Assembly (NCBI RefSeq): GCF_032925565.1
Contig: NZ_CP136708.1
Coordinates: 1,054,001-1,118,000, forward strand
Reading direction: 5' to 3'
Source: Alteromonas sp. CI.11.F.A3
Lineage (GTDB): Bacteria; Pseudomonadota; Gammaproteobacteria; Enterobacterales; Alteromonadaceae
DNA: 64,000 nucleotides
Within the stretch, counting starts at the first letter, position 1; each line of letters begins with the position of its first letter. Below the pieces are notes generated by a model. It was not told the origin of the DNA. It did no database searches and saw nothing but the letters and a program-made list of their open reading frames with translations. A program made the translations under genes and the position numbers. Below, piece after piece: positions 1-64,000 of the stretch.

Positions 1-522
1 CGCTCCGATTTAGAGAGTAAAACATTTTCAGTTGGACCCATAGCGCCAAGTATAAATCGAATGTCTATTGAATGGATTTTTGGCTGTGTGTTGACGGGAT
101 TGCTCGCTGGATTAGGTGCGCCATTTTGGCGTCAACAATTAAGTAGGCTAATGACGCTGAAAGACCTTAAAGAGCAAGTTTCAGTAGATAAATCGGCGGA
201 GGGTAATGATGGCGAGGCGCCAGAGAATCAATGGGGGGACGCCTCAGTTAATGAATCTGCAACCAAAGACTCCGCAATAAATGTACCTTCCGGTGTCACC
301 GGAAAATTTATTCCAACAAATATAAGTTGGGATCCTTTAAGCAATCAAATTGACTTGGACGTCATTGCACAAGGGAAGCCAGAGCGCGTATACACGCCGG
401 AAGAATTAATGCATACATTACGTTTAAGATTGGCCCCTCAATATAAAACAAATCTTGCTGCGGTAAATATAAGACCAGAATCACTGAAGAAATTGGCGAA
501 CAGTTTTTTTTCCAGTAACTAA
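1..522 (+). CDS. Hypothetical membrane protein, 5' end outside window
   Basis: The reading frame is open from the first base of the window to the TAA at 520-522. An ATG lies at 61, but no ribosome binding site precedes it and the frame has no stop upstream, so I read this as the C-terminal part of a longer protein. The visible part has one hydrophobic segment followed by a GAPFW motif, a pattern seen near the C-terminal membrane anchor of various bacterial proteins. A soluble tail rich in acidic and polar residues (about 110 residues) follows. No catalytic motif is visible and I do not recognise the function. It converges on the RidA-family gene. Confidence 0.6.
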   Translation, partial: RSDLESKTFSVGPIAPSINRMSIEWIFGCVLTGLLAGLGAPFWRQQLSRLMTLKDLKEQVSVDKSAEGNDGEAPENQWGDASVNESATKDSAINVPSGVTGKFIPTNISWDPLSNQIDLDVIAQGKPERVYTPEELMHTLRLRLAPQYKTNLAAVNIRPESLKKLANSFFSSN

Positions 523-560
523 AGTGGGGTTACTGCATAGACTGCTTCATTTAAACATGA

Positions 561-638
561 AGGTTGCGCACCTTTGAAGTTCGCCACTAATGTGTCTTGA
601 TGGCGAGTGGTGATTAATTCAAAGGTGCAACGCAGCCT
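561..638. repeat. Long imperfect inverted repeat between convergent genes
   Basis: The arm at 561-578 is mirrored by 618-638 (about 16 paired bases with a short bulge), and an inner pair near 582-588 and 606-612 extends the stem. It lies between two convergent genes. It has no clear T-run, so it may be a bidirectional, weak terminator or a small mobile palindromic element. Confidence 0.45.
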
Positions 639-655
639 TGAATAAGCGCTATGGC

Positions 656-1012
656 CTATTCACACTTCTCAGCCGCGACTACCGTTATTTCAACCAACAA
701 AGCTTCACGAGCCATGTTAGCGGTAACGCAAGCGCGAGCTGGGGCATGTCCTTCTGGTACCCAGTTATCCCAAACGGCGTTCATCTCGGCAAAGTATTCC
801 ATGCTTTTGATGTAAATAGTGGCTGATAGGATATGCGCTTTATCGCTACCCGCTTGTGCTAGCAAGGTATCTACTTTATCTAACATAGTTTGGGTTTGTT
901 CAGTAATACCTTGGGTTGCATCTGCGCACACTTGGCCGCATAAATAAATAGTGCCGTTATGTTTTACTATACGGCTCATACGCTGTTTTGTTTCTATTCG
1001 CTCTATGGTCAT
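656..1012 (-). CDS. RidA/YoaB-family protein (YjgF/UK114 superfamily)
   Basis: This 118-residue protein has the length and pattern of the RidA superfamily and resembles the E. coli YoaB branch. It has the [22 protein letters not shown] core and the PARACV segment, whose arginine is the substrate-contacting residue in RidA enzymes. RidA proteins hydrolyse reactive enamines and imines made by PLP enzymes; for the YoaB branch the substrate is not established, so the reaction is inferred from family. The gene starts 41 bases after the end of the ADP-ribosylglycohydrolase gene on the same strand, so the two are probably co-transcribed. No sign of truncation. Confidence 0.85.
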
Positions 1013-1053
1013 TGCTAAGGTGTCCGTGCTTTAAATCTAAAAGTTTAAATGGT

Positions 1054-2136
1054 TTAATTCTCATTTCTACAAGCTTGCTGAATTTCATGCTCTATTTCTT
1101 TTGCATCAGCAAGTTGTTCAAACATGTCGCGAATTGGTGCGCCTTCAATCAAACCCATGAGTGTACCTAATACAAAACCACGGTGCACGTTATCCCCTCC
1201 TACATTGGCGTTAGCGGTGAGTGCTTTTTTTCCATCGGCTATGTAGCGGTAGGCAAAATACAGCACACTGGGCCATGCATCAGAAATGTAGCAGGCGGGA
1301 GAGAATTGACGGCCCACTATTTCGATATCACTTTTATTCTTGGCGATCAGCTTTGCCAAAGACAGGTGGCTCCCTCGCAAGGCAATATCTTCAAGTATGT
1401 CTTGAGGAGATTCATTCGTGCGATAGAGCAATCGATACAGCAGCTCGACATAATAGTCACACACTACACCAAGCTCGTCACTGGGGTGAGTTAAAAACAA
1501 ATGGTTTCTGCATAGGTTTTGAATATCATTCAGGTCATCACCTTTTAACGCGCAACTTAGGGCTAAAGGCCCAATGGTAACAAGGCCACCTATAGATGCC
1601 GTATCGTGGGTAACTGCGGCGCATTTGTCGGCAGGTTTACCGTCCACTAGATTTGCAAAAAAGCCCCTATGATACGATTCCGCGTAGGTATCTGGGTGGG
1701 CGGGCTTGTCTGCACACACCAGCTTGATGTACCCATCTAAAAAAGCAGCTTGTTGATAGTGCGGTACTGAAGCGTTAAGTACCACTCTTGCACAATGAGC
1801 ATTCAGGGTATTTTCACCCGCTTTCATACCCTGATGATAATGCTGGTTAGCACCAGTCCAATATTGTCGTTTACCTTTTAAGATAACATCGCCCACAATG
1901 TCTTTCTTTTCCTGCTTAGATACTTTGGACCTCCCACCTTCGCTGGTGGAATGCAGTGACATTATAGAGGAGGGGTGAAATGACGGTGCGTCTTCGAACT
2001 GCTGAATGCCGCCGGGAAAATCTTTTAAAATGTCGGCAGGGTTATAATACCAATGTACTGGCATTGCCAAAGCGTCAGCAATAAATGCATTTTTTAGCGC
2101 CGCGATTACCCGTGATTTATATAATTCAGATGACAC
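1054..2136 (-). CDS. ADP-ribosylglycohydrolase-family protein, divergent subgroup
   Basis: At 360 residues this matches the DraG/ARH fold family by its N-terminal ADALAMPVHWYY segment, the central HDTASIGG motif and the C-terminal GGDNVHRGFVLGTLMG block. Classical DraG and ARH enzymes remove ADP-ribose from proteins or small molecules using two magnesium ions held by a TDD motif and a DxDT motif. Here the first is replaced by a HYHQGMKAGENTLN block and the second by GGDNVHRG, as in a recognisable but uncharacterised subgroup. The fold call is firm; hydrolysis of ADP-ribose is not assured. It is the first gene of a likely two-gene unit with the RidA-family gene, suggesting metabolite repair or salvage (inference). 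Confidence 0.82.
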   Translation of the reverse strand: MSSELYKSRVIAALKNAFIADALAMPVHWYYNPADILKDFPGGIQQFEDAPSFHPSSIMSLHSTSEGGRSKVSKQEKKDIVGDVILKGKRQYWTGANQHYHQGMKAGENTLNAHCARVVLNASVPHYQQAAFLDGYIKLVCADKPAHPDTYAESYHRGFFANLVDGKPADKCAAVTHDTASIGGLVTIGPLALSCALKGDDLNDIQNLCRNHLFLTHPSDELGVVCDYYVELLYRLLYRTNESPQDILEDIALRGSHLSLAKLIAKNKSDIEIVGRQFSPACYISDAWPSVLYFAYRYIADGKKALTANANVGGDNVHRGFVLGTLMGLIEGAPIRDMFEQLADAKEIEHEIQQACRNEN

Positions 2137-2360
2137 TTAGTTTTCCCCTTAAAGGCTAATGCACTTATTGGTTTTGTCTAATACGCAACAAGTAAAATAA
2201 CATCGAATGATTAGAGGGTTTAATACGTGGTTTGATTGAATATTGATCGCAGGGTGGGCGTTTCTAAAAGCCATTTGCTAAAAAGTGACAGTCTCATTAC
2301 TATTCTTTTTTTGGTTTGAGTTTTAGTGTGGGTTTTAGTTTGAAAATAAAGGGTAAAGAT

Positions 2361-3404
2361 ATGCATGCATCGCCATCAAGTACCGTAGGGAAACCTTTAA
2401 ATTTTCTATTGTATGTAGAGCAAAATTACTCCTTCGATATTCTTCGACCCATACAAAATGAAGCGAAAAAGCACGGTCATCAGGTTAAGTGGTTGGTGGT
2501 GGGAAATGATGCGTCTAAACACTTTTTACATGAAAATGAGCAGGCATTATCTTCTATTGAACAAGCTATAAGCTTTAAACCTGATGCGGTGTTTGTCCCC
2601 GGTGATAGAGTGCCCAATTTCATCCCCGGCATTAAGGTGCAGGTCTTTCATGGTCTTAATGAAAGCAAACGAGGCAATGTTTACCCTGAACGAGGGTTGT
2701 TCGACTTGTACTGTACAGAAGGGCCAGAACGCACGGGTACGTTAACACGCAGTAATAAAGGCCATTACAATGTAGTTGAAACTGGGTGGGTAAAGCTAGA
2801 CTCATTATTCCAATATCAATCGTCAGAGCATTTCGATAAACCGCAGGTGCTATTTGGTTCCACTTTCTCTGCGTCCTTGTCTTGCGCTGAACTCGTCTAT
2901 GAAGAGGTAAAGCGATTAAGTCAAAACGGGAGTTGGCAGTGGTTAGTCACATTGCACCCCAAAATGGCAGCGTCAACGGTTGAAAAATACAAAGCGTTAG
3001 AAAGTGAAAACCTAATGTTTTTTGAAAACAATCAAGTCATCGAAGCGTTGCACAGAGCGGATGTGATGATTTGTGATAACTCTTCTATTTTCCAAGAGTT
3101 CTTATTATTAAATAAGCCTGTCGTTACGGTAAATAACCGCGACCCACTCGATTGCTTTATTAACATCACAGATAGCAACGCGCTTGAGGGCGCAATAAAA
3201 CACGCGTTGTCACCATCGTCTGAACTTATCGATAGCATAAAAAAATACGGGCCATCAATAACACCCTACCTAGATGGAAAATCGTCACAACGCGTGGTGA
3301 AAGCGGTGGAAGAAATGGTGGGTAGTCATTGGGTTGATAAAAAGCCTAGAAACCTACTAAGAAACTTTAAAATTAGAAAGAAACTAAACTATTGGAAGTT
3401 GTGA
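2361..3404 (+). CDS. CDP-glycerol glycerophosphotransferase-like protein
   Basis: This is a 347-residue soluble protein with a GT-B-like organisation. The second half has a WLVTLHPKM segment and a MICDNSSIFQEFLLLNKPVV block that resemble the CDP-glycerol:polyglycerophosphate glycerophosphotransferase family and UDP-GlcNAc 2-epimerase-like folds. I chose the ATG at 2361 because AAAGGG lies 7 bases upstream; a longer reading from a TTG at 2316 is open but has no ribosome binding site. Members transfer or polymerise polyol phosphates on surface glycans, but the substrate here is unknown. No other surface-polysaccharide gene is adjacent, so it is an orphan. A basic C-terminal tail (NLLRNFKIRKKLNYWKL) might hold it at the membrane. 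Confidence 0.72.
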   Translation: MHASPSSTVGKPLNFLLYVEQNYSFDILRPIQNEAKKHGHQVKWLVVGNDASKHFLHENEQALSSIEQAISFKPDAVFVPGDRVPNFIPGIKVQVFHGLNESKRGNVYPERGLFDLYCTEGPERTGTLTRSNKGHYNVVETGWVKLDSLFQYQSSEHFDKPQVLFGSTFSASLSCAELVYEEVKRLSQNGSWQWLVTLHPKMAASTVEKYKALESENLMFFENNQVIEALHRADVMICDNSSIFQEFLLLNKPVVTVNNRDPLDCFINITDSNALEGAIKHALSPSSELIDSIKKYGPSITPYLDGKSSQRVVKAVEEMVGSHWVDKKPRNLLRNFKIRKKLNYWKL

Positions 3405-3447
3405 TCAGGGCGTTCGATTTAGCGCGCTTTTGAAAGAGCGCCTGATC
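3403..3447 (+). terminator. Possible hairpin after the CDP-glycerol-transferase-like gene
   Basis: GATCAGGGCG (3403-3412) can pair with CGCCTGATC (about 3439-3447) with one bulge. The left arm overlaps the stop codon of the upstream gene. There is no T-run, so it may be a weak or factor-assisted terminator or only an mRNA-stabilising stem. Confidence 0.35.
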
Positions 3448-3642
3448 GGCAAGCGCTAACTTGAACCTTTCACCCAAACTAAGCTAGTTACAGCATTAGA
3501 CATAAAAATGGATGATTGTGAAAACTAATTTCATGTAATTCAAGGTCTTGTTTCCATAGGTTAGTTCAACATTGATAGTTGTAGAGCAAAGATATTGTGG
3601 CGTACTATAGCGTTTTCTCCTTTTCGACATTAAGACTTCTCT

Positions 3643-4761
3643 ATGTATCAAGATTTTCAAGCTGAGCTTTCCTGGGCCAGTTTACACATGCCGCGCACTC
3701 GTGAAGCTATTTCCTCTCTTCCCAGCTTAGACGGCATTAGGCTAGCCTGTAATATGCACCTTGATTTAAAGATGGCCCCTTTGGTTGAAGGGCTATTATC
3801 TCGTGGATGTGAGGTGTTTCTGACAACCTGTAATCCCACTACAGTTCAAGATGACGTAGTGAAGTATTTGGTAGATAAAGGGGCTACGGCTCACGCATGG
3901 CGAGATATGAGCAACGCCGATTGGTCAGATTCTTTTGATAACGCATTAGCTTGGCAGCCAACCCACTTGTGTGAAATGGGGGCCGATTTAACCACGCGTC
4001 TGCATGAAAAAGTGCAAACGAATGAAGCGGTTCCAAGCATTGTTGCGGGCTTAGAGGCGACAGGTTCAGGTATTACGCGATTAAACGGTATGCAGCCCGA
4101 GTATCCTATTTTTAACTGGGACGATTTACCGGTTAAAGAGGGCTTACACAATCGCCATATGGTGGGTTTGAGTGCATGGCAAACGTTTTTCCAAACCACT
4201 CATCTAACCCTGCATGAAAAAGTAGTAGTAGTCATAGGTTATGGTTTAGTAGGGCAGGGCGTTGCGGCATCTGCAAAAGCTTTTGGTGCACAAGTGCAAG
4301 TGGCAGAGCTAGACCCTGCTCGTGCGCTACAAGCTAAATATGATGGCTGGCCGGTGGTTGATTTGGGCATCGCAGTAGAAAATGCCGATGTTATTGCTAC
4401 TGCCACAGGTGGTTACGGCGTGGTAAGTGCGAAACATCTGGATGCGATGAAAGAAGGCACCTTTATATTGAACGTTGGTCATGTAGCGCAAGAAATTGAT
4501 GTGCCTTATCTTAAAGAGCATGCCGCCCACAGCGAGCCAATGCCTTACGTGAATGCTTATACCCTAAATGGCAAAACGCTATTCTTACTTGCAGATGGCT
4601 CTATGTTCAATCTGACAGCAGGCTATGGTGATAGCTTAAACGCTTTCGACGTAACTTTAGCTGTAATGGCTGCAGGCATTGGGCACATTGTAGGGGACGG
4701 TAGTACCCACCCAAATGGGCTATATTTATTACCTGAAAAGGCATGGAAAGCGGCGCTTTAG
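3643..4761 (+). CDS. Divergent adenosylhomocysteinase (SAH hydrolase) homologue
   Basis: The 372-residue product aligns with S-adenosyl-L-homocysteine hydrolase over the N-terminal substrate domain and the NAD-binding domain, where the VIGYGLVGQG dinucleotide motif is clear. True enzymes (430-470 residues) split SAH into adenosine and homocysteine. Several hallmarks differ here: the catalytic segment usually reading VTKSKFDN is PVKEGLHN, keeping the lysine but replacing the aspartate with histidine. The GHPSFVM block is GYGDSLN, and the C-terminal tail ending in PDHYRY, which completes the neighbouring subunit's NAD site, is missing. It may still use an SAH-like nucleoside, but I would not transfer the ahcY name. 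No conserved SAH-riboswitch core was seen upstream. Confidence 0.8.
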   Translation: MYQDFQAELSWASLHMPRTREAISSLPSLDGIRLACNMHLDLKMAPLVEGLLSRGCEVFLTTCNPTTVQDDVVKYLVDKGATAHAWRDMSNADWSDSFDNALAWQPTHLCEMGADLTTRLHEKVQTNEAVPSIVAGLEATGSGITRLNGMQPEYPIFNWDDLPVKEGLHNRHMVGLSAWQTFFQTTHLTLHEKVVVVIGYGLVGQGVAASAKAFGAQVQVAELDPARALQAKYDGWPVVDLGIAVENADVIATATGGYGVVSAKHLDAMKEGTFILNVGHVAQEIDVPYLKEHAAHSEPMPYVNAYTLNGKTLFLLADGSMFNLTAGYGDSLNAFDVTLAVMAAGIGHIVGDGSTHPNGLYLLPEKAWKAAL

Positions 4762-4954
4762 GGCGCCAAATTTTACCACCATGGGTAAGGGTTTTATTTC
4801 GAAAAGTAAGCGAGCAGGGCACATTTACGCTAACATATACATAATTTAAAAGCGTAAGCACTGGACCAGTGTTGTCTGTTGCCGAGAGCGTTTCTTTTGC
4901 TAAGGCGCTGACTCAAGGTATAGCTAAAGGGAGTTGGGGGTATGGGAAAATAGT

Positions 4955-6220
4955 ATGGTTCAAGCATCTTCTATCCCTTTGTTTATTACTGCCAGTATCT
5001 GCTTACTCTTAAGCTTTTTCTTTTTACTTTTATATTACCGCCTGACTTCCCGCCATGAAGAGTTTGTGAAGTATTACCTGATTTTCGCGCTCTCAGCGTT
5101 AACCAGTGGCATTTTTTTTGGTGCCTTCGCGGTGCTCGTTAACTCAAGCAATAACCTTATTTATCTTAGTATTTCTAACCGTATAACCGTTATTGCGGCA
5201 ATGTTTACCATAGTGCTGAGCTTGCATTTTTACGTTGCTTTTTTTCAATACAAAGTGCCCACCTTCCTGAAATGGTGCTACGTCATTTGTGGTGTCTTTT
5301 CATTATTAACTTTGGTGCCTAATCCTTACTTTCTAGAAAATGCTTTCTACACAACATCTCAGTACTACACAGGCCTAAAGTATGGTGCGCTATTCCAGTT
5401 GTGGGGGGCATGGATATTAGTACTCGCCGCCTATTGTATATTCATACTCGTGAGAGTGTTTAATCGCCAGCGTGTTAGGCAAGAAAACAGCAATACGAAT
5501 ACAGTGTTGCTGCTGCTGATGGCTAACACCGTATGGGTGATTACAGGACTTTGCGATACGTTTACGGGCATTCAGGTAGTTGATTTACCGCCATTGAGTT
5601 GGATAGGCTCATTTTCGGTTACTTCATGTATCGCGTGGGTCTTGGTTTTACATATAGATGAACTTTATGAAGAAAGGCGCTTGCTAAGTAACCGCCTTAT
5701 GTATGATCATTTAACCCAAGCATTCTCACGCAGTTATCTAGAAATACGTTTAACTGAAGCCGTGAACCTAATGCTTCGTAAAGAGTTGAAATGGCTATCA
5801 GTATGCGTATTTGATGTAGATGACTTTAAAAACATCAACGATCAATACGGGCATGCAAACGGTGATGCGTTGCTCACCCAAATTACGAATATTATCAAAG
5901 ACAATATTCGGCAGTCTGATTGCATCGCACGGTTGGGCGGGGATGAGTTCGTCATTTTATTTGCCAGTAAACAGGATGAAAATTACGCTCCTGCTACTGT
6001 CGAGCGAATTCGAAAACGCATTGCTGAAACAGGCTTTGGGAAAGGGGATTGTTCATTTAGTGCGTCTTGTTCGTTTGGTATAGTCAGTGTTGCCCCTGAC
6101 CAGCTAACGATGGCCGATTTGCCGAACCAAATGTTATCAAGCGCAGATGAAGCCTTGTATAGCGCCAAGCATAAAGGAAAGAATGCTGTGGGTATTGCTA
6201 CTCTCAGTGATTTTTCCTGA
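4955..6220 (+). CDS. Membrane-bound diguanylate cyclase (GGDEF)
   Basis: The 421-residue protein has about seven hydrophobic segments over residues 1-235, like 7TM-type sensor regions, followed by a GGDEF domain. The DVDDFKNINDQYGHANGD metal and substrate motif and an intact RLGGDEF active site are present, so it should make cyclic di-GMP from two GTP. No RxxD inhibitory site is evident directly before the motif. I prefer the ATG at 4955 over a TTG at 4934 because the purine-rich GGGAAAA lies about 7 bases before the ATG, while AAAGGGAG is too close to the TTG. The signal sensed by the membrane region is unknown. It converges on a small membrane protein gene, leaving 11 bases between them. 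Confidence 0.88.
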   Translation: MVQASSIPLFITASICLLLSFFFLLLYYRLTSRHEEFVKYYLIFALSALTSGIFFGAFAVLVNSSNNLIYLSISNRITVIAAMFTIVLSLHFYVAFFQYKVPTFLKWCYVICGVFSLLTLVPNPYFLENAFYTTSQYYTGLKYGALFQLWGAWILVLAAYCIFILVRVFNRQRVRQENSNTNTVLLLLMANTVWVITGLCDTFTGIQVVDLPPLSWIGSFSVTSCIAWVLVLHIDELYEERRLLSNRLMYDHLTQAFSRSYLEIRLTEAVNLMLRKELKWLSVCVFDVDDFKNINDQYGHANGDALLTQITNIIKDNIRQSDCIARLGGDEFVILFASKQDENYAPATVERIRKRIAETGFGKGDCSFSASCSFGIVSVAPDQLTMADLPNQMLSSADEALYSAKHKGKNAVGIATLSDFS

Positions 6221-6231
6221 CCTTACAGAAA

Positions 6232-6489
6232 TTAGTCGACATCCCCCTTTTCGTTATCATCTTGGTTTATGTCTTCTTGACCGCTTTTTTCTTGCTTGGC
6301 CTCGGTAACCATTTCGATTGTGTGCTGCACTTTGGGGTCGGGTAAAATCATCTGCATCAACATACCGAATACTATTGCTGCACCTTTTTGTTTTCTGGCC
6401 CATAAATACATGAGAACAAAGAAGCCTACAACAAAAGTGAAACCTACAAATACGCTAAGTGCAAGCAAGGCATCGCTATAAAAATCCAT
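6232..6489 (-). CDS. Small hypothetical membrane protein
   Basis: An 85-residue protein with one long or two short hydrophobic segments (about residues 8-28 and 37-49) separated by a basic ARKQKG turn, followed by a charged, acidic cytoplasmic tail. I do not recognise a family. It stands alone, converging with the diguanylate cyclase gene and divergent from the large secreted-protein gene. Confidence 0.6.
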   Translation of the reverse strand: MDFYSDALLALSVFVGFTFVVGFFVLMYLWARKQKGAAIVFGMLMQMILPDPKVQHTIEMVTEAKQEKSGQEDINQDDNEKGDVD

Positions 6490-6743
6490 ATTGCACCGCC
6501 TTTTCCAATTCCACTTATATGTATAGATGCGACAAGACGCTGTATTTGTCGTACCAATTAAAATCCTTTCCCTGAGTTTTAATGGTAATGTTTAAAAAAA
6601 ACACAAGTGCATGAACTCATTAAGGTAATGCGAATGACTAATGAATTAAATATTTAAGCCTTTACCGTATGGCTAAATACGTTGCACTATATAAATCATA
6701 AGAACCTATCCTTAATAAACCACTAAATATAAAAAGGCCTTCA

Positions 6744-9700
6744 ATGATGACATTACGGCGAACACTAGCCGCTTTAGTAGTATCTATTAGCACGCTGGTT
6801 AGTCTCTCTTTTCCCGCAATTGCGTTAGAAGATACTGTTAACCCGAAGCTTTTCGAAAAAATGGAATATCGTAATATTGGCCCTTTTCGTGGCGGTCGCT
6901 CTGTTGCCGTTTCAGGTGTTGATGGTAACCCCAACCTGTATTATATGGGCGCCGCAGGTGGCGGTGTCTGGAAAACAGATAACGCCGGTTTATCTTGGAA
7001 GCCGTTGTCAGATAAGCACTTTGAAGTAGGTAGTATTGGCGCTATTGCTATTGCACCTTCCGATCACAATGTTATTTATGTAGGCACAGGGGAAGGACCT
7101 ATTCGCGGTGTAACTACCAGCCATGGTAAAGGTGTATATAAGTCTACCGATGCAGGTGAAACATGGGAGCTAGTCGGTTTAGAAAACCGTGGTCAAATCC
7201 CTAAAATTCGCATTCACCCCACCAATCCAGATATAGCGTGGGCGGCTGTTCAAGGTAATATTTGGGCGCCAAATGAAGCTCGCGGTGTGTTTAAAACTAC
7301 CGATGGCGGTAAAAGCTGGAAGCATGTGCTTAAAGTTAATGCCGACACGGGTGCTGCAGATTTAGCACTCGACCCGTCTAACCCTCGAGTGTTGTACGCC
7401 AGCATGTGGCACCACGGAAGAACGCCATGGTTTGTAAAATCAGGTGGCGACGGTGGCGGCATTTATAAGTCCACCGACGGTGGCGAAACTTGGGATAAAC
7501 TAGAGAAAGATTTACCCAAGCTTATCGGAAAGGTTGGAATTGATATTTCTGCCTCAAACCCTAAGCGCGTTTACGCCATTATTGAAGCTGACAAAGGTGG
7601 CTTGTATCGAAGCGATGATGCTGGTGCTTCTTGGCAACTAATGAATGGCGACAATATTCTTAAAGCCAGAGCCTGGTATTACAATCATATTAAGGTCGAT
7701 CCTAACGACGAAAACACCCTGTACGTGATGAACGTACAGTTGCATAAATCTATTGATGGCGGCAAAACCTTCGAAATAAAATCATTGCCACACGGTGATA
7801 CCCACGATATGTGGATAAACCCTGAAAACAGCCTAAATATGATTAATGCCAACGACGGTGGGGCAACCGTAACCTTTGATGGTGGCAAGTCTTGGTCTAG
7901 TATTTACAACCAACCTACTGCGCAGTTTTACCGTGTAGTAACCGATAACCTTGAACCCTACCATGTTTATGGCGGCCAGCAAGACAACACCACCATGGCA
8001 ACCCCTTCTTCTACTTATGACAGTGGTATTGGTATAGCAGAGCAGTTCGCCGTAGGCGGTGGAGAGAGCGCACATATTGCATTTGATGCAAACAACCCAA
8101 CGCTGATTTACGCCACCACTATCAATGGCACCCTAACCGAGTTTAATAAAGATACAGGGCTTACTCGCCCTATCATGCCTTACCCTGAATATGTGTTTGG
8201 GCGAAACGCACGGGATCAAAAATACCGTACCAACTGGAATGCTCCGGTATTGGTATCGCAGCACGACCCCAAAACAGTGTACTACGGTACACAAATGATA
8301 TTGAAAACCACTGATAGAGGCGTTAATTGGCAAGAAATCAGCCCAGACTTAACGCGCAACGATGCCGAAAAGCAGGGCTTAAACGGCGGGCCTATTACCA
8401 ACGAGCAAGCTGGGGCGGAATACTACAATACGGTTTTCTATATTGCAGAATCGCCAGCGAACGCGGGTGAATTATGGGTAGGTGCAGATGATGGCAAGTT
8501 ACATTTAACCAAAGATGAAGGCAAAAACTGGAAAGACATAACGCCTCACAAAAAAGAAGCTCAAGTTAACGCGATTGAGCTAAGCGTTCACGCTGAAGGT
8601 AAAGCCTATGTGGCCGTTACCGGCTATAAATTGAATGACTATAGGCCTTATATTTATAAAACCGAAAACTATGGGAAACGCTGGACTCGTATAGATAAAG
8701 GCTTGCCGGAAGATGCGTTTGTTCGCGTGGTACGCGAGGACAAGCAGCACGAAGGTATGCTGTTCGCGGGTACAGAAAGCGGTATGTTTGTTAGTTTCGA
8801 CGATGGTAAAAACTGGCAAGAAATGGCGCTTAATTTACCACCTGTTGCAATAACCGACATGCAAGTCAAAGGTGATGACTTGGTTGTGGCAACTCAAGGT
8901 CGTGGCTTCTGGATTTTAGATGACATAAACCCGCTGCGTGAAGTGAGTAGTTCGTTACACAACGAAGCGCTGTTTCAATTTAGCCCTGTTGATGGAGTGC
9001 GTTTATTATCGGGCGGTAATATGAGCGGCCAACCAGAAGCGAAAAACCCCGCTCGTGGTGCAAGGTTCCGTTACTACTTAAAAGATGAACTTGAAGAGAA
9101 CGACAGTCTTCGCATCGATATTTTTGATTCGAAAAATCAACTCGTGCGCACGTTATCGTCAACCGCAGATGCGTTTGAAAAGTGTGCGAAAGGTAATGAA
9201 GATGCACGTAGCCCGTTGAAGTTTAAACACCCCTCTACAAAAGCAGGCTACAACCAGTTTGTGTGGGACTTACGCCGTTCACCATTGCATTGTATTGATA
9301 ATGTAAAACTGTTTGGTGGATGGAAAGGCGCTAGGGTAATGCCTGGCGACTATAAAGCCACTATAACCGTAGGCGAGCAGTCTCAAACCAGAGCCTTTAA
9401 GGTATTACCTGATCCTAGAGAAGAAGCAAACGCTGCGCAACTTCAGGTTGTAGAACAAAGTATTCAAGCTAGTGAGACCTTACTAAATGAACTGTTTGAA
9501 CATTTGCAAAAAGCCCGGAACGTGCGTAAAACGCTCAATGGGGTTATTGAGTCGAATGTGGTACTGGCCAGTGAAGTATCGGCCTCTATTGACCGTATTA
9601 TTAGCGCAATTGATGACTGGGAGGCTTTGGTGATTCAACCTAAGCACCAAACGTTTGAAGATGATATTAATTGGCCTAACATGTTAGATAGGCAAGTGCG

Positions 9701-9887
9701 CTTTTTAATGGATAACTTCGATAGAACTGGCGCGCCAGCGCAAGCTGGTGCAGTGCAACGTTTAGAAGATTTAGAAGCAAGATGGCAAAAGTACAAACTG
9801 CAGCTAGAAGTTCTATTTAACGAAAACGTTAAGCCAGTAAATGAAGCGCTTGCTGAAAAAGGCGTTTACGATTTAGACAGTTTGTAG
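6744..9887 (+). CDS. Secreted VPS10/sortilin-like Asp-box protein
   Basis: The 1047-residue product begins with a Sec signal peptide (basic start, hydrophobic stretch, cleavage near AIA-LED). It has at least nine Asp-box motifs of the SxDxGxTW type, for example STDAGETW, TTDGGKSW, STDGGETW, SDDAGASW, TFDGGKSW, TTDRGVNW and SFDDGKNW, typical of ten-bladed VPS10/BNR beta-propellers often annotated as glycosyl hydrolase. A helical C-terminal region (about 900-1047) follows. No sialidase arginine triad or confirmed catalytic residues can be assigned, so glycosidase activity is unproven; a role in binding or processing exported polymers is inference. Start at 6744 has AAGG about 6 bases upstream. 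A strong terminator follows at 10101. Confidence 0.85.
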   Translation: MMTLRRTLAALVVSISTLVSLSFPAIALEDTVNPKLFEKMEYRNIGPFRGGRSVAVSGVDGNPNLYYMGAAGGGVWKTDNAGLSWKPLSDKHFEVGSIGAIAIAPSDHNVIYVGTGEGPIRGVTTSHGKGVYKSTDAGETWELVGLENRGQIPKIRIHPTNPDIAWAAVQGNIWAPNEARGVFKTTDGGKSWKHVLKVNADTGAADLALDPSNPRVLYASMWHHGRTPWFVKSGGDGGGIYKSTDGGETWDKLEKDLPKLIGKVGIDISASNPKRVYAIIEADKGGLYRSDDAGASWQLMNGDNILKARAWYYNHIKVDPNDENTLYVMNVQLHKSIDGGKTFEIKSLPHGDTHDMWINPENSLNMINANDGGATVTFDGGKSWSSIYNQPTAQFYRVVTDNLEPYHVYGGQQDNTTMATPSSTYDSGIGIAEQFAVGGGESAHIAFDANNPTLIYATTINGTLTEFNKDTGLTRPIMPYPEYVFGRNARDQKYRTNWNAPVLVSQHDPKTVYYGTQMILKTTDRGVNWQEISPDLTRNDAEKQGLNGGPITNEQAGAEYYNTVFYIAESPANAGELWVGADDGKLHLTKDEGKNWKDITPHKKEAQVNAIELSVHAEGKAYVAVTGYKLNDYRPYIYKTENYGKRWTRIDKGLPEDAFVRVVREDKQHEGMLFAGTESGMFVSFDDGKNWQEMALNLPPVAITDMQVKGDDLVVATQGRGFWILDDINPLREVSSSLHNEALFQFSPVDGVRLLSGGNMSGQPEAKNPARGARFRYYLKDELEENDSLRIDIFDSKNQLVRTLSSTADAFEKCAKGNEDARSPLKFKHPSTKAGYNQFVWDLRRSPLHCIDNVKLFGGWKGARVMPGDYKATITVGEQSQTRAFKVLPDPREEANAAQLQVVEQSIQASETLLNELFEHLQKARNVRKTLNGVIESNVVLASEVSASIDRIISAIDDWEALVIQPKHQTFEDDINWPNMLDRQVRFLMDNFDRTGAPAQAGAVQRLEDLEARWQKYKLQLEVLFNENVKPVNEALAEKGVYDLDSL

Positions 9888-10097
9888 GCTGCTTGTAAGC
9901 CGGCTAAGTCCATAAGGTATGGTCCTTAAAGTATGGCCCATAAAATTGGGCCTATTAGATAAACGCGTTAAATGATTGCGTTATATAGGATGTATCAATT
10001 AAGCGATTGGTGCGGTGACAGGTGTTCGATAGCACTTTCGAGCGCTCTAAACACTTGGCCTAAAGTAAAAATTATCGATATATTTTGTACATTTAAA

Positions 10098-10130
10098 CAA
10101 AAACCGACTTAACGTCGGTTTTTTATTTTT
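10098..10130. terminator. Bidirectional rho-independent terminator
   Basis: The stem AAACCGAC / GTCGGTTT with a TTAAC-like loop is followed by a T-rich run on the plus strand and preceded by an A-rich run, so it can end the plus-strand secreted-protein transcript and the minus-strand lipase transcript. Confidence 0.85.
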
Positions 10131-10170
10131 GTAAGCTCAATGTATTTTAGACTTCTCGTATAAGCATGCC

Positions 10171-10959
10171 CTAATGCTCATCAAATAATGATTTATTTCT
10201 AATGTACTTTCGCATGTAGTGGTAGGTAATAGGCCGAAGTAACCAACTACGTAACGATTTTAAAAAACGCTCGTGCGTGGGCGTGTTTTCATAAATTTGA
10301 TCATCATGCAGCCACAGCATTTTACCTACATGCCAAAAATAGAAAGGAAAGGGGGGCATAAACGTGACTACGTCTAAGTCGCAACAAATACGATATGTTT
10401 TATGGTGTAACAGATAATTTTTGTACCACGAACGACTGCCTACTGCAGGTTGACCAAAGGTCACAACGCGTTTAACGGCTTTCGCATTTTTTCGTTCAAA
10501 ATAATCGGCCATTAATACTGCCACTGCGCCGCCGGAAGAATGCCCGATAAACGTAAAGCGCTTACCTTGTTGTTGCAAAGGTTCTAGTACTTTTACTAGT
10601 AGCTCCTGTAGTGGTAGTGCTTGGTCAATCGTTTTAGTACTTGAATACATGGGTTGATGAAGCAACCGGCTAAAACCCCAATGCACATAGAATTTTTTAT
10701 CTACCTGTTGGATTTTAGCCGGCAAGAAGACCAGATTTGCTAACCAGTCTTTAAGACCTAGTGAGCCTCTAAATACCACGATAGCTTCTTTCTTTTTATC
10801 TACCCATAATATTCTCACACTCATCCGGCCATATTTATCGACTAAATGACGTTCGTAAAAGGGTTTAAGTATTTGACGGTAATGCGCTTCGGCGTCGGGA
10901 TAGGCAAGTTGGCAAAGAATAGCATATCGTTCATATTGATAGCGTTTCAGCTTTTTCAT
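10171..10959 (-). CDS. Class 3 lipase-family alpha/beta hydrolase
   Basis: The 262-residue protein has the class 3 lipase pattern: a VVFRGS strand-turn forming the oxyanion region, a FIGHSSGGA nucleophile elbow (GxSxG), VTFGQPAVG just after it, an Asp in CDLDVVTFMPP and a His near HVGKMLWLHD that can complete the Ser-Asp-His triad. The family hydrolyses acylglycerols or related esters. No Sec signal peptide is visible, so it is probably cytoplasmic or membrane-associated via its basic C-terminal region. It is a single gene converging on the secreted Asp-box gene. The substrate is unknown. Confidence 0.85.
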   Translation of the reverse strand: MKKLKRYQYERYAILCQLAYPDAEAHYRQILKPFYERHLVDKYGRMSVRILWVDKKKEAIVVFRGSLGLKDWLANLVFLPAKIQQVDKKFYVHWGFSRLLHQPMYSSTKTIDQALPLQELLVKVLEPLQQQGKRFTFIGHSSGGAVAVLMADYFERKNAKAVKRVVTFGQPAVGSRSWYKNYLLHHKTYRICCDLDVVTFMPPFPFYFWHVGKMLWLHDDQIYENTPTHERFLKSLRSWLLRPITYHYMRKYIRNKSLFDEH

Positions 10960-11325
10960 AGAAAACTATATCAACTCGCTTTGCTCTGTATTGTGATCTG
11001 AATAGATTCACACACAATTACTCGAATTCTATAAAGCTACAGCGCTTTTATTTCAGTGATATTACGCACAGAATAATGAGGGCGAATAAAAGAAGTCACG
11101 TAGAGGGCGGAATAAGCAGGGCGAACAAAAGAGGAGAAGTAAATCATCATAACCAGGCTACAAAACCGCAGTATGCGAAGCTCATAAAAATGCTGATACA
11201 CCATTGATTGCAATCAAAGTCGTCCCCGAATAAAACGCAATAATGCGGTGCGGTAAAGTGATCTAACTGTATATAAATCCCCCTATTAATTACATGGGAA
11301 TACAGGTCTTCACTAAGGAGTTTTT
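10960..11325. other. Divergent intergenic region with a 14-bp palindrome
   Basis: This 366-base gap separates the lipase gene and the oxidoreductase gene. The only structure I see is a perfect palindrome TTGATTGCAATCAA at 11204-11217, about 110 bases upstream of the oxidoreductase start, which may be an operator. GGAG at the end of the gap (about 11317-11320) serves as ribosome binding site for the oxidoreductase. No small gene or RNA is evident. Confidence 0.5.
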
Positions 11326-12423
11326 ATGTCAAACGTGACACGTCGCCATTTTATTCGTATGACAGGGGCTGGTTTATTGGCCGCTCATAGTCCGTTCTCC
11401 TTGGCATTAGGAAGCTCTCAATCGCAGAGAAAGTTGGGCGTTGCGTTGTTAGGGTTAGGAAATTACAGTGCTAATTTACTTGCACCAGCACTTCAGCATA
11501 CCGAGCATTGTGAACTACGCGGCATTATTACCGGTACAGAAAGCAAAATTTCACAGTGGCAGCGTAAATACGGTATTCAGGATAGCAATGTGTATACCTA
11601 CGATACTTTGGATGAGATTGCGAATAACAAAGATATTGATGTTATTTATGTCGTTACGCCAACTGGTACACATAAAGATTTTGCAGTAAAAGCCGCGAAC
11701 ACAGGAAAGCACGTTTGGTGTGAAAAGCCTATGGCCATGGACAGTGACGAATGCCAAGCCATTATAGACGCATGCAACAAGAATAGCGTAACGCTATCTA
11801 TTGGTTATCGCATGCAGCATGAGCCAAACACACGCACTTTTCATCACTATCTGCAAAGCATGCCTTATGGGAAGTTCAAAAAGGTATCTAGCTTTGCTGG
11901 TTACGCAGGGCAAGGTAGAGACGCTAACAATTGGCGAATGCAAAAACAGATGGGAGGTGGAGCGCTTTATGACATGGGAGTATACGCTATAAATAGCGCC
12001 CGTTTTTTAACAGGCAAAGAACCATTGTCTGTTACAGGTAGTCATCCTCCCCAGCGTTTCCCCAATAAATTTACCGACGTTGATGAAACTACTATGTTTA
12101 CCATGGATTTTGGTGATGGATTGGTGGCTGATTGTGGTACCAGCGTAGTAACAGAATTTAACCACTTTAAAGCGGACTGCGAACAAGGTTGGTATCAGTT
12201 AAAACCCATGCAAAGCTACAACGGTGTAACGGGTACAACCTCTGACGGGAAAATACTTGAGCCTATTAAGGGCATGCAACAAACCCTTCAAATGGACAAT
12301 AATGCTTTAGCCATACTTACTGGTCGACAACCGCTAGTAACAGGAAGCGAAGGGCTAGCCGATATTCGCATTGTTAATGCAATATTTCGCGCTGCACAAA
12401 CCGGAAAGTCGGTGCCGGTTTGA
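11326..12423 (+). CDS. Tat-exported Gfo/Idh/MocA oxidoreductase, glucose-fructose oxidoreductase-like
   Basis: The 365-residue protein starts with a twin-arginine signal (TRRHFIRM then a hydrophobic stretch), so it should be folded with its cofactor and exported. The Rossmann motif LLGLGNY (about 41-47), the CEKPMAM motif with catalytic Lys134 and the GGGALYDMGVY segment with Asp216 and Tyr220 follow the plan of Zymomonas glucose-fructose oxidoreductase, which keeps NADP bound and couples glucose oxidation to fructose reduction. It ends in QTGKSVPV, again similar. Its neighbour locus imports and splits sucrose or fructosides, which gives glucose and fructose. The exact sugar is inference; related Gfo/Idh enzymes act on many polyols. 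It converges on the permease gene. Confidence 0.85.
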   Translation: MSNVTRRHFIRMTGAGLLAAHSPFSLALGSSQSQRKLGVALLGLGNYSANLLAPALQHTEHCELRGIITGTESKISQWQRKYGIQDSNVYTYDTLDEIANNKDIDVIYVVTPTGTHKDFAVKAANTGKHVWCEKPMAMDSDECQAIIDACNKNSVTLSIGYRMQHEPNTRTFHHYLQSMPYGKFKKVSSFAGYAGQGRDANNWRMQKQMGGGALYDMGVYAINSARFLTGKEPLSVTGSHPPQRFPNKFTDVDETTMFTMDFGDGLVADCGTSVVTEFNHFKADCEQGWYQLKPMQSYNGVTGTTSDGKILEPIKGMQQTLQMDNNALAILTGRQPLVTGSEGLADIRIVNAIFRAAQTGKSVPV

Positions 12424-12508
12424 GTGGTGGTTAGACACAATAGACCGACTACGTCGTATAAATCGCTACCAGCTTGTATTCTTCGGTGGGAGTGATTGTC
12501 GTTCATAA

Positions 12509-12550
12509 ACACCTCTTTATTTATAGTAAGAATACTTAACTAAGAGGTGT
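12509..12550. terminator. Inverted repeat between convergent genes
   Basis: ACACCTCTT at 12509-12517 and AAGAGGTGT at 12542-12550 are perfect 9-base arms around a 24-base AT-rich loop. It lies between the convergent oxidoreductase and permease genes. Without a clear T-run it is only a possible terminator. Confidence 0.35.
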
Positions 12551-12630
12551 CTAAGAAAGCAGTGGCGATTCAAATAAAAAGGCAATCAATAAGGTACTAG
12601 CCTTCTTTGGCCTGGAATAAATTCACCTAT

Positions 12631-13875
12631 TTAACGGCCATAGGCAACGCAGGACGGGTCAACTTTCTTATCAGAAGTGAGTACAAATGCAGACACTAAA
12701 ACGAAAAATAATACGGTAAGCCCAATAATTTTGTACGCATCGGCGAAGCCAATTCCATCGTACAACATGCCAAGTAATACTGATAAACCACTGGCAGCAA
12801 CTTGTCCCATAAATTGAAAGCCGACAATATAAATAGTCGCCGATAGTCTAGCGTCAAATATCGCTGCAATATATTTAAAGATTGCTACCAGCATAATAGG
12901 TAACTCTGCGGCGTGTAAAAGCTTCATGGCTGAAATTGAGATAGGGTCTGCAGCATATCCTGAACCTATAATACGTAACGCCATAATTGCTCCACTTAAG
13001 AGCAGTCCGTTTTTCGCGCCAATTTTATTTACGATGAATGGTGCAATGAACATACCGCCAGCTTCAAGAAAAACCTGAAACGAATTTAGGTAACCATACA
13101 TAGCATTCCCTTCGGCTTTAGTGGGAAATTGAGCTGCAAAATAGACGGCGAATTGTTGGTCATAAACACCGTAAATGCATGAAACCCCAACAACCCAGGT
13201 AGCAAAAGCCCAGAACTTACGCTGACGAAATAGACCAAGGGCGTCACTTAATTTCAATGAGTTAGCTTGCTTGGAAATATCTAATTCTTTCGCAGTATTT
13301 TCACTTATTTTAACGAAGTAAAGACATGACAAAAATATTAACGCACAGAAGCTAGCAAGCACAAAGTTCAAGCTTGCAGATACATTAAAGATTTGACCCG
13401 TAAAGAAAGTCGCAATAGCCCAGCCTACAGAGCCCCACATGCGAGCTTTACCAAATTCGAACCCTGTTGAACGGCCAACTCTTTCAATATAAGTTTCGAC
13501 AGCGCCAACACCGGCAAAAAAAGCAGTAGAGCAATAAAAGCCTCCTACTATTGCGCCTAAATAAAGAGAATGCGTAAGTAAAGGTGTGTATATATAGATA
13601 AAAAATGGGCCGCTGAGTAGCAGCATTGCTCCAATAAACCAGAGTAAGTTTTTACGCATACCTAATTTATCTTGCAGAAAACCGTAACAGGGCATTATAA
13701 AAAGAGCGGTTAAAGCATTAATGCTAAAAACTAATCCTGTTTCTGTACCGCCTAAACCAATCGACTGATTCAGCCAAATTGGGTAAATCGAAAAACAAAA
13801 TGACCATGTTAAAAAAAAGCTAAGTATGCAACCGCTGAGTAACCAGTAATTGCGTTTTGATATGGCATCGGTCAT
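12631..13875 (-). CDS. Oligosaccharide:H+ symporter, LacY/CscB-type sucrose permease
   Basis: The 414-residue protein has twelve predicted membrane segments and resembles the oligosaccharide:proton symporter family (LacY, RafB, CscB) in order and detail: IYPIWLNQSIGLGGTETG, the YGFLQDKLGMRKNLLW loop, GPFFIYIYTPLL, and the SVGWAIATF region. Among these it looks nearest to CscB, the sucrose permease. It sits in the inner membrane and should import sucrose or a small fructoside with protons. The start is 21 bases downstream of the LacI gene on the same strand, so repressor and permease are probably one transcript. With the cytoplasmic GH32 enzyme it forms a non-phosphotransferase uptake route. 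Confidence 0.87.
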   Translation of the reverse strand: MTDAISKRNYWLLSGCILSFFLTWSFCFSIYPIWLNQSIGLGGTETGLVFSINALTALFIMPCYGFLQDKLGMRKNLLWFIGAMLLLSGPFFIYIYTPLLTHSLYLGAIVGGFYCSTAFFAGVGAVETYIERVGRSTGFEFGKARMWGSVGWAIATFFTGQIFNVSASLNFVLASFCALIFLSCLYFVKISENTAKELDISKQANSLKLSDALGLFRQRKFWAFATWVVGVSCIYGVYDQQFAVYFAAQFPTKAEGNAMYGYLNSFQVFLEAGGMFIAPFIVNKIGAKNGLLLSGAIMALRIIGSGYAADPISISAMKLLHAAELPIMLVAIFKYIAAIFDARLSATIYIVGFQFMGQVAASGLSVLLGMLYDGIGFADAYKIIGLTVLFFVLVSAFVLTSDKKVDPSCVAYGR

Positions 13876-13896
13876 TAGTTTTCCTTGGTTTTGATG

Positions 13897-14907
13897 TTAG
13901 ATTGCGCGGTGCGAATCACGCAAAAGTAATTGCCCGCTAATCTCTTGGGTTTTAGTGTTTATTTGTAATGCTTTATCAATAGCTATTTGTGCGGCAATTT
14001 GCCCCATGTCAAAATACGGAAGGCTTACTGTAGTGAGTTTCGGCACAAGGTTTTCTGCAATCAATTTATAATTGTCGTAACCAACGATTGAAATAGTTTC
14101 AGGTATTTTGTACCCCATTTTTCGAATAAGCATAAAAACACGCATCGCCATTTTGTCGTTACCACAGCAGATGGCGGTAGGCCTTTCTGGCATAGACATA
14201 ATGTCCTTTAAGACATCTGGGAGATTAGCAAACTCATCATCTGGGTTCTTACAAACACCCTCTACAATCAATTCGTTTTCAACGCTAAGCCCCGCTTCTT
14301 CGTGCGCTTTTCTAAAGCCCTTTACTCGAAGTGGGGTTGCGGTCATCTCGTCAAATAATGTTAGGTAGGCAATTTTCTTATGGCCGGACTTGATCAATTC
14401 ACTGGTGAGATTGAACGCGCCTAAATAATCGTCAGGTACTATTGTTGGATGTCTCAAAATGCTTTCGTAACAGTTGACCAATATAAGTGGGCACTTGTTG
14501 AATGACTCTTTAATGCTTACTTCTTTATGAGATACGGTAGCAAAAATGATTGCTTCAGCGCGTTGTCGCCTGAAATCATCAACGAGACGAGAAAAGCTTT
14601 TAACATTGCCACCTGACTCACCAATCATGAGCAACTTGCCATGCTTTTCGCACTCGTGCTGGATCCCCGCAATAATGTCGAACGAGTCAGGGGTAGTGGT
14701 CAGGTTCTCAGTTATAAGACAAACAATGCCTTTTTCCTGTCCTCTCAAGGCTTGAGCGGCAGCTGAAGGATAAAATTCTAACTCCTCCATGGCCTTGTTT
14801 ACTTTCAGCCTTGTTTTAGCGCTTACACCTTCATAATTGGTTAGCACTCTTGACACTGTTTTGACTGATACACCAGCTTTTACGGCTACGTCTTTTATAG
14901 ATGACAT
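13897..14907 (-). CDS. LacI-family transcriptional repressor of the sucrose/fructoside locus
   Basis: The 336-residue regulator has the LacI helix-turn-helix at its start (MSSIKDVAVKAGVSVKTVSRVL, hinge helix to about residue 55) and a periplasmic-binding-protein-like sugar domain after it. I placed the start at the ATG at 14907 because the HTH of this family begins within a few residues of the N-terminus; the frame is open further but the extra 38 residues have no family counterpart, and neither start has a strong ribosome binding site. It is divergent from GH32 and upstream of the permease. A near-palindromic 18-base site just after the GH32 -10 box, found again before the TonB receptor, is its likely operator. 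The inducer is inferred to be sucrose, fructose or a derivative. Confidence 0.87.
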   Translation of the reverse strand: MSSIKDVAVKAGVSVKTVSRVLTNYEGVSAKTRLKVNKAMEELEFYPSAAAQALRGQEKGIVCLITENLTTTPDSFDIIAGIQHECEKHGKLLMIGESGGNVKSFSRLVDDFRRQRAEAIIFATVSHKEVSIKESFNKCPLILVNCYESILRHPTIVPDDYLGAFNLTSELIKSGHKKIAYLTLFDEMTATPLRVKGFRKAHEEAGLSVENELIVEGVCKNPDDEFANLPDVLKDIMSMPERPTAICCGNDKMAMRVFMLIRKMGYKIPETISIVGYDNYKLIAENLVPKLTTVSLPYFDMGQIAAQIAIDKALQINTKTQEISGQLLLRDSHRAI

Positions 14908-14966
14908 GAATATATACTGCGATGTGTTTATGGAGACACTAATTGTCTCACATTTGTTCGAATTTG

Positions 14967-14997
14967 TTGACAAACTGTTAAAATCAGTCATCATAAT
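14967..14997 (+). promoter_or_regulatory. Candidate promoter of the GH32 gene
   Basis: TTGACA at 14967-14972 and CATAAT at 14992-14997, spaced 19 bases, resemble a sigma-70 promoter. The candidate LacI operator begins at the last bases of the -10 box, a placement that would block initiation. Confidence 0.5.
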
Positions 14998-15013
14998 GAC
15001 CAACGATAGACAT
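14996..15013. promoter_or_regulatory. Candidate LacI operator, copy 1 (GH32)
   Basis: ATGACCAACGATAGACAT matches the site before the TonB receptor at 16 of 18 positions and keeps the CG-centred near-palindromic form usual for LacI-family operators. It lies about 43 bases upstream of the GH32 start codon. Confidence 0.65.
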
Positions 15014-15056
15014 TTAATCAAGTCTTTTTTCCCACATTCGTATTGATGAGTAAGTT

Positions 15057-16478
15057 ATGCATAGTACCCTTCGCGAGACATCCCCATCGCAAAATGGCAA
15101 ATGGGAGCCACACTTTCATTTTTACAAGTTTGGTCATTGGATAAATGACCCTAACGGGCTGTTTTATTTAGATGGAAAGTATCATCTTTTCTTTCAGTTA
15201 AACCCTGATGCGACTGTGTGGGGCAATATGCACTGGGGAGCAGCAGAGTCGACTGATTTGATCAATTGGGAGCACAAACCAATTGCGTTGTATGCTGAGC
15301 CAGAAGGGTTGGGATACATTTTCTCGGGCGGGGCAATAGTCGATGGAAAAAACACTTCAGGCTTTGGTATAGATAATGTCCCTCCAATAATTGCTACTTT
15401 CACGCAACAGTCTATAGAAGAGGAACAGGTACAAAGTATCGCCTATTCTGTTGATGGTGGTAATACGTTTAGCATGTTTAATGAAAACCCTGTAATTGCT
15501 AACCCTGGTATTAAAGACTTTAGAGATCCAAAGGTGGTTTGGTTTGATGGACAAGACGAACAATATTGGGTTAAAGCTGTAGTCGCCGGGCACTGCGTAC
15601 ATTTCTACAAGTCTAATAATCTTAAAACATGGACAAAACTGTCAGAGTTTGGTGAGGGCGTTGGCGCTCATGGCGGTGTGTGGGAATGCCCTGATTTGTT
15701 TCCTTTACGGTGTGAAGAAACTGGGCAGCAACTTTGGGTGCTATTAATCAGCATCAACCCTGGTGGGCCTAATGGTGGCTCGGCAACTCAATATTTCATA
15801 GGTAGCTTCGACGGTATCGAATTCGTACCGCAAGATGGTGAAATTCGTTGGTTAGACCATGGTACAGATTGCTATGCGGGTATTACTTGGGATAACACAC
15901 CAAATATACTGGAAGAAAGAGTGTACACAGCGTGGATGAGCAATTGGGACTACGCAAATAATACCCCTGATGATACGTGGCGTGGTGCGATGACGCTACC
16001 TAGAAGCATTAAGTTAGGTAAAAGTAATCATTCATATCGGCTGTTGACGCCAGTCTTTCCAGATTTTAGTTCATATGGAACGCAAGAAGCCGAATTTGCG
16101 TGTAATCAGGCTCTACCCCAAGCCTACAAGCTCTCATTAAATATATCTCCACGCGAAACGCAAACCGATATCGTATGGACTAATGAGGAAGGTGAAGTCT
16201 TTTCTATTTCTATTGACCTAAAACGCTCTGAAATAATAGTAGACCGAAGTCAAACGGGCTTTTCTGACAAAGGATTTGACTCAACGTCGACCATACCCAT
16301 CGTGTTCGATGTGAATGATACTATTTGTTTAGCGGTTTATGTTGATGTGTGTTCATTCGAATGCTTTTTTAACGACGGTGAGCAATGCATCACCTCGTTA
16401 GTATTCCCTTCATCCTCCCTGAATAACGTGAATATTTCCGAACATGTTACCAACATTGCTTTAAAAGACTTAACTTAA
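15057..16478 (+). CDS. Glycoside hydrolase family 32 beta-fructosidase (sucrose hydrolase-like)
   Basis: The 473-residue enzyme has the full GH32 signature: HWINDPNG with nucleophile Asp31, FRDPK with the transition-state-stabilising Asp157, and WECPDLF with acid/base Glu210, in a five-bladed propeller (about 15-330) followed by the C-terminal beta-sandwich. There is no signal peptide, so it acts in the cytoplasm on sugars brought in by the CscB-like permease, splitting sucrose or short fructosides into fructose and the rest. Whether it takes free or phosphorylated sucrose cannot be read from the sequence; the permease context favours free sugar. It is divergent from lacI and has its own promoter with an overlapping operator. 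Confidence 0.9.
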   Translation: MHSTLRETSPSQNGKWEPHFHFYKFGHWINDPNGLFYLDGKYHLFFQLNPDATVWGNMHWGAAESTDLINWEHKPIALYAEPEGLGYIFSGGAIVDGKNTSGFGIDNVPPIIATFTQQSIEEEQVQSIAYSVDGGNTFSMFNENPVIANPGIKDFRDPKVVWFDGQDEQYWVKAVVAGHCVHFYKSNNLKTWTKLSEFGEGVGAHGGVWECPDLFPLRCEETGQQLWVLLISINPGGPNGGSATQYFIGSFDGIEFVPQDGEIRWLDHGTDCYAGITWDNTPNILEERVYTAWMSNWDYANNTPDDTWRGAMTLPRSIKLGKSNHSYRLLTPVFPDFSSYGTQEAEFACNQALPQAYKLSLNISPRETQTDIVWTNEEGEVFSISIDLKRSEIIVDRSQTGFSDKGFDSTSTIPIVFDVNDTICLAVYVDVCSFECFFNDGEQCITSLVFPSSSLNNVNISEHVTNIALKDLT

Positions 16479-16550
16479 AAACTTAAGCGCTGTAATGCAA
16501 TATCTAGTGAGTTAGCCATACAAGATATTGCGTTTCAGCGCTTATGCAAA

Positions 16551-18059
16551 CTAGGTTTTACAGTAATTCTCTACGTAGGCGCCGTGTTCCGGAATCGACT
16601 TCGCGTTTACATCAATTATGTGTTTTATATCAGCCATTCTCTTCTTCAGTTCTTGCTCAGAGTAAATGTCTGCATTTGCATCATATCCGCGAGAAGTAAG
16701 ACCTTGCCCAACCATGACAGCAAGCCAAGAATAACGATTAAATAGCTCCTCGTTTTCTCTGAAGATCCGCCCTCTGCTTTCAAACAGAGAAAGCTTGCGG
16801 GATAAGCTATCTGGTACTTCCATGTTTTTGCAGAACTGCCAATAGCTTGAATCAGTGCGCTCTGTCACTTTGTAGTGACAAATTAAAAAGTCACGAATCT
16901 GTTGGAACTCGGTGGTTGATTGTTCATTAAAGTGGTCGATATCGATTTGTTCAAAGTCTAAATCTGGAAAGAGTTTGATGAGCCTAGAGATACCAGACTG
17001 AATCAAGTGAATGGATGTCGATTCCAAAGGCTCTAAGAAACCAGATGACAGTCCGATTGCAACACAGTTTTTCACCCAAAACTGTGCACGATGACCTGTT
17101 TTGAAGCTTATTTTTCGTGGTTCACCTACTAATTTCCCTTCTATATTTCGCAGCAGTGTATCTTGTGCACTTTGATCATCGGTGTGCGCACTAGAATATA
17201 CAATGCCATTGCCTGTACGTGATTGTAGTGGTATTCGCCATTGCCACCCGGCTTCTACAGCGGTAGAGCGGGTAAAAGGGGGTTGAGAGTTTAGCTTTTC
17301 ACTACCCACGGCCCAAGCGCTATTATTTGGTAAATAGTGGCTCCAATCGACGAAGGGGACCTTAAACACTTTGTCTATAAGTAAACCGTAAAACCCAGAA
17401 CAGTCGATAAATAAGTCGGCTTCTAAGGTTTGTCCATTTTCCATTGTAATGCTTTTCAAAAAGCCATTGTCATTTCGCAATGTCGTATCAACGACTTTGC
17501 CTTCTATGCGCTTGACGCCCTTACTCTCTGCGATATCACGCAAATAAGACGCGTATAGAGTGCTATCAAAGTGATACGCATAGCCAATTTCAGATAGCGG
17601 CGTATTCTTCTGCTGAACGGGGTGCCTAAAGCGATGTTGTTTAGCAGCCATCGCCATTATGTTGTACTGATCTAAGGTGTCTTTATGGCCACAGGCCTGC
17701 AATCGCTGCCAAAACGCGTGGAAACTCACGCCATCCATATCTACGCCATATGGCCCGAAAGGGTGAAAGTATTGATGGCCTTTTTGCTTCCAATCAACAA
17801 ACTCAATGCCTAGTTTAAAAGTGGCTTGAGTTCGTCTCATAAAGTCTTTTTCAGTAATACCAACGTGACGGTTAAATGTTTTTATATGCGGAATACTTGC
17901 TTCGCCAACACCAATGGTGCCAATTTGGTCAGATTCCACCAAGGTGATATCTACGCTGTTGTTTTTAAAGGAGCTTGCTAAAGCAGAAGCACTCATCCAT
18001 CCAGCAGTACCGCCACCAACTATGATGACTTTCTTTATCGCATTATCAGGTTTGCGCAT
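16551..18059 (-). CDS. Flavin-dependent tryptophan-halogenase-family enzyme
   Basis: The 502-residue protein has the flavin site GGGTAGW (15-21), a GEASIP motif, Lys82 in ATFKLGIEF at the place of the catalytic lysine of PrnA/RebH, the WQWRIP motif that marks flavin-dependent halogenases, and GFLEPLESTSIHL containing the conserved glutamate. These enzymes use FADH2, oxygen and halide to make hypohalous acid and halogenate an aromatic substrate; the residues needed are all present. The substrate is unknown: the tryptophan name is by family only. No flavin reductase gene is adjacent. It follows the TonB receptor gene on the same strand, after an intrinsic terminator, and similar pairings of halogenase and TonB receptor are known in marine and freshwater bacteria. 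Confidence 0.88.
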   Translation of the reverse strand: MRKPDNAIKKVIIVGGGTAGWMSASALASSFKNNSVDITLVESDQIGTIGVGEASIPHIKTFNRHVGITEKDFMRRTQATFKLGIEFVDWKQKGHQYFHPFGPYGVDMDGVSFHAFWQRLQACGHKDTLDQYNIMAMAAKQHRFRHPVQQKNTPLSEIGYAYHFDSTLYASYLRDIAESKGVKRIEGKVVDTTLRNDNGFLKSITMENGQTLEADLFIDCSGFYGLLIDKVFKVPFVDWSHYLPNNSAWAVGSEKLNSQPPFTRSTAVEAGWQWRIPLQSRTGNGIVYSSAHTDDQSAQDTLLRNIEGKLVGEPRKISFKTGHRAQFWVKNCVAIGLSSGFLEPLESTSIHLIQSGISRLIKLFPDLDFEQIDIDHFNEQSTTEFQQIRDFLICHYKVTERTDSSYWQFCKNMEVPDSLSRKLSLFESRGRIFRENEELFNRYSWLAVMVGQGLTSRGYDANADIYSEQELKKRMADIKHIIDVNAKSIPEHGAYVENYCKT

Positions 18060-18124
18060 ATTTAAACTCTCAATACCAACATAAAATATTCAGTGTACTT
18101 ATAAATGTCGTAAAACGTGCATAA

Positions 18125-18153
18125 CGAAAAAAAGAGGGCCAAAGGCCCTCTTC
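18125..18153 (-). terminator. Rho-independent terminator after the TonB receptor gene
   Basis: On the minus strand GAGGGCC and GGCCCTC (18134-18150) form a GC-rich stem with a 3-base loop, followed by a run of T. It separates the receptor transcript from the halogenase gene, so the halogenase is expressed by read-through or its own promoter. Confidence 0.87.
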
Positions 18154-18252
18154 CATGCTCTTATAACAAGAGCCACACAACACTCTCACATATTGGGCTG
18201 CACACTGACCCATAATGGAGAGGCATACTTACACTTTGGCAAGTAAACTCAC

Positions 18253-20838
18253 TTAGAAAGTATAGTTGATGCTTGCAACTGCACTTCGGCCACTAATTGA
18301 ACGCATTCTTACGTATTCATTAGTAAATGGCTCTGATGCACCTACAGCAGCATTCTCACCTTCAGTTAAACCAATTTCATCTGTTATATTATTAACGTTC
18401 AGCGATACTGAAAGGTCATCATTGAAACGATAAGTTGCAAACACATTTGTTGTTAGGTAACCGGGCATGACCAATACATTTTCATTTCGTACATATGAGT
18501 CAGTTGTACCAACTATGTTTAGCCCTACTGTGTATGAATCTGTGTCATAAGATGCGATTGCAGAATATACCCAATCCGCTTGGCGTTGTGGTACGTTTCC
18601 AACAAAGTCAGGGAATAAATCGTCTGCTGCAATTTCAGCATCTGTCCAGGTTACATTACCAGAGAAGTTAAAGTTGTTGATAGAGTAGAAGGCTTCTACT
18701 TCGATACCTGAAGACTCATAATCACGTAACGATAATGGACCGCCGGTAACACGGCTTTCGCCAACGACTTCTTGGGTTTCTGCTGAGAAATAAACGGCGT
18801 TGATATCTAAACTATCGAAACGATACTTAACACCGACTTCTAACATTTTTACTTGATCTTCAATACGCTCATCATCAATATCACCTACTTTTTTGCCAAA
18901 GGCCGAGCTATCTGGATCTGCAACATTCGCAGGTGAATAGACCAAGCCAATAAGACGTTCTGAATTAGCGCGATAGCCTACGGAGTAGCGTCCAAATACA
19001 CTTAAACCAGTGTCTATTAGGTAATTTGCACCAAGTGAATATGAAAAATAGTCATAGTCAAAGTCGACAGCGAATTCAGGCTCTGGGTTATGCAAAGACA
19101 CCTGACCTTCTACGCCCTCTATCGTACCGTTGTTATTCACGTCGAAGTCTGTAACTCGAATTGAATTAGCATCAAGTGAACGAGAGCCGGTAGTACGTCC
19201 TGAGTCGTAACGGATACCTGCATCTAACGTTAAGTCTCCACTGTAATAAGTCGTATTTACATAAAGTGCATCAATCTTAGTGTTTAAGTCGAAACCACCA
19301 TTACAACAATTTCCCCACTCAGCTGGACCGTATGAAATTAATCCGCCACTAGTCAGAGTTTCTCCACTCACGTCATCTACAACATCGACATACGCAGTGT
19401 CACCACCGCCTTCAACTGATGTTAGATAAGAAGGCCAACTTTGAAAGTTTTCTATTGCTTGCTCTGAGTGGTACCAACCCGTATGAACTTCTAACTCTGA
19501 ATCATCAGATAACGTGAACACCTTGCTTAAATCTAAGTTATTCATCAGGTTGCTTAAATCTTGCATCTCTGTATTAAACGTGTGAATCACGGCAACAGAG
19601 GTATCCGGCGCAAGTGCTTGACCTGTATTGGGACCCGTTGCATAGATATAGCTGAAGTCTGTTCGCCCTTCAGAGCCTGCAAGATAATTTCCAACGAACG
19701 CACCACGATTGTCCTGCGTGCCTACCGACGCGGGGAAGGGAACGACAAATTCACCACTTATATCAGCCATTTTAAAGCGGTTTAATAATGACCAGCCGCC
19801 GCCAATGTCATCCAAGCTGGCTTCAAAACCAAATTGCTTAACGTCAGACTGCATGCCATCTGAAAGTCGCTTTTGCACAACATTATTTTGTTCATCCAGT
19901 ACTTGAATAGTATCTGTATGCACACTTTGCAGGGTGTCGCCATTGGCTGAGTAGCCAGGAATAGAGCTATATGTTGGGTTCGCATTTGTACCACTTACGA
20001 ACATAGGTGTTGGCATATAACCTACTGCACGATCGTTAAGAATTTTCACATTACCGCGGATATAACCGCCATCAAATTCTTTCGTTAGGTTAGCTTTTAT
20101 CTGGCCGCCTTTGTTAACATCATATCCAGCTTCACGAGGGCCTTCACCTACTCTATAAAAGCCGCCGATGTGTCCGTACCAACCATTTTCCCAATTATGA
20201 CCGGCCTCAAAATCTAATCGAGTAGTATCGTAAGTTAATCCTTTAGTAAGTCTTGCTGAGCCGCCGCCTTGCTCGCCCGTTTTGCTAATAAAGTTGATAA
20301 CACCACCCGGTGAGTTACTCGCCAGTATAGATGCTGAACCACCTCGAATAGCTTCAACACGTGCGACGTTTGCGTCTGCGCGTAAAAAGATATCTGCGTT
20401 AGCAAAAGAAATATCGCCAAACTCTAATACTGGAAGGCCGTCTTCCCAAAGCTGCAAGAATTTCGCACCGCCAGATGCTATCGGTAAGCCACGAATAGCA
20501 ATGTTCGCATTACCGTCACCACCAGATGCTTCTGAACGAACGCCTGGAATTTGTCTAAGTATCTCGGCTGTTGTACGAGATACTTCAAAAACGGGGCTGT
20601 CTGCGTCTATGCTAGAAATCGATACTGAAGACTCCAGTGGATCTGCACTTCCACCTGGCACTGCAGTAACAAAGATTCGTTCTATTTCTTTTTCCGGCAC
20701 TTCTTCTTGAGCATAAGCAAGATTGCTCATTGCTAGCATGCTTACACCAGTGCATGCGAAAAGTGAGGATACTAAAACAGACAAGCGCTTTTTCTGGAAA
20801 TGCTTTGTATTGTGTTGACTTATTTGACGATGACTCAT
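18253..20838 (-). CDS. TonB-dependent outer-membrane receptor
   Basis: The 861-residue protein has a signal peptide (cleavage near AYA-QEE), a plug domain (roughly 50-190, with ILRQIPGVRSE, NIAIRGLPI and the VEAIRGGSASIL / GGVINFISK blocks) and a beta-barrel ending in a C-terminal phenylalanine (ASINYTF) as needed for outer-membrane assembly. A possible TonB box lies near IERIFVTA. AGGAGG sits before the ATG. The promoter carries the same palindrome as the GH32 promoter and no Fur-like box, so it is more likely a sugar importer (sucrose or fructo-oligosaccharide) than an iron receptor. That specificity is inference. A strong terminator follows. Confidence 0.88.
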   Translation of the reverse strand: MSHRQISQHNTKHFQKKRLSVLVSSLFACTGVSMLAMSNLAYAQEEVPEKEIERIFVTAVPGGSADPLESSVSISSIDADSPVFEVSRTTAEILRQIPGVRSEASGGDGNANIAIRGLPIASGGAKFLQLWEDGLPVLEFGDISFANADIFLRADANVARVEAIRGGSASILASNSPGGVINFISKTGEQGGGSARLTKGLTYDTTRLDFEAGHNWENGWYGHIGGFYRVGEGPREAGYDVNKGGQIKANLTKEFDGGYIRGNVKILNDRAVGYMPTPMFVSGTNANPTYSSIPGYSANGDTLQSVHTDTIQVLDEQNNVVQKRLSDGMQSDVKQFGFEASLDDIGGGWSLLNRFKMADISGEFVVPFPASVGTQDNRGAFVGNYLAGSEGRTDFSYIYATGPNTGQALAPDTSVAVIHTFNTEMQDLSNLMNNLDLSKVFTLSDDSELEVHTGWYHSEQAIENFQSWPSYLTSVEGGGDTAYVDVVDDVSGETLTSGGLISYGPAEWGNCCNGGFDLNTKIDALYVNTTYYSGDLTLDAGIRYDSGRTTGSRSLDANSIRVTDFDVNNNGTIEGVEGQVSLHNPEPEFAVDFDYDYFSYSLGANYLIDTGLSVFGRYSVGYRANSERLIGLVYSPANVADPDSSAFGKKVGDIDDERIEDQVKMLEVGVKYRFDSLDINAVYFSAETQEVVGESRVTGGPLSLRDYESSGIEVEAFYSINNFNFSGNVTWTDAEIAADDLFPDFVGNVPQRQADWVYSAIASYDTDSYTVGLNIVGTTDSYVRNENVLVMPGYLTTNVFATYRFNDDLSVSLNVNNITDEIGLTEGENAAVGASEPFTNEYVRMRSISGRSAVASINYTF

Positions 20839-20916
20839 GAAGCCTCCTGACAGACCTAATAATTTTTAGTGTGCTTTTTACACCGAAAATTGTGTAGCGT
20901 AATAATGTGTGTGTTT

Positions 20917-20934
20917 ATGACCAACGTTGGACAT
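20917..20934. promoter_or_regulatory. Candidate LacI operator, copy 2 (TonB receptor)
   Basis: ATGACCAACGTTGGACAT contains the perfect 10-base palindrome CCAACGTTGG and is palindromic at 8 of 9 pairs overall. On the minus strand it lies between TTGTAA and CATAAA (16 bases apart), a plausible promoter for the receptor, about 80 bases before its start codon. Confidence 0.7.
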
Positions 20935-21428
20935 TTTACAAATATTTTACTCACTTGCAACAACAAAATGAAGGTTTTTAGCCTTTTCAACTAAATTTAT
21001 ACTTTTGATTAATGAAAAGGTTCCTGCAAAATAATCCGCTGAATCTAAGAAAAGCTATAAAATACAATCGCTTTCACATATAAATTTGCCGCCCCGCAGT
21101 ACTCCCTTCAAAATTGGCATATCGTTCATTAAGTTAATTGAATGTTAGAGCACTCTTATGGAAATAGGTATGGCCCTTTAAGGGGAGGGTTACCCTGTTA
21201 CGAGAGGGGAGAGATGCTTTCAATGAAGCTACGCGGAACAGTATTGGAGTGCGTTTTAAAGCCTGTCTCTACTACCCCTAAACTGAGACAGACTAATTAA
21301 AGTTTTCTACAATAATTGATGCAGGAAACGACTAAGGAACATCACGCGATTCAAATTCTCAGATCATCGGAGTATTAAAAAAGTCGAGCGCCCACTACGC
21401 CTGAGTGGCGACTTCATATATTTAAGAC

Positions 21429-21457
21429 ACAAAAAAACCGACATTAAGTCGGTTTAT
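21429..21457 (-). terminator. Intrinsic terminator of the broken tRNA-Leu copy
   Basis: On the minus strand AAACCGAC / GTCGGTTT form a stem with an AT loop followed by seven T. The flanking sequence resembles that of the terminator at 21582-21604, suggesting both come from a duplicated tRNA-terminator unit. Confidence 0.75.
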
Positions 21458-21488
21458 TGTTTATCTCTTTCATTGGTAAGAAAAGAGA

Positions 21489-21526
21489 TGGTACCAGTGG
21501 GCGGACTTTAGGTTGGTCGCCACGCG
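21489..21526 (-). pseudogene. Truncated tRNA-Leu 3' end
   Basis: The minus strand here ends with the same 20 bases as the intact tRNA-Leu (T-stem 3' side, acceptor 3' side and CCA) and also keeps GCGTGGCG of the T-stem 5' side, but the T-loop is replaced by unrelated bases and the first half of the tRNA is absent. It lies 126 bases from the intact gene. It is a relic of tandem tRNA recombination or a scar of an element that used the tRNA 3' end. Confidence 0.65.
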
Positions 21527-21581
21527 AGGGGCCGACACTCGGCCGACACGCTTGCGTGGCGATTTCATGAATTTCAGGCAC

Positions 21582-21606
21582 AAAAAAACCAACTAAAAAG
21601 TTGGCT
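21582..21606 (-). terminator. Intrinsic terminator of tRNA-Leu
   Basis: On the minus strand CCAAC / GTTGG stem with a short AT loop followed by seven T, starting about 10 bases after the tRNA CCA end. Confidence 0.75.
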
Positions 21607-21614
21607 TAAATGTT

Positions 21615-21701
21615 TGGTACCAGTGGGCGGACTTGAACCGCCACGCCATTGCTGGCAACGGATTTTGAATCCGTCATGTCTACCAATTCCATCACACTGG
21701 C
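21615..21701 (-). tRNA. tRNA-Leu (anticodon CAA)
   Basis: The 87-base gene reads GCCAGTG at the 5' acceptor side and CACTGGT-A-CCA at the 3' side (one G-U closing pair), with encoded CCA. The anticodon loop TTCAAAA gives anticodon CAA (21665-21667), and the long variable arm typical of type II leucine tRNAs is present, followed by a normal T-arm (GGTTCAAGTC). It reads UUG codons. Confidence 0.95.
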
Positions 21702-21730
21702 TTAGATAGGCTTGCTATCAATGAGGCTGC

Positions 21731-21758
21731 ATTATAGCGATGTAGCTCAGGTGTACAA
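21731..21758 (-). promoter_or_regulatory. Candidate promoter of tRNA-Leu
   Basis: On the minus strand a perfect TATAAT (21731-21736) lies about 30 bases before the tRNA 5' end, with TTGTAC 16 bases further upstream as a weak -35 box. Confidence 0.55.
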
Positions 21759-21856
21759 GTTTTTTTTAGGGTTTTATTACCGTTATGTGTCTGACTGAAT
21801 AAAAGATAAACACTCTAGACGTTAAGTTGTCGTATTAGCAAGAATGTTAATGCTGG

Positions 21857-22951
21857 CTACGCTATTTTCATTGAACGAACATTATGTATCTTTAACCACA
21901 ACAATACGCCAAAGTGAGACAGTGCCATTACCACTAACATTGCCGAAATCGCCGCTATCTGCGGCAATTGTTGAGAGCCTACTAGCATTAACCCCCAGCC
22001 AATCAACAGCCATTGAATAACGTAATAGGTCGTAACGTTTCTCCCCCAAAAGCACAAAAGTGAAACAAAACGATTAGCACTCTGATTTTCTGTTAAACGT
22101 TGGCAGAGCCATAAAAAAACTAGCGCACCACCTGTTAAGCTAATAACCATACCAGGGCCTGGCCGCATGTTACTTGCCATATGATACGCCGTGTCGGTGA
22201 TGGTTATTGGTAAACCCACCGCGATTATGGCGGTGCCTACCCACAATGACTTTTGAAAGAACTCACGAATGTTGCACGACTTTCTTAACCAATGGCCAAA
22301 TGCCATGCCCACTAGTGGGTATGCTAACCAAGGAAAAAGTGGAAACATTGCGCCTTGATTTACGTTTCCAAATAGTAGTTTCAATACGCTATCAATATAT
22401 ATCCAGCCTGTAGATGTATCCCATATAGAGGGTGAAGCGAAAGTTACTAAAAGAGCACTTATTAGCCAATGCTTGGGCTCTGGCAAAAGATGCTTTACAA
22501 GTAAACAGCACGCTAACGCTAAGCCAGCAAATTGTAAAATATCCACAATAAAAAATTCAGTAGTAGGCGTATAGCTTCCCAATTGCTCCTGTGTTACTAG
22601 CCCGAATTGTAGCGAAAGCCACATTGGAATGGAGCCTCTGGCAATATTTAGCGCATAGCCCAGTGCGAATAACCCTAACGCGCGTTTTAAACCCGTTGAT
22701 AACGATTGTTGGCCGCTGTAGGTAATAAACATTCCCATAATAAATACAAACCACGCGGCCACTTGCCAGTTGGCAAGAAGCCTAATAGTAGAGCCCACTA
22801 AACTTTCACGCGTACTTGTATCGCCATAGAAGTCTAGGACGTGGACCAGTACCATTAAGATAATAAGTATTCCTCTGGCAAAATCGAACGTGAGAAGGCG
22901 TTCATTAGCAGGCTGAGAAGCCCGTATTGGCGTTGTGGCCGAAATGGTCAT
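21857..22951 (-). CDS. Membrane acyltransferase-like protein (HGSNAT/DUF1624 type) at the tail of the siderophore operon
   Basis: The 364-residue protein has about ten membrane segments. The start, RLLTFDFARGILIILMVLVH, matches the first helix of the heparan-alpha-glucosaminide N-acetyltransferase-like (DUF1624) and acyltransferase 3 superfamily, with the histidine that family uses. Such proteins pass an acyl group across the inner membrane to an extracytoplasmic acceptor. It lies 33 bases after asbF on the same strand, so it is probably co-transcribed with the petrobactin-type genes. Acylation of a siderophore or precursor, or a transport role, is inference; it is not one of the six classical asb genes. 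Confidence 0.72.
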   Translation of the reverse strand: MTISATTPIRASQPANERLLTFDFARGILIILMVLVHVLDFYGDTSTRESLVGSTIRLLANWQVAAWFVFIMGMFITYSGQQSLSTGLKRALGLFALGYALNIARGSIPMWLSLQFGLVTQEQLGSYTPTTEFFIVDILQFAGLALACCLLVKHLLPEPKHWLISALLVTFASPSIWDTSTGWIYIDSVLKLLFGNVNQGAMFPLFPWLAYPLVGMAFGHWLRKSCNIREFFQKSLWVGTAIIAVGLPITITDTAYHMASNMRPGPGMVISLTGGALVFLWLCQRLTENQSANRFVSLLCFWGRNVTTYYVIQWLLIGWGLMLVGSQQLPQIAAISAMLVVMALSHFGVLLWLKIHNVRSMKIA

Positions 22952-22984
22952 TTTTACTTCCTTACTTACTATACAAGTGGCCGT

Positions 22985-23827
22985 CTATGCGCTTAAACAT
23001 GTTTGTTGTAATTGCTGAATTAAATATCTATCGCGACTGAGCACTTGTTTGCAATGGTTTCCGAACCACTCCAATGAGGTATCTGCATTGGCTATACCTG
23101 CACCATGGTGTAGGTGTAAATACTCAATAAAATGTTCATAATCTACGGCCCCTTCAAATATAGGTACCATGCCTTCTCGCGTTCCTGCAGCGGCATAAAC
23201 GTTTTCAGGCGCGAAGACAGAAAGGTGGCTTTCACTGCTAATATTCTTAAAATGGAAATGATTAATATGAGGCAGTAGTTCATCAAGCGCGCGGGTTATA
23301 TCTGCGCCTGATTCCCACACGTGGAGTACGTCGAAATTAAGCTGAAGGTTAGCCCTATCCACATGAGCAAACATTTCTTGGGTTGATGTTACTGAATCGG
23401 CATAGGTTTTGGGATGGGTTTCTATCACCAAATTTAAGTCATGGGGAGCTAGCCAGTCGCATATTTTTTGTAGACGATTGAACAACTCTGCTTTTTGAGT
23501 TTCTGTGTAATCATGGCTGCCTTTTCCCCCAGCGAAAGTGCGAATTTTGCTTGCACCCCAGTGTTTGGCTAGTCTGCAGAGGTGTTGTACTTTGTGGTAA
23601 AGCACGTTTTCAGAAACCAGCAGCGGAAGATAATCACTAAGCATAGTGGCCTTTAGACCATATGATGCTAGCCAATGTCTATCATAATGCGGTTGGTCAG
23701 TAAGGTTATTTGCATGTGCGCCCCAAAGCTCAATGCCCTGAAAATGGTTGGCCTGTGCCCACTGCGCTATTTCTTCTATCGATATCAATTGGTGTCGAAA
23801 AGAGATGGTACAAATTGAAAGGTTCAT
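22985..23827 (-). CDS. asbF: 3-dehydroshikimate dehydratase, AsbF-like
   Basis: The 280-residue TIM-barrel enzyme has the same length as Bacillus AsbF, which makes 3,4-dihydroxybenzoate from 3-dehydroshikimate for petrobactin. Metal-site residues expected from this xylose-isomerase-like fold are visible: Glu136 (VIETHP), Asp166 (NFDVLHVW), His192 (HFHFKN) and Glu253 (SLEWFG). Its start overlaps the stop of the carrier/AsbE fusion gene by four bases (ATGA), showing translational coupling. The cluster context (two NIS synthetases, AMP ligase, carrier) makes the catecholate supply role very likely. Confidence 0.88.
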   Translation of the reverse strand: MNLSICTISFRHQLISIEEIAQWAQANHFQGIELWGAHANNLTDQPHYDRHWLASYGLKATMLSDYLPLLVSENVLYHKVQHLCRLAKHWGASKIRTFAGGKGSHDYTETQKAELFNRLQKICDWLAPHDLNLVIETHPKTYADSVTSTQEMFAHVDRANLQLNFDVLHVWESGADITRALDELLPHINHFHFKNISSESHLSVFAPENVYAAAGTREGMVPIFEGAVDYEHFIEYLHLHHGAGIANADTSLEWFGNHCKQVLSRDRYLIQQLQQTCLSA

Positions 23828-25155
23828 GCTGTAGCGTCCTCTGCGACGATCTGCGAGTTATTAAGGTGTAGGTTGTGTAAAGCAGACCACTGTGAAAATA
23901 CGTCGAATAAATGCTGCTTAATCCTGAATTCTCGTTCATCTTGCTGATCTAACAACATGAATATTTCAGCGATTAATGCGTTCTTATTCGTTAAGCTAAG
24001 CTGCTCTGTCGCTAATTTCATTGCGCGAAATTGAATGTTTTTATAATTGCTAACCAGTGCTTCAATCACATCACACCAGTGTTCAAATTCAGCTTCAGGA
24101 AAGCCAATGTCACGCCAGAAAAATGCGAAGCCATGTTCATAGGCATACTTTCGAATGGCTAATACAGGAAGTTGCTTAAGGGCTTCACCTAGCTGGGTGG
24201 CATCAGTGTCGTTATTGTCATTATCAATGTGAGCATGAACAACTTCGCGCACTTTATCGGTCATGGGGTTGTTTTTTGCATTGAAGCTGGCAAGAAAGTA
24301 CTCACCGACAACGGTGTTATTTGTAGGCGTTATGTCTCTGCTATCAAAAATATAGCCGCCCGCCACAGCTTCCGATTCAATAGCTGCGATGACTTGGTTT
24401 TTGTTTTGGGTCCCTTCCCAACGAAAGTCAGGGTCGTACATGAACCATGTAGCTGGGTCGTTTGTTTCTTCCAACATCACATAGTGGGGGAAGGGGTTTT
24501 GATTAAATTTGTTCTCCCGCTCTGGCAGTAAATACATATCAAGCATAACCATGATATGTTCGCTTTTAGATTTTTGTGCCAATAACGTTTGTAAGGTATG
24601 AAGGTTCTCTTGTTTACTGAGGGTCTCGCAGTACCACGAGGTAACCGAGACACCATAAAGTTTTTTATACCATTCCCTAAAGACATCGTGGTTGATATCA
24701 TCTGAGTGATAGGCTAAATGGTGATCTTGGTTGACGAGCACTTCAGCGTCCCATACTCCAAAGTAAAAAGGCCTGTGATCAACTTGTTCATTAGCTTTAA
24801 TGCTTTCACATAAGCAACTCACGAAGCAGTGCACCTTAATATCTTCAAATTCTTCCTGAGCTTGCGCTATGTCATTAGGAGCATGGCTGCTGTTACCGTT
24901 ATCGCTAGTAGATTGCGTTAATAGGAAGTCCGCTAACGAAGACACGGTAGCAACGTCGTCATTGCTTAACGACGCGTCAGGTATATCGATGCCAAGGGTT
25001 AATTCAATATGCACGAGCAGCTGCATAATTTGTACTGAGTCTAAATACAAATCTTCATTTAGCCGCGCCGACGAAGTGAAATGGTCTAGCTTCTGATTAT
25101 TAAGCTCTTGTTCAAGTACCAATTTGATGGCATCAATAATGGTGTTTTTATTCAT
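23824..25155 (-). CDS. Fused aryl carrier protein and petrobactin condensing protein (AsbD-AsbE-like)
   Basis: The 443-residue protein joins two functions that are separate genes in Bacillus. Residues about 1-85 are an acyl/aryl carrier domain with the phosphopantetheine serine in LYLDSVQIM (Ser40). After a polar linker (about 85-105) the rest resembles AsbE, which joins 3,4-dihydroxybenzoyl groups from the carrier to spermidine. The fusion is seen as one uninterrupted frame; that it tethers the aryl thioester to the condensing domain is inference. It starts 2 bases after the AMP-ligase stop and overlaps asbF by 4 bases. Confidence 0.83.
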   Translation of the reverse strand: MNKNTIIDAIKLVLEQELNNQKLDHFTSSARLNEDLYLDSVQIMQLLVHIELTLGIDIPDASLSNDDVATVSSLADFLLTQSTSDNGNSSHAPNDIAQAQEEFEDIKVHCFVSCLCESIKANEQVDHRPFYFGVWDAEVLVNQDHHLAYHSDDINHDVFREWYKKLYGVSVTSWYCETLSKQENLHTLQTLLAQKSKSEHIMVMLDMYLLPERENKFNQNPFPHYVMLEETNDPATWFMYDPDFRWEGTQNKNQVIAAIESEAVAGGYIFDSRDITPTNNTVVGEYFLASFNAKNNPMTDKVREVVHAHIDNDNNDTDATQLGEALKQLPVLAIRKYAYEHGFAFFWRDIGFPEAEFEHWCDVIEALVSNYKNIQFRAMKLATEQLSLTNKNALIAEIFMLLDQQDEREFRIKQHLFDVFSQWSALHNLHLNNSQIVAEDATA

Positions 25156-25157
25156 GG

Positions 25158-26465
25158 CTAACCTGTTACCTGCTCAAGCGCATTTTGTTGTTTTTGATGT
25201 GCGTAATTTTCTGCCAGTTTTTTCCGATTTACTTTGCCATTCGGCAAGCGCTCTATATGTGCTACGGCGTGCAAAAATTGTGGAATTTGGTATTTGGCAA
25301 GTTTGCCGCTGCACCATGTGCGCAGCGCATCAGCATCGAGTGTGTCAGTGGTGAAATATAAACAGGCACGCTGGCCCGCTGCGGAATCGTTCACTTTAAA
25401 TAGTACGGCATCTAATACGCTTGGGTGCTCCAGAACAATATCTTCAATTTCTTGCGGATATACATTTAAACCCGACACAATAATGGTGTCATCTTGGCGG
25501 GCAACGAAATGCAGAGTAGGCGACCCATTTTCTTCCTGTTCAAAATAGCCCAAGTCGTTGGTATGGATAACCTGTGGCTGATGGCTCGCATTAATTGCAG
25601 GTATGGTTATAACAATCTCTTTTGGATGGCTGGCATCTAGCCCACTCGATATTTGAACATGAGGGAGAACTTTACCAATGCTGGTATTGGACGATTCGAT
25701 ACGGCTTAAGCTTACACATCCAGACTCAGAACACCCATATTGTTGGTATAGATGTGTTATCCGCCCTCTCACTTTTTCAAGTGCTGGTTTTGACATCAAA
25801 GTACCGGAGGTCATTGCAGCATAAAGCGAGCTGTTTTTAGGCCAAAGCAAGCTAATCATGCTTAGCATCGCGGGCGAGGAATATAGCAATGGCTTCTTAG
25901 CTGCCATTACATTCTTTATAATGAATTTAGGATTAATATTGGTAATAACGGTTGGGCTTTTGCCTCGGCCTAAGGCTACCAGAACGCCGCAAATGAGGCC
26001 GTAGGAGTGGGTAACGGGGCATGCTACGAATGGGGTCATGTCATCCGCGTCTTGAAAATGAGAAATGTAACTGGCAATTTCTATATCAATGGCCACCCAG
26101 CTTCGTTTTATGCATTTGGGTTCACCTGTGGTGCCTGAACTCATCTGAATAAGCCCTGCTACCTTGTCGTTCTCGCCACTATACTCAACAGTTACTTGAT
26201 TGTGCATGTCGCCGTAAAACAACGCTGTACACTTTGCCCGGCTTGCCGTTCGTTTAGCAAGTTCTAGTGGTGTGTCTGGGTGTATTGGCAGTACAGAAAT
26301 TTCATGGTTTTTAGCATAAAGGCATAACGCTAACCAAGTCGCAGTGTCATAAAGACAGACTGCTATGTTGACGTGCTTAACATGCAATGCGGTAATGCTC
26401 GAGAACTGCTGGTAGAAACGTTCAAAATCGTGGGTGGAATAGAAAGTGGAATCGACACTTAACAT
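25158..26465 (-). CDS. asbC: AMP-dependent aryl ligase, AsbC-like
   Basis: The 435-residue adenylating enzyme has the P-loop-like motif MSSGTTGEPKCIK, a YQQYGCSESG acetyl-adenylate motif and the C-terminal NGKVNRKKL core lysine region. In the petrobactin route AsbC activates 3,4-dihydroxybenzoate and loads it on the carrier domain. I chose the ATG at 26465, which has GGAG 8 bases upstream and starts 16 bases after the end of the preceding synthetase gene; the open frame extends farther upstream but only as overlap with that gene. The order in the operon matches the asb scheme. Confidence 0.87.
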   Translation of the reverse strand: MLSVDSTFYSTHDFERFYQQFSSITALHVKHVNIAVCLYDTATWLALCLYAKNHEISVLPIHPDTPLELAKRTASRAKCTALFYGDMHNQVTVEYSGENDKVAGLIQMSSGTTGEPKCIKRSWVAIDIEIASYISHFQDADDMTPFVACPVTHSYGLICGVLVALGRGKSPTVITNINPKFIIKNVMAAKKPLLYSSPAMLSMISLLWPKNSSLYAAMTSGTLMSKPALEKVRGRITHLYQQYGCSESGCVSLSRIESSNTSIGKVLPHVQISSGLDASHPKEIVITIPAINASHQPQVIHTNDLGYFEQEENGSPTLHFVARQDDTIIVSGLNVYPQEIEDIVLEHPSVLDAVLFKVNDSAAGQRACLYFTTDTLDADALRTWCSGKLAKYQIPQFLHAVAHIERLPNGKVNRKKLAENYAHQKQQNALEQVTG

Positions 26466-26481
26466 GAAAATCTCCTGCACA

Positions 26482-28248
26482 TTAAAGAGGATGTAAAGGG
26501 TTAGGAATAGTGTGATGGAATTCTTGTGTACCTTGTCCGCTGAGCTTTTTAGCGAGCAGAGACTCTGTTTGAACCTTGGGTGCAAGCAAATCGATTTTTT
26601 GTATACGGCTACGCCACGATTGTGCGGTTTTCTCATAATCAGATAATGCACGAGTAACCTGTTGCCAAAACTGGGCTTCTTCATAGTGGTAGAAGCGCTG
26701 CATTAGTGTGGCCACATCGGTAAGGTTGTATACAAACAAGGTATCGACCAATAACTCCCGGAGGGCATCAACTTCAGACATCCAGTAATACTGATTATCG
26801 GGTGCATCAACATAGTCGGGGTGTAATTCACAGAAATCAGGTTTTAGCTCAGGTTGTGCTAGGTAGTCTTCTACATACTCAACACTTTCGTGAAAATCTC
26901 GAAGCACGACCGATGTTGGCCATCCTTTTTGATGCCGTAAAATCATATTTTGGGCGTGTGCTTCCACAGCGATGCCATGCTTGACTAACAGATGCCAAAC
27001 TGGAATGACGGTAACTTCAATGAGTTGATTTAGCCAAGTTTCGCAGCCGTATTTATTTATCCATGGGTCGATGAAAGGTAACCCGTCTTGCTCAATAAGT
27101 GACAGTGCAGCAAAGGGGAGGGCGTGTGAATGTGTCTCCTGTAGAGGTTGGCTATTACGAAATATCACACTCAGACTTGGGGCTAATTGGCTTGCCCAAT
27201 GTTCGCTACTCGCGTCGGTACTAGGGGGGCGAACCACAATGCCAGCATATTCATGTTGGATGGCAAGATGTTGCTTTTCTTGATACCAGCTATCTTGCTT
27301 GATAAGCGTATCTAACCAGTTTGAAATTGCCGGCGATGTTGTGACCGAATGAGGTTCAATGGTACGTAAAGATGATGTATTTACCATGTTCATCGGTAAT
27401 TTTACATGTGCTTTTTGGGGGGAAGTGATATTCAGTAAAGTCCTTACTGAAATGGTGGCTTGATAGCTATCACCACATTCACCCAAGTCGATAATATCTT
27501 TGGTATTAATAGGATGTAAGAGTGCTGCGCCGAGGGCGTTGCGTTGCCACGGGTGTATTGGCAGCAATCCATACTCTTGACTATGTGGGCTTAACGCCTT
27601 TAGACGTTGCTGAAGTACATGTAGGGTCTTATCGCCAAGTTCTTGCTGCCAAAAACAATCTTCCTCAGTAGGTAGATTTGATGCTAAAAAAGTGCGTTTG
27701 ATAGCTAACCAATGAAGTTTGAAATAACGACTTGCTTCGGGGCTATAGTTAGCATGATCGGCAAGGCTGAAACCGGTGCGCGCTTTAAAACAAGGGTGAT
27801 AAGGGTGCCCTTCTAAAATAGCTGACTCTAATGCCGGGTAATCAAACGAGCGCCGGCTTTCAGGCCGGGTTAAATGAGCAGCGTTCCATTCACAGAACCC
27901 AATGGTCTGAGATAACTCGTTCAGTAATTGGCCTTTAGTGGCAGCGCTTGCGGGCAAGGCATTTACCAACGTAGGCAAATCAATAGTAGCTGTTTTAAAG
28001 GGGGCAATTTGTTTTATATAAGTAGCATCTAATCGAATGCGGCCAAAGCTTGATATCTGGCCGCGGGCAATATACCGGGTGTCACCAACGGCAAACCAAA
28101 AATTGCCATTGGTGTAGTGGTAAGGAACAATCTGTTCAAAGAGCAAGGCTTCAACAAGCTGCTTGATCATGCGTGCTTTTGACGCTGTATTTTGCCCAAC
28201 CAACCAATGCGCTAATTGGGTTTTTCTTTCTATATTAGGCTGATTCAA
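26482..28248 (-). CDS. asbB: NIS siderophore synthetase, AsbB-like (IucA/IucC family)
   Basis: The 588-residue protein has the IucA/IucC signature EGHPYHPCFKARTGFS, the KLHWLAIKR segment, LLPIHPWQR and a C-terminal FhuF-like region with VEAHAQNMILRH. NRPS-independent siderophore synthetases adenylate a carboxylate such as citrate and couple it to an amine; AsbB adds the second spermidine arm in petrobactin. It appears to start at a TTG at 28248 with GAGG 6 bases upstream, overlapping the end of the AsbA-like gene by 14 bases, so the two are translationally coupled. Assignment as AsbB rather than AsbA rests on its order and motifs. Confidence 0.88.
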   Translation of the reverse strand: MNQPNIERKTQLAHWLVGQNTASKARMIKQLVEALLFEQIVPYHYTNGNFWFAVGDTRYIARGQISSFGRIRLDATYIKQIAPFKTATIDLPTLVNALPASAATKGQLLNELSQTIGFCEWNAAHLTRPESRRSFDYPALESAILEGHPYHPCFKARTGFSLADHANYSPEASRYFKLHWLAIKRTFLASNLPTEEDCFWQQELGDKTLHVLQQRLKALSPHSQEYGLLPIHPWQRNALGAALLHPINTKDIIDLGECGDSYQATISVRTLLNITSPQKAHVKLPMNMVNTSSLRTIEPHSVTTSPAISNWLDTLIKQDSWYQEKQHLAIQHEYAGIVVRPPSTDASSEHWASQLAPSLSVIFRNSQPLQETHSHALPFAALSLIEQDGLPFIDPWINKYGCETWLNQLIEVTVIPVWHLLVKHGIAVEAHAQNMILRHQKGWPTSVVLRDFHESVEYVEDYLAQPELKPDFCELHPDYVDAPDNQYYWMSEVDALRELLVDTLFVYNLTDVATLMQRFYHYEEAQFWQQVTRALSDYEKTAQSWRSRIQKIDLLAPKVQTESLLAKKLSGQGTQEFHHTIPNPLHPL

Positions 28249-30100
28249 GGCAGGCCTCGCGCGTGGTTGTTACGTTTACGGTTACAGAGATAGAGGGGGC
28301 TTTGCGATAGAAAGGGTTTTTAATCTGGGTATAAACAGCTTGCTCCATCTCAGCCTGTAATTCATCAACGTCATCTACACGAGTCAGTAAATTTCCTTTG
28401 CACGGTATAGATTTACGCTCTGTAATGGATTGTATTAAATGTTGCCCAAGGGGCGAGAGCTGGGTGAATAGTTTATCTAACTTGGTGCGAGCTAGGTTTA
28501 ACAGGGTTTCTTCACCAACTAGCGCATCTATGCCAAAGCGATTAATGACAGAGAAAAGTTGGTTAATAACTAAGTAATAGCCGAATCGGTCAAAAATCAT
28601 ATCGTTATCATAAAATAACTCAGGACATTTAATGAGATCGGGCTCTAGCTGCATTAGCCTGCTTTTAACCAAACTAGAAAGATAAAACCCTTGGTTATCG
28701 CGATAAAAATACGTTTTTGGGTAGCCCTCTGTAAGGTCTAACAAAGAGTTTTGTTGGTGGGCTTCTAATGCAATACCAAATTCATCGAATAATCGTATGG
28801 CGGGCTCTATTGCGCATTGCCAGTAACGGTTGAACCATGCAATGCTTGTCTGATGCAATGAGCTGCCCTGCTTATCCGAAAGGGTGTGAATAATGGTGGC
28901 AAGCTTTGAACGGTCATTAGGAACAATAGCGTCCTGTACCAGTGCTGCTATCGACTGTATTCCTCCAATGCCTAATTCATGCTGGGTTTGCGTAAACGGG
29001 TTGTCCCGCAAGATCATTTCAAAGCCACTTTCATCCCTGTTAGGTAAAGAAAGTGAGAGGTAAGCGGGGTCGCCTATCACTTGAAACTGAGGATGAAGAG
29101 AAGAAAAGCGTGTTGTGTTAAGTAGCTTCGCTAACGTCACGCCAGCATCAAGCTCATGACCCATATTAATACGCATGGAATTAGTAATTTTAACCGGAAT
29201 GGAAACTTTCACCATGAAGTTAAGCTGTTCACAATAAAGGGTTCGTACCGACGACGTTGGTGTGAACGTTGCGCCCAGCGGTCCTAAGGGCTGTAGTTGC
29301 TGTGTGGAAACTAATTGTTGAATGTAATCTTGTTTCAATAACCACTCTGCTTGAAGTGGGTGCACTGCCACTAACGCCTTGTCAGATTCACTGAACTGTT
29401 TAACCACGGCGAGTTGTGCATCACAAGTTTCTTGCTCAGCAATACGAAGCACAATCTGTTCGCCAGACAGTGAAATTGCCGAACTTTGATTTAACCATTT
29501 GCGTTTTACGGCAAAAAAATGGAGCTTGAAGCTACCTTTAAGTTCAGGGGCATAATGGGTGTGTTGCCATCGGTGCATACCTTGACGCGATTTGGGCGTT
29601 GGGTGCAGCCAATGACCAAACAATACCGATTGTTCAGAGTCAATAAAGCGAGGGCTTTGTAGTGCGGGATCATCTATTCTTTCTTGAATATAATCAGCCA
29701 TGACCTGATGGCTTTCAATAGTGCGAGATGTTAGCTCTAATTCCTGGTCACAAACATAAGTGTTGTTTGACCGAGCGTAAATTTCTTTAATCAAAAGCAT
29801 GATGGCTGACACTGAGTCTATCGTGTGCCATTCCATGCTGTTAGGACGTTGATGGTATATGCCAGTGAGTTTGTGCCTTCCTACGATTGACCGATACGCC
29901 ACACCGAATACTAGCTTTATTTCACTGTGCTGAAGTTGTAATTCCAGCATGAATTTGTCGTGATTTTCTGTGTCGAAACCACTCGCGGTTTTCCATTGTG
30001 CTATCGAGTGCCAAACTCCTTCATCTATTTCTTTTAAATAGCCGTTAACAAAAGCTTGGTAGGATGCATTATCTGCGATTTGCTTGGCGGTTGTGGCCAT
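28235..30100 (-). CDS. asbA: NIS siderophore synthetase, AsbA-like (IucA/IucC family)
   Basis: The 621-residue protein is the second IucA/IucC-family enzyme, with GHWLHPTPKSRQGM, KLHFFAVKRKW, VAVHPLQAEWLL and a C-terminal ALEAHQQNSLLD segment. AsbA condenses citrate with spermidine as the first step of petrobactin assembly. GGGAG precedes its ATG. It is the first gene after a promoter with a Fur-like box, so expression should rise under iron limitation. The sequence supports the family firmly; the AsbA role is inferred from motif variant and operon order. Confidence 0.88.
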   Translation of the reverse strand: MATTAKQIADNASYQAFVNGYLKEIDEGVWHSIAQWKTASGFDTENHDKFMLELQLQHSEIKLVFGVAYRSIVGRHKLTGIYHQRPNSMEWHTIDSVSAIMLLIKEIYARSNNTYVCDQELELTSRTIESHQVMADYIQERIDDPALQSPRFIDSEQSVLFGHWLHPTPKSRQGMHRWQHTHYAPELKGSFKLHFFAVKRKWLNQSSAISLSGEQIVLRIAEQETCDAQLAVVKQFSESDKALVAVHPLQAEWLLKQDYIQQLVSTQQLQPLGPLGATFTPTSSVRTLYCEQLNFMVKVSIPVKITNSMRINMGHELDAGVTLAKLLNTTRFSSLHPQFQVIGDPAYLSLSLPNRDESGFEMILRDNPFTQTQHELGIGGIQSIAALVQDAIVPNDRSKLATIIHTLSDKQGSSLHQTSIAWFNRYWQCAIEPAIRLFDEFGIALEAHQQNSLLDLTEGYPKTYFYRDNQGFYLSSLVKSRLMQLEPDLIKCPELFYDNDMIFDRFGYYLVINQLFSVINRFGIDALVGEETLLNLARTKLDKLFTQLSPLGQHLIQSITERKSIPCKGNLLTRVDDVDELQAEMEQAVYTQIKNPFYRKAPSISVTVNVTTTREACLESA

Positions 30101-30138
30101 GCTTTTCTCCCATTACTCAGACATTAAAATTCCCCGCC

Positions 30139-30167
30139 ATCGTAATGAGAATGATTATCATACTCAA
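30139..30167 (-). promoter_or_regulatory. Candidate promoter of the asb operon
   Basis: On the minus strand TTGAGT (30162-30167) and TACGAT (30139-30144) are spaced exactly 17 bases. The whole spacer is occupied by a Fur-like box, so iron-loaded Fur would block polymerase. The asbA start codon lies about 39 bases downstream. Confidence 0.6.
30142..30160. promoter_or_regulatory. Fur box
   Basis: TGATAATCATTCTCATTAC on the minus strand contains GATAAT-C-ATTCTC-ATTAC, close to the Fur consensus built of GATAAT hexamers. Position inside the promoter spacer of a siderophore operon supports the call. Confidence 0.78.
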
Positions 30168-30186
30168 GTTGGTTTACATTTGTTAC

Positions 30187-31560
30187 TTATTCCAAAAGCG
30201 TAGAGGGGCGAAATCGAAAGCTATATATGAGTGCAAAGCCAAAGGTAAGCCATTCGGCAATAGGCAGTGCGATCAGAAATAATAGCGGGGAAGGTGACAG
30301 CGGCAATAGTGTGTTGTGATAAAAAACAATGTAGAAGAACACCAGCAATGCTGCGGGAAATATAATACTACGGCATAGCGCCAACAGTGCGGATGGCGCG
30401 GGTTTATGAATGGCCGTTAGGTAGCACCCTAAAAGAATATTAATACCATTTACAATAAATACCGGCCACATTAGGCCAATAACGTCACCAACAAGTTCAG
30501 TTACCTCGCTGTCCCGTTCATTTAAAAATAAGGTTGTGAGAGATGTTTGTGCAAAAATCAGCGCCCCCGCCAACAGCAAGCCGGTTAGTAATACACTTGA
30601 AAGTGAAATCTTTAAAAATGCGTAAACTCGAGGAGTGTTCTTGGCGCCGTAATTCTGGCTAACCAGTAAATGAAGAGCATCGGCTACCCCATAAGACACC
30701 ATCACGCTAAGAAAAATAAAATAATTCACCACGCTAAACGCAGCAACACCATTTGTACCTAACTGCGCAATCAGTAGCCAATTTAGTAGTAAGAATAGCG
30801 CACCAACTGATACTTCATTTACGAATTCTGAAACGCCGTTATAGGCAGTGGACACGATAGCGCGCCAATTTCGCTGTTTAAAAGAAAAGCGTAAGGTACG
30901 TTTGGGACTGAAAAAATAGGTTGTTAGCACCATGCACTGTATAAGTTGCGCGATGGCAGTAGCATAGGCGGCGCCCGCTATTCCCATATCAAGGTGCAGT
31001 ATGAATATCCAATCAAGGGCAACATTAGTAAGCGCCCCTATGACTAAGGCTTTTGTTCCTAGCACAGGATGACCATCGGTGCGCACAAAGTAATAAAGCA
31101 CCATGGTGCTAAGTTGCAAAATAAACACCCAGCGAATAATGGCAAAATACTCTGTCACCAGCGGTTGGATAGGCTCAGGTACGTTTAAAATGACATAGAG
31201 CGTAGGCTCTAGAGCAAAGCTAAGCAGTGCGAAAAAAAGGTTAACCGATACGGCGGTTATCAGTGTTTTACTCATGATGCCAGAGGCGGCGGCAGTGTTA
31301 CCTTCTCCTAAATACTTGCCAGCAGTGACGGCGCCGCCAATAGCGAGCATGAGTGATATAGCGATAAGAAAGGTTAAATAAGGCAGTAGTAAACTCACTG
31401 CCGCGAGGGCATCTGAACCAACGATGTTTCCTACAAAAATACCATCTACAAGGCTAGCTGTGGTGAGTGATAGCAAACCTATCATGGATGGAATAACGTA
31501 ATAGAAAAACGTGGGAATAGTGGGGCCTGCCAGAACCCGGTTTTGCTCGCGACTACTCAT
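30187..31560 (-). CDS. MATE-family efflux transporter
   Basis: The 457-residue protein has twelve membrane segments in two similar halves, with family hallmarks such as the N-terminal PTIPTFFYYVIPSM, SLVDGIFVGNIVG and the GIAGAAYATAIAQ block. MATE proteins export small organic molecules using sodium or proton gradients. It lies directly upstream of asbA on the same strand (86 bases apart, with the Fur-controlled promoter between), so export of the petrobactin-type siderophore is plausible but unproven. No Fur-like box was seen before its own start, so its regulation may differ from that of asbA. Confidence 0.87.
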   Translation of the reverse strand: MSSREQNRVLAGPTIPTFFYYVIPSMIGLLSLTTASLVDGIFVGNIVGSDALAAVSLLLPYLTFLIAISLMLAIGGAVTAGKYLGEGNTAAASGIMSKTLITAVSVNLFFALLSFALEPTLYVILNVPEPIQPLVTEYFAIIRWVFILQLSTMVLYYFVRTDGHPVLGTKALVIGALTNVALDWIFILHLDMGIAGAAYATAIAQLIQCMVLTTYFFSPKRTLRFSFKQRNWRAIVSTAYNGVSEFVNEVSVGALFLLLNWLLIAQLGTNGVAAFSVVNYFIFLSVMVSYGVADALHLLVSQNYGAKNTPRVYAFLKISLSSVLLTGLLLAGALIFAQTSLTTLFLNERDSEVTELVGDVIGLMWPVFIVNGINILLGCYLTAIHKPAPSALLALCRSIIFPAALLVFFYIVFYHNTLLPLSPSPLLFLIALPIAEWLTFGFALIYSFRFRPSTLLE

Positions 31561-31764
31561 TGCTTGCTCATTTGTAAATATTTAAGCCTGTGCTGGAAAC
31601 CTCATCGGTGGCCAGCGCGAAGAGGCAAAGGTTATGCGCGAGAAGCGTTAGGTGCAATTAAGGTTACATTTGTGACATTTGATGTGCGTTTGATATGGCA
31701 TCCAAAAAAGCCGCTTAATACTTTTAGAAAGCGGCCAGTAGGGAAAGCGTAGTATTAATAACCT

Positions 31765-32919
31765 TTACCAGCGCTGAATCGTCCAATTAGTGGCAATAAT
31801 AGCAATAACTAAAGAGAGCAGTGGCATCAAGGTTTTGGCGTAAAACGCGAAATGTCGCAGCCACAATAGCAAAGGCAATAATACTGCCACAATAGCTAAC
31901 TGACCCACTTCCACACCAATGTTAAAAGCAGCCACACTAAGCACAAGGTTATTTGACTGGGCATTTAAATCGGCAAATACGCTGGCAAACCCCATTCCGT
32001 GTAATAAACCAAAAGCAAAGGTGATAATACCTAATCGCACAATCAGTGGGTAAATATTGTTAAGGGCCGTTAGCAGTACTGAAATAGCAATACCAAGCTC
32101 CACTAAACGGCTATCCAGCGCAATAAAATCAAGTGCGGTAGCGGTTAAGGTAATAGAGTGTGCAAGCGTAAATGCGCTGACTAAAATTACCGTATGCTTT
32201 AATACTCGAGAAGCTGAAGGTTCTTTTTGCCAGCGTTTTTGTTCTCTTACTAGGTTAACCGTAAGCAAGGTGGCCACGAGAAATAAGATATGATCGATGC
32301 CAATAAATATATGCCGTACCCCTTCGTACACTAGCGAAATGAACAGTGCGGTTAACGACGTAGTGACAGCATCATAGGTCACGCTGCGGTTATCAATATC
32401 AAGTACGCTGGTAACTGATGTGTTCTCTGTGCTGCTTTGCGAGCTGTTTTGTGTTCGGCTTCCTGACTGACCCGCAAGATTTACGTTCACTAGAAGCTTG
32501 TGAGTAGGGCTATGTTCAAAAATACCGTCATAGCGAATACCGAGTGTGCCAGATGATTTACACATGACTTTAATAGGTGAAACCAAGTAAGAGTCACCGG
32601 AAACACTTCTGATATTTGGCATACTAAGGCTAATTTTACAGGGTGAGTCATCTACTCGAATGCTTAGTACATTTGCTATATAGTTCTCTAATAAAGACTG
32701 GTTTTGGTGAATTTCACCCCACGTTAGTGCGCCATTGCCGTTAGTATCTAGCCCTGCTACTTGCCCAATATCATCTGGCTTTAACAAAAGCTCGCCGCTG
32801 TAAGTGTTTTCTTCGCCTGCGTTTAGCGTTAAATACCCGCTACTAAGTTCGTGGGCGTTTACAACGCTTGCGTTCATAACAATAAATGACAATAAAAGAG
32901 TAACTACAAATGCTTTCAT
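31765..32919 (-). CDS. HupE/UreJ-type membrane protein with periplasmic N-terminal domain
   Basis: The 384-residue protein has a signal peptide, a periplasmic region (about 24-190) with an EF-hand-like DTNGNGALTWGE loop and a low-complexity Ser/Thr stretch, then about seven membrane segments. The membrane part has HIFIGIDHILFL, SAFTLAHSITL and FGLLHGMGFA, the histidine-rich hallmarks of the HupE/UreJ_2 group. HupE and UreJ are nickel or cobalt permeases; the role of the long HupE/UreJ_2 members is not established, so metal transport is inference. It starts 9 bases after the repeat-like periplasmic gene and is the last gene of that unit. Confidence 0.82.
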   Translation of the reverse strand: MKAFVVTLLLSFIVMNASVVNAHELSSGYLTLNAGEENTYSGELLLKPDDIGQVAGLDTNGNGALTWGEIHQNQSLLENYIANVLSIRVDDSPCKISLSMPNIRSVSGDSYLVSPIKVMCKSSGTLGIRYDGIFEHSPTHKLLVNVNLAGQSGSRTQNSSQSSTENTSVTSVLDIDNRSVTYDAVTTSLTALFISLVYEGVRHIFIGIDHILFLVATLLTVNLVREQKRWQKEPSASRVLKHTVILVSAFTLAHSITLTATALDFIALDSRLVELGIAISVLLTALNNIYPLIVRLGIITFAFGLLHGMGFASVFADLNAQSNNLVLSVAAFNIGVEVGQLAIVAVLLPLLLWLRHFAFYAKTLMPLLSLVIAIIATNWTIQRW

Positions 32920-32928
32920 ATATGTTCT

Positions 32929-34107
32929 TTAATTCAATGTAGATGATGTGGCCACGGCGCTTTCAGCTCGCGCAAGTAACCTTGCGTCACTTCGTGTTTG
33001 AGCCGCTTGCCAGTTTAGCCTAGCGAACTTCAGGGCTATGGCTGGTTGATAGTCAATATCTAAAAAGTAACTAGCCACTTGCGCTGCATGAGACACATCT
33101 TCTCGCCAAGTACGTAAGGCCATTCTATCAGCTAATTGCTTTTGAATTTCAGTATCATGAAGACTTAATTGTCTTTCTGCTTTTGCCCAGCGAAGCAATA
33201 AACCATCGTCTATGTTCTTGTCTGTGCTGTAGGATGTGCGATTCGAAGCAGCCTGAATTGCGGTAAACCTTTGAATGACATCTTGGGGTTTTGAAAGTTT
33301 GAGCTTTGCATCAGCCCATAGCAGCAATGCGCTTACGGGCAGTTTTTGTGCGTCTACTTTTTTCAGGTGTGAAAGTGTTGCCTCGAGTTTATCCAGGGTA
33401 TAGGCCATTGCTGCCAAGGTTTCGTAATACCACAAACGTTCGCTCGCAGCCGCTTGCGCAGTGTTATTAGTATTAGGGTCTTCTAAACGAGTTTTTTCTA
33501 TTGAGGGCTTTTCTACACGAGATTTCTCGGCAAATGCCTCAAGATTTAGTAATTTCTCGTAGCTAGCAGTATTGGTATTTAGTGTGAACTCGGCATTTAA
33601 AATACACGTGAAAGCTAACAAATAACTGGTTTTACCAATTAGTTGTTGGCATAAGTTTTTGGCCGCTGCGGGGGCGCCTTGTTGTATGTTGATGTCTGCT
33701 AGTAGCAATAAAGCTGGAGCATAAAGAGGCGATTTGATTTCGTTTAAAATAGCTTCAGCTTCGCTAAATTGGTGGGTGCCTTGCAACACCTTAGCTTCTA
33801 ACACCTTCAGCTGAGTTTGCGTGCTGGCTGAAAGCGAATTTTTTTGCTGTTTTTGATAATGGATGAAGCGCATTACCTGCTGCCTTTCATTGCCGGTAGC
33901 ATCGGGGTAACGGCTTTTATTGAGTATGGTTTGCGCCAGTGCTACGGTCATTTTTGCTTGAGGTTGCGCATGCCATGTTGCAATAACCATATCGCTTGGC
34001 ATATTGCTAGGTGTGTCTTTAGGTGAAGTCTCATCGTCAAACGCATAGGCCGATAAACACAAGGTGCATAAAGCACTAAACGCGACAAGCCGAGTCAATA
34101 ATCTCAT
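32929..34107 (-). CDS. Periplasmic hypothetical protein with helical (TPR-like) repeats
   Basis: The 392-residue product has a signal peptide (cleavage near AYA-FDD) and is otherwise mainly alpha-helical, alanine- and leucine-rich, with repeated helix pairs such as SAEAILNEIKSPLYAPALLLLADI that look like degenerate tetratricopeptide repeats. It probably acts as a scaffold in the periplasm. A terminator lies between it and the upstream lipoprotein gene, and HupE-type gene follows by 9 bases, so these last two form a unit. No enzyme motif is visible. Confidence 0.68.
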   Translation of the reverse strand: MRLLTRLVAFSALCTLCLSAYAFDDETSPKDTPSNMPSDMVIATWHAQPQAKMTVALAQTILNKSRYPDATGNERQQVMRFIHYQKQQKNSLSASTQTQLKVLEAKVLQGTHQFSEAEAILNEIKSPLYAPALLLLADINIQQGAPAAAKNLCQQLIGKTSYLLAFTCILNAEFTLNTNTASYEKLLNLEAFAEKSRVEKPSIEKTRLEDPNTNNTAQAAASERLWYYETLAAMAYTLDKLEATLSHLKKVDAQKLPVSALLLWADAKLKLSKPQDVIQRFTAIQAASNRTSYSTDKNIDDGLLLRWAKAERQLSLHDTEIQKQLADRMALRTWREDVSHAAQVASYFLDIDYQPAIALKFARLNWQAAQTRSDARLLARAESAVATSSTLN

Positions 34108-34150
34108 TGCCTAATCTCCTAGGTTTGATAAGCATAAGGTAAGCAACTTT

Positions 34151-34178
34151 AAAAAAAGAGCGCCATCCATGGCGCTAC
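34151..34178 (-). terminator. Intrinsic terminator between lipoprotein and TPR-like genes
   Basis: On the minus strand AGCGCCAT / ATGGCGCT (34159-34176) form an 8-base stem with a 2-base loop followed by seven T. It begins 9 bases after the lipoprotein stop and would reduce expression of the two downstream genes. Confidence 0.82.
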
Positions 34179-34184
34179 TGCTAT

Positions 34185-34685
34185 TTACTGTTGAGGTAGT
34201 AAATCATCAAAACTACTTTCTTCGGCATCCTGAGTGAATTCTCTTCCGTTAACCGGAAGGGGCTCATCAGTAGCCTCTTGATTAAATGCATCTCGTGTAT
34301 AGCTAGAAAACGAGACTTGTTGCGCATCGATAGTAATAGTGACTTCACCTGTGTCAGCATCGGCTACGCCGTCAGATACACTGAAAACAAAAGAGTCAGT
34401 ACCGGTAAACTGCGCATTCGGTGTATAAGTAAAATCACCGTCTGCTGTTACCGTTGTGGTTCCGTTTTCGCTGTCTGTGGTTAGCGTATAAGTTAAAGCA
34501 TCGCCATTAGCATCACTTGCACTTAGCATGTCGGTGAACGCAATATCTGCTTGGGTAGTGAACATGGCATCTTCAGCTACCGGTGCTATGTTTACTTCTG
34601 GCTTATCATCGTCATTATCAAAGCATCCAGTGAGCGCGCTTACTGCGCCCACTAACACTAAGCCTCTTAAAAGAGTGTTGTTCAT
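34185..34685 (-). CDS. Lipoprotein with bacterial Ig-like (cadherin-type) domain
   Basis: The 166-residue product has a lipoprotein signal with lipobox ALTGC, so it is lipidated. The following DNDDD suggests the fate depends on sorting rules. Residues about 35-125 form one Ig-like/VCBS-type domain with the APVAEDAMFTT start and the FTYTPNAQFTGTDSFVFSVSDG signature common in surface adhesion repeats. I chose the ATG at 34685 because AAGGAG lies 8 bases upstream, while earlier in-frame GTG and ATG codons are too close to it. It lies 12 bases after the DUF4331 gene, so they are co-transcribed. Confidence 0.75.
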   Translation of the reverse strand: MNNTLLRGLVLVGAVSALTGCFDNDDDKPEVNIAPVAEDAMFTTQADIAFTDMLSASDANGDALTYTLTTDSENGTTTVTADGDFTYTPNAQFTGTDSFVFSVSDGVADADTGEVTITIDAQQVSFSSYTRDAFNQEATDEPLPVNGREFTQDAEESSFDDLLPQQ

Positions 34686-34697
34686 AATCATCACTCC

Positions 34698-36278
34698 TTA
34701 TTCAGAACCCGCAATAGGTGTTTTAAGGTAAGGGAATGACGCATCAGTCATACTGGCATCAACTGGCGCACCATCAGTGAATGGCACATTACCTACGCTC
34801 GCATCTTCTTCTGCGCACAAGCCAAGATTGGTTTCTTCACCATTCACTGGAATGGGATAACACAAACGACCCATCACAACGCGAAGGGCAATATCTACCA
34901 CATCATCGCCAGGTCTTCTTCCGTTCGGGAAACCAGCTAAGTCGTCGCCTGCTACACCGAATGCAGATTGATCGGCTGCAGGTGTTGCTGGAATGCCTGT
35001 ATTTAAACGAAGCATTTCAGACGCCGTTACCGTGGCCTGTTGGTTAACGCCAGGGAAACCCGTTAAGAACGCAGCAACTAAATCGTTTCTAGGGAAATTA
35101 GTAGGTGCTAGGGTTTCAATTGATGTTCCTAACGTTGTGTTTACTGCATCTTTAAACAAGATATTTAGTAATTCTGGTAGTGCAGGGTGAGTAACATAAT
35201 CAGCGAACTGGCCGTCATCACTTGGGTGGGCACTAGAGAAGGTATCTTTATCGCCAATACCGATAACCAGTTCGTTAACTAATGGGCTGCCTAAGCGAGA
35301 TACTTGGGTCATAGCGCCGCCATTAACTTCTGGCGATGCAAAGGTAGCATCAGGATTTAAAATACGGGCTTGAGGAAGACTTGCTGTTGTCCAGCTTCCT
35401 ACTACGCCGTTTCCATCACCAGTCACACAGGTAGAAGGCACCTCTACAGATATCGACGTCACATTTTTATCGGCCAAATCATCGTTGTCATTACTTTGGG
35501 TGATACCGCCGGGGAAACCGCCTCCATCACCAGCGCCAGGTGAACTGTCGCCTTCAACGGGCACATAATTCACCAAGTCGAAAGTTTTACCTAGGTTTAC
35601 CACAAAGGCATCTTTGCGCTGACCTACAAATACTTTCGCCATGTCATCACAGCCCGGTATCGAGAATGAATAAATAAAGCTTTCGGCATAACGAGCGTAT
35701 TCTGCTTCGCTGGTGAAGGTTTTATTACCGATGTAATCGAGCGGTTTGGTAAACATATCACCAGCACTTGGCGTTAGCGTAGTTCGCTCACCGCTTTGCA
35801 TGTCGCCCGACACCATAGTTAAGCTATACATTTCTGAAAAATTAGCGGCGCCTTGATCGTCTGCGCTAACAGGGCCAATGTTCTTTAATGGCACTTTGAC
35901 CATTTTTTCTTCGCCAGCTGCGCCAATAGGCAATGCAATGCCTTCGTTTTCGGCTGCCAGCATAGACTGAAACTCAAAAACAAAACTAATGTCTTCTACT
36001 GCATCGCCATCGCTGTCGATATGAATGGTGTATTGCGCGTTAGGATCCATGGCAAAATAATTAGGACCGCCGTAGGCATCTTGCAGTGGAATGTAATTTG
36101 CGATGAAAGTCACGTAGCCCTCACGTCCTTCTTCATAGCTATTAAATGCGTAAAAGTCGGTACTGTCTAAAGCAGGGTGACGTGTAATATTAGGTGCTTC
36201 TCGGTGACTTGAAGCCACTGCGCCTGCGGCAATAAGTGCGCAAGATACAGCAACTACTGAACGTTTAATCGAAATCAT
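34698..36278 (-). CDS. DUF4331 secreted protein
   Basis: The 526-residue product has a signal peptide (cleavage near AVA-SSH) followed by the DUF4331 hallmark SSHREAPNITRHPALDSTDFYAF. DUF4331 proteins are secreted, of unknown biochemical function, and often occur next to ECF sigma/anti-sigma pairs. I took the ATG at 36278 because it gives a clean signal peptide; a frame from 36305 adds nine residues without a good ribosome binding site. Two aspartate-rich stretches (around HIDSDGDAVEDIS and QSNDNDDLADKN) could bind calcium (inference). A terminator separates it from the anti-sigma gene. Confidence 0.85.
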   Translation of the reverse strand: MISIKRSVVAVSCALIAAGAVASSHREAPNITRHPALDSTDFYAFNSYEEGREGYVTFIANYIPLQDAYGGPNYFAMDPNAQYTIHIDSDGDAVEDISFVFEFQSMLAAENEGIALPIGAAGEEKMVKVPLKNIGPVSADDQGAANFSEMYSLTMVSGDMQSGERTTLTPSAGDMFTKPLDYIGNKTFTSEAEYARYAESFIYSFSIPGCDDMAKVFVGQRKDAFVVNLGKTFDLVNYVPVEGDSSPGAGDGGGFPGGITQSNDNDDLADKNVTSISVEVPSTCVTGDGNGVVGSWTTASLPQARILNPDATFASPEVNGGAMTQVSRLGSPLVNELVIGIGDKDTFSSAHPSDDGQFADYVTHPALPELLNILFKDAVNTTLGTSIETLAPTNFPRNDLVAAFLTGFPGVNQQATVTASEMLRLNTGIPATPAADQSAFGVAGDDLAGFPNGRRPGDDVVDIALRVVMGRLCYPIPVNGEETNLGLCAEEDASVGNVPFTDGAPVDASMTDASFPYLKTPIAGSE

Positions 36279-36377
36279 ATTATGTCTCTTAGTGAGTGAG
36301 TTCATAAAGCCAAACGATTCGGATGGGAAGTTGGATGCAAAATAATTTACTTTTATTTAAAACCTTTTTATCAAACA

Positions 36378-36407
36378 TAAAAAAGCCGACTTGAATGCCG
36401 GCTTTTG
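36378..36407 (-). terminator. Intrinsic terminator after the anti-sigma gene
   Basis: On the minus strand AAAGCCGGC / GTCGGCTTT with a 6-base loop and a following T-run, between the anti-sigma gene and the DUF4331 gene. Confidence 0.8.
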
Positions 36408-36434
36408 TCAGTGTTTATTAAAACTTCTTCGCTA

Positions 36435-37136
36435 TTAAACGGAAACCAGTGGGGCTATATATAGCACTTCAGTAGGTGCACCAGTTTTGGAGCCGCCTGG
36501 AGCTTCCAAACTTACCGCAAGCGCTGCAATGCTGCCATCAAGTAATATGGCATTCGTCGCAAAATGCTCAAAGCCAGATTCAGGCAACAAGCCTAACGAA
36601 ATAGGGGCTTCGCCATTTTCGGGAACCATCCATAACTCATAGTCTTTGTCGGTAATCGCAGCAAATGCGCTGGTTACTTTTACATCCATAGTAGACTCAG
36701 ATACTTCTATTACCCACAAAGGTGCGTTGTCTGCATTATTAACAACGGCAACATGTGAAATTTCTTCATCAGCTACCGGCATCATTACGACAAGAAGTAC
36801 TGCAAATATCATTGCAGCCGCGGTAGATAGAAAAGAGAAATAGCGCCACCTAGCCTGCTTTGCTTGTTCAAATTCAAGCACGTTAGATGCTGGTTTTGTT
36901 GAATTGCCGTGATCAAGACGGCGCTGAATTTGTTCCCACACCGCATGAGGAGGTTCTACGGGAGTAATGCCGTCTGAAAAGCCCGCTAAGTATTCTTCCC
37001 ACTTCGCTGTGGTTTCACCTACGATTTGGTACTGCATCAATAACTTTTGATAGCGTAAACGCGCTTTGCCCCGTAAGGTGCCCACCACATATTCGGCCGC
37101 AAGTGCGTTTAACCGTTCTTCTTTTAAATAATTCAT
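36435..37136 (-). CDS. RskA-family anti-sigma factor
   Basis: The 233-residue protein has the anti-sigma-K (RskA) layout: a cytoplasmic N-terminal domain (ALAAEYVVGTLRGKARLRYQ, then WEQIQRRLD), one membrane segment (about 103-123) and a periplasmic domain (DYELWMVPENGEAPISLG). It should bind and inhibit the ECF sigma factor encoded just upstream. The ATG at 37136 overlaps the sigma stop by four bases (ATGA), typical for such pairs. The signal that releases the sigma factor is unknown. Likely targets include the adjacent DUF4331 gene and this pair itself (inference). Confidence 0.87.
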   Translation of the reverse strand: MNYLKEERLNALAAEYVVGTLRGKARLRYQKLLMQYQIVGETTAKWEEYLAGFSDGITPVEPPHAVWEQIQRRLDHGNSTKPASNVLEFEQAKQARWRYFSFLSTAAAMIFAVLLVVMMPVADEEISHVAVVNNADNAPLWVIEVSESTMDVKVTSAFAAITDKDYELWMVPENGEAPISLGLLPESGFEHFATNAILLDGSIAALAVSLEAPGGSKTGAPTEVLYIAPLVSV

Positions 37137-37666
37137 AATGACAAACACCTTTGTAAGCTTTGAAGGCCACGTCGGATCCAGCTTTTAATAGTGCCCAGAG
37201 GCGACGACAAATGGTTCACAACTTCTTGATGGGAAAGTCCGTTTACATAAGCTAGTTGTATGGCTTGGCGTTGGGAGTGGTCCAATTCATCCAAGCATTC
37301 GGCTAATTTATCTTGCTCGGTATTCATCCGAACGTTGTTAGAAGACTCATCTAATTGAGGCGCTTCGTTATCCAATTCAACTTCGTTTCGCACATTGTGA
37401 TAGCGCATTAAATCTAATGCGCGGTAGCGCGCAATGCTTACCATCCAAGTCAATACCGTACCTTTACCTCGTTGGTAACTGCCTGCGTTATGCCATATTT
37501 TTATAAACGCATCTTGGGTGGCTTCATCGGCTAGTTCCGGCCGCTTTAAAAGCTTTAACACCACAGCATATAGCTGAGGGCTGGTTAATTTGTATAGCTC
37601 AGCAAAAGCGGCTTTATTGCCATTCGCTGTTTCACACAGTAGGGGAAACAAGGTTTCATGTTCCAT
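37133..37666 (-). CDS. ECF-family RNA polymerase sigma factor (SigK-like)
   Basis: The 177-residue protein has region 2 (LADEATQDAFIKIWHNAGSY and WMVSIARYRALDLMR) and region 4 with its helix-turn-helix (LAYVNGLSHQEVVNHLSSPLGTIKSWIRRGLQSL), so it is a complete extracytoplasmic-function sigma factor. It pairs with the RskA-like anti-sigma that overlaps its end. Its likely regulon includes the downstream DUF4331, lipoprotein, TPR-like and HupE-type genes (inference from order). Confidence 0.9.
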   Translation of the reverse strand: MEHETLFPLLCETANGNKAAFAELYKLTSPQLYAVVLKLLKRPELADEATQDAFIKIWHNAGSYQRGKGTVLTWMVSIARYRALDLMRYHNVRNEVELDNEAPQLDESSNNVRMNTEQDKLAECLDELDHSQRQAIQLAYVNGLSHQEVVNHLSSPLGTIKSWIRRGLQSLQRCLSL

Positions 37667-37989
37667 AAAGTATCCTTCTTTACCGAGCCATACATGGCAT
37701 TTAGAAATTAAATGGCCTTAAGCATCGGAACTCTGATCAGGGTATAGACACAAGAATTTTTTCGATCGATTATTTGTGTTTACATGTTATTAAACGTTTA
37801 CCACCTGTAATTAGATGCAAAAAGTACAAATTTTCTTTGTGAGCTTCACCCTACAGCTGTTTCTAATCGATTACGGCTTAGCAGTACACATTACTAAGTA
37901 TTAAAACTAGCCCTGTTTCACTATCGGTTATTTATGCCTTGTCAGCGTTGTGGCACACTAGCGCGGTATTGAACTGTATCGGAAGTATT
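37667..37989. other. Divergent region between sigma factor and RDD genes
   Basis: About 320 bases holding the upstream regions of both genes. It is AT-rich; I see no convincing terminator, small gene or repeat. An ECF-type autoregulatory promoter before 37666 is expected but cannot be identified by eye. Confidence 0.4.
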
Positions 37990-38574
37990 TTGAACAAAAG
38001 TAACAACAAAGCGTCACGTGCCGCGCGCAAGATTAAAAAAGTAAATAAGCGTGAAGAACACACCGAAAATGAAGCTGTCGAGTTAAGCTCTTCCTCCGAG
38101 CGAGCAGGGTTTATTCGCCGTTTAGCTGCCATGATTTACGATACTCTGGTTGCTGTAGCAGTGGGGATGTGTGCAGCTATGGTGGTAATAGTGACGCTTA
38201 TCGTTTTGCTTTCAAACGGTGTGTTAGATTTACAAGGTTATGAGCAACCTGCTGAATTAATTCAGGCATCGACGGGGTATAAATTACTTATCCAGGTATG
38301 GGTTGGTTTGTGGGTAGTTGGTTTCTTTTTATGGTTTTGGAAGCGAGGTGGGCAAACCTTGGGCATGCGTGCATGGCGACTGCGTATTTTCAGTACGGTA
38401 GATGCGCCCATGACATGGCCGCGTCTGATTATCCGCTTAGTGGCATCATTAGGGGGATTAGGCACTTTGTTAGTACTTTTTGATTTTAAGCACAAGCAGT
38501 CGTTGCAAGATAGATTGGCGCAAACCCAAGTACTTAAATTGACGAAAGAAAGTAACGACCATAAAAGCTGGTAA
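37990..38574 (+). CDS. RDD-family membrane protein
   Basis: The 194-residue protein has a basic N-terminal tail (about 45 residues), the RDD motif region RAGFIRRLAAMIYDTLVAVA, two or three membrane segments, and the KRGGQTLGMRAWRLRI and QSLQDRLAQTQV blocks typical of the family. Some RDD proteins have been linked to sodium or proton antiport, but most have no known role. The frame has no ATG before the domain; I chose the TTG at 37990 since GGAAG lies 4 bases upstream, though other TTG codons up to 37939 are open. A strong terminator follows. Confidence 0.78.
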   Translation: MNKSNNKASRAARKIKKVNKREEHTENEAVELSSSSERAGFIRRLAAMIYDTLVAVAVGMCAAMVVIVTLIVLLSNGVLDLQGYEQPAELIQASTGYKLLIQVWVGLWVVGFFLWFWKRGGQTLGMRAWRLRIFSTVDAPMTWPRLIIRLVASLGGLGTLLVLFDFKHKQSLQDRLAQTQVLKLTKESNDHKSW

Positions 38575-38599
38575 GCGAAATCCAGTTTACAGATTTAAG

Positions 38600-38627
38600 G
38601 AAGGGAAGCAGTGCTTCCCTTTTTTGT
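38600..38627 (+). terminator. Rho-independent terminator after the RDD gene
   Basis: GGGAAGC / GCTTCCC with a 3-base loop followed by six T. Confidence 0.85.
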
Positions 38628-38761
38628 ATCCAATATTGAACGGTAGAACTTAGTGTCTGGTAATTCAACGCCTAATCCGCTTTAACCTATGCTGATTCAA
38701 CCAAACGCTTAATTTAAGCGACTCAAACTAGGCGATTTTAAATTATGCTACTGAAATTAGA

Positions 38762-39823
38762 CTACTTCCGCAGCATAATAGCGGCAATGGCCGCAAACAA
38801 TAAGCTTGGTAGTAAAGCCCCTAAAAACGGCGGAATTTGATAAACCAAACTAAGCGGGCCAAACACTTCATTTAAGATAAAGAAGCCAAAGCCCGTTAGT
38901 ACGCCCATGATCACCCGGGCGCCCATGGTAACGCTTCGTAATGGCCCAAAGATAAACGACAGGGCCATTAACAGCATTACCCCTACTGACACAGGCTGTA
39001 ATATTTTACGCCACAGTGCCAACTCATAGCGTGATGGATCTTGCCCGTTATTGGCTAAATAGCCCACGTAATCTAGCAAACCAGAAATAGATAGGGCTTC
39101 AGGTTTTACCGCCACAATACCCAACTTATCTGGCGTTAACGTCGAGTTCCATTGCATGCTTTTTTCATTATCTAGCGTTACCGCAGTTTCACTAAAACGG
39201 GTAACGTCTACATCGTTTAAGCGCCACTCATTGCCATCGAAATTACCCGATTTAGCATAGGTAATACTTTCAAGTGAAAGGTCGTCGTTAAAGTCAAAAA
39301 TATTGATGTCTTTAAGTGAATCGCTGCTCAGCACTTCACCGATACTCACGAAATGCTCGCCATCTTTTGCCCAAACCAGTTGCTCTGAAGAGAACAAGCT
39401 ACCGCCTGAAATGGCCTCGGTGCGAATTTGTTTTGCTTTAGATTCACTGAACGGTGTTACCCATTCGCCCACCGCCATCACCAATAAAATCATAATAGTG
39501 GCAGACTTCATGGTAGAGACAATAATGTTCCATCTACTCATGCCCGCTGCTTGCATAACAACAAGCTCGCTGTTGCTGGCAAGTACACCCATACCAATTA
39601 ATCCACCTAGCAGGGTTGCCATAGGGAAAAACTGTTCTAAATCTCTTGGTAAGCTAAGCACCACGTAAAGGAACGCCACCATCATGTCGTAGTCGCCTTC
39701 GCCTACTTTACGCAGTTGCTCTACAAATTTAATAAGAGCGCTTAAGCCAATAAGGACCGATAAAGTAACCGTTACTGTACCTAACAGCGTGCGAGCAATA
39801 TATAAATCGAGGATTTTAAACAT
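38762..39823 (-). CDS. lptG: LPS export system permease LptG
   Basis: The 353-residue inner-membrane protein belongs to the LptF/LptG (YjgP/YjgQ) family: three N-terminal membrane helices, a periplasmic beta-jellyroll domain (about 130-260), then three C-terminal helices. Hallmarks are the start MFKILDLYIARTLLGT, the MATLLGGLIGMG and SNSELVVMQAAGMS coupling segment and the FIFGPLRSVTMGARV region. With LptF and the ATPase LptB it takes lipopolysaccharide out of the inner membrane toward LptC. The gene directly follows lptF with no spacer, as in other gammaproteobacteria. Confidence 0.94.
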   Translation of the reverse strand: MFKILDLYIARTLLGTVTVTLSVLIGLSALIKFVEQLRKVGEGDYDMMVAFLYVVLSLPRDLEQFFPMATLLGGLIGMGVLASNSELVVMQAAGMSRWNIIVSTMKSATIMILLVMAVGEWVTPFSESKAKQIRTEAISGGSLFSSEQLVWAKDGEHFVSIGEVLSSDSLKDINIFDFNDDLSLESITYAKSGNFDGNEWRLNDVDVTRFSETAVTLDNEKSMQWNSTLTPDKLGIVAVKPEALSISGLLDYVGYLANNGQDPSRYELALWRKILQPVSVGVMLLMALSFIFGPLRSVTMGARVIMGVLTGFGFFILNEVFGPLSLVYQIPPFLGALLPSLLFAAIAAIMLRK

Positions 39824-40924
39824 CTATTTTTTCCCCAATATCCAGGCCCTAAATTGGGTGCCTGTTTTTCTGTCTCGCACAATTAGCGCAACCCCAATAA
39901 ATAGCATGATGGTATGCACCCACCACAGTCCAAGTTGAGGCGGTATTTTGCCATCTTCTAGTACTCGTCTGCTGGCGAGTAACAACAAAAAGTAGCCAAG
40001 ATAGAGCAGTATAGCGGGGAACATTTTTCCAAATCGACCTTGGCGAGGATCTACAGCACTCAAGGGCACGGCGATTAGAATCAAGAAGGGCAGTGAAAGT
40101 GGAATGGCAATACGCCACTGTAACTCTGCACGGGCTTCTATCGACTCATCACCCCATAATTCGGTAGTGGGCAATACGCTTACCTTGCGCCTTGCTTCCT
40201 CTGCGGGCTTATCTGCTATTTGAATTTGGTACTCATCAAACTCTACCTTTCGGTAGCTTTTTTGCGACTGCTGACCTTCGTACTGCACCCCTTGTTTTAA
40301 CACCAAGTTTCGAGTGCCGTCTGGGGTGCTAGCCACTTGCCCGGTTTGCGCGTAAACCACTTGAACCTGATTTTCACCATTTTCAGTTTTATTTTGCGAT
40401 AAAAACACGCGGCGTAATTGGTCGTCAGTATCAATGTCGTGAACAAAAATAACCGCTTTTGCATTACCGGTTTGTTGAAAGCGACCAGGGATAATGGCAG
40501 AAAGACCCGCCTCATTACGGGCTTTTTCCCTAAGTTGGTATTCGTTTTCAGCCGCCATAGGGGCAAAGTAGAGGGTAATGGCCCCCGTTACTATCATAAT
40601 GAGTACAGATAAGAACAACATTACCCGGGTGATGTACCACTCACTGATACCGCATGCACGCATGACGGTCATTTCGCTGTCTACATACAGCCGCCCATGG
40701 GCAAGCATAATGCCTAAATAAGCACTGATAGGCAGCACGAGTGATGCGAGAATAGGGGCGTAGAGCCCAAGAAAGCCAAGTACTAGTCCTGCTGGTATAT
40801 CGCCGTCTGAGGCATCACCAAGCACACGTACAAATCTAAGGGTGACAAATATCGCCATTAGAATGAAGAATATGGCTAACTGAGACTTAAGGGTTTCCTT
40901 AAGCAAATAGCGGAATATCAACAT
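39824..40924 (-). CDS. lptF: LPS export system permease LptF
   Basis: The 366-residue partner of LptG has the same layout of three plus three helices around a periplasmic domain, with the start MLIFRYLLKETLKSQLAIFF, LVLPISAYLGIMLAHGRLY and DSEMTVMRACGIS that contacts LptB, and the VPLSAVDPRQGRFGKM region typical of LptF. It is divergent from pepA, the classical arrangement in E. coli and relatives. It is expected to be essential for outer-membrane biogenesis. Confidence 0.94.
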   Translation of the reverse strand: MLIFRYLLKETLKSQLAIFFILMAIFVTLRFVRVLGDASDGDIPAGLVLGFLGLYAPILASLVLPISAYLGIMLAHGRLYVDSEMTVMRACGISEWYITRVMLFLSVLIMIVTGAITLYFAPMAAENEYQLREKARNEAGLSAIIPGRFQQTGNAKAVIFVHDIDTDDQLRRVFLSQNKTENGENQVQVVYAQTGQVASTPDGTRNLVLKQGVQYEGQQSQKSYRKVEFDEYQIQIADKPAEEARRKVSVLPTTELWGDESIEARAELQWRIAIPLSLPFLILIAVPLSAVDPRQGRFGKMFPAILLYLGYFLLLLASRRVLEDGKIPPQLGLWWVHTIMLFIGVALIVRDRKTGTQFRAWILGKK

Positions 40925-41185
40925 CTCAGTCCTACCGGAAACTTTGGAATTTTAGTGAAAGAAACCACAATTTTGAGTAAACTTACCGTTTTTACAAGTT
41001 TTGCCTGCAATCATAAAATTAATTGCATGGTGTGGCGAAGCAAATTTGACATAATTTACGTCAACATTGCGTCATTCGCAGCTAGCATGCAACTATGGCT
41101 GCGTATTAAAACATAAAGCAGCGCGAAACGTTATGTGAATTTAGTCAGCATGCAAATCTTAAACGACGAAAAACGAGGTGATATC

Positions 41186-42691
41186 GTGGAGTTTAGTGTA
41201 AAAAGTGGCAGTCCGGAAAAACAACGCAGTGCCTGTATTGTTGTCGGGGTCTTCGAGCCGCGCCGCCTTACCGCGGTGGCTGAACAACTAGACGAAATCA
41301 GTGAAGGCTACATTAGTAACTTATTACGCCGCGGTGACCTAGAAGGTAAAGCCGGGCAAATGCTATTGCTACACCATGTACCGAATGTACTGAGTGAGCG
41401 TGTATTGCTAGTAGGTTGCGGAAAAGAGCGCGAACTTGATGAGCGCCAATACAAGCAAATTATTGCCAAAACCATTACTACCTTAAACGAGACGGGTTCG
41501 ATGGAAGCGGTGTGTTTCTTAACGGAATTACACGTAAAAGGTCGCGACACGTATTGGAAAGTGCGCCAGGCCGTAGAAGCTACCGAAGATTCTTTATATA
41601 CCTTCTTGCAACTTAAAACCAAGAAAGGTGAGCCACGTCGTCCGTTACGTAAAATTGTATTTAACGTACCTACACGCCGCGAACTCACCGTGGGTGAGCG
41701 CGCGGTAGAACACGGGCTCGCTATTTCTCGCGGCGCGAAAGTTACCAAAGACGTGGCTAACATGCCGCCGAATATCTGTAACCCTGCTTATTTGTGGGAG
41801 CAAGCGCAGTCATTAGCTAGCCAGTACGAAAGCATAAGTGCTGAAGTTGTGGATGAAACCCAAATGGCTGAATTAGGCATGCAAGCTTATTTAGCTGTGG
41901 GCCGTGGTTCTGCAAACGAAAGCATGATGAGTATTATGCATCACCGTGGCGGTCCAGCCGATCAAGCGCCAATTGTGCTGGTGGGTAAAGGGCTTACCTT
42001 CGATTCAGGTGGTATTTCAATTAAACCTGGCGAAGCCATGGATGAAATGAAATACGACATGGGCGGAGCAGCTGGTGTACTTGGTACTATGCATACTATT
42101 GCCGCGTTAAACCTACCGATTAACATAATTGGTGTATTAGCCGGCTGTGAAAACATGCCAGATGGTACCGCATATCGTCCAGGCGATATCCTAACCACCA
42201 TGTCAGGCCAAACTGTTGAAGTATTAAATACGGATGCAGAAGGGCGCTTAGTACTCTGTGATGCGTTAACTTACGTTGAACGCTACGAGCCAGAGTTAGT
42301 GATTGACGTGGCTACCCTAACCGGCGCCGTTATTATTGCGCTAGGCCACCATGCAACTGGCGTAATGAGCACGCACAACCCGCTTGCCCATGAATTGCTA
42401 AATGCCTCTGAGCAAAGCTCAGATCGCGCATGGCGTTTACCCGTGTGGGATGATTACCAAGAACAGCTTGAAAGCCCGTTTGCTGATATGACTAACTTAG
42501 GTGGTCGTCCGGCAGGCAGCATTACCGCGGCGTGTTTCTTGTCTCGTTTCACCAAGAAATATAACTGGGCACACTTAGATATTGCCGGTACTGCATGGCG
42601 CAGTGGCAAGAACAAAGGTGCAACAGGGCGACCTGTTCCTATGTTATCGCAGTTCTTAATGAACCGCGCTGGCACCAAGTTAGAGGACTAA
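41186..42691 (+). CDS. pepA: Leucyl aminopeptidase A (PepA)
   Basis: The 501-residue enzyme is close to E. coli PepA (503 residues). The start is a GTG at 41186 with GAGGTG just upstream, giving the typical first residues [16 protein letters not shown]. The C-terminal catalytic half has the two-metal site: [19 protein letters not shown] (Lys, Asp), DMGGAAGV, and the [16 protein letters not shown] signature. It removes N-terminal residues from peptides in the cytoplasm; in E. coli it also acts as a DNA-binding protein in Xer recombination and carAB control, which may or may not hold here. holC follows by 6 bases. Confidence 0.95.
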
Positions 42692-42697
42692 CGCACG

Positions 42698-43123
42698 ATG
42701 CCTCAAGTCGTGTTTTATCAACTAAGTGCGAGCGACACCAGTGTGGCGTCTCGTGCGAGCGAACTTATTGCAGATGCTTTTGCGAACAAGCAAAAGATAA
42801 GCGTGTTATGCGATACGCAAAAGCAAGCCGAAGAAGTTGATGAATTTTTATGGCAACTGCCAGCCAATCGCTTTGTTCCCCACAACCTATATGGTGAAGG
42901 GCCACAAAGCGGCACGCCGGTGGAAATATGTTGGCAACCCGAGCAGGTTGCCCGCCGTCAAATGGTGGTTAACGTTGGTTCGGGTATGGTGCCTTCGCCA
43001 AATCAACATCGCCAAATTATCGATTTTGTTCCCGTAGATGACGAAGCCAAACAGGCTGCGCGGGTGCGATATAAGAACTACCAGCAAGCCGGATGTAATA
43101 TGCAGTTTAAGAAAACTGCCTAG
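42698..43123 (+). CDS. holC: DNA polymerase III chi subunit
   Basis: The 141-residue protein has the HolC pattern: an N-terminal strand MPQVVFYQL, a Lys-Gln-rich ISVLCDTQKQAEEVDEFLW block, FVPHNLYGEGP and a RRQMVVNVG segment. Chi joins the clamp loader to single-stranded-DNA-binding protein through psi. The pepA-holC-valS order is the one seen in E. coli, which strongly supports the name. Confidence 0.93.
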   Translation: MPQVVFYQLSASDTSVASRASELIADAFANKQKISVLCDTQKQAEEVDEFLWQLPANRFVPHNLYGEGPQSGTPVEICWQPEQVARRQMVVNVGSGMVPSPNQHRQIIDFVPVDDEAKQAARVRYKNYQQAGCNMQFKKTA

Positions 43124-43162
43124 TGATCACATCAGAATCGAGCTTCACAACGAGAGTAAGTA

Positions 43163-45937
43163 ATGGATAAAACCTTCGAACCACAGTGCATTGAGCAGCA
43201 ATGCTATGAAAAATGGGAAAATTCGGGCCTTTTTAAAGCATCGGGCAGCGGCGATCCGTATTGTATTTTGCTTCCACCGCCTAATGTTACCGGTAGCCTT
43301 CATATGGGGCACGGTTTTCAACAAACCATTATGGATGCCTTAACCCGCTATCGCCGCATGAAGGGTGACAACACCCTATGGCAAGTGGGTACCGACCACG
43401 CGGGTATTGCTACCCAAATGGTGGTAGAACGCCAATTAAATGCAGAAGGTAAAACCCGTCATGACTTAGGTCGTGAAGACTTCATCAAAAAAGTCTGGGA
43501 ATGGAAAGAACACAGTGGCGGCACTATCACGGGCCAAATGCGCCGTTTAGGTACATCACCTGATTGGTCTCGTGAAGTGTTTACCATGGACAACAAGTTG
43601 TCTGATGCGGTAACCGAAACTTTCGTAAAGCTTCACGAAGAAGGCCTAATTTATCGCGGTAAGCGTTTGGTAAACTGGGATCCAGTGCTGCACACCGCAG
43701 TATCAGATTTAGAAGTACTAAACGAAGAAGAAGATGGCCACATGTGGCACATGCGCTACCCGCTTGCTGATGGCAGCGGTGAGTTAGTAGTCGCCACAAC
43801 ACGCCCAGAAACCATGCTAGGTGATACTGCAGTAGCGGTGCACCCTGATGACGAACGCTACCAAGCTTACATTGGTAAAGACATTAAACTGCCTATTACT
43901 GGCCGTTTAATTCCTGTTATTGCCGATGACTATGTTGACCAAGAGTTCGGTACAGGCTGCGTTAAAATTACGCCAGCGCACGACTTTAATGATTACGACA
44001 TGGGTAAGCGCCATAGCCTACCAATGATTAATATCTTAACTGACGATGCGAAAATTAACGATGAGTCGCCAGAGGCTTATCGCGGCCTAGACCGTTTCGA
44101 TGCACGTAAGCAGATAGTGGCTGATTTAGACGCTCAAGGCGCATTAGTCAAGATTGAACCGCATAAGCTCAAGGTACCTCGTGGCGACAGAACCGGTGCG
44201 GTCATTGAACCTTACCTTACCGACCAATGGTATGTTGCGGTTGAGTCACTGGCTAAGCCTGCTATTGAAGCGGTTGAAAGCGGCGAGATTCGTTTTGTGC
44301 CAGAAAACTGGAACAAAACCTACTACCAGTGGATGCACAATATTCAAGATTGGTGTATTTCACGTCAGTTGTGGTGGGGGCACCGCATTCCTGCATGGTA
44401 CGACGACAACGGAAAGATTTACGTGGGTCGTACTGAAGCAGAAGTTCGTGCTAAAAACAGCTTGGGCGACGACATTTCCCTTCGCCAAGATGATGATGTA
44501 CTTGATACCTGGTTCTCATCTGCACTATGGCCGTTCGCGACCATGGGCTGGCCTGAGAAAACGCCTGAACTAGAAACCTTCTTGCCTTCATCGGTATTGG
44601 TAACCGGTTTCGATATCATTTTCTTCTGGGTTGCCAGAATGATCATGATGACGAAGAAGTTCACAGGTCAAATTCCGTTTAAAGATATTTATATCACCGG
44701 TCTTATCCGCGATGAGAATGGCGATAAGATGTCAAAATCGAAAGGGAATGTACTAGACCCTATCGACCTTATTGACGGAATCGATTTAGAAACACTAGTG
44801 AAAAAGCGTACGTCAGGCATGATGCAGCCAAAACTAGCTGAAAAGATTGAGAAGCGTACGCGTAAGCAGTTTCCCGATGGTATTCATGCTTACGGTACAG
44901 ATGCACTTCGTTTTACTTTTGCTGCAATGGCGTCAACCAGCCGTGATATCAACTTTGATATGGCGCGGGTTGAAGGCTACCGTAACTTCTGTAACAAGAT
45001 TTGGAATGCATCACGTTTTGTACTGATGAATACCGAAGAGCACGATACCGGCCGTGATGGCGGCGAAATGGTATTAAGTATTGCTGATCGCTGGATTTGG
45101 GCTAAATTCCAACAAACCCTTGTTGAGTTTGAAAAAGCGTTAGAAGACTACCGTTTCGACATTGCTGCGCATATTGTTTATGAGTTTACTTGGAACCAGT
45201 TCTGCGATTGGTACTTAGAACTGACTAAACCTGTGCTTAGCAACGAAGCCAGCAGTGAAGCTGAGAAGCGTGGTACACGTCATACGTTAATTAACGTACT
45301 AGAAAACTTGCTACGTTTGTTGCACCCATTAATGCCGTTTATTACCGATACTATTTGGCAGCGTGTTGTGCCATTAAGCGCGCTACAGGTTGAAGAGAAT
45401 GCCAGCATTATGGTGCAAGCATTCCCAGTACAAGATGCTGCTAAGCAAGATGAACACGTGCTTGCCGATATTGAGTGGGTGAAGAAGTTCATCGTGGGTA
45501 TTCGTAATATTCGCGGTGAAATGGATATTTCTCCAAATAAACCGCTTAATGCCTTACTTAAAAACGTAAGTGCGGAAGATAGCCGCCGTTTAGAGGCTGC
45601 TAAAGCCTTCTTAGACAAGTTATCTAAGCTTGAAACAGTAACTATCCTTAAAGACGGTGAAGAAGCGCCTGCGAGTGCGACAGCGCTAGTCGGTGAAATG
45701 GAAATACTTATTCCAATGGCGGGTCTTATCGACAAAGATGCCGAGCTTGCTCGTATCACTAAAGCCATGGATAAAGTGGATAAAGACGTTTCACGTACAC
45801 GCGGCAAGCTGGGTAACGAGAAGTTTGTAAGCAACGCTCCAGACGCCGTAATTGAGAAAGAGCGCGCTAAGCTGGAAGAAGGCGAGAAGCAGCTCGAGAA
45901 GCTTAAAGCACAGTACGAGACGATTGCTGCGTTATAG
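43163..45937 (+). CDS. valS: Valyl-tRNA synthetase
   Basis: The 924-residue enzyme is a complete class I synthetase: HIGH-type motif in [15 protein letters not shown] (residues about 37-51), editing CP1 domain with [22 protein letters not shown] motif in [14 protein letters not shown], anticodon-binding domain and a C-terminal coiled coil (about 855-924). It charges tRNA-Val and clears mischarged threonine. The gene ends at a strong terminator. Confidence 0.96.
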
Positions 45938-45969
45938 CCACGGTTTAATAAATTAAGGCTAGCAAGCTA

Positions 45970-46006
45970 ACGAAAAAAGGTTGTCGTAAGACAACCTTTT
46001 TTTTGA
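45970..46006. terminator. Bidirectional rho-independent terminator
   Basis: AAAAGGTTGTC / GACAACCTTTT with a 4-base loop, flanked by A-run and T-run, between the convergent valS and hybrid kinase genes. Confidence 0.9.
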
Positions 46007-46048
46007 TTACTCGTTACACAATATGTACCGCGTAACATTTGAATGCTT

Positions 46049-48712
46049 TTAGTGATTCATGTACCGCTTTAACATATCTACCAAGGCTTTGCGTTTAATT
46101 GGCTTAGTAAGATAGTCGTTCATGCCTACATCGATAGCGCTTTGTTTGTCTTCTTTCATAGCATTAGCCGAGAGCCCGATAATGGGAAGGGTAGTAAAGC
46201 CCGCTTTTCTTAGGGCTTTTGTTGCCTCATAACCATCCATTACGGGCATTTGTACATCCATTAACACCAAATCATAATGAGGTGCGTTTTCTATTTTGCG
46301 CACCGCTTGATTGCCATCTTCTGCTATATCAAACGTAATCCCTAAGGTTTTCAGCATTTCACCGGTAACAATCTGATTTATATTGTTATCTTCAACCAAC
46401 AATACATGTCCTTCTAAGCTAATATCTTCAATGATATCTGCATTTTTAGTCATGGTTTTTCGTGTTTCATTACTGACTACCATAGACATGAAATGTTCAA
46501 ATTGTGCAGGCGTGAAAGGGTGCATAATAAGCGGGCCTTTCCACAGGCTGTTGTACTTATCTTGCAGCGCACTCCCCACGGTATCCATGATCAAGCCAAC
46601 ATGGGTGCCTTTGTCCGCGAGCTCATGTAACCAGCGGATATTGTCTTTAAACACGCTAAAGCTTGGAATATCAACAATAAGGTGTTTAGGCAGAGAGTCG
46701 AGGGACTGAGCGGCTTTGATGTCCATGATATTGGCTTGGCTTATCTGTATTACCGACTGATAGATATCTGGTAGAAGAGGTGAAGAGGTCAAGTACACAC
46801 TGGATGTGGGCAACTGAGGCGTAAGGTCAAAAATACCAGGCTGGTTCTTAAATACACGAAGGGGCAAGGATATTGTAAAGGTACTGCCTTTACCTTCTAC
46901 TGAAGTGGCTGATAGTGAGCCCCCCATCAAGTCGGTGAGTTGTTTTACAATGGTTAAACCCAAACCTGTTCCACCATACTTGCGGTTGGTCGCGTCATCT
47001 GCCTGAGTAAAGGGGTTAAAAATACGAGCAAGTTGCCGCTCACTCATTCCAATACCCGAATCTTCAATGTTCATTGTTAGGGACAGCAAATTACCTTTAT
47101 CGTTAATATTGCCATCAAATCGAATGCAAATTTGCCCTTGCTCGGTGAATTTCACCGCATTGCTTCCAATATTCATGATGATTTGCGCAATACGTAGCGG
47201 ATCGCCAATAACCTGGGGTGGTATGGATGGTGACACAATAAAACGAACGGCTAAGTTCTTTTCTTTGGCTTTAAGGGCAATTACAGCAATGAGATTATCG
47301 AACAAAGAATGAAGGGAAAAACTGACTTCTTCAATTTTAAGTTTACCGGCTTCAATTTTGGAGAAATCTAAAATATCATTGATAACGCTCATTAAAATTT
47401 GGCTTGAATAGGCGGCTTTATCAAGATAGCCACTTACAATATCAGGCACTGGGTGTTGCTGTGCAAGTTCTATTAAGCCAATAATACCATTCATGGGCGT
47501 ACGAATTTCATGGCTCATATTGGCCAAGAAAATACTCTTCGAGGCCGTCGCTCGCTCAGCTTTAATTTTACTTTCAGTCAGTTCTGAGTTTAAGGATTCC
47601 AATCTGCCATTCAGTCCACGGGCTTCCGATAGTAACCTTTCTGTTTGCTTGTTTTTATCACTAAATACATGGGCGGCTCGAGCAAGGTTTCCAATTTCAT
47701 CGTTGCGGCTGTTGCCTGGAATACTCGAAATGTTTTGGCCTTCAGATAGCCGATTGAATACGTGGGTTATGGTACGAATAGGGCCTAAAATACGATAGGC
47801 AGTAAATATAGCGGCGATGACCGCAAGTAGAATGGCGACCAGTGAAAATATCTCACCATTACGTTGTGTTTCTTGCGCTACCAAATAGGTGTTGTGAGTA
47901 ATAGATTCGGTTTTCGATGTTACTTGATTGGCAAGTTCGCCGCTTAAATATAAAAATTCATTCGCCGAACCGGCCATAACCACATTAACCAAAAACAAAT
48001 TCCCTTGGGTTATTTGTGTTAGCTTAAATAGGTCAGCTTCGGCCTTTTCAAGTAACTCATTCACTTGGCTATGAAGTGTTTGATTGTTTATGGTAATCGC
48101 TTTAACTGCAGTAATTGCTTCATTGAATTGAGTGATTAACGCCATATCAGGCTTCATCAAATAGAGAAGGATTGCATTTTCCGCTTTAGCAATGTGGAAG
48201 TTAAGTTTATCAATGGTACTTTGAGGAAGCGCGAAGTCTTCATTGGCAGTATCAAATAGCCGCTTAATCGCCAGTAAATCTGACAATGACCCATCAATGA
48301 TTAAGTCGTCTTTTCTAGAGCGTGCATCAATAACCTGGCGGAAATTTTCTTGGTAGGCACTAAGGTGCTTATGCATACGAGACAGCACATAGGTATCGTC
48401 AATCTCACCGCTTTGGGTAACTGGATCGGCAAGCTCATCTAGCCTTTTATTGATAGAGAGCATCAACCTTTCAAAACGCGTTACCGCAGATTGGCTCGCA
48501 TTTTCTTTGTAGATAAGTACATTACGCTGTAAGTCGATAACATCTCTTTCGAGTTCTTTTACTATTCCTACATCAACCACAGCACGACTCGATGCCGCCA
48601 TGCCGCTGCTTAATACAGATTGGTTCTCTCTAGCAATATACCCTTGTACTAAGAGCAGAGCGACTAAAGCAATTAATACGAGAATAAGTTGCGTTCGAAT
48701 CGATGACAGCAT
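46049..48712 (-). CDS. Hybrid sensor histidine kinase/response regulator
   Basis: The 887-residue protein has one N-terminal membrane helix, a long periplasmic helical sensor region (about 30-285), a second helix (about 287-308), HAMP, a short coiled coil, HisKA (NMSHEIRTPMNGI, phospho-acceptor His), HATPase (NIGSNAVKFTEQG, KYGGTGLGLTIVKQL), a degenerate receiver-like segment and a receiver domain (LVLMDVQMPVMDG, LTKPIKR). It has no HPt domain, so the phosphate must pass through a separate HPt protein. Upstream by 34 bases on the same strand lies a periplasmic binding protein, which may be its ligand sensor, as TorT is for TorS. The signal is unknown. Confidence 0.9.
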   Translation of the reverse strand: MLSSIRTQLILVLIALVALLLVQGYIARENQSVLSSGMAASSRAVVDVGIVKELERDVIDLQRNVLIYKENASQSAVTRFERLMLSINKRLDELADPVTQSGEIDDTYVLSRMHKHLSAYQENFRQVIDARSRKDDLIIDGSLSDLLAIKRLFDTANEDFALPQSTIDKLNFHIAKAENAILLYLMKPDMALITQFNEAITAVKAITINNQTLHSQVNELLEKAEADLFKLTQITQGNLFLVNVVMAGSANEFLYLSGELANQVTSKTESITHNTYLVAQETQRNGEIFSLVAILLAVIAAIFTAYRILGPIRTITHVFNRLSEGQNISSIPGNSRNDEIGNLARAAHVFSDKNKQTERLLSEARGLNGRLESLNSELTESKIKAERATASKSIFLANMSHEIRTPMNGIIGLIELAQQHPVPDIVSGYLDKAAYSSQILMSVINDILDFSKIEAGKLKIEEVSFSLHSLFDNLIAVIALKAKEKNLAVRFIVSPSIPPQVIGDPLRIAQIIMNIGSNAVKFTEQGQICIRFDGNINDKGNLLSLTMNIEDSGIGMSERQLARIFNPFTQADDATNRKYGGTGLGLTIVKQLTDLMGGSLSATSVEGKGSTFTISLPLRVFKNQPGIFDLTPQLPTSSVYLTSSPLLPDIYQSVIQISQANIMDIKAAQSLDSLPKHLIVDIPSFSVFKDNIRWLHELADKGTHVGLIMDTVGSALQDKYNSLWKGPLIMHPFTPAQFEHFMSMVVSNETRKTMTKNADIIEDISLEGHVLLVEDNNINQIVTGEMLKTLGITFDIAEDGNQAVRKIENAPHYDLVLMDVQMPVMDGYEATKALRKAGFTTLPIIGLSANAMKEDKQSAIDVGMNDYLTKPIKRKALVDMLKRYMNH

Positions 48713-48746
48713 AGCTATTATTGTGCCTTTGACTTAACCAATGGGG

Positions 48747-50033
48747 TTAAGACGTAATAAATTCATACCATTTTTGGAGGCTATATTCGTAGGTTGGCAT
48801 GACAGTATTCCATACTGCGATGTTACTAAACCTATCTTCATAGCTTCCACCTGAGCGCTGTTCACCTTTTTGAACGCTAACCTTACCTGCCGGGCCTTTT
48901 AAGTTTTCGCTTGCAGGTAACCCTTTGTACCAATAATCCCATTCGGCTTGCGACAAATATTTTGCAGAACGCTCTGGATTAGATATGTAATAGCCCTGAC
49001 GAGCAATAAACGCCCCGGGCCAGCCTGACAGCCACCAATTCATATATTCATAAGCCACATCTTTACTTCTTCCTTGTGAAGCTGACGATAAACACATTAC
49101 CCCATGCCAGCCTCGGTAACCTTCCTTCGGCGCAGCAAATTTAACGGGGATGTTCTGGCTGTTTAACGCCGATACCGCAGGAGAGAACATGCTTTCTATA
49201 GAGACACGTTGGCTTTTCATAAATTGCACAGATTCAGGCACTGATGTCCAAAAGCCACTGAAGTGATTTAACTGGGATAACTCAATAAGAATACTGAATA
49301 AGTTATCTAGCTCTTGCGTGGTCATTGCCCCTATATCTTCAAATGTAATGTAGCCCTTTGCTTGTGCCGCCAACGCTAAGTCGAAAAGTCCAATGGTGGG
49401 ATCATTTACAATCCCCACTTTGCCAGACAACCGACTATCGAGTAGCCATCCCCAGCTTTCTTCTTGGTTTTGCAGTTGTTCAGGAAATTGAGATGTATTG
49501 TAGCCAAACGAGTCTACGTTGTGCACATAGGGAAGGAAGCTAATGGTGTCTGTATGTTCTACACCCAAACTGCCATCAGCTTGTACATTAATAATCTTAT
49601 GAGGGGCGTCACCAGCGCCTAATCGTGCTGCATCCGTCACTTTACCTGTTTTGGTTAAATCGTTTATTTCATCCCAATAGGTAAGCTTTTTCTTTTCGAT
49701 AGGTTGAATAGCTTTTGAACGCCACAAAACATTAATGCTGTTTGACCATTGTTCATATAAATCGAAAGCATCAGGGTTCATTGATGCTTTTTGAAGTACG
49801 GTAGCGCTTCCACCCGGCTGAAACGCTATATTGATGCCTAGGTCGGCCATTGCATGTTGACGGATTTCTTCTTGCAGTGTGACATGAGTACCCATGACTT
49901 TTAACGTTGGCTTGGGTTTGCCAATAGCAAAAGGGGTTACCCCGGCAGTGACGCCAGCGGTTACTCCCAGCGCGGCCGCTCCCTTGATAAAACTACGCCG
50001 AGGGCGAGAAGATAAACGTTGGCTGGGTGGCAT
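48747..50033 (-). CDS. Tat-exported periplasmic substrate-binding protein (PotD/PotF-like)
   Basis: The 428-residue protein has a twin-arginine signal (PRRSFIKGAAALG) and then a two-lobed binding-protein fold related to the spermidine/putrescine and ABC family-1 solute binding proteins (VWNTVMPTYEY near its end, FLPYVHNVDSFGYNTSQ, and GWHGVMCLSSAS). No permease or ATPase gene is nearby. It precedes the hybrid histidine kinase by 34 bases, so it probably reports a ligand to the kinase rather than feeding a transporter (inference). The ligand, perhaps a polyamine or other cation, is not shown. The signal peptide has a GVTAGVTAGVTP triple repeat that may vary in length. Confidence 0.82.
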   Translation of the reverse strand: MPPSQRLSSRPRRSFIKGAAALGVTAGVTAGVTPFAIGKPKPTLKVMGTHVTLQEEIRQHAMADLGINIAFQPGGSATVLQKASMNPDAFDLYEQWSNSINVLWRSKAIQPIEKKKLTYWDEINDLTKTGKVTDAARLGAGDAPHKIINVQADGSLGVEHTDTISFLPYVHNVDSFGYNTSQFPEQLQNQEESWGWLLDSRLSGKVGIVNDPTIGLFDLALAAQAKGYITFEDIGAMTTQELDNLFSILIELSQLNHFSGFWTSVPESVQFMKSQRVSIESMFSPAVSALNSQNIPVKFAAPKEGYRGWHGVMCLSSASQGRSKDVAYEYMNWWLSGWPGAFIARQGYYISNPERSAKYLSQAEWDYWYKGLPASENLKGPAGKVSVQKGEQRSGGSYEDRFSNIAVWNTVMPTYEYSLQKWYEFITS

Positions 50034-50175
50034 TAGAACGATTCCAGTTGTTCTTTATAGTATTTTTATTCTGGCATCGATTTTCGATATTTACCAAATT
50101 ATTTGCCAATATGAGTAAAGCTTTAGACAAAAGAACGATAAAAATTAACTCAACATCCCTGTTCCCAGTATGTGA

Positions 50176-51609
50176 TTAACTCACTGAATTAAATTCTGTT
50201 TTATCTTGTTTAGCTAGGCAAACCTGATTTCTTCCGTCCCGTTTAGCACGGTAGAGTGCTTCATCAGCCTTGCTTACGATCTCTTTTGTTTGGTTAGGGC
50301 TTATCTCGCTCACATAATAAGCCCCAATACTAATAGTTACGTTGTACCCCTTAAGTGAAGGAAGTGTACTTGAAATTACTTCAACCCGCTTCCTGAGACG
50401 CTCAAGAATATCTATGGGGTCGTGGGAGCCGGGTAATACCATGCAAAAAGCAAACTCTTCTCCGCCCACCCGGCCAATGCCATCTTCTTGACGAAAAAAT
50501 TGTTTCATCGACTTCGCAATAGCTATCAGTACATCATCACCGAAGGCATGACCATAGGTATCGTTGAGTTTCTTGAAGTGGTCAACATCGGCAATGCCGA
50601 TTAATAGGGAGTGTCCATGACGATGAGCGAAATGCACAGATTTATCTAATGCCTCTTCAAACGCCCGCCTGTTTGGAATGTCTGTGAGAGGGTCGAAATA
50701 GGCGAGCTTTTCAAGTTTCACGTTAACGTTACGAAGCTCTCTAGTGCGTTGGGTTACCAAGTTTTCTAAATTTTCTCGAATACTTTTTAGCTCAAAGTTA
50801 CGGCTGTTCAGTTGCTCGGCTTGAAACTTAACGGCACTTACATCTCGTTCAACCGAAGCGAAGTGAGTCACTTCTCCGAGTTGGTTTCGCAAGGGGAATA
50901 TACTCATTTCAACCCAGTAGGGGGTGCCGGTTTTAGTATAATTGAGGAGCGTTTCAGTAATGGGTTTTTGCTCTGCAAGGGCGCTGTGAATGCGATTGGT
51001 TGCCTCTTTGTCTGTAAGCGTGCCTTGGAAAATTCGAGGTGTTTCCCCTATGAGCTCTTCTCGAGAGTAACCTGTCAATTTACAAATCGCATCGTTGACG
51101 TAAATGATTTTAGGAGACAAAGGACCATCAATGGCTTTAGCTTCGGTAACTACAATCATGTCTTGTGCACTTTGCACGATATCGAGGAATGAGAAAGCGG
51201 CAATTTTTTCGGTGATTTCAGTAAAATAAACCACCACAAAGCCTGCATCATTACTATTCTCTGGGTAAGCACTTACACTTAACCAACACACTTCAGCACT
51301 GGTTTCGTCAACCAGTCCTATCACTTCATCAGTAATAGAGACATTGAGCGATATTACTTTATTGACCGGATATTCGTCTGGATGCAATCGACGATTTTGC
51401 CGGTCTATAAACTCCCACCCATCTTCCAAATGGTGCTTGTTTTTTAAGCTATCAATAGATGTTTTAAAAAGTTTCATCGCGGCAGGATTCGCATAAATAA
51501 TCTGTGAATCCCAAGAATGTATCACTACGCCAATATGCGCATGTTCCAAAAGGTTTATCAGGTTTACATTTTCAATTTTCATCGCACGTATACCATCTCG
51601 ACTTAACAT
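50176..51609 (-). CDS. PAS-PAS-GGDEF diguanylate cyclase
   Basis: The 477-residue soluble protein has a first PAS-like domain (about 18-130), a second PAS with PAC (about 143-265, GYSREELIGETPRIFQG), a coiled linker (about 265-310) and a GGDEF domain with DVDHFKKLNDTYGHAFGDD and an active GGEEF site. It should make cyclic di-GMP in response to a cofactor or redox signal bound by a PAS. The start used is the first ATG of the frame; an ATG nine codons later (51582) is also possible, and neither has a strong ribosome binding site. Isolated gene, with 142 bases to the binding-protein gene. Confidence 0.86.
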   Translation of the reverse strand: MLSRDGIRAMKIENVNLINLLEHAHIGVVIHSWDSQIIYANPAAMKLFKTSIDSLKNKHHLEDGWEFIDRQNRRLHPDEYPVNKVISLNVSITDEVIGLVDETSAEVCWLSVSAYPENSNDAGFVVVYFTEITEKIAAFSFLDIVQSAQDMIVVTEAKAIDGPLSPKIIYVNDAICKLTGYSREELIGETPRIFQGTLTDKEATNRIHSALAEQKPITETLLNYTKTGTPYWVEMSIFPLRNQLGEVTHFASVERDVSAVKFQAEQLNSRNFELKSIRENLENLVTQRTRELRNVNVKLEKLAYFDPLTDIPNRRAFEEALDKSVHFAHRHGHSLLIGIADVDHFKKLNDTYGHAFGDDVLIAIAKSMKQFFRQEDGIGRVGGEEFAFCMVLPGSHDPIDILERLRKRVEVISSTLPSLKGYNVTISIGAYYVSEISPNQTKEIVSKADEALYRAKRDGRNQVCLAKQDKTEFNSVS

Positions 51610-51765
51610 ATCGATGTGGTTGCCATTTGGTAACCACGTTCGTAAGTCATTATGCGGGCTGACCTTATTGCATAATGCTTATTTTTTGTTCTACTACTTT
51701 AGTATAGTAATAAACGGATAAAACACCGCTTTTCAATGAAAGTCTTTTTAGTAAACGCTAACGTA

Positions 51766-52605
51766 CTATCGTTGAATTCCTCTACGTGCTACTAGAACAA
51801 AGGCGATGAATAGTAAACCGAAGATAGTGGTGCTACCGCCGTGCTCCTCTACCACTATGACCGTATCTTCGTAGATATACTCATGGTTGTCGCTTTCTAA
51901 ACTTAAGTAAGCAAGGTCGGCATCATCATAGCCGTCAGAAAAAGCGACCAGTTGCTCTGAGTAGGCATCATATAGTTCGATGAGCACATCATAATCTGCC
52001 GCAGGGAAGCCTGAAAGCAAGTGGCTTTCCACCACAAAAGCATCTGAAGAATCTTCGCCATACAGCACAAATTCAGAGGTGACATGAATGGCTTCGTACC
52101 GATCGTTTCTACCTAAGTAAATAACCCCATATACAAGAGCACTGTCGTAAGCAGTATCTGCATCGAACTCAACGGTAAATTCAGAATAATATCCGTCATA
52201 ATCAATATCACTATCTAAAGATACCCAGCTGTCATAAATCCAGTAATCGGGCAATAGTGTGGTTGATTGTGCTTCGGCATAGGACTTACTGGTGCCACTA
52301 AAAAGACTTTCACGTTTCGCTTTTTTCTCGGCCAGTGACGCCGCCCCCAACGTGTCAGATTTTGTAACGTTATTGCTTTTAGTATCGTTAATTACACTAG
52401 TAGTGGCAGTCTTGGCCGCCGCGTTAATTGTAGCCTGAGTAGATGCTTCAGTAGGAGAGTAAACCGCGCCGTAGCGATATTCTGTTGATTCAACAGACAC
52501 AGGGTCACTTGATAGCGTTTGTTCCGCGTATGAAGTGTTAATCAACGAGCAAGGTAATAGGGCTAGTAGGCAGAGCTTTGCTAGGGGTTGAATGGGTGAT
52601 TTCAT
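51766..52605 (-). CDS. Choice-of-anchor-H-type surface protein with GlyGly-CTERM
   Basis: The 279-residue product has a signal peptide (cleavage near SYA-EQT), a Ser/Thr/Ala-rich region, a beta-rich domain (about 120-250, with DIDYDGYYSEFTVEFDADTAYDS and SGFPAADYDVLIELYDAYSEQ) that resembles choice-of-anchor H domains, and a GlyGly-CTERM tail: HGG, a hydrophobic helix and a basic end ARRGIQR. Such tails are cleaved by rhombosortase and link the protein to the surface or release it. The ATG at 52605 has AAGGA about 8 bases upstream. The rhombosortase gene is not in this window. Confidence 0.82.
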   Translation of the reverse strand: MKSPIQPLAKLCLLALLPCSLINTSYAEQTLSSDPVSVESTEYRYGAVYSPTEASTQATINAAAKTATTSVINDTKSNNVTKSDTLGAASLAEKKAKRESLFSGTSKSYAEAQSTTLLPDYWIYDSWVSLDSDIDYDGYYSEFTVEFDADTAYDSALVYGVIYLGRNDRYEAIHVTSEFVLYGEDSSDAFVVESHLLSGFPAADYDVLIELYDAYSEQLVAFSDGYDDADLAYLSLESDNHEYIYEDTVIVVEEHGGSTTIFGLLFIAFVLVARRGIQR

Positions 52606-52718
52606 TGTTAACATCCTTTCTAATCAAAATGACAGGTGCCATTGTTGATTAAATAAGATGAACAAAAACTGAAGCCACCCTTAATGTAGTGTTGAGTAAA
52701 GGGAGTAGACTGCGAGAT

Positions 52719-53117
52719 TTAGTCTTCTAGGTAATCGTCTTCGTACTCATCTTCGTCATCGCCGCGGGGCATGAAATACGTTCCCCAGCCATCGTATTGA
52801 ACGTCTTGTTTGTCAGCAATTTTAAGTAAAGCATCGGAATCAGCATTGAGTTTTTCAAGGTTTAACTCTCGCTCAACGATAGCATCGAAACAAAAAATTG
52901 TACCGCCATCATCAAGCATTAACTCTTCGGCGTCAGTCACTTCAAAACCTGCTTTGAACGTATCAACCGCGGCTTTTTCTAGCTTGTCGAAGTCGTTACT
53001 CGCAAAGTGATGCTCAATGGTGTATTCGGCATCGGCCTGACTACCGTCTTCTAGTAGCGCTTCTATGGTTTCCTCGTTAAAGGAATACCATTCTTCTCTT
53101 TCATCAAACTGACTCAT
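52719..53117 (-). CDS. rraB: Ribonuclease E inhibitor RraB
   Basis: The 132-residue acidic protein matches Rra[51 protein letters not shown] and [10 protein letters not shown], with a strongly acidic C-terminal tail. RraB binds RNase E and alters which mRNAs the degradosome cuts. The start was set at the ATG at 53117 with GAGG upstream. It lies 30 bases after the PlsC gene on the same strand. Confidence 0.92.
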
Positions 53118-53147
53118 AACGCAAAACCTCAATCATTTTTCGCAAGT

Positions 53148-53873
53148 TTACCTGCTTTTTTCCATTTCAGCGACTTCAGCATCCAACTCAGCCATCTTGT
53201 TTTTCATCTGGTCGTTGAAATACTGCATCCACGCTTTAAGTGGCTTGTCGTCGGTAAGTGGTTCAGGTGCACTAATATCGATAAGTACTACGCCATTGTT
53301 CCATCGGTTCCACTTTACTTTATTGTGTAGATTACTGGCAGTCACCATAACAATGGGTTCATTAGTGGTTTTCGCTAGCCTGAATGCACCTTGTTTGAAA
53401 GGCAATAAGCCACGTCCATAGCTTCTTGTTCCTTCAGGGAAGAACCATACTGAGGTACGCTTTTTGGCAATGCGGTTGGCAGCTATATCTAAGGTGTTTC
53501 TAGCTTTACCTGAATTTTTACGGTCGATGAGAATATTGCCTGATAGCCAATAAATTTGACCGAAAATGGGGATCCACTTAAGGCTTTTCTTTCCAATAGT
53601 CACCACGCCCGGTAACGCGGCCTTACAAATAGTCATCAGGTCGTAATTATTTTGGTGATTCGCAATAAATACGTAGGGCTCTTTGATTTTTACCGCAGGA
53701 TCTCGTCGAACAATTACCTTCAAACCCATCACATACGACATTAATGAATAAAGTTTGCCTGCCGTATGTACGTTATCTTTGTGAAAAGGACGAAAAATGC
53801 ATACTGCAAATAGGGCTAGATTAACTAGCAAAAAGGTGAGTAAAAGCGCGGGAACGCGTAGTAAAGCAATCAA
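53148..53873 (-). CDS. 1-acyl-sn-glycerol-3-phosphate acyltransferase (PlsC family)
   Basis: The 241-residue membrane protein has an N-terminal helix, motif I NHQNNYD (HX4D), GKKSLKWIPIFGQIYW, motif III FPEGTRSYGRGLLPFK and motif IV with EPIVMVTASN. It transfers an acyl chain to lysophosphatidic acid or a related lysophospholipid at the inner membrane. It is likely co-transcribed with rraB. Whether it is the main PlsC or a paralogue cannot be judged from one window. Confidence 0.88.
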   Translation of the reverse strand: MIALLRVPALLLTFLLVNLALFAVCIFRPFHKDNVHTAGKLYSLMSYVMGLKVIVRRDPAVKIKEPYVFIANHQNNYDLMTICKAALPGVVTIGKKSLKWIPIFGQIYWLSGNILIDRKNSGKARNTLDIAANRIAKKRTSVWFFPEGTRSYGRGLLPFKQGAFRLAKTTNEPIVMVTASNLHNKVKWNRWNNGVVLIDISAPEPLTDDKPLKAWMQYFNDQMKNKMAELDAEVAEMEKSR

Positions 53874-54042
53874 AGTGGCTCCTGAATATAAATGACGCGC
53901 GAAGTATAAAGTAAGTTTCAGCGTACACTTGTCCGATGAGTTATTATAGATGCTTTAGCGGTTCTCTTGCCATGGTATAGCTAGAAATACGTTCAAATTA
54001 GGTAAGTTAATCTAAAATACTTAACTTTAGTATGAGGTAACT

Positions 54043-55245
54043 TTGTCGATAGCATCTTACAATAAGAGAAAGCGTAACCTCACCATCACCAACCCGGTAT
54101 CTATAATGCAGACATTTGTACCTGACGACCTCGAAGAAGATATTCTTTGTGACTTAATGGAAGAAATTAATGAGCTTTACGAATCAAGTGAGCAGACATT
54201 AATCGAATTAGAGCTTCGTCCAGAAGACAATGAACTGCAACGTGCGTTGTTCCGGTCAATCCATACCATTAAAGGCGACCTTGGGTTAGTGAATTTCTCA
54301 CCTATGATCCCCTTGCTTCAGCATGTAGAAGACTTACTCGATTACTTACGTAAAGGGCAGGTGTCGTATACCAGCACCATGAGTGACTTGGTGTTACTTA
54401 CCATGGATAGGGTTAAGGCATTTGTAGAAGCTGTTATGGCTGAAGGAAAAGCCGAATATGACGATACCTTGCACCAACAGTTGGTCATGGCGATAAGTCG
54501 AATTACACCGGATAATGGCGATGAACATGAGAAGCGTCTTACTGAGGCGGTTTTGTTACTCAACCCCGCTTTAGATGTCATTACCGATGACAGCAACCCT
54601 GAAAATATCCAAATAAAACCGCCGACATTGGCAACGTCGGGCATACCCAAAGACATGAGTAATGAAAAGAAGCTGGATGTGCTTTTCTTTCGCGACCTTA
54701 TGCAAACTATCGAAAAACGCTCAAATTTTTGGGTAGGAAGAGGGGATAGGGTTGCTAAGCTAGCGTTATATATTAATAGCACTGCGGGCAAACCAATTGA
54801 TGAATCTCAGCTAGCCGTAGCCAGTTATGTACATGACTTTGGCATGGCATTCATGCCATTAAAGCTCTTGCATAAAAGCGAGGCATTAACCGATATAGAG
54901 TTTAACTTAATGCGGTCCCATGTATATAAAAGCTCTCGTTTGCTCGAACACTTAGACCAATGGGATTTGGCGCGTAAAATAGTGATGCAGCATCATGAAC
55001 GTACTGATGGTACCGGTTACCCATTAGGCCTTAAAGAAGAAGATATTTGTGATGGGGCTAAGTTACTCGCCATTGTTGATACTTATGATGCGATGACACA
55101 TTCTCGGGCTCATAATGATGAAAAGCAACTATCCAAGAAAGAGGCGGTTATTGAAATTAACCGCAGTGCCAAAGGCCAATTTAGCATGCAGTGGGTGAGG
55201 TTGTTCAACCAAGCGATGACAAGTTTGTTGAAAAAAGGCGGCTAG
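54043..55245 (+). CDS. HPt domain fused to a degenerate HD-GYP domain
   Basis: The 400-residue protein has an N-terminal HPt domain (about 30-125, phospho-acceptor in SIHTIKGDLG) and an HD-GYP domain (about 225-395) with VHDFGM, HHERTDGTGYP and DTYDAMTHSRAH. HD-GYP enzymes hydrolyse cyclic di-GMP, but here the first metal-binding His (usually GHSxRV) is replaced in GRGDRV, and HDxGK is HDFGM, so activity may be lost or changed. The start is a TTG with GAGGT 5 bases upstream. The HPt could receive phosphate from a hybrid kinase lacking its own HPt, such as the one at 46049 (inference). Confidence 0.85.
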   Translation: MSIASYNKRKRNLTITNPVSIMQTFVPDDLEEDILCDLMEEINELYESSEQTLIELELRPEDNELQRALFRSIHTIKGDLGLVNFSPMIPLLQHVEDLLDYLRKGQVSYTSTMSDLVLLTMDRVKAFVEAVMAEGKAEYDDTLHQQLVMAISRITPDNGDEHEKRLTEAVLLLNPALDVITDDSNPENIQIKPPTLATSGIPKDMSNEKKLDVLFFRDLMQTIEKRSNFWVGRGDRVAKLALYINSTAGKPIDESQLAVASYVHDFGMAFMPLKLLHKSEALTDIEFNLMRSHVYKSSRLLEHLDQWDLARKIVMQHHERTDGTGYPLGLKEEDICDGAKLLAIVDTYDAMTHSRAHNDEKQLSKKEAVIEINRSAKGQFSMQWVRLFNQAMTSLLKKGG

Positions 55246-55285
55246 TCTCCGATTACTAACGAACCTATTTCTTGTTTTCAACAAA

Positions 55286-55331
55286 CATAAAAAAAGCCCG
55301 CTATTTCACAACGAATAAAGCGGGCTTTTGT
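55286..55331. terminator. Bidirectional rho-independent terminator
   Basis: AAAAGCCCGCT and AGCGGGCTTTT arms around a 16-base loop, flanked by A-run and T-run, between the convergent HPt/HD-GYP and ntrC genes. Confidence 0.85.
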
Positions 55332-55361
55332 GTATTAGCAGGTCTTAAAACCTAGCGTAAA

Positions 55362-56771
55362 CTAAGTAATACCTAGCTCTTTTAGCTTGCGAGTAAGAGT
55401 ATTACGGCCCCAACCTAATCGCTTAGCGGCATCTTGCTTATGACCGTGAGTGTGCTGAAGGGCACGTTCCAACATGATTTTTTCAAACGTAAGCATGGCG
55501 TCATTTAGAATATTGTATCTGCCATCGCGAAGTTGTTTGTCGGTCCAACGGGCTAGTAAATCTGGCCAATCTCCAGCTTCGGCGGCGGGCTTTTCTATGC
55601 TGCTGTCAGAGTGGATTTCAGGAGGTAAGTCACTGGGTAAAACTTCTTGTCCGCTGGCCATCACGGTTAGCCATCGACATACGTTTTCGAGTTGTCTCAC
55701 GTTACCTGGCCAAGGAAGCTGAGCCATCAACTTTTCAGCATCTTTGCTTAAGCTTTTTGCTTCTACATCTAGCTCTTTCGCCGCTCGGCGTAAGAAGTGA
55801 CGCGCTAACAAATGAATATCTTCACGGCGTTCAGAGAGGGAAGGCAGATGCACACGTATAACGTTTAAACGGTGAAACAAATCTTCACGAAACTTTCCAT
55901 CTGCCACACGCTTTTCTAAATTCTGGTGGGTTGCGGCAATAATACGTACATCTACTGCCACCGATTGGTGTCCGCCCACACGGTAAAACTGTCCGTCGGC
56001 CAATACCCGTAATAAGCGGGTTTGAACGTCTAACGGCATATCACCTATTTCATCAAGAAAAAGGGTGCCGCCATCAGCTTGCTCAAAGCGACCCTGACGC
56101 GCATTTTGTGCACCGGTAAACGCGCCTTTTTCATGGCCAAATAGCTCAGACTCAACCAAGTCGGCGGGAATAGCGGCCATGTTAAGTGCGATAAAAGGCT
56201 TGCTAGAGCGCGGGCTATGGCGATGCAAAGCGTGGGCAACAAGCTCTTTACCGGTACCAGACTGGCCATTAATCAATACACTAATTGAAGAGCGAGATAA
56301 TCTACCTATGGCTCGAAACACTTCCTGCATGGCAGGGGCTTCACCAATAATTTCGGTTTCCGGATCATCCTGCGGGGCTTGCTGCGTTTTTGACTGTTCC
56401 CTTGCATGCGCTAGCGCACGTTGAGTAAGCGTGACCGCTTCATCTATATCGAAGGGTTTAGGTAAATATTCAAATGCCCCTTTTTGATAGGCGTTTACCG
56501 CACTGTCTAAATCGGAATGCGCAGTCATGATGATTACAGGCATCATGGGGTGGGTGGCATGCACTTCATTAAGCAGTGTCATACCGTCCATCTGCGGCAT
56601 TTTAATATCAGAGATAATCACTTCTGGCGCTTGACCGCTTTGTAACTGAAGGAGTAAATCTTGCGGGTTTTCAAAACACAAGCATCCAATGCTTGCTGTT
56701 TGTAAGGCCTTTTGAAGCACCCAACGAATAGAACTGTCGTCATCGACAATCCATACTGACTCATTCGTCAT
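55362..56771 (-). CDS. ntrC: Nitrogen regulation response regulator NtrC
   Basis: The 469-residue protein has a receiver domain (phospho-Asp in IISDIKMPQMDG), AAA+ sigma-54 activation domain with GQSGTGKELVA (Walker A), GAFTGA (sigma-54 contact) and a C-terminal Fis-type helix-turn-helix (HKQDAAKRLGWGRNTLTRKLKEL). Phosphorylated by NtrB, it activates sigma-54 promoters in nitrogen limitation; one such promoter is upstream of glnA here. The gene overlaps ntrB by 11 bases. Confidence 0.95.
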   Translation of the reverse strand: MTNESVWIVDDDSSIRWVLQKALQTASIGCLCFENPQDLLLQLQSGQAPEVIISDIKMPQMDGMTLLNEVHATHPMMPVIIMTAHSDLDSAVNAYQKGAFEYLPKPFDIDEAVTLTQRALAHAREQSKTQQAPQDDPETEIIGEAPAMQEVFRAIGRLSRSSISVLINGQSGTGKELVAHALHRHSPRSSKPFIALNMAAIPADLVESELFGHEKGAFTGAQNARQGRFEQADGGTLFLDEIGDMPLDVQTRLLRVLADGQFYRVGGHQSVAVDVRIIAATHQNLEKRVADGKFREDLFHRLNVIRVHLPSLSERREDIHLLARHFLRRAAKELDVEAKSLSKDAEKLMAQLPWPGNVRQLENVCRWLTVMASGQEVLPSDLPPEIHSDSSIEKPAAEAGDWPDLLARWTDKQLRDGRYNILNDAMLTFEKIMLERALQHTHGHKQDAAKRLGWGRNTLTRKLKELGIT

Positions 56772-57846
56772 TGCCTGTCTCCTTGCGGTCTATCGGAATA
56801 TAAATTACGAATTCGGTGTGCCCAGGGTGGCTTTCTACATCTATTTTTCCGCCGTGATGGTTTATCAATGTTTGCGATATCGATAACCCTAAGCCGGAAC
56901 CATTTTGCTTACTGCTCACCATGGGGTAAAAAAGCGTGTCTTTTATTTCTGAGGGAATACCAGGGCCATTGTCTATCACTTTTATTTTAGCGATTAGCGC
57001 ATGGCGGTTTCCCTGAATTGTCATCTGTCGCTCAATCCGCGTTACTAAACGAATTTGAGGGTTAGGTGTTTCACTTTCAGTAAGCGCCTGAATGCTATTT
57101 CTAACGATATTCAACACGGCTTGCTGAATCATATCAGCGTCGATCATCAGTGGCGGAATACTAGGGTCGTAATCACGAATGATGGTTATGGGGGTTTCTG
57201 AGTCAACCCGCATTAGGCTTCTCACTTGCTCCAATGCTTGATGCACATTGCTCCAATTAAACCGAGGAAGTGAATTTGGCCCTAGCAAGCGGTCAACTAG
57301 ATTTCTTAGTCGATCAGATTGCTCAATGATCATCTGAGTAAATTCTTTATGCTCTTCACTCAATTCTTTTTCAAGTAATTGCGCCGCCCCGCGAATGCCA
57401 CCTAGCGGGTTTTTAATTTCATGAGCTAACCCACGGACAAGTTCACGCGCTGCATAATGTTGTGCGTTTTGTAAATTTTCACGGGATATTCTTTTTTGCT
57501 GGTCTATTTTTTTTACTTCAAAGAGTAGCCTAGCCCCTTCTTCTAACTGCAAGTTCGTTACGGTTAAATCAACCATGACATTGCGGTTGTCTCTAAAACA
57601 CAGTCGAATTTCGTTTTCGGTAAAGTCTTCTCCGTGTCTTAGTGCTGCGCGTAAGCGAGCGGTGTCAATATTTCCAGGCAAGAAAAAGTCATCAAGACGA
57701 TGGCCGCATAGCTGCTTTCTGCCTGTTTCAAACAGCGCCTCCCCTGCGTGGTTGGCGTAAACGATATTTAACCTATCGTCCACCATCACAAGCGCAGTAT
57801 TCAGGCTATTTAAAAATTGTTGCGTGTCTAACTCGGTTGATTGCAT
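56761..57846 (-). CDS. ntrB: Nitrogen regulation sensor kinase NtrB
   Basis: The 361-residue soluble kinase has an N-terminal PAS domain, the H-box ELVRGLAHEIKNPLGGIRGAAQ with phospho-acceptor His, an N-box NIVRNSIQAL and G-boxes DNGPGIP and GSGLGLSISQTL. It phosphorylates or dephosphorylates NtrC under control of the PII protein. It is upstream of and overlaps ntrC. Confidence 0.94.
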   Translation of the reverse strand: MQSTELDTQQFLNSLNTALVMVDDRLNIVYANHAGEALFETGRKQLCGHRLDDFFLPGNIDTARLRAALRHGEDFTENEIRLCFRDNRNVMVDLTVTNLQLEEGARLLFEVKKIDQQKRISRENLQNAQHYAARELVRGLAHEIKNPLGGIRGAAQLLEKELSEEHKEFTQMIIEQSDRLRNLVDRLLGPNSLPRFNWSNVHQALEQVRSLMRVDSETPITIIRDYDPSIPPLMIDADMIQQAVLNIVRNSIQALTESETPNPQIRLVTRIERQMTIQGNRHALIAKIKVIDNGPGIPSEIKDTLFYPMVSSKQNGSGLGLSISQTLINHHGGKIDVESHPGHTEFVIYIPIDRKETGNDE

Positions 57847-57972
57847 CCGAGCTTATCTCCTCTGCACTATATAGGTGCATTGTAACGTATCAACAAAAAT
57901 TGTAGGCACAGAATTGGTGTTACTTTTTTTCTGTTCCCCGCTATGGTGCGGGCTTTGCGCTACGATTGAACG

Positions 57973-58542
57973 TTAGTTGCTATTTATTAACGCTGATGCT
58001 TGATGCAGAAACAGCGTTTGTAGTGCAGAGGATGCAAGAGTCTTGCCCTTATTGTCTGTCAGCTCAACCTTATACTGATGTTCGCCCCGATTTATGCCAT
58101 TTAAGGTAAATACGCCTGTTGTATTGCTCTGCAATAGGGCGCCATCGAAGATTAATTGATAGCGCGGCGCCTTTACTGAAGTCGGTTGGTTCGCACGTAT
58201 GGTGAAGTTTCCGGCATTGTTTCGAAGGGTGGCGTTAGGGGCTGGAGAGGCAATAACCACTTTATAGGTTTTTGTCTTCGATTTAGTCGTTTGAGCCAGA
58301 ATGGGTTTTGGTGCTGATGGGCTAGACACAACATTCTGTGTTTTCGCGTCAAACTCGACGGTATCGCTTTTTGGTGAAGGGCTATCCGTATAAAGGATAG
58401 TGCCATCGGCTTGCTTCACTTTATACACAGGTGTGCTTGTGGTGTTAGTCTCCTCTTGGACATTTGAGGTGCTTTGCCCATGGCTTTCATAAGGGATTAA
58501 CGCAATCGCGGTAAGTAACGCAATATAAGGATAAATTTTCAA
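57973..58542 (-). CDS. DUF4124 periplasmic protein
   Basis: The 189-residue protein has a signal peptide (cleavage near SHG-QST), a DUF4124 motif (VYKVKQADGTILYTDSPSP) and a small beta-rich domain (ASPAPNATLRNNAGNFTIRAN). The domain's role is unknown. It lies between glnA and ntrB, with a terminator before it and 126 bases before ntrB, so it probably has its own promoter. This position is common in gammaproteobacteria related to Alteromonas and Shewanella (from general knowledge). Confidence 0.82.
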   Translation of the reverse strand: MKIYPYIALLTAIALIPYESHGQSTSNVQEETNTTSTPVYKVKQADGTILYTDSPSPKSDTVEFDAKTQNVVSSPSAPKPILAQTTKSKTKTYKVVIASPAPNATLRNNAGNFTIRANQPTSVKAPRYQLIFDGALLQSNTTGVFTLNGINRGEHQYKVELTDNKGKTLASSALQTLFLHQASALINSN

Positions 58543-58591
58543 TAGATAGGCCTGCTCATCGTTTCTTACTTATATAGTAGAAAAGCTTTGG

Positions 58592-58623
58592 CATAAAAAA
58601 AAGCCCGCATAAGCGGGCCTTTG
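58592..58623 (-). terminator. Rho-independent terminator of glnA
   Basis: On the minus strand GCCCGC / GCGGGC stem with a 4-base loop followed by eight T, 25 bases after the glnA stop. Confidence 0.9.
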
Positions 58624-58647
58624 TATATTCAAGCACTTAAACGTTGA

Positions 58648-60057
58648 TTAAACGCTGTAGTACATATCGAACTCAACTGGGTGAGTTGACATGGCAAGCG
58701 TAGTCACTTCTTCAGACTTAAGATCGATGTATGCATCAATCATGTCGTCAGTCATAACGCCGCCAGCTTTAAGGAATTCACGGTCGTTATCCAATGCTTC
58801 TAGTGCCATTTCTAGCGAGCTAGCAACGGTTGGAATTTCTGCCGCTTCTTCTGGTGGTAAGTCGTACAAGTCTTTATCCATAGAGTCGCCAGGATGGATC
58901 TTGTTCTTAATACCGTCAAGGCCAGCCATAAGCATTGCTGAGAAAGCAAGGTATGGGTTAGCTGTTGGGTCAGGGAAACGTACTTCGATACGACGCGCTT
59001 TATCGCTCGTTACGTATGGAATACGGATAGATGCAGAACGGTTACGTGCAGAGTATGCAAGCATTACCGGTGCTTCGAATCCTGGAACCAAACGCTTGTA
59101 AGAATTTGTTGATGCGTTAGCAAAAGCGTTGATTGCACGAGCGTGTTTAATAATACCGCCAATGTAGAAAAGCGCTTCTTCAGACAGACCAGCATACTTA
59201 TCACCCGCAAAGATGTTTACGCCATCTTTAGAGATTGATTGGTGACAGTGCATACCAGAACCGTTATCACCTACAAGAGGCTTAGGCATGAATGTAGCAG
59301 TTTGACCGTAAGCGTGAGCTACGTTGTGTACTACATACTTATATACTTGGATTTCATCTGCTTTTGTTACTAGTGTGTTGAATTCGCAAGCGATTTCGTT
59401 TTGACCAGCAGTAGCAACTTCATGGTGATGCGCTTCAATAACTAAGCCCATTTCTTCCATTACTAGACACATAGCAGCACGAATGTCGTGAGCTGAATCT
59501 ACTGGAGGAACTGGGAAGTAACCGCCTTTAACACCAGGACGGTGACCCATGTTTCCGCCTTCAAAATCAGCGCCTGAGTTCCACTTTGCTTCAGCAGCAT
59601 CAATCTTATAGAAAGATCCAGCCATATCGGTGTGGAATTTTACATCGTCAAACAAGAAGAATTCTGGCTCTGGACCGAAGAATACTGTGTCGCCAATGCC
59701 GGTAGATTTTAGGAATTCTTCTGCGCGGCGTGCAACAGAGCGTGGATCACGCTCGTAACCTTCCATTGTTGAAGGCTCTAAGATGTCACAACGAATGTTA
59801 ACTTGTGTTTCTTCTGCGAATGGGTCGATTACCGCACTCGTAGGGTCTGGCATAAGAACCATGTCTGATTCGTTAATGCCTTTCCAGCCAGCAATTGAAG
59901 AACCATCGAACATTTTACCTTCTTCGAATGTCTCTTCGTCTACTGTACCAGCAGGAATAGATACGTGTTGTTCCTTGCCCTTAGTATCAGTAAAGCGCAA
60001 ATCAACAAATTTCGCTTCACTTTCTTTAATTAGCTCTAATGCCTTTTCTACTGACAT
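58648..60057 (-). CDS. glnA: Glutamine synthetase type I
   Basis: The 469-residue enzyme has the standard GlnA length and motifs: [10 protein letters not shown] near the start, [12 protein letters not shown], the [13 protein letters not shown] metal segment, the [16 protein letters not shown] region and the adenylation site Tyr in LYDLPPEEA. It makes glutamine from glutamate, ammonia and ATP. GGAGG precedes the ATG. The upstream region carries a sigma-54 promoter and NtrC-type sites, so transcription should rise in nitrogen limitation. Confidence 0.96.
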
Positions 60058-60125
60058 CGTGTCCTCCAGGTTTAATGTAAAAATGCGGAATGATCAGCTT
60101 CATCCCAACAGTGGAAAAACTAAAA

Positions 60126-60140
60126 GCGATTTTCATGCCA
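60126..60140 (-). promoter_or_regulatory. Sigma-54 promoter of glnA
   Basis: TGGCATGAAAATCGC on the minus strand keeps the invariant GG and GC separated by exactly ten bases, as in -24/-12 sigma-54 promoters (consensus TGGCACG-N4-TTGC). Confidence 0.8.
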
Positions 60141-60202
60141 TCTATCGTGATTCCGATTTTGCTGGCTTAGCAGCAAGAGGATTACTGAATGATTAATGGT
60201 GA

Positions 60203-60219
60203 TGCACCCAAATGGTGCT
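60203..60219. promoter_or_regulatory. NtrC binding site upstream of glnA
   Basis: TGCACCCAAATGGTGCT is a near-perfect dyad of the NtrC type (TGCACC-N5-GGTGCA), about 97 bases upstream of the expected sigma-54 start. A half site TGCACCAAAAT follows at about 60230-60240. Confidence 0.78.
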
Positions 60220-60489
60220 AAATCGCTATATTTTGGTGCAAATTAAAATTAAGTAGCCGTTAGCTAGCCTAGAGTAACTCGTCTTCAGTTACCACCGAAA
60301 ACAGGGCGCAAAAGTAATAAATTCGTTAATCAAAGACTATAATAATGAAAAACATGCCTCCCTTTAAAAAAAAGGTGCGCAAACGCCGTGGTTTTTCTGT
60401 ACAATCCGCGCAAAATTTACTATCTGCATTTTTTGCAACAAATCTAATGCATGCTTATTGGCATGTAATGATTTACACAGGCTCCCTAG

Positions 60490-62319
60490 ATGACTACCAC
60501 TGATATTAATAAATTACGTAACATTGCTATTATTGCTCACGTTGACCACGGTAAAACAACTTTGGTTGATAAACTGTTACAACAATCAGGCACTCTTGAA
60601 ACTCGCGGAGAGCAAGAAGAGCGCGTGATGGACTCGAATGACATCGAGAAAGAACGCGGAATCACAATCTTAGCTAAAAACACTGCTATTAACTGGAACG
60701 ACTACCGTATCAACATCGTAGATACTCCAGGACACGCCGATTTCGGTGGTGAAGTAGAGCGTGTAATGTCAATGGCTGATTCAGTGTTGCTTCTAGTAGA
60801 CGCGCAAGAAGGCCCAATGCCTCAAACGCGTTTCGTAACGCAAAAAGCATTCGCTCAAGGTTTGAAGCCAATTGTTGTTATCAACAAAATTGACAAGCCT
60901 GGCGCACGTCCTGATTGGGTTATGGATCAAGTATTCGATTTGTTCGATAACCTTGGTGCAACTGACGACCAGTTAGACTTCCAAGTTGTTTATGCATCAG
61001 CACTAAACGGTTGGGCTTCATTAGATGCCGACAAACCTGAAGATGACATGAATGCGTTGTTCCAAACAATCGTTGACCAAGTATCTCCTCCAGACGCAGA
61101 TGCATCTGGCGCATTCCAAATGCAAATTTCTCAACTCGATTACAACTCTTATGTAGGTGTAATAGGTGTTGGCCGTATTAAGCGCGGTACTGTTAAGCCA
61201 AACCAACAAGTTACTGTGGTAACTGCTGAAGGCGAAAAGCGTAACGGTAAAGTTGGCCTAGTATATGGTTACCTTGGTTTAGCACGTCACGAAGTTGAAG
61301 GTGCAAGCGCAGGCGATATCATCGCAATCACAGGTTTAGGTTCGCTTAAAATCTCTGACACTATTTGTGATGTTAACCAAGTAGAAGCAATGACTCCGTT
61401 ATCTGTTGATGAACCAACAGTAACCATGACTTTCCAAGTAAACACTTCACCGTTTTCTGGTAAAGAAGGTAAGTATGTTACTTCACGTAACATTCTAGAG
61501 CGTTTGAATGACGAACTAGTACATAACGTTGCACTACGTGTTGAAGAAACACCAGATCCGGATAAATTCCGCGTATCAGGTCGTGGTGAACTTCACTTGG
61601 GTATCCTTATTGAAAACATGCGTCGTGAAGGCTACGAGCTAGCAGTATCACGTCCAGAAGTTATTCTTAAAGAAGAAGATGGCCAAACACAAGAACCGTT
61701 CGAAACACTAACGGTAGACTGTGAAGAAGCGCATCAGGGCTCTATCATGGAACAACTTGGTCTGCGTAAAGCTGAAATGACCAATATGTCTCCAGATGGT
61801 AAAGGCCGTGTACGTATCGACTTCGTTATTCCTAGCCGTGGTTTGATTGGTTTCCAAACTGAATTCATGACGATGACGTCTGGTTCTGGTTTGCTTTACC
61901 ATACATTCGATCACTATGGTCCGTACAAAGGCGGTATCATTGGCAAGCGTAAGAACGGTGTTCTTATTGCCAACGCTAATGGTAAAGCGCTAACTAACGC
62001 CTTGTTTAACTTACAAGAGCGTGGTCGTTTGTTTATCGGTCACGGTGTAGAAGTTTACGAAGGTATGGTTATCGGTATTCACAGCCGCGACAACGACCTA
62101 ACTGTTAACGCCCTTAAAGGTAAGCAGTTAACCAACGTTCGTGCTTCTGGTACTGATGAAGCGCAAACTTTGGTTCCGCCGATCAATATGTCTCTTGAGC
62201 AAGCGCTTGAATTTATCGATGAAGACGAACTAGTAGAAGTAACGCCTGAGTCTATTCGTATTCGTAAGAAACTTCTTACTGAAAACGAACGTAAGCGTGC
62301 TTCACGCGAGAAAAAGTAA
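60490..62319 (+). CDS. typA: Ribosome-binding translational GTPase TypA/BipA
   Basis: The 609-residue GTPase has G1 [43 protein letters not shown] and later the TypA/EF-G domains III and V with [20 protein letters not shown] and [11 protein letters not shown], then the BipA-specific C-terminal domain. It binds the ribosome and helps growth in cold and stress by aiding 50S assembly and translation. It is divergent from glnA, an arrangement known in E. coli. A strong terminator follows. Confidence 0.96.
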
Positions 62320-62372
62320 TCACTTTTGCTTTGTTAGCCTCATAGGTTATTAAAAGCAGTAAAGATGATTCA

Positions 62373-62406
62373 AGAAACGCCAGCGTTAACGCTGGCGTTT
62401 TTTTAT
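62373..62406 (+). terminator. Rho-independent terminator of typA
   Basis: AACGCCAGCG / CGCTGGCGTT stem with a 4-base loop followed by eight T. Confidence 0.9.
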
Positions 62407-62518
62407 TTTGCTAAAGCATTTTGCATAAGCTTTTTGCTGAAATTTCGACGAAAGATGAGTTGGCAACATCGAGTTTGGCCTCTATCATCAAGTTAATGAA
62501 ACTAAAAAGGCAAAGCCC

Positions 62519-62911
62519 GTGTTCTCTGTAGCAGTTATTGAAGACGATGTTATCACGCTCGATCTTATTACCGATGCATTAGAAACCCGCTTGTCGGCGA
62601 CGGTTTACCCGTTTAGCCGAAGTAAAATTGCCCGTGAATTCTTACTCCAACAAACACCAGACACCCTTCAGCTTATTATCAGCGACCAAGTCATGAAAGA
62701 GTATGACGGGTTAAGTTTGTTAAAAGCATGCCGATCTGCGAATTTATCCGTTCCTTTTTTACTTATCACTAGCGATCCCAATAAAGAAGTCGTCATGGAA
62801 GCGCGCAAATTAGGTGTATCTGGATTTTTAGCGAAACCGCTGGAAATGGACGCCTTGGCCGCAAAGGCGAAATCCGTAGTGCTAGCAAATACGAAAAGTC
62901 GCGTTAGTTAA
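62519..62911 (+). CDS. Single-domain response regulator
   Basis: The 130-residue protein is a receiver domain only: acidic pair EDD at 8-10, phospho-Asp in IISDQVM, switch Thr in LLITSD and Lys in FLAKPL. It lacks an output domain, so it acts by protein contact, like CheY or Spo0F-type proteins. The start is a GTG with AAGG about 8 bases upstream. No kinase gene is adjacent; its partner is unknown. Confidence 0.82.
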   Translation: MFSVAVIEDDVITLDLITDALETRLSATVYPFSRSKIAREFLLQQTPDTLQLIISDQVMKEYDGLSLLKACRSANLSVPFLLITSDPNKEVVMEARKLGVSGFLAKPLEMDALAAKAKSVVLANTKSRVS

Positions 62912-63052
62912 TAACGAGCTACTCGTCAGTAAAAGTATGCAATGGTGCTAGCAAACAAATAAAAAAGTCCTAAATGGTCTAAGCAGCGCTAGTTTATATG
63001 CTTACGAATTATTACACTGGTGCCCATAATGTAATGGCAACAGGATGTATGT

Positions 63053-64000
63053 GTGACGATTAATTTTGACCAAACTCCACCTCGTAAAGATACCTATTCG
63101 TTTAAGTGGCAAAAATATAAAGGTAAGGACATTATTCCTGCTTGGGTTGCCGATACTGAATTTCGTTGCGCACAGCCTATTTTGGATGCAATTTCAGCAC
63201 AAGTTGAGCACGGCAACTTAGGTTATGTACTACCGGGTCAGCATCAAGGCGCTATAAGCGCAATTCAGCGCTGGTTGAAACTCAAACATGACTGGGATGT
63301 GAAATCAGAATGGATTGTGTGGACACCAGGCGTAGTGCCTGCGTTCAACGTAGCCTGTAAAGCGTATTGTGAGCCAGGCGATAAGGTGCTTATTCAAACA
63401 CCTAACTACCCCCCATTGCTAGCGGCGCCAAAATTAAATGAACTAGAGCGTATCGATATTGGCACTGTGATTGACCCAGAATCACAAGGAAAGCGCTATA
63501 CGTTGGATTTCGAAGCTCTAGAAGCCCATGCGGCCGACCCCAAATGTAAGCTATTCATTCTTTGTAATCCAATGAACCCAGTTGGCTCGGTATTAACTAA
63601 AGCAGAGCTAGATCGGGTTGCTGATATTTGTAACGCCAATGACGTGCGTTTATGTTCAGATGAAATCCACTGTGATTTAATCTTAGAGCCAGGCCTTAAG
63701 CATATACCTGCAGGTCGTGAGGCTAACTTAGCCGACAACAGTGTTACCCTAATGGCTGCTAGCAAAACCTTTAACGTTGCGGGCTTAGGCACTTCTTTTG
63801 CGATTATTCCAGACTCTAAACTTAGGCAGCAATTTACCAGCGCAGCCGCGGGCATTATGCCTTGGGTTACCGTGCTGGGATTAGCCGCTACCGAAGCCGC
63901 ATTTACGTTGTGTGATGATTGGCACAGTGCTCAAATTGACTATTTACGTGCGAACCGTGATGCCGTGTTTGAAACCATAAACGGTATCGACGGGTTATCA
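63053..64000 (+). CDS. MalY/PatB-type PLP aminotransferase/C-S lyase, 3' end outside window
   Basis: The frame from the GTG at 63053 (AGGA 7 bases upstream) stays open to the window end, 316 codons. The product matches MalY/PatB proteins: IIPAWVADTEFRCAQPI, the TPGVVPAFNVACKAYCEPGD segment, LCNPMNPVGSVLTKAEL, SDEIHCDLIL and the PLP lysine in AASKTFNVAGL. These fold-type I PLP enzymes cleave cystathionine or related C-S bonds; MalY also represses maltose genes in E. coli. The C-terminal part is missing here. Confidence 0.87.
   Translation, partial: MTINFDQTPPRKDTYSFKWQKYKGKDIIPAWVADTEFRCAQPILDAISAQVEHGNLGYVLPGQHQGAISAIQRWLKLKHDWDVKSEWIVWTPGVVPAFNVACKAYCEPGDKVLIQTPNYPPLLAAPKLNELERIDIGTVIDPESQGKRYTLDFEALEAHAADPKCKLFILCNPMNPVGSVLTKAELDRVADICNANDVRLCSDEIHCDLILEPGLKHIPAGREANLADNSVTLMAASKTFNVAGLGTSFAIIPDSKLRQQFTSAAAGIMPWVTVLGLAATEAAFTLCDDWHSAQIDYLRANRDAVFETINGIDGLS

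Follow-up and report, generated by a model that had tools for sequence, protein, structure and literature searches.

The window, a stretch of 64,000 nucleotides from the genome of Alteromonas sp. CI.11.F.A3, encodes a LacI-family regulator (13897..14907, minus strand) that very probably co-represses a GH32 beta-fructosidase, a sugar permease and a TonB-dependent receptor (TBDR) through putative binding to matching operators. Comparison of sequences is the basis for the sites, their place before the genes, their recurrence in relatives and the gene set. The regulator carries a LacI-type helix-turn-helix and a sugar-binding domain. CG-centred palindromes are located 5' of its predicted targets and are rare elsewhere in the genome. 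The first-pass annotation had joined the GH32 and TBDR genes in one regulon. Both are retained, and the regulon is extended, since the permease gene at 12631-13875, directly 3' of lacI, belongs to it too.

The genes are arranged between 12631 and 20838 in the order symporter and lacI (minus strand), GH32 (plus strand), halogenase and TBDR (both minus strand, with the TBDR gene upstream). The regulator has 336 aa and matches PF00356 and PF13377, both above the cut-off. It shares 100% identity over 336 residues with a LacI encoded by an Alteromonas sp. MMG017 contig. The longest lacI ORF opens with TTG at 15021; the orthologues agree on an ATG at 14907. The LacY-type sugar/proton symporter (12631..13875, minus strand) follows lacI after a 21-bp gap, and both genes are presumably on one transcript. 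The permease gene adjoins lacI in 10/10 LacI regions of relatives and in Rheinheimera, not in a Woeseiaceae MAG. The GH32 beta-fructosidase (15057..16478, plus strand, 473 aa) has an exo-inulinase (8i12) as its best-scoring solved relative. By eye, it has kept the WINDPNG, RDP and EC motifs; a signal peptide, also looked for by eye, was not seen in this protein. The TBDR (18253..20838, minus strand, 861 aa) has a signal-peptide-like start. With a TBDR, an inner-membrane sugar transporter, a degrading enzyme and a regulator, the gene set of a CUT locus is complete.

Operator 1 (14996..15013, plus strand) and operator 2 (20917..20934, minus strand) were first described as two 18-mers identical at 16/18 bases and centred on CG. 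A direct check of the window sequence bore out the positions, the identity and the centre. The 16-bp core of operator 1 (14997-15012) is TGACCAACGATAGACA. It lies in the gap from which lacI and GH32 diverge, and relatives have similar sites in their own lacI-GH32 gaps. Operator 1 is intergenic because lacI starts, according to the orthologues, with the ATG at 14907; with this likely start, lacI adjoins the operator as had been stated. The core of operator 2 (20918-20933) is part of the TBDR promoter, about 80 nt 5' of the TBDR start codon. Read from the sequence, the core of operator 2 is a nearly perfect palindrome (7/8 pairs) and that of operator 1 has 5/8 pairs. In two other Alteromonas genomes with the locus, G017 and G028, a single base of operator 2 is swapped for another allowed base. 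The GH32 gene of G028 (L116:8153-9575) is broken into two ORFs by an internal stop, and both operators are present in this genome.

A degenerate form of the 18-mer with up to three mismatches had four matches in the window, representing three places (site 2 was counted on both strands), with 0.20 expected. None of 100 window shuffles reached four matches. In the complete host genome (4,662,912 bases, one contig), only operators 1 and 2 matched with zero to two mismatches. Six more places needed three mismatches each; a reversed-pattern control gave four forward and three reverse matches. The consensus TGWCYAWCGWTRGWCA occurs exactly only in the GH32 and TBDR promoters of the window within the 4.66 Mb. 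A third copy had been reported absent from the halogenase and oxidoreductase promoters, in agreement with the presence of the exact core at only two places in the complete genome. Random occurrence across the genome, named at the outset as evidence against the regulon, was checked by the whole-genome scan and not seen. A wider regulon in the host genome was considered and rejected: a one-mismatch place at 495484 and a two-mismatch place 75 bp off are both inside one ORF.

Relatives of the regulator were used to follow the operator between genera. A family search with the LacI protein covered 295 genomes and gave nine matches at E <= 1e-70, including the host genome. G017 and G028 came from separate searches and are outside these nine. 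A scan of named contigs found 41 loci, 11 of them at >=50% LacI identity, of which Rheinheimera sp. UJ63, the Woeseiaceae MAG and Sphingomonas oleivorans were new. The comparison set comprises 14 LacI loci at >=50% identity; wider regions were scanned over 178,797 bases in ten loci and 62,862 in three. The consensus was written from the sites of the window, G017 and G028 and from the lacI-GH32 gaps of G221, G173, G218, G236, G141 and G189. In the 14 genomes, it matched exactly at 21 places, 21/21 within the LacI locus, with two matches for the reversed control. Twelve of these 21 sites fit by construction, and nine sites in five loci are independent of the writing of the consensus. Independent exact sites are located 5' of a TBDR gene in G221, G173 and G141 (two). 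Rheinheimera has three, one 5' of a TBDR gene, one in the lacI-GH32 gap and one 5' of a second GH32 gene, and the Woeseiaceae MAG and Sphingomonas have one each 5' of a TBDR gene. Sites with one mismatch precede the TBDR gene of G189 (two) and the permease gene of Sphingomonas. At least one exact copy is present in 12/14 genomes, and the window-type operator is found from Alteromonas to Sphingomonas.

The operator lies 5' of a TBDR gene in 10/14 LacI loci, including the Woeseiaceae MAG and Sphingomonas. From this recurrence and the genome-wide rarity we infer co-repression of uptake and hydrolysis, as originally proposed. A TBDR with the operator was not found in the other four loci, G218 and G236 (Aliiglaciecola group) and G174 and G197 (Glaciecola MAGs). 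G218 and G236 have a nearby TBDR of another kind; in G218, it has CTTAAACGATTAAG upstream, an exact match to the degenerate form of another operator. In G174 and G197, the gap site has three mismatches and no TBDR was found in the scanned stretch.

The family genomes also provided a background. Exact copies of the consensus were present in 23/295 genomes, in 7/9 with the LacI (by construction) and in 16/286 without a match at E <= 1e-70. The latter frequency is background-like because the reversed control matches 14/295. The exact site is within an ORF of >=90 aa in 14/16 of the genomes without the LacI versus 3/21 of the LacI-locus sites in the same test. These three are all at the over-long fronts of lacI or GH32 ORFs, which were drawn from the first possible start. 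The information content of the motif is 25.5 bits for 20 tabulated sites on both strands; near-identical copies were left out of this table, and the one-mismatch sites of G189 (two) and Sphingomonas (one) were included. More distant LacI relatives (37-44% identity), many from Marinomonas and Rhodobacterales, were rejected as users of the operator, with a site within one mismatch in 0/30 loci. G009 (L170:573-11221) encodes a LacI (35%), a 690-aa GH32-similar protein and a LacY-type permease (51%), with no operator of the window type within two mismatches. G104 (L211) has four exact TGTCCAACGTTGGACA copies within about 2 kb; the 3 kb examined there cover three of these copies, all outside ORFs of 90 aa, and contain no LacI match.

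The presumed GH32 promoter (14967..14997, plus strand) consists of TTGACA (14967-14972), a 19-bp spacer and CATAAT (14992-14997). Operator 1 had been placed after this -10 box. The adjacency is correct, but the last two bases of CATAAT are also the beginning of the 18-mer. A promoter scan of the GH32 upstream region pairs TTGACA with CATCAT (16-bp spacer), not with CATAAT. The presumed TBDR promoter (20933..20960, minus strand) has TTGCAA, a 16-bp spacer and a TAAAAT whose last base is also base 1 of the operator core. The scan of this promoter gave one further promoter-like site on the opposite strand, with 0.9 expected in shuffles; in these scans, shuffled sequence yields about as many promoters. 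The position of the -10-like hexamer was compared for 24 sites, a set that includes near copies (G017, G028 and the window, and also two Aliiglaciecola genomes). At the offset that puts the end of the hexamer on base 1 of the core, the mean match to TATAAT was 4.58/6, with 3.00 for the next best of 26 offsets. A match of at least 5/6 at this position was present in 16/24 sites (GH32 10/10, TBDR 6/12, others 0/2). TTGACA is located at one fixed distance from the operator in 9/10 GH32 promoters, with a 19-bp spacer to the -10-like hexamer. This spacer recurs in several genera and is longer than usual; the GH32 promoter may be weak or in need of help. Steric repression in LacI-type systems works through an operator placed over the transcription start. 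Repression is the direction of control suggested here by the placement of the sites, and LacI may act as an activator instead.

A mechanism can be proposed on these grounds. A LacI dimer would bind TGWCYAWCGWTRGWCA. In the absence of the inducing sugar, both operators would be occupied. The repressor on operator 1 would cover the beginning of the GH32 promoter and sit upstream of lacI and the permease gene, and on operator 2 it would sit where the TBDR promoter starts. RNA polymerase would be blocked at both operators. When the sugar enters, most likely sucrose or a short fructo-oligosaccharide, the repressor would come off the DNA, allowing joint production of the receptor in the outer membrane, the LacY-type symporter in the inner membrane and the GH32 enzyme in the cytoplasm.

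The best NCBIfam model of the receptor is the siderophore-receptor subfamily TIGR01783 (93 bits versus a cut-off of 223.5), and the search of solved chains gave a single match, to an iron-transport receptor (E 5e-5). Both would agree with an iron-siderophore receptor that stands apart from the sugar genes, next to sites that are a chance similarity or a short repeat. This is extremely improbable. The sites are unique in the genome, kept in G017 and G028 and present before other TBDRs in other genera, and a chance match of the two sites was rejected on the genome-wide scans and the family background count. TIGR01783 also matches, below its cut-off, a receptor beside a sucrose phosphorylase. The window TBDR shares 43% identity with the receptor of G040 and 38% with a second receptor of the host genome. 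In G040 (L168), the TBDR gene is adjoined by sucrose-phosphorylase-like, MFS, PfkB kinase and LacI genes. The second sucrose locus of the host genome at about 1481485 (L126:7471-13043) has a TBDR, an MFS gene and a sucrose phosphorylase (TIGR03852, 414 bits versus a cut-off of 334). Control of that locus by the window operator was rejected; its TBDR gene is preceded by CTTAATCGATTAAG instead. The sugar role assigned to the window receptor by the first-pass annotation gains support from these nearer relatives beside sucrose phosphorylases in the host genome and G040. Homology and the shared operator together support a predicted function in sugar transport.

Nearly all of the nearer relatives of the receptor examined carry a different operator. 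CTTAAWCGWTTAAG is upstream of 19/20 distinct receptor relatives of 37-43% identity, and the window operator is upstream of 0/20 within one mismatch; the receptor of G031 has neither. Two further relatives, in G017 and G028, are outside these 20. CTTAAWCGWTTAAG was not found within one mismatch in the 600 bp before the window TBDR. The genes next to the G031 receptor (37%; L171:3913-11249) encode a LacY-type permease and a GH32 protein, so the same gene kinds are paired there in another way. An MFS-like gene lies by the receptor in 6/20 and a sucrose-phosphorylase-like gene in 3/20 (host genome, G040 and G011), counted within only 1.5 kb on each side for most of the 20. Neither kind of gene was found in nine wider receptor neighbourhoods, and in 7/9 of these a regulator shares about 50% identity with the L168 regulator. 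The remaining neighbours in L187 (acyl-CoA dehydrogenase, thymidine kinase, GGDEF-EAL) have no relation to sugar. The sparse sugar genes beside the relatives of 37-43% identity count against a sucrose role for the whole receptor group. The receptor of G002 (29% identity) has CTTAATCGATTAAG upstream and a GH97 gene nearby, so CTTAATCGATTAAG serves more than sucrose receptors. Four other receptors at 25-27% have neither operator upstream. The sole other exact CTTAAWCGWTTAAG of the host genome is at 571937 (L196), near an ORF whose product weakly resembles a GH13 enzyme.

Several LacI-like genes are present in the host genome (a loose initial survey gave 17 candidate stretches, seven of which were scored), and a paralogue other than the neighbouring LacI might read both operators. 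This is very unlikely. The motif recurs together with the window-type LacI between genera, and the ScrR-II-like regulators differ in their recognition residues and are encoded near another operator. Eight aligned LacI orthologues all have K16 and R20 in the helix-turn-helix. The recognition helix has V/I-K-R in the window LacI group (T-K-R in the Woeseiaceae protein) versus N/T-A-N in three ScrR-II-like regulators. The window LacI and the LacI of L168 share 25% identity.

The substrate of the regulon headed by the neighbouring LacI is probably sucrose or short fructo-oligosaccharides. The sites might also be operators of a system with a fructan or fructo-oligosaccharide ligand, in which LacI is a fructan regulator and the window a trimmed fructan locus. 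A further GH32-similar protein is encoded in five related loci (L123, L124, L129, L136 and L137). The one in L123 includes a lectin-like domain, and the Rheinheimera one (L129) has an operator of its own. The exo-inulinase as best-scoring solved relative of the cytoplasmic GH32 enzyme points in the same direction, as does the sucrose phosphorylase locus that the host genome already has. We consider this a serious yet rather doubtful option, as no second GH32 match was found in the host genome, the window receptor is of another kind than the receptors of those loci and the LacY-type symporter suggests a small sugar, as for CscB.

TBDRs under the window-type operator in G221, G173, G141 and G189 share only 25-26% identity with the window TBDR. 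A tree parted the window TBDR from the other receptors under the same operator (99/99) and left its join to OmpScr unsettled, with a long-branch warning. The receptor was apparently exchanged under a conserved operator, because its nearer relatives carry CTTAAWCGWTTAAG and the other receptors under the window operator differ. Tentatively, the operator could be what stays constant and the receptor what is exchanged: one receptor kind, perhaps for fructan, would have given way in three Alteromonas species to an OmpScr-like receptor that has a halogenase behind it and relatives in the CTTAAWCGWTTAAG regulon.

This halogenase is a flavin-dependent enzyme of the tryptophan-halogenase family (16551..18059, minus strand), encoded downstream of the TBDR gene. 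Its membership of the regulon is uncertain. An intrinsic-terminator-like hairpin (18130..18154, minus strand) with an 11-pair stem and a T run separates both genes, so the halogenase is perhaps only partly in the unit. Much the same hairpin and T run were seen by eye in G017 and G028. No promoter-like site was found in the TBDR-halogenase gap, and transcription of the halogenase gene may come from terminator read-through. TBDR genes with halogenase-similar genes behind them are also present in G002, G020, G218 and G236.

The predicted regulon gives a testable function to a TBDR that general models only call siderophore-like. The definition of the operator lets targets of this LacI be read in other genomes. 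The apparent exchange is the most interesting feature, as a natural case of a receptor changing its regulon while the operator stays. If true, the exchange would have limited the sugars of the regulon to sucrose or short oligosaccharides, with a halogenase coming under sugar control, wholly or by terminator read-through.

Several known systems resemble parts of the locus. The csc system of E. coli consists of the LacI-type CscR, the GH32 invertase CscA and the LacY-type permease CscB and is not known to include a TonB-dependent receptor. Regulator, GH32 enzyme and LacY-type permease are common to csc and the window. Titles and abstract openings of the literature searched contained no description of the window LacI or its operator. 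TonB is absent from the main text of PMC5945002 and PMC8269204. According to a comparative study, sucrose LacI regulators form at least 11 orthologous groups (PMC4052901); the window LacI group may be one of them.

In the sux CUT locus of Xanthomonas campestris, the LacI/GalR-type SuxR represses the regulator, inner-membrane transporter, TBDR and enzyme genes, which are induced by sucrose (PMC1790865). The window is similar in the repressor type and the kinds of genes and differs in the enzyme, with the amylosucrase SuxB in place of a GH32. In Caulobacter crescentus, the LacI-type SucR represses the promoter of the sucrose TBDR SucA (PMC11897816). Unlike the window, suc is one operon with one promoter, SucR is said to be constitutively expressed and the text gives no operator sequence (PMC11897816). 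The Scr system of Shewanella has a local LacI-type ScrR-II with predicted sites at enzyme/permease genes and before the TBDR OmpScr (PMC2996990). The window shares with this system the predicted LacI-type sites at both enzyme/permease and TBDR genes, and the receptors of the window and L168 have 43% identity. The gene arrangement of L168 is as described for Shewanella Scr (PMC2996990), and L168 is presumably this published system. It differs from the window by a LacI of 25% identity, by CTTAATCGATTAAG as the operator, by a sucrose-phosphorylase-like enzyme instead of a GH32 and by a permease of another family. With this low LacI identity and no CTTAAWCGWTTAAG within one mismatch in the 600 bp before the TBDR gene, the window is distinct from a ScrR-II-type regulon. 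LacI-controlled sucrose TBDR loci are thus already known from Xanthomonas, Shewanella and Caulobacter, and the window locus adds one.
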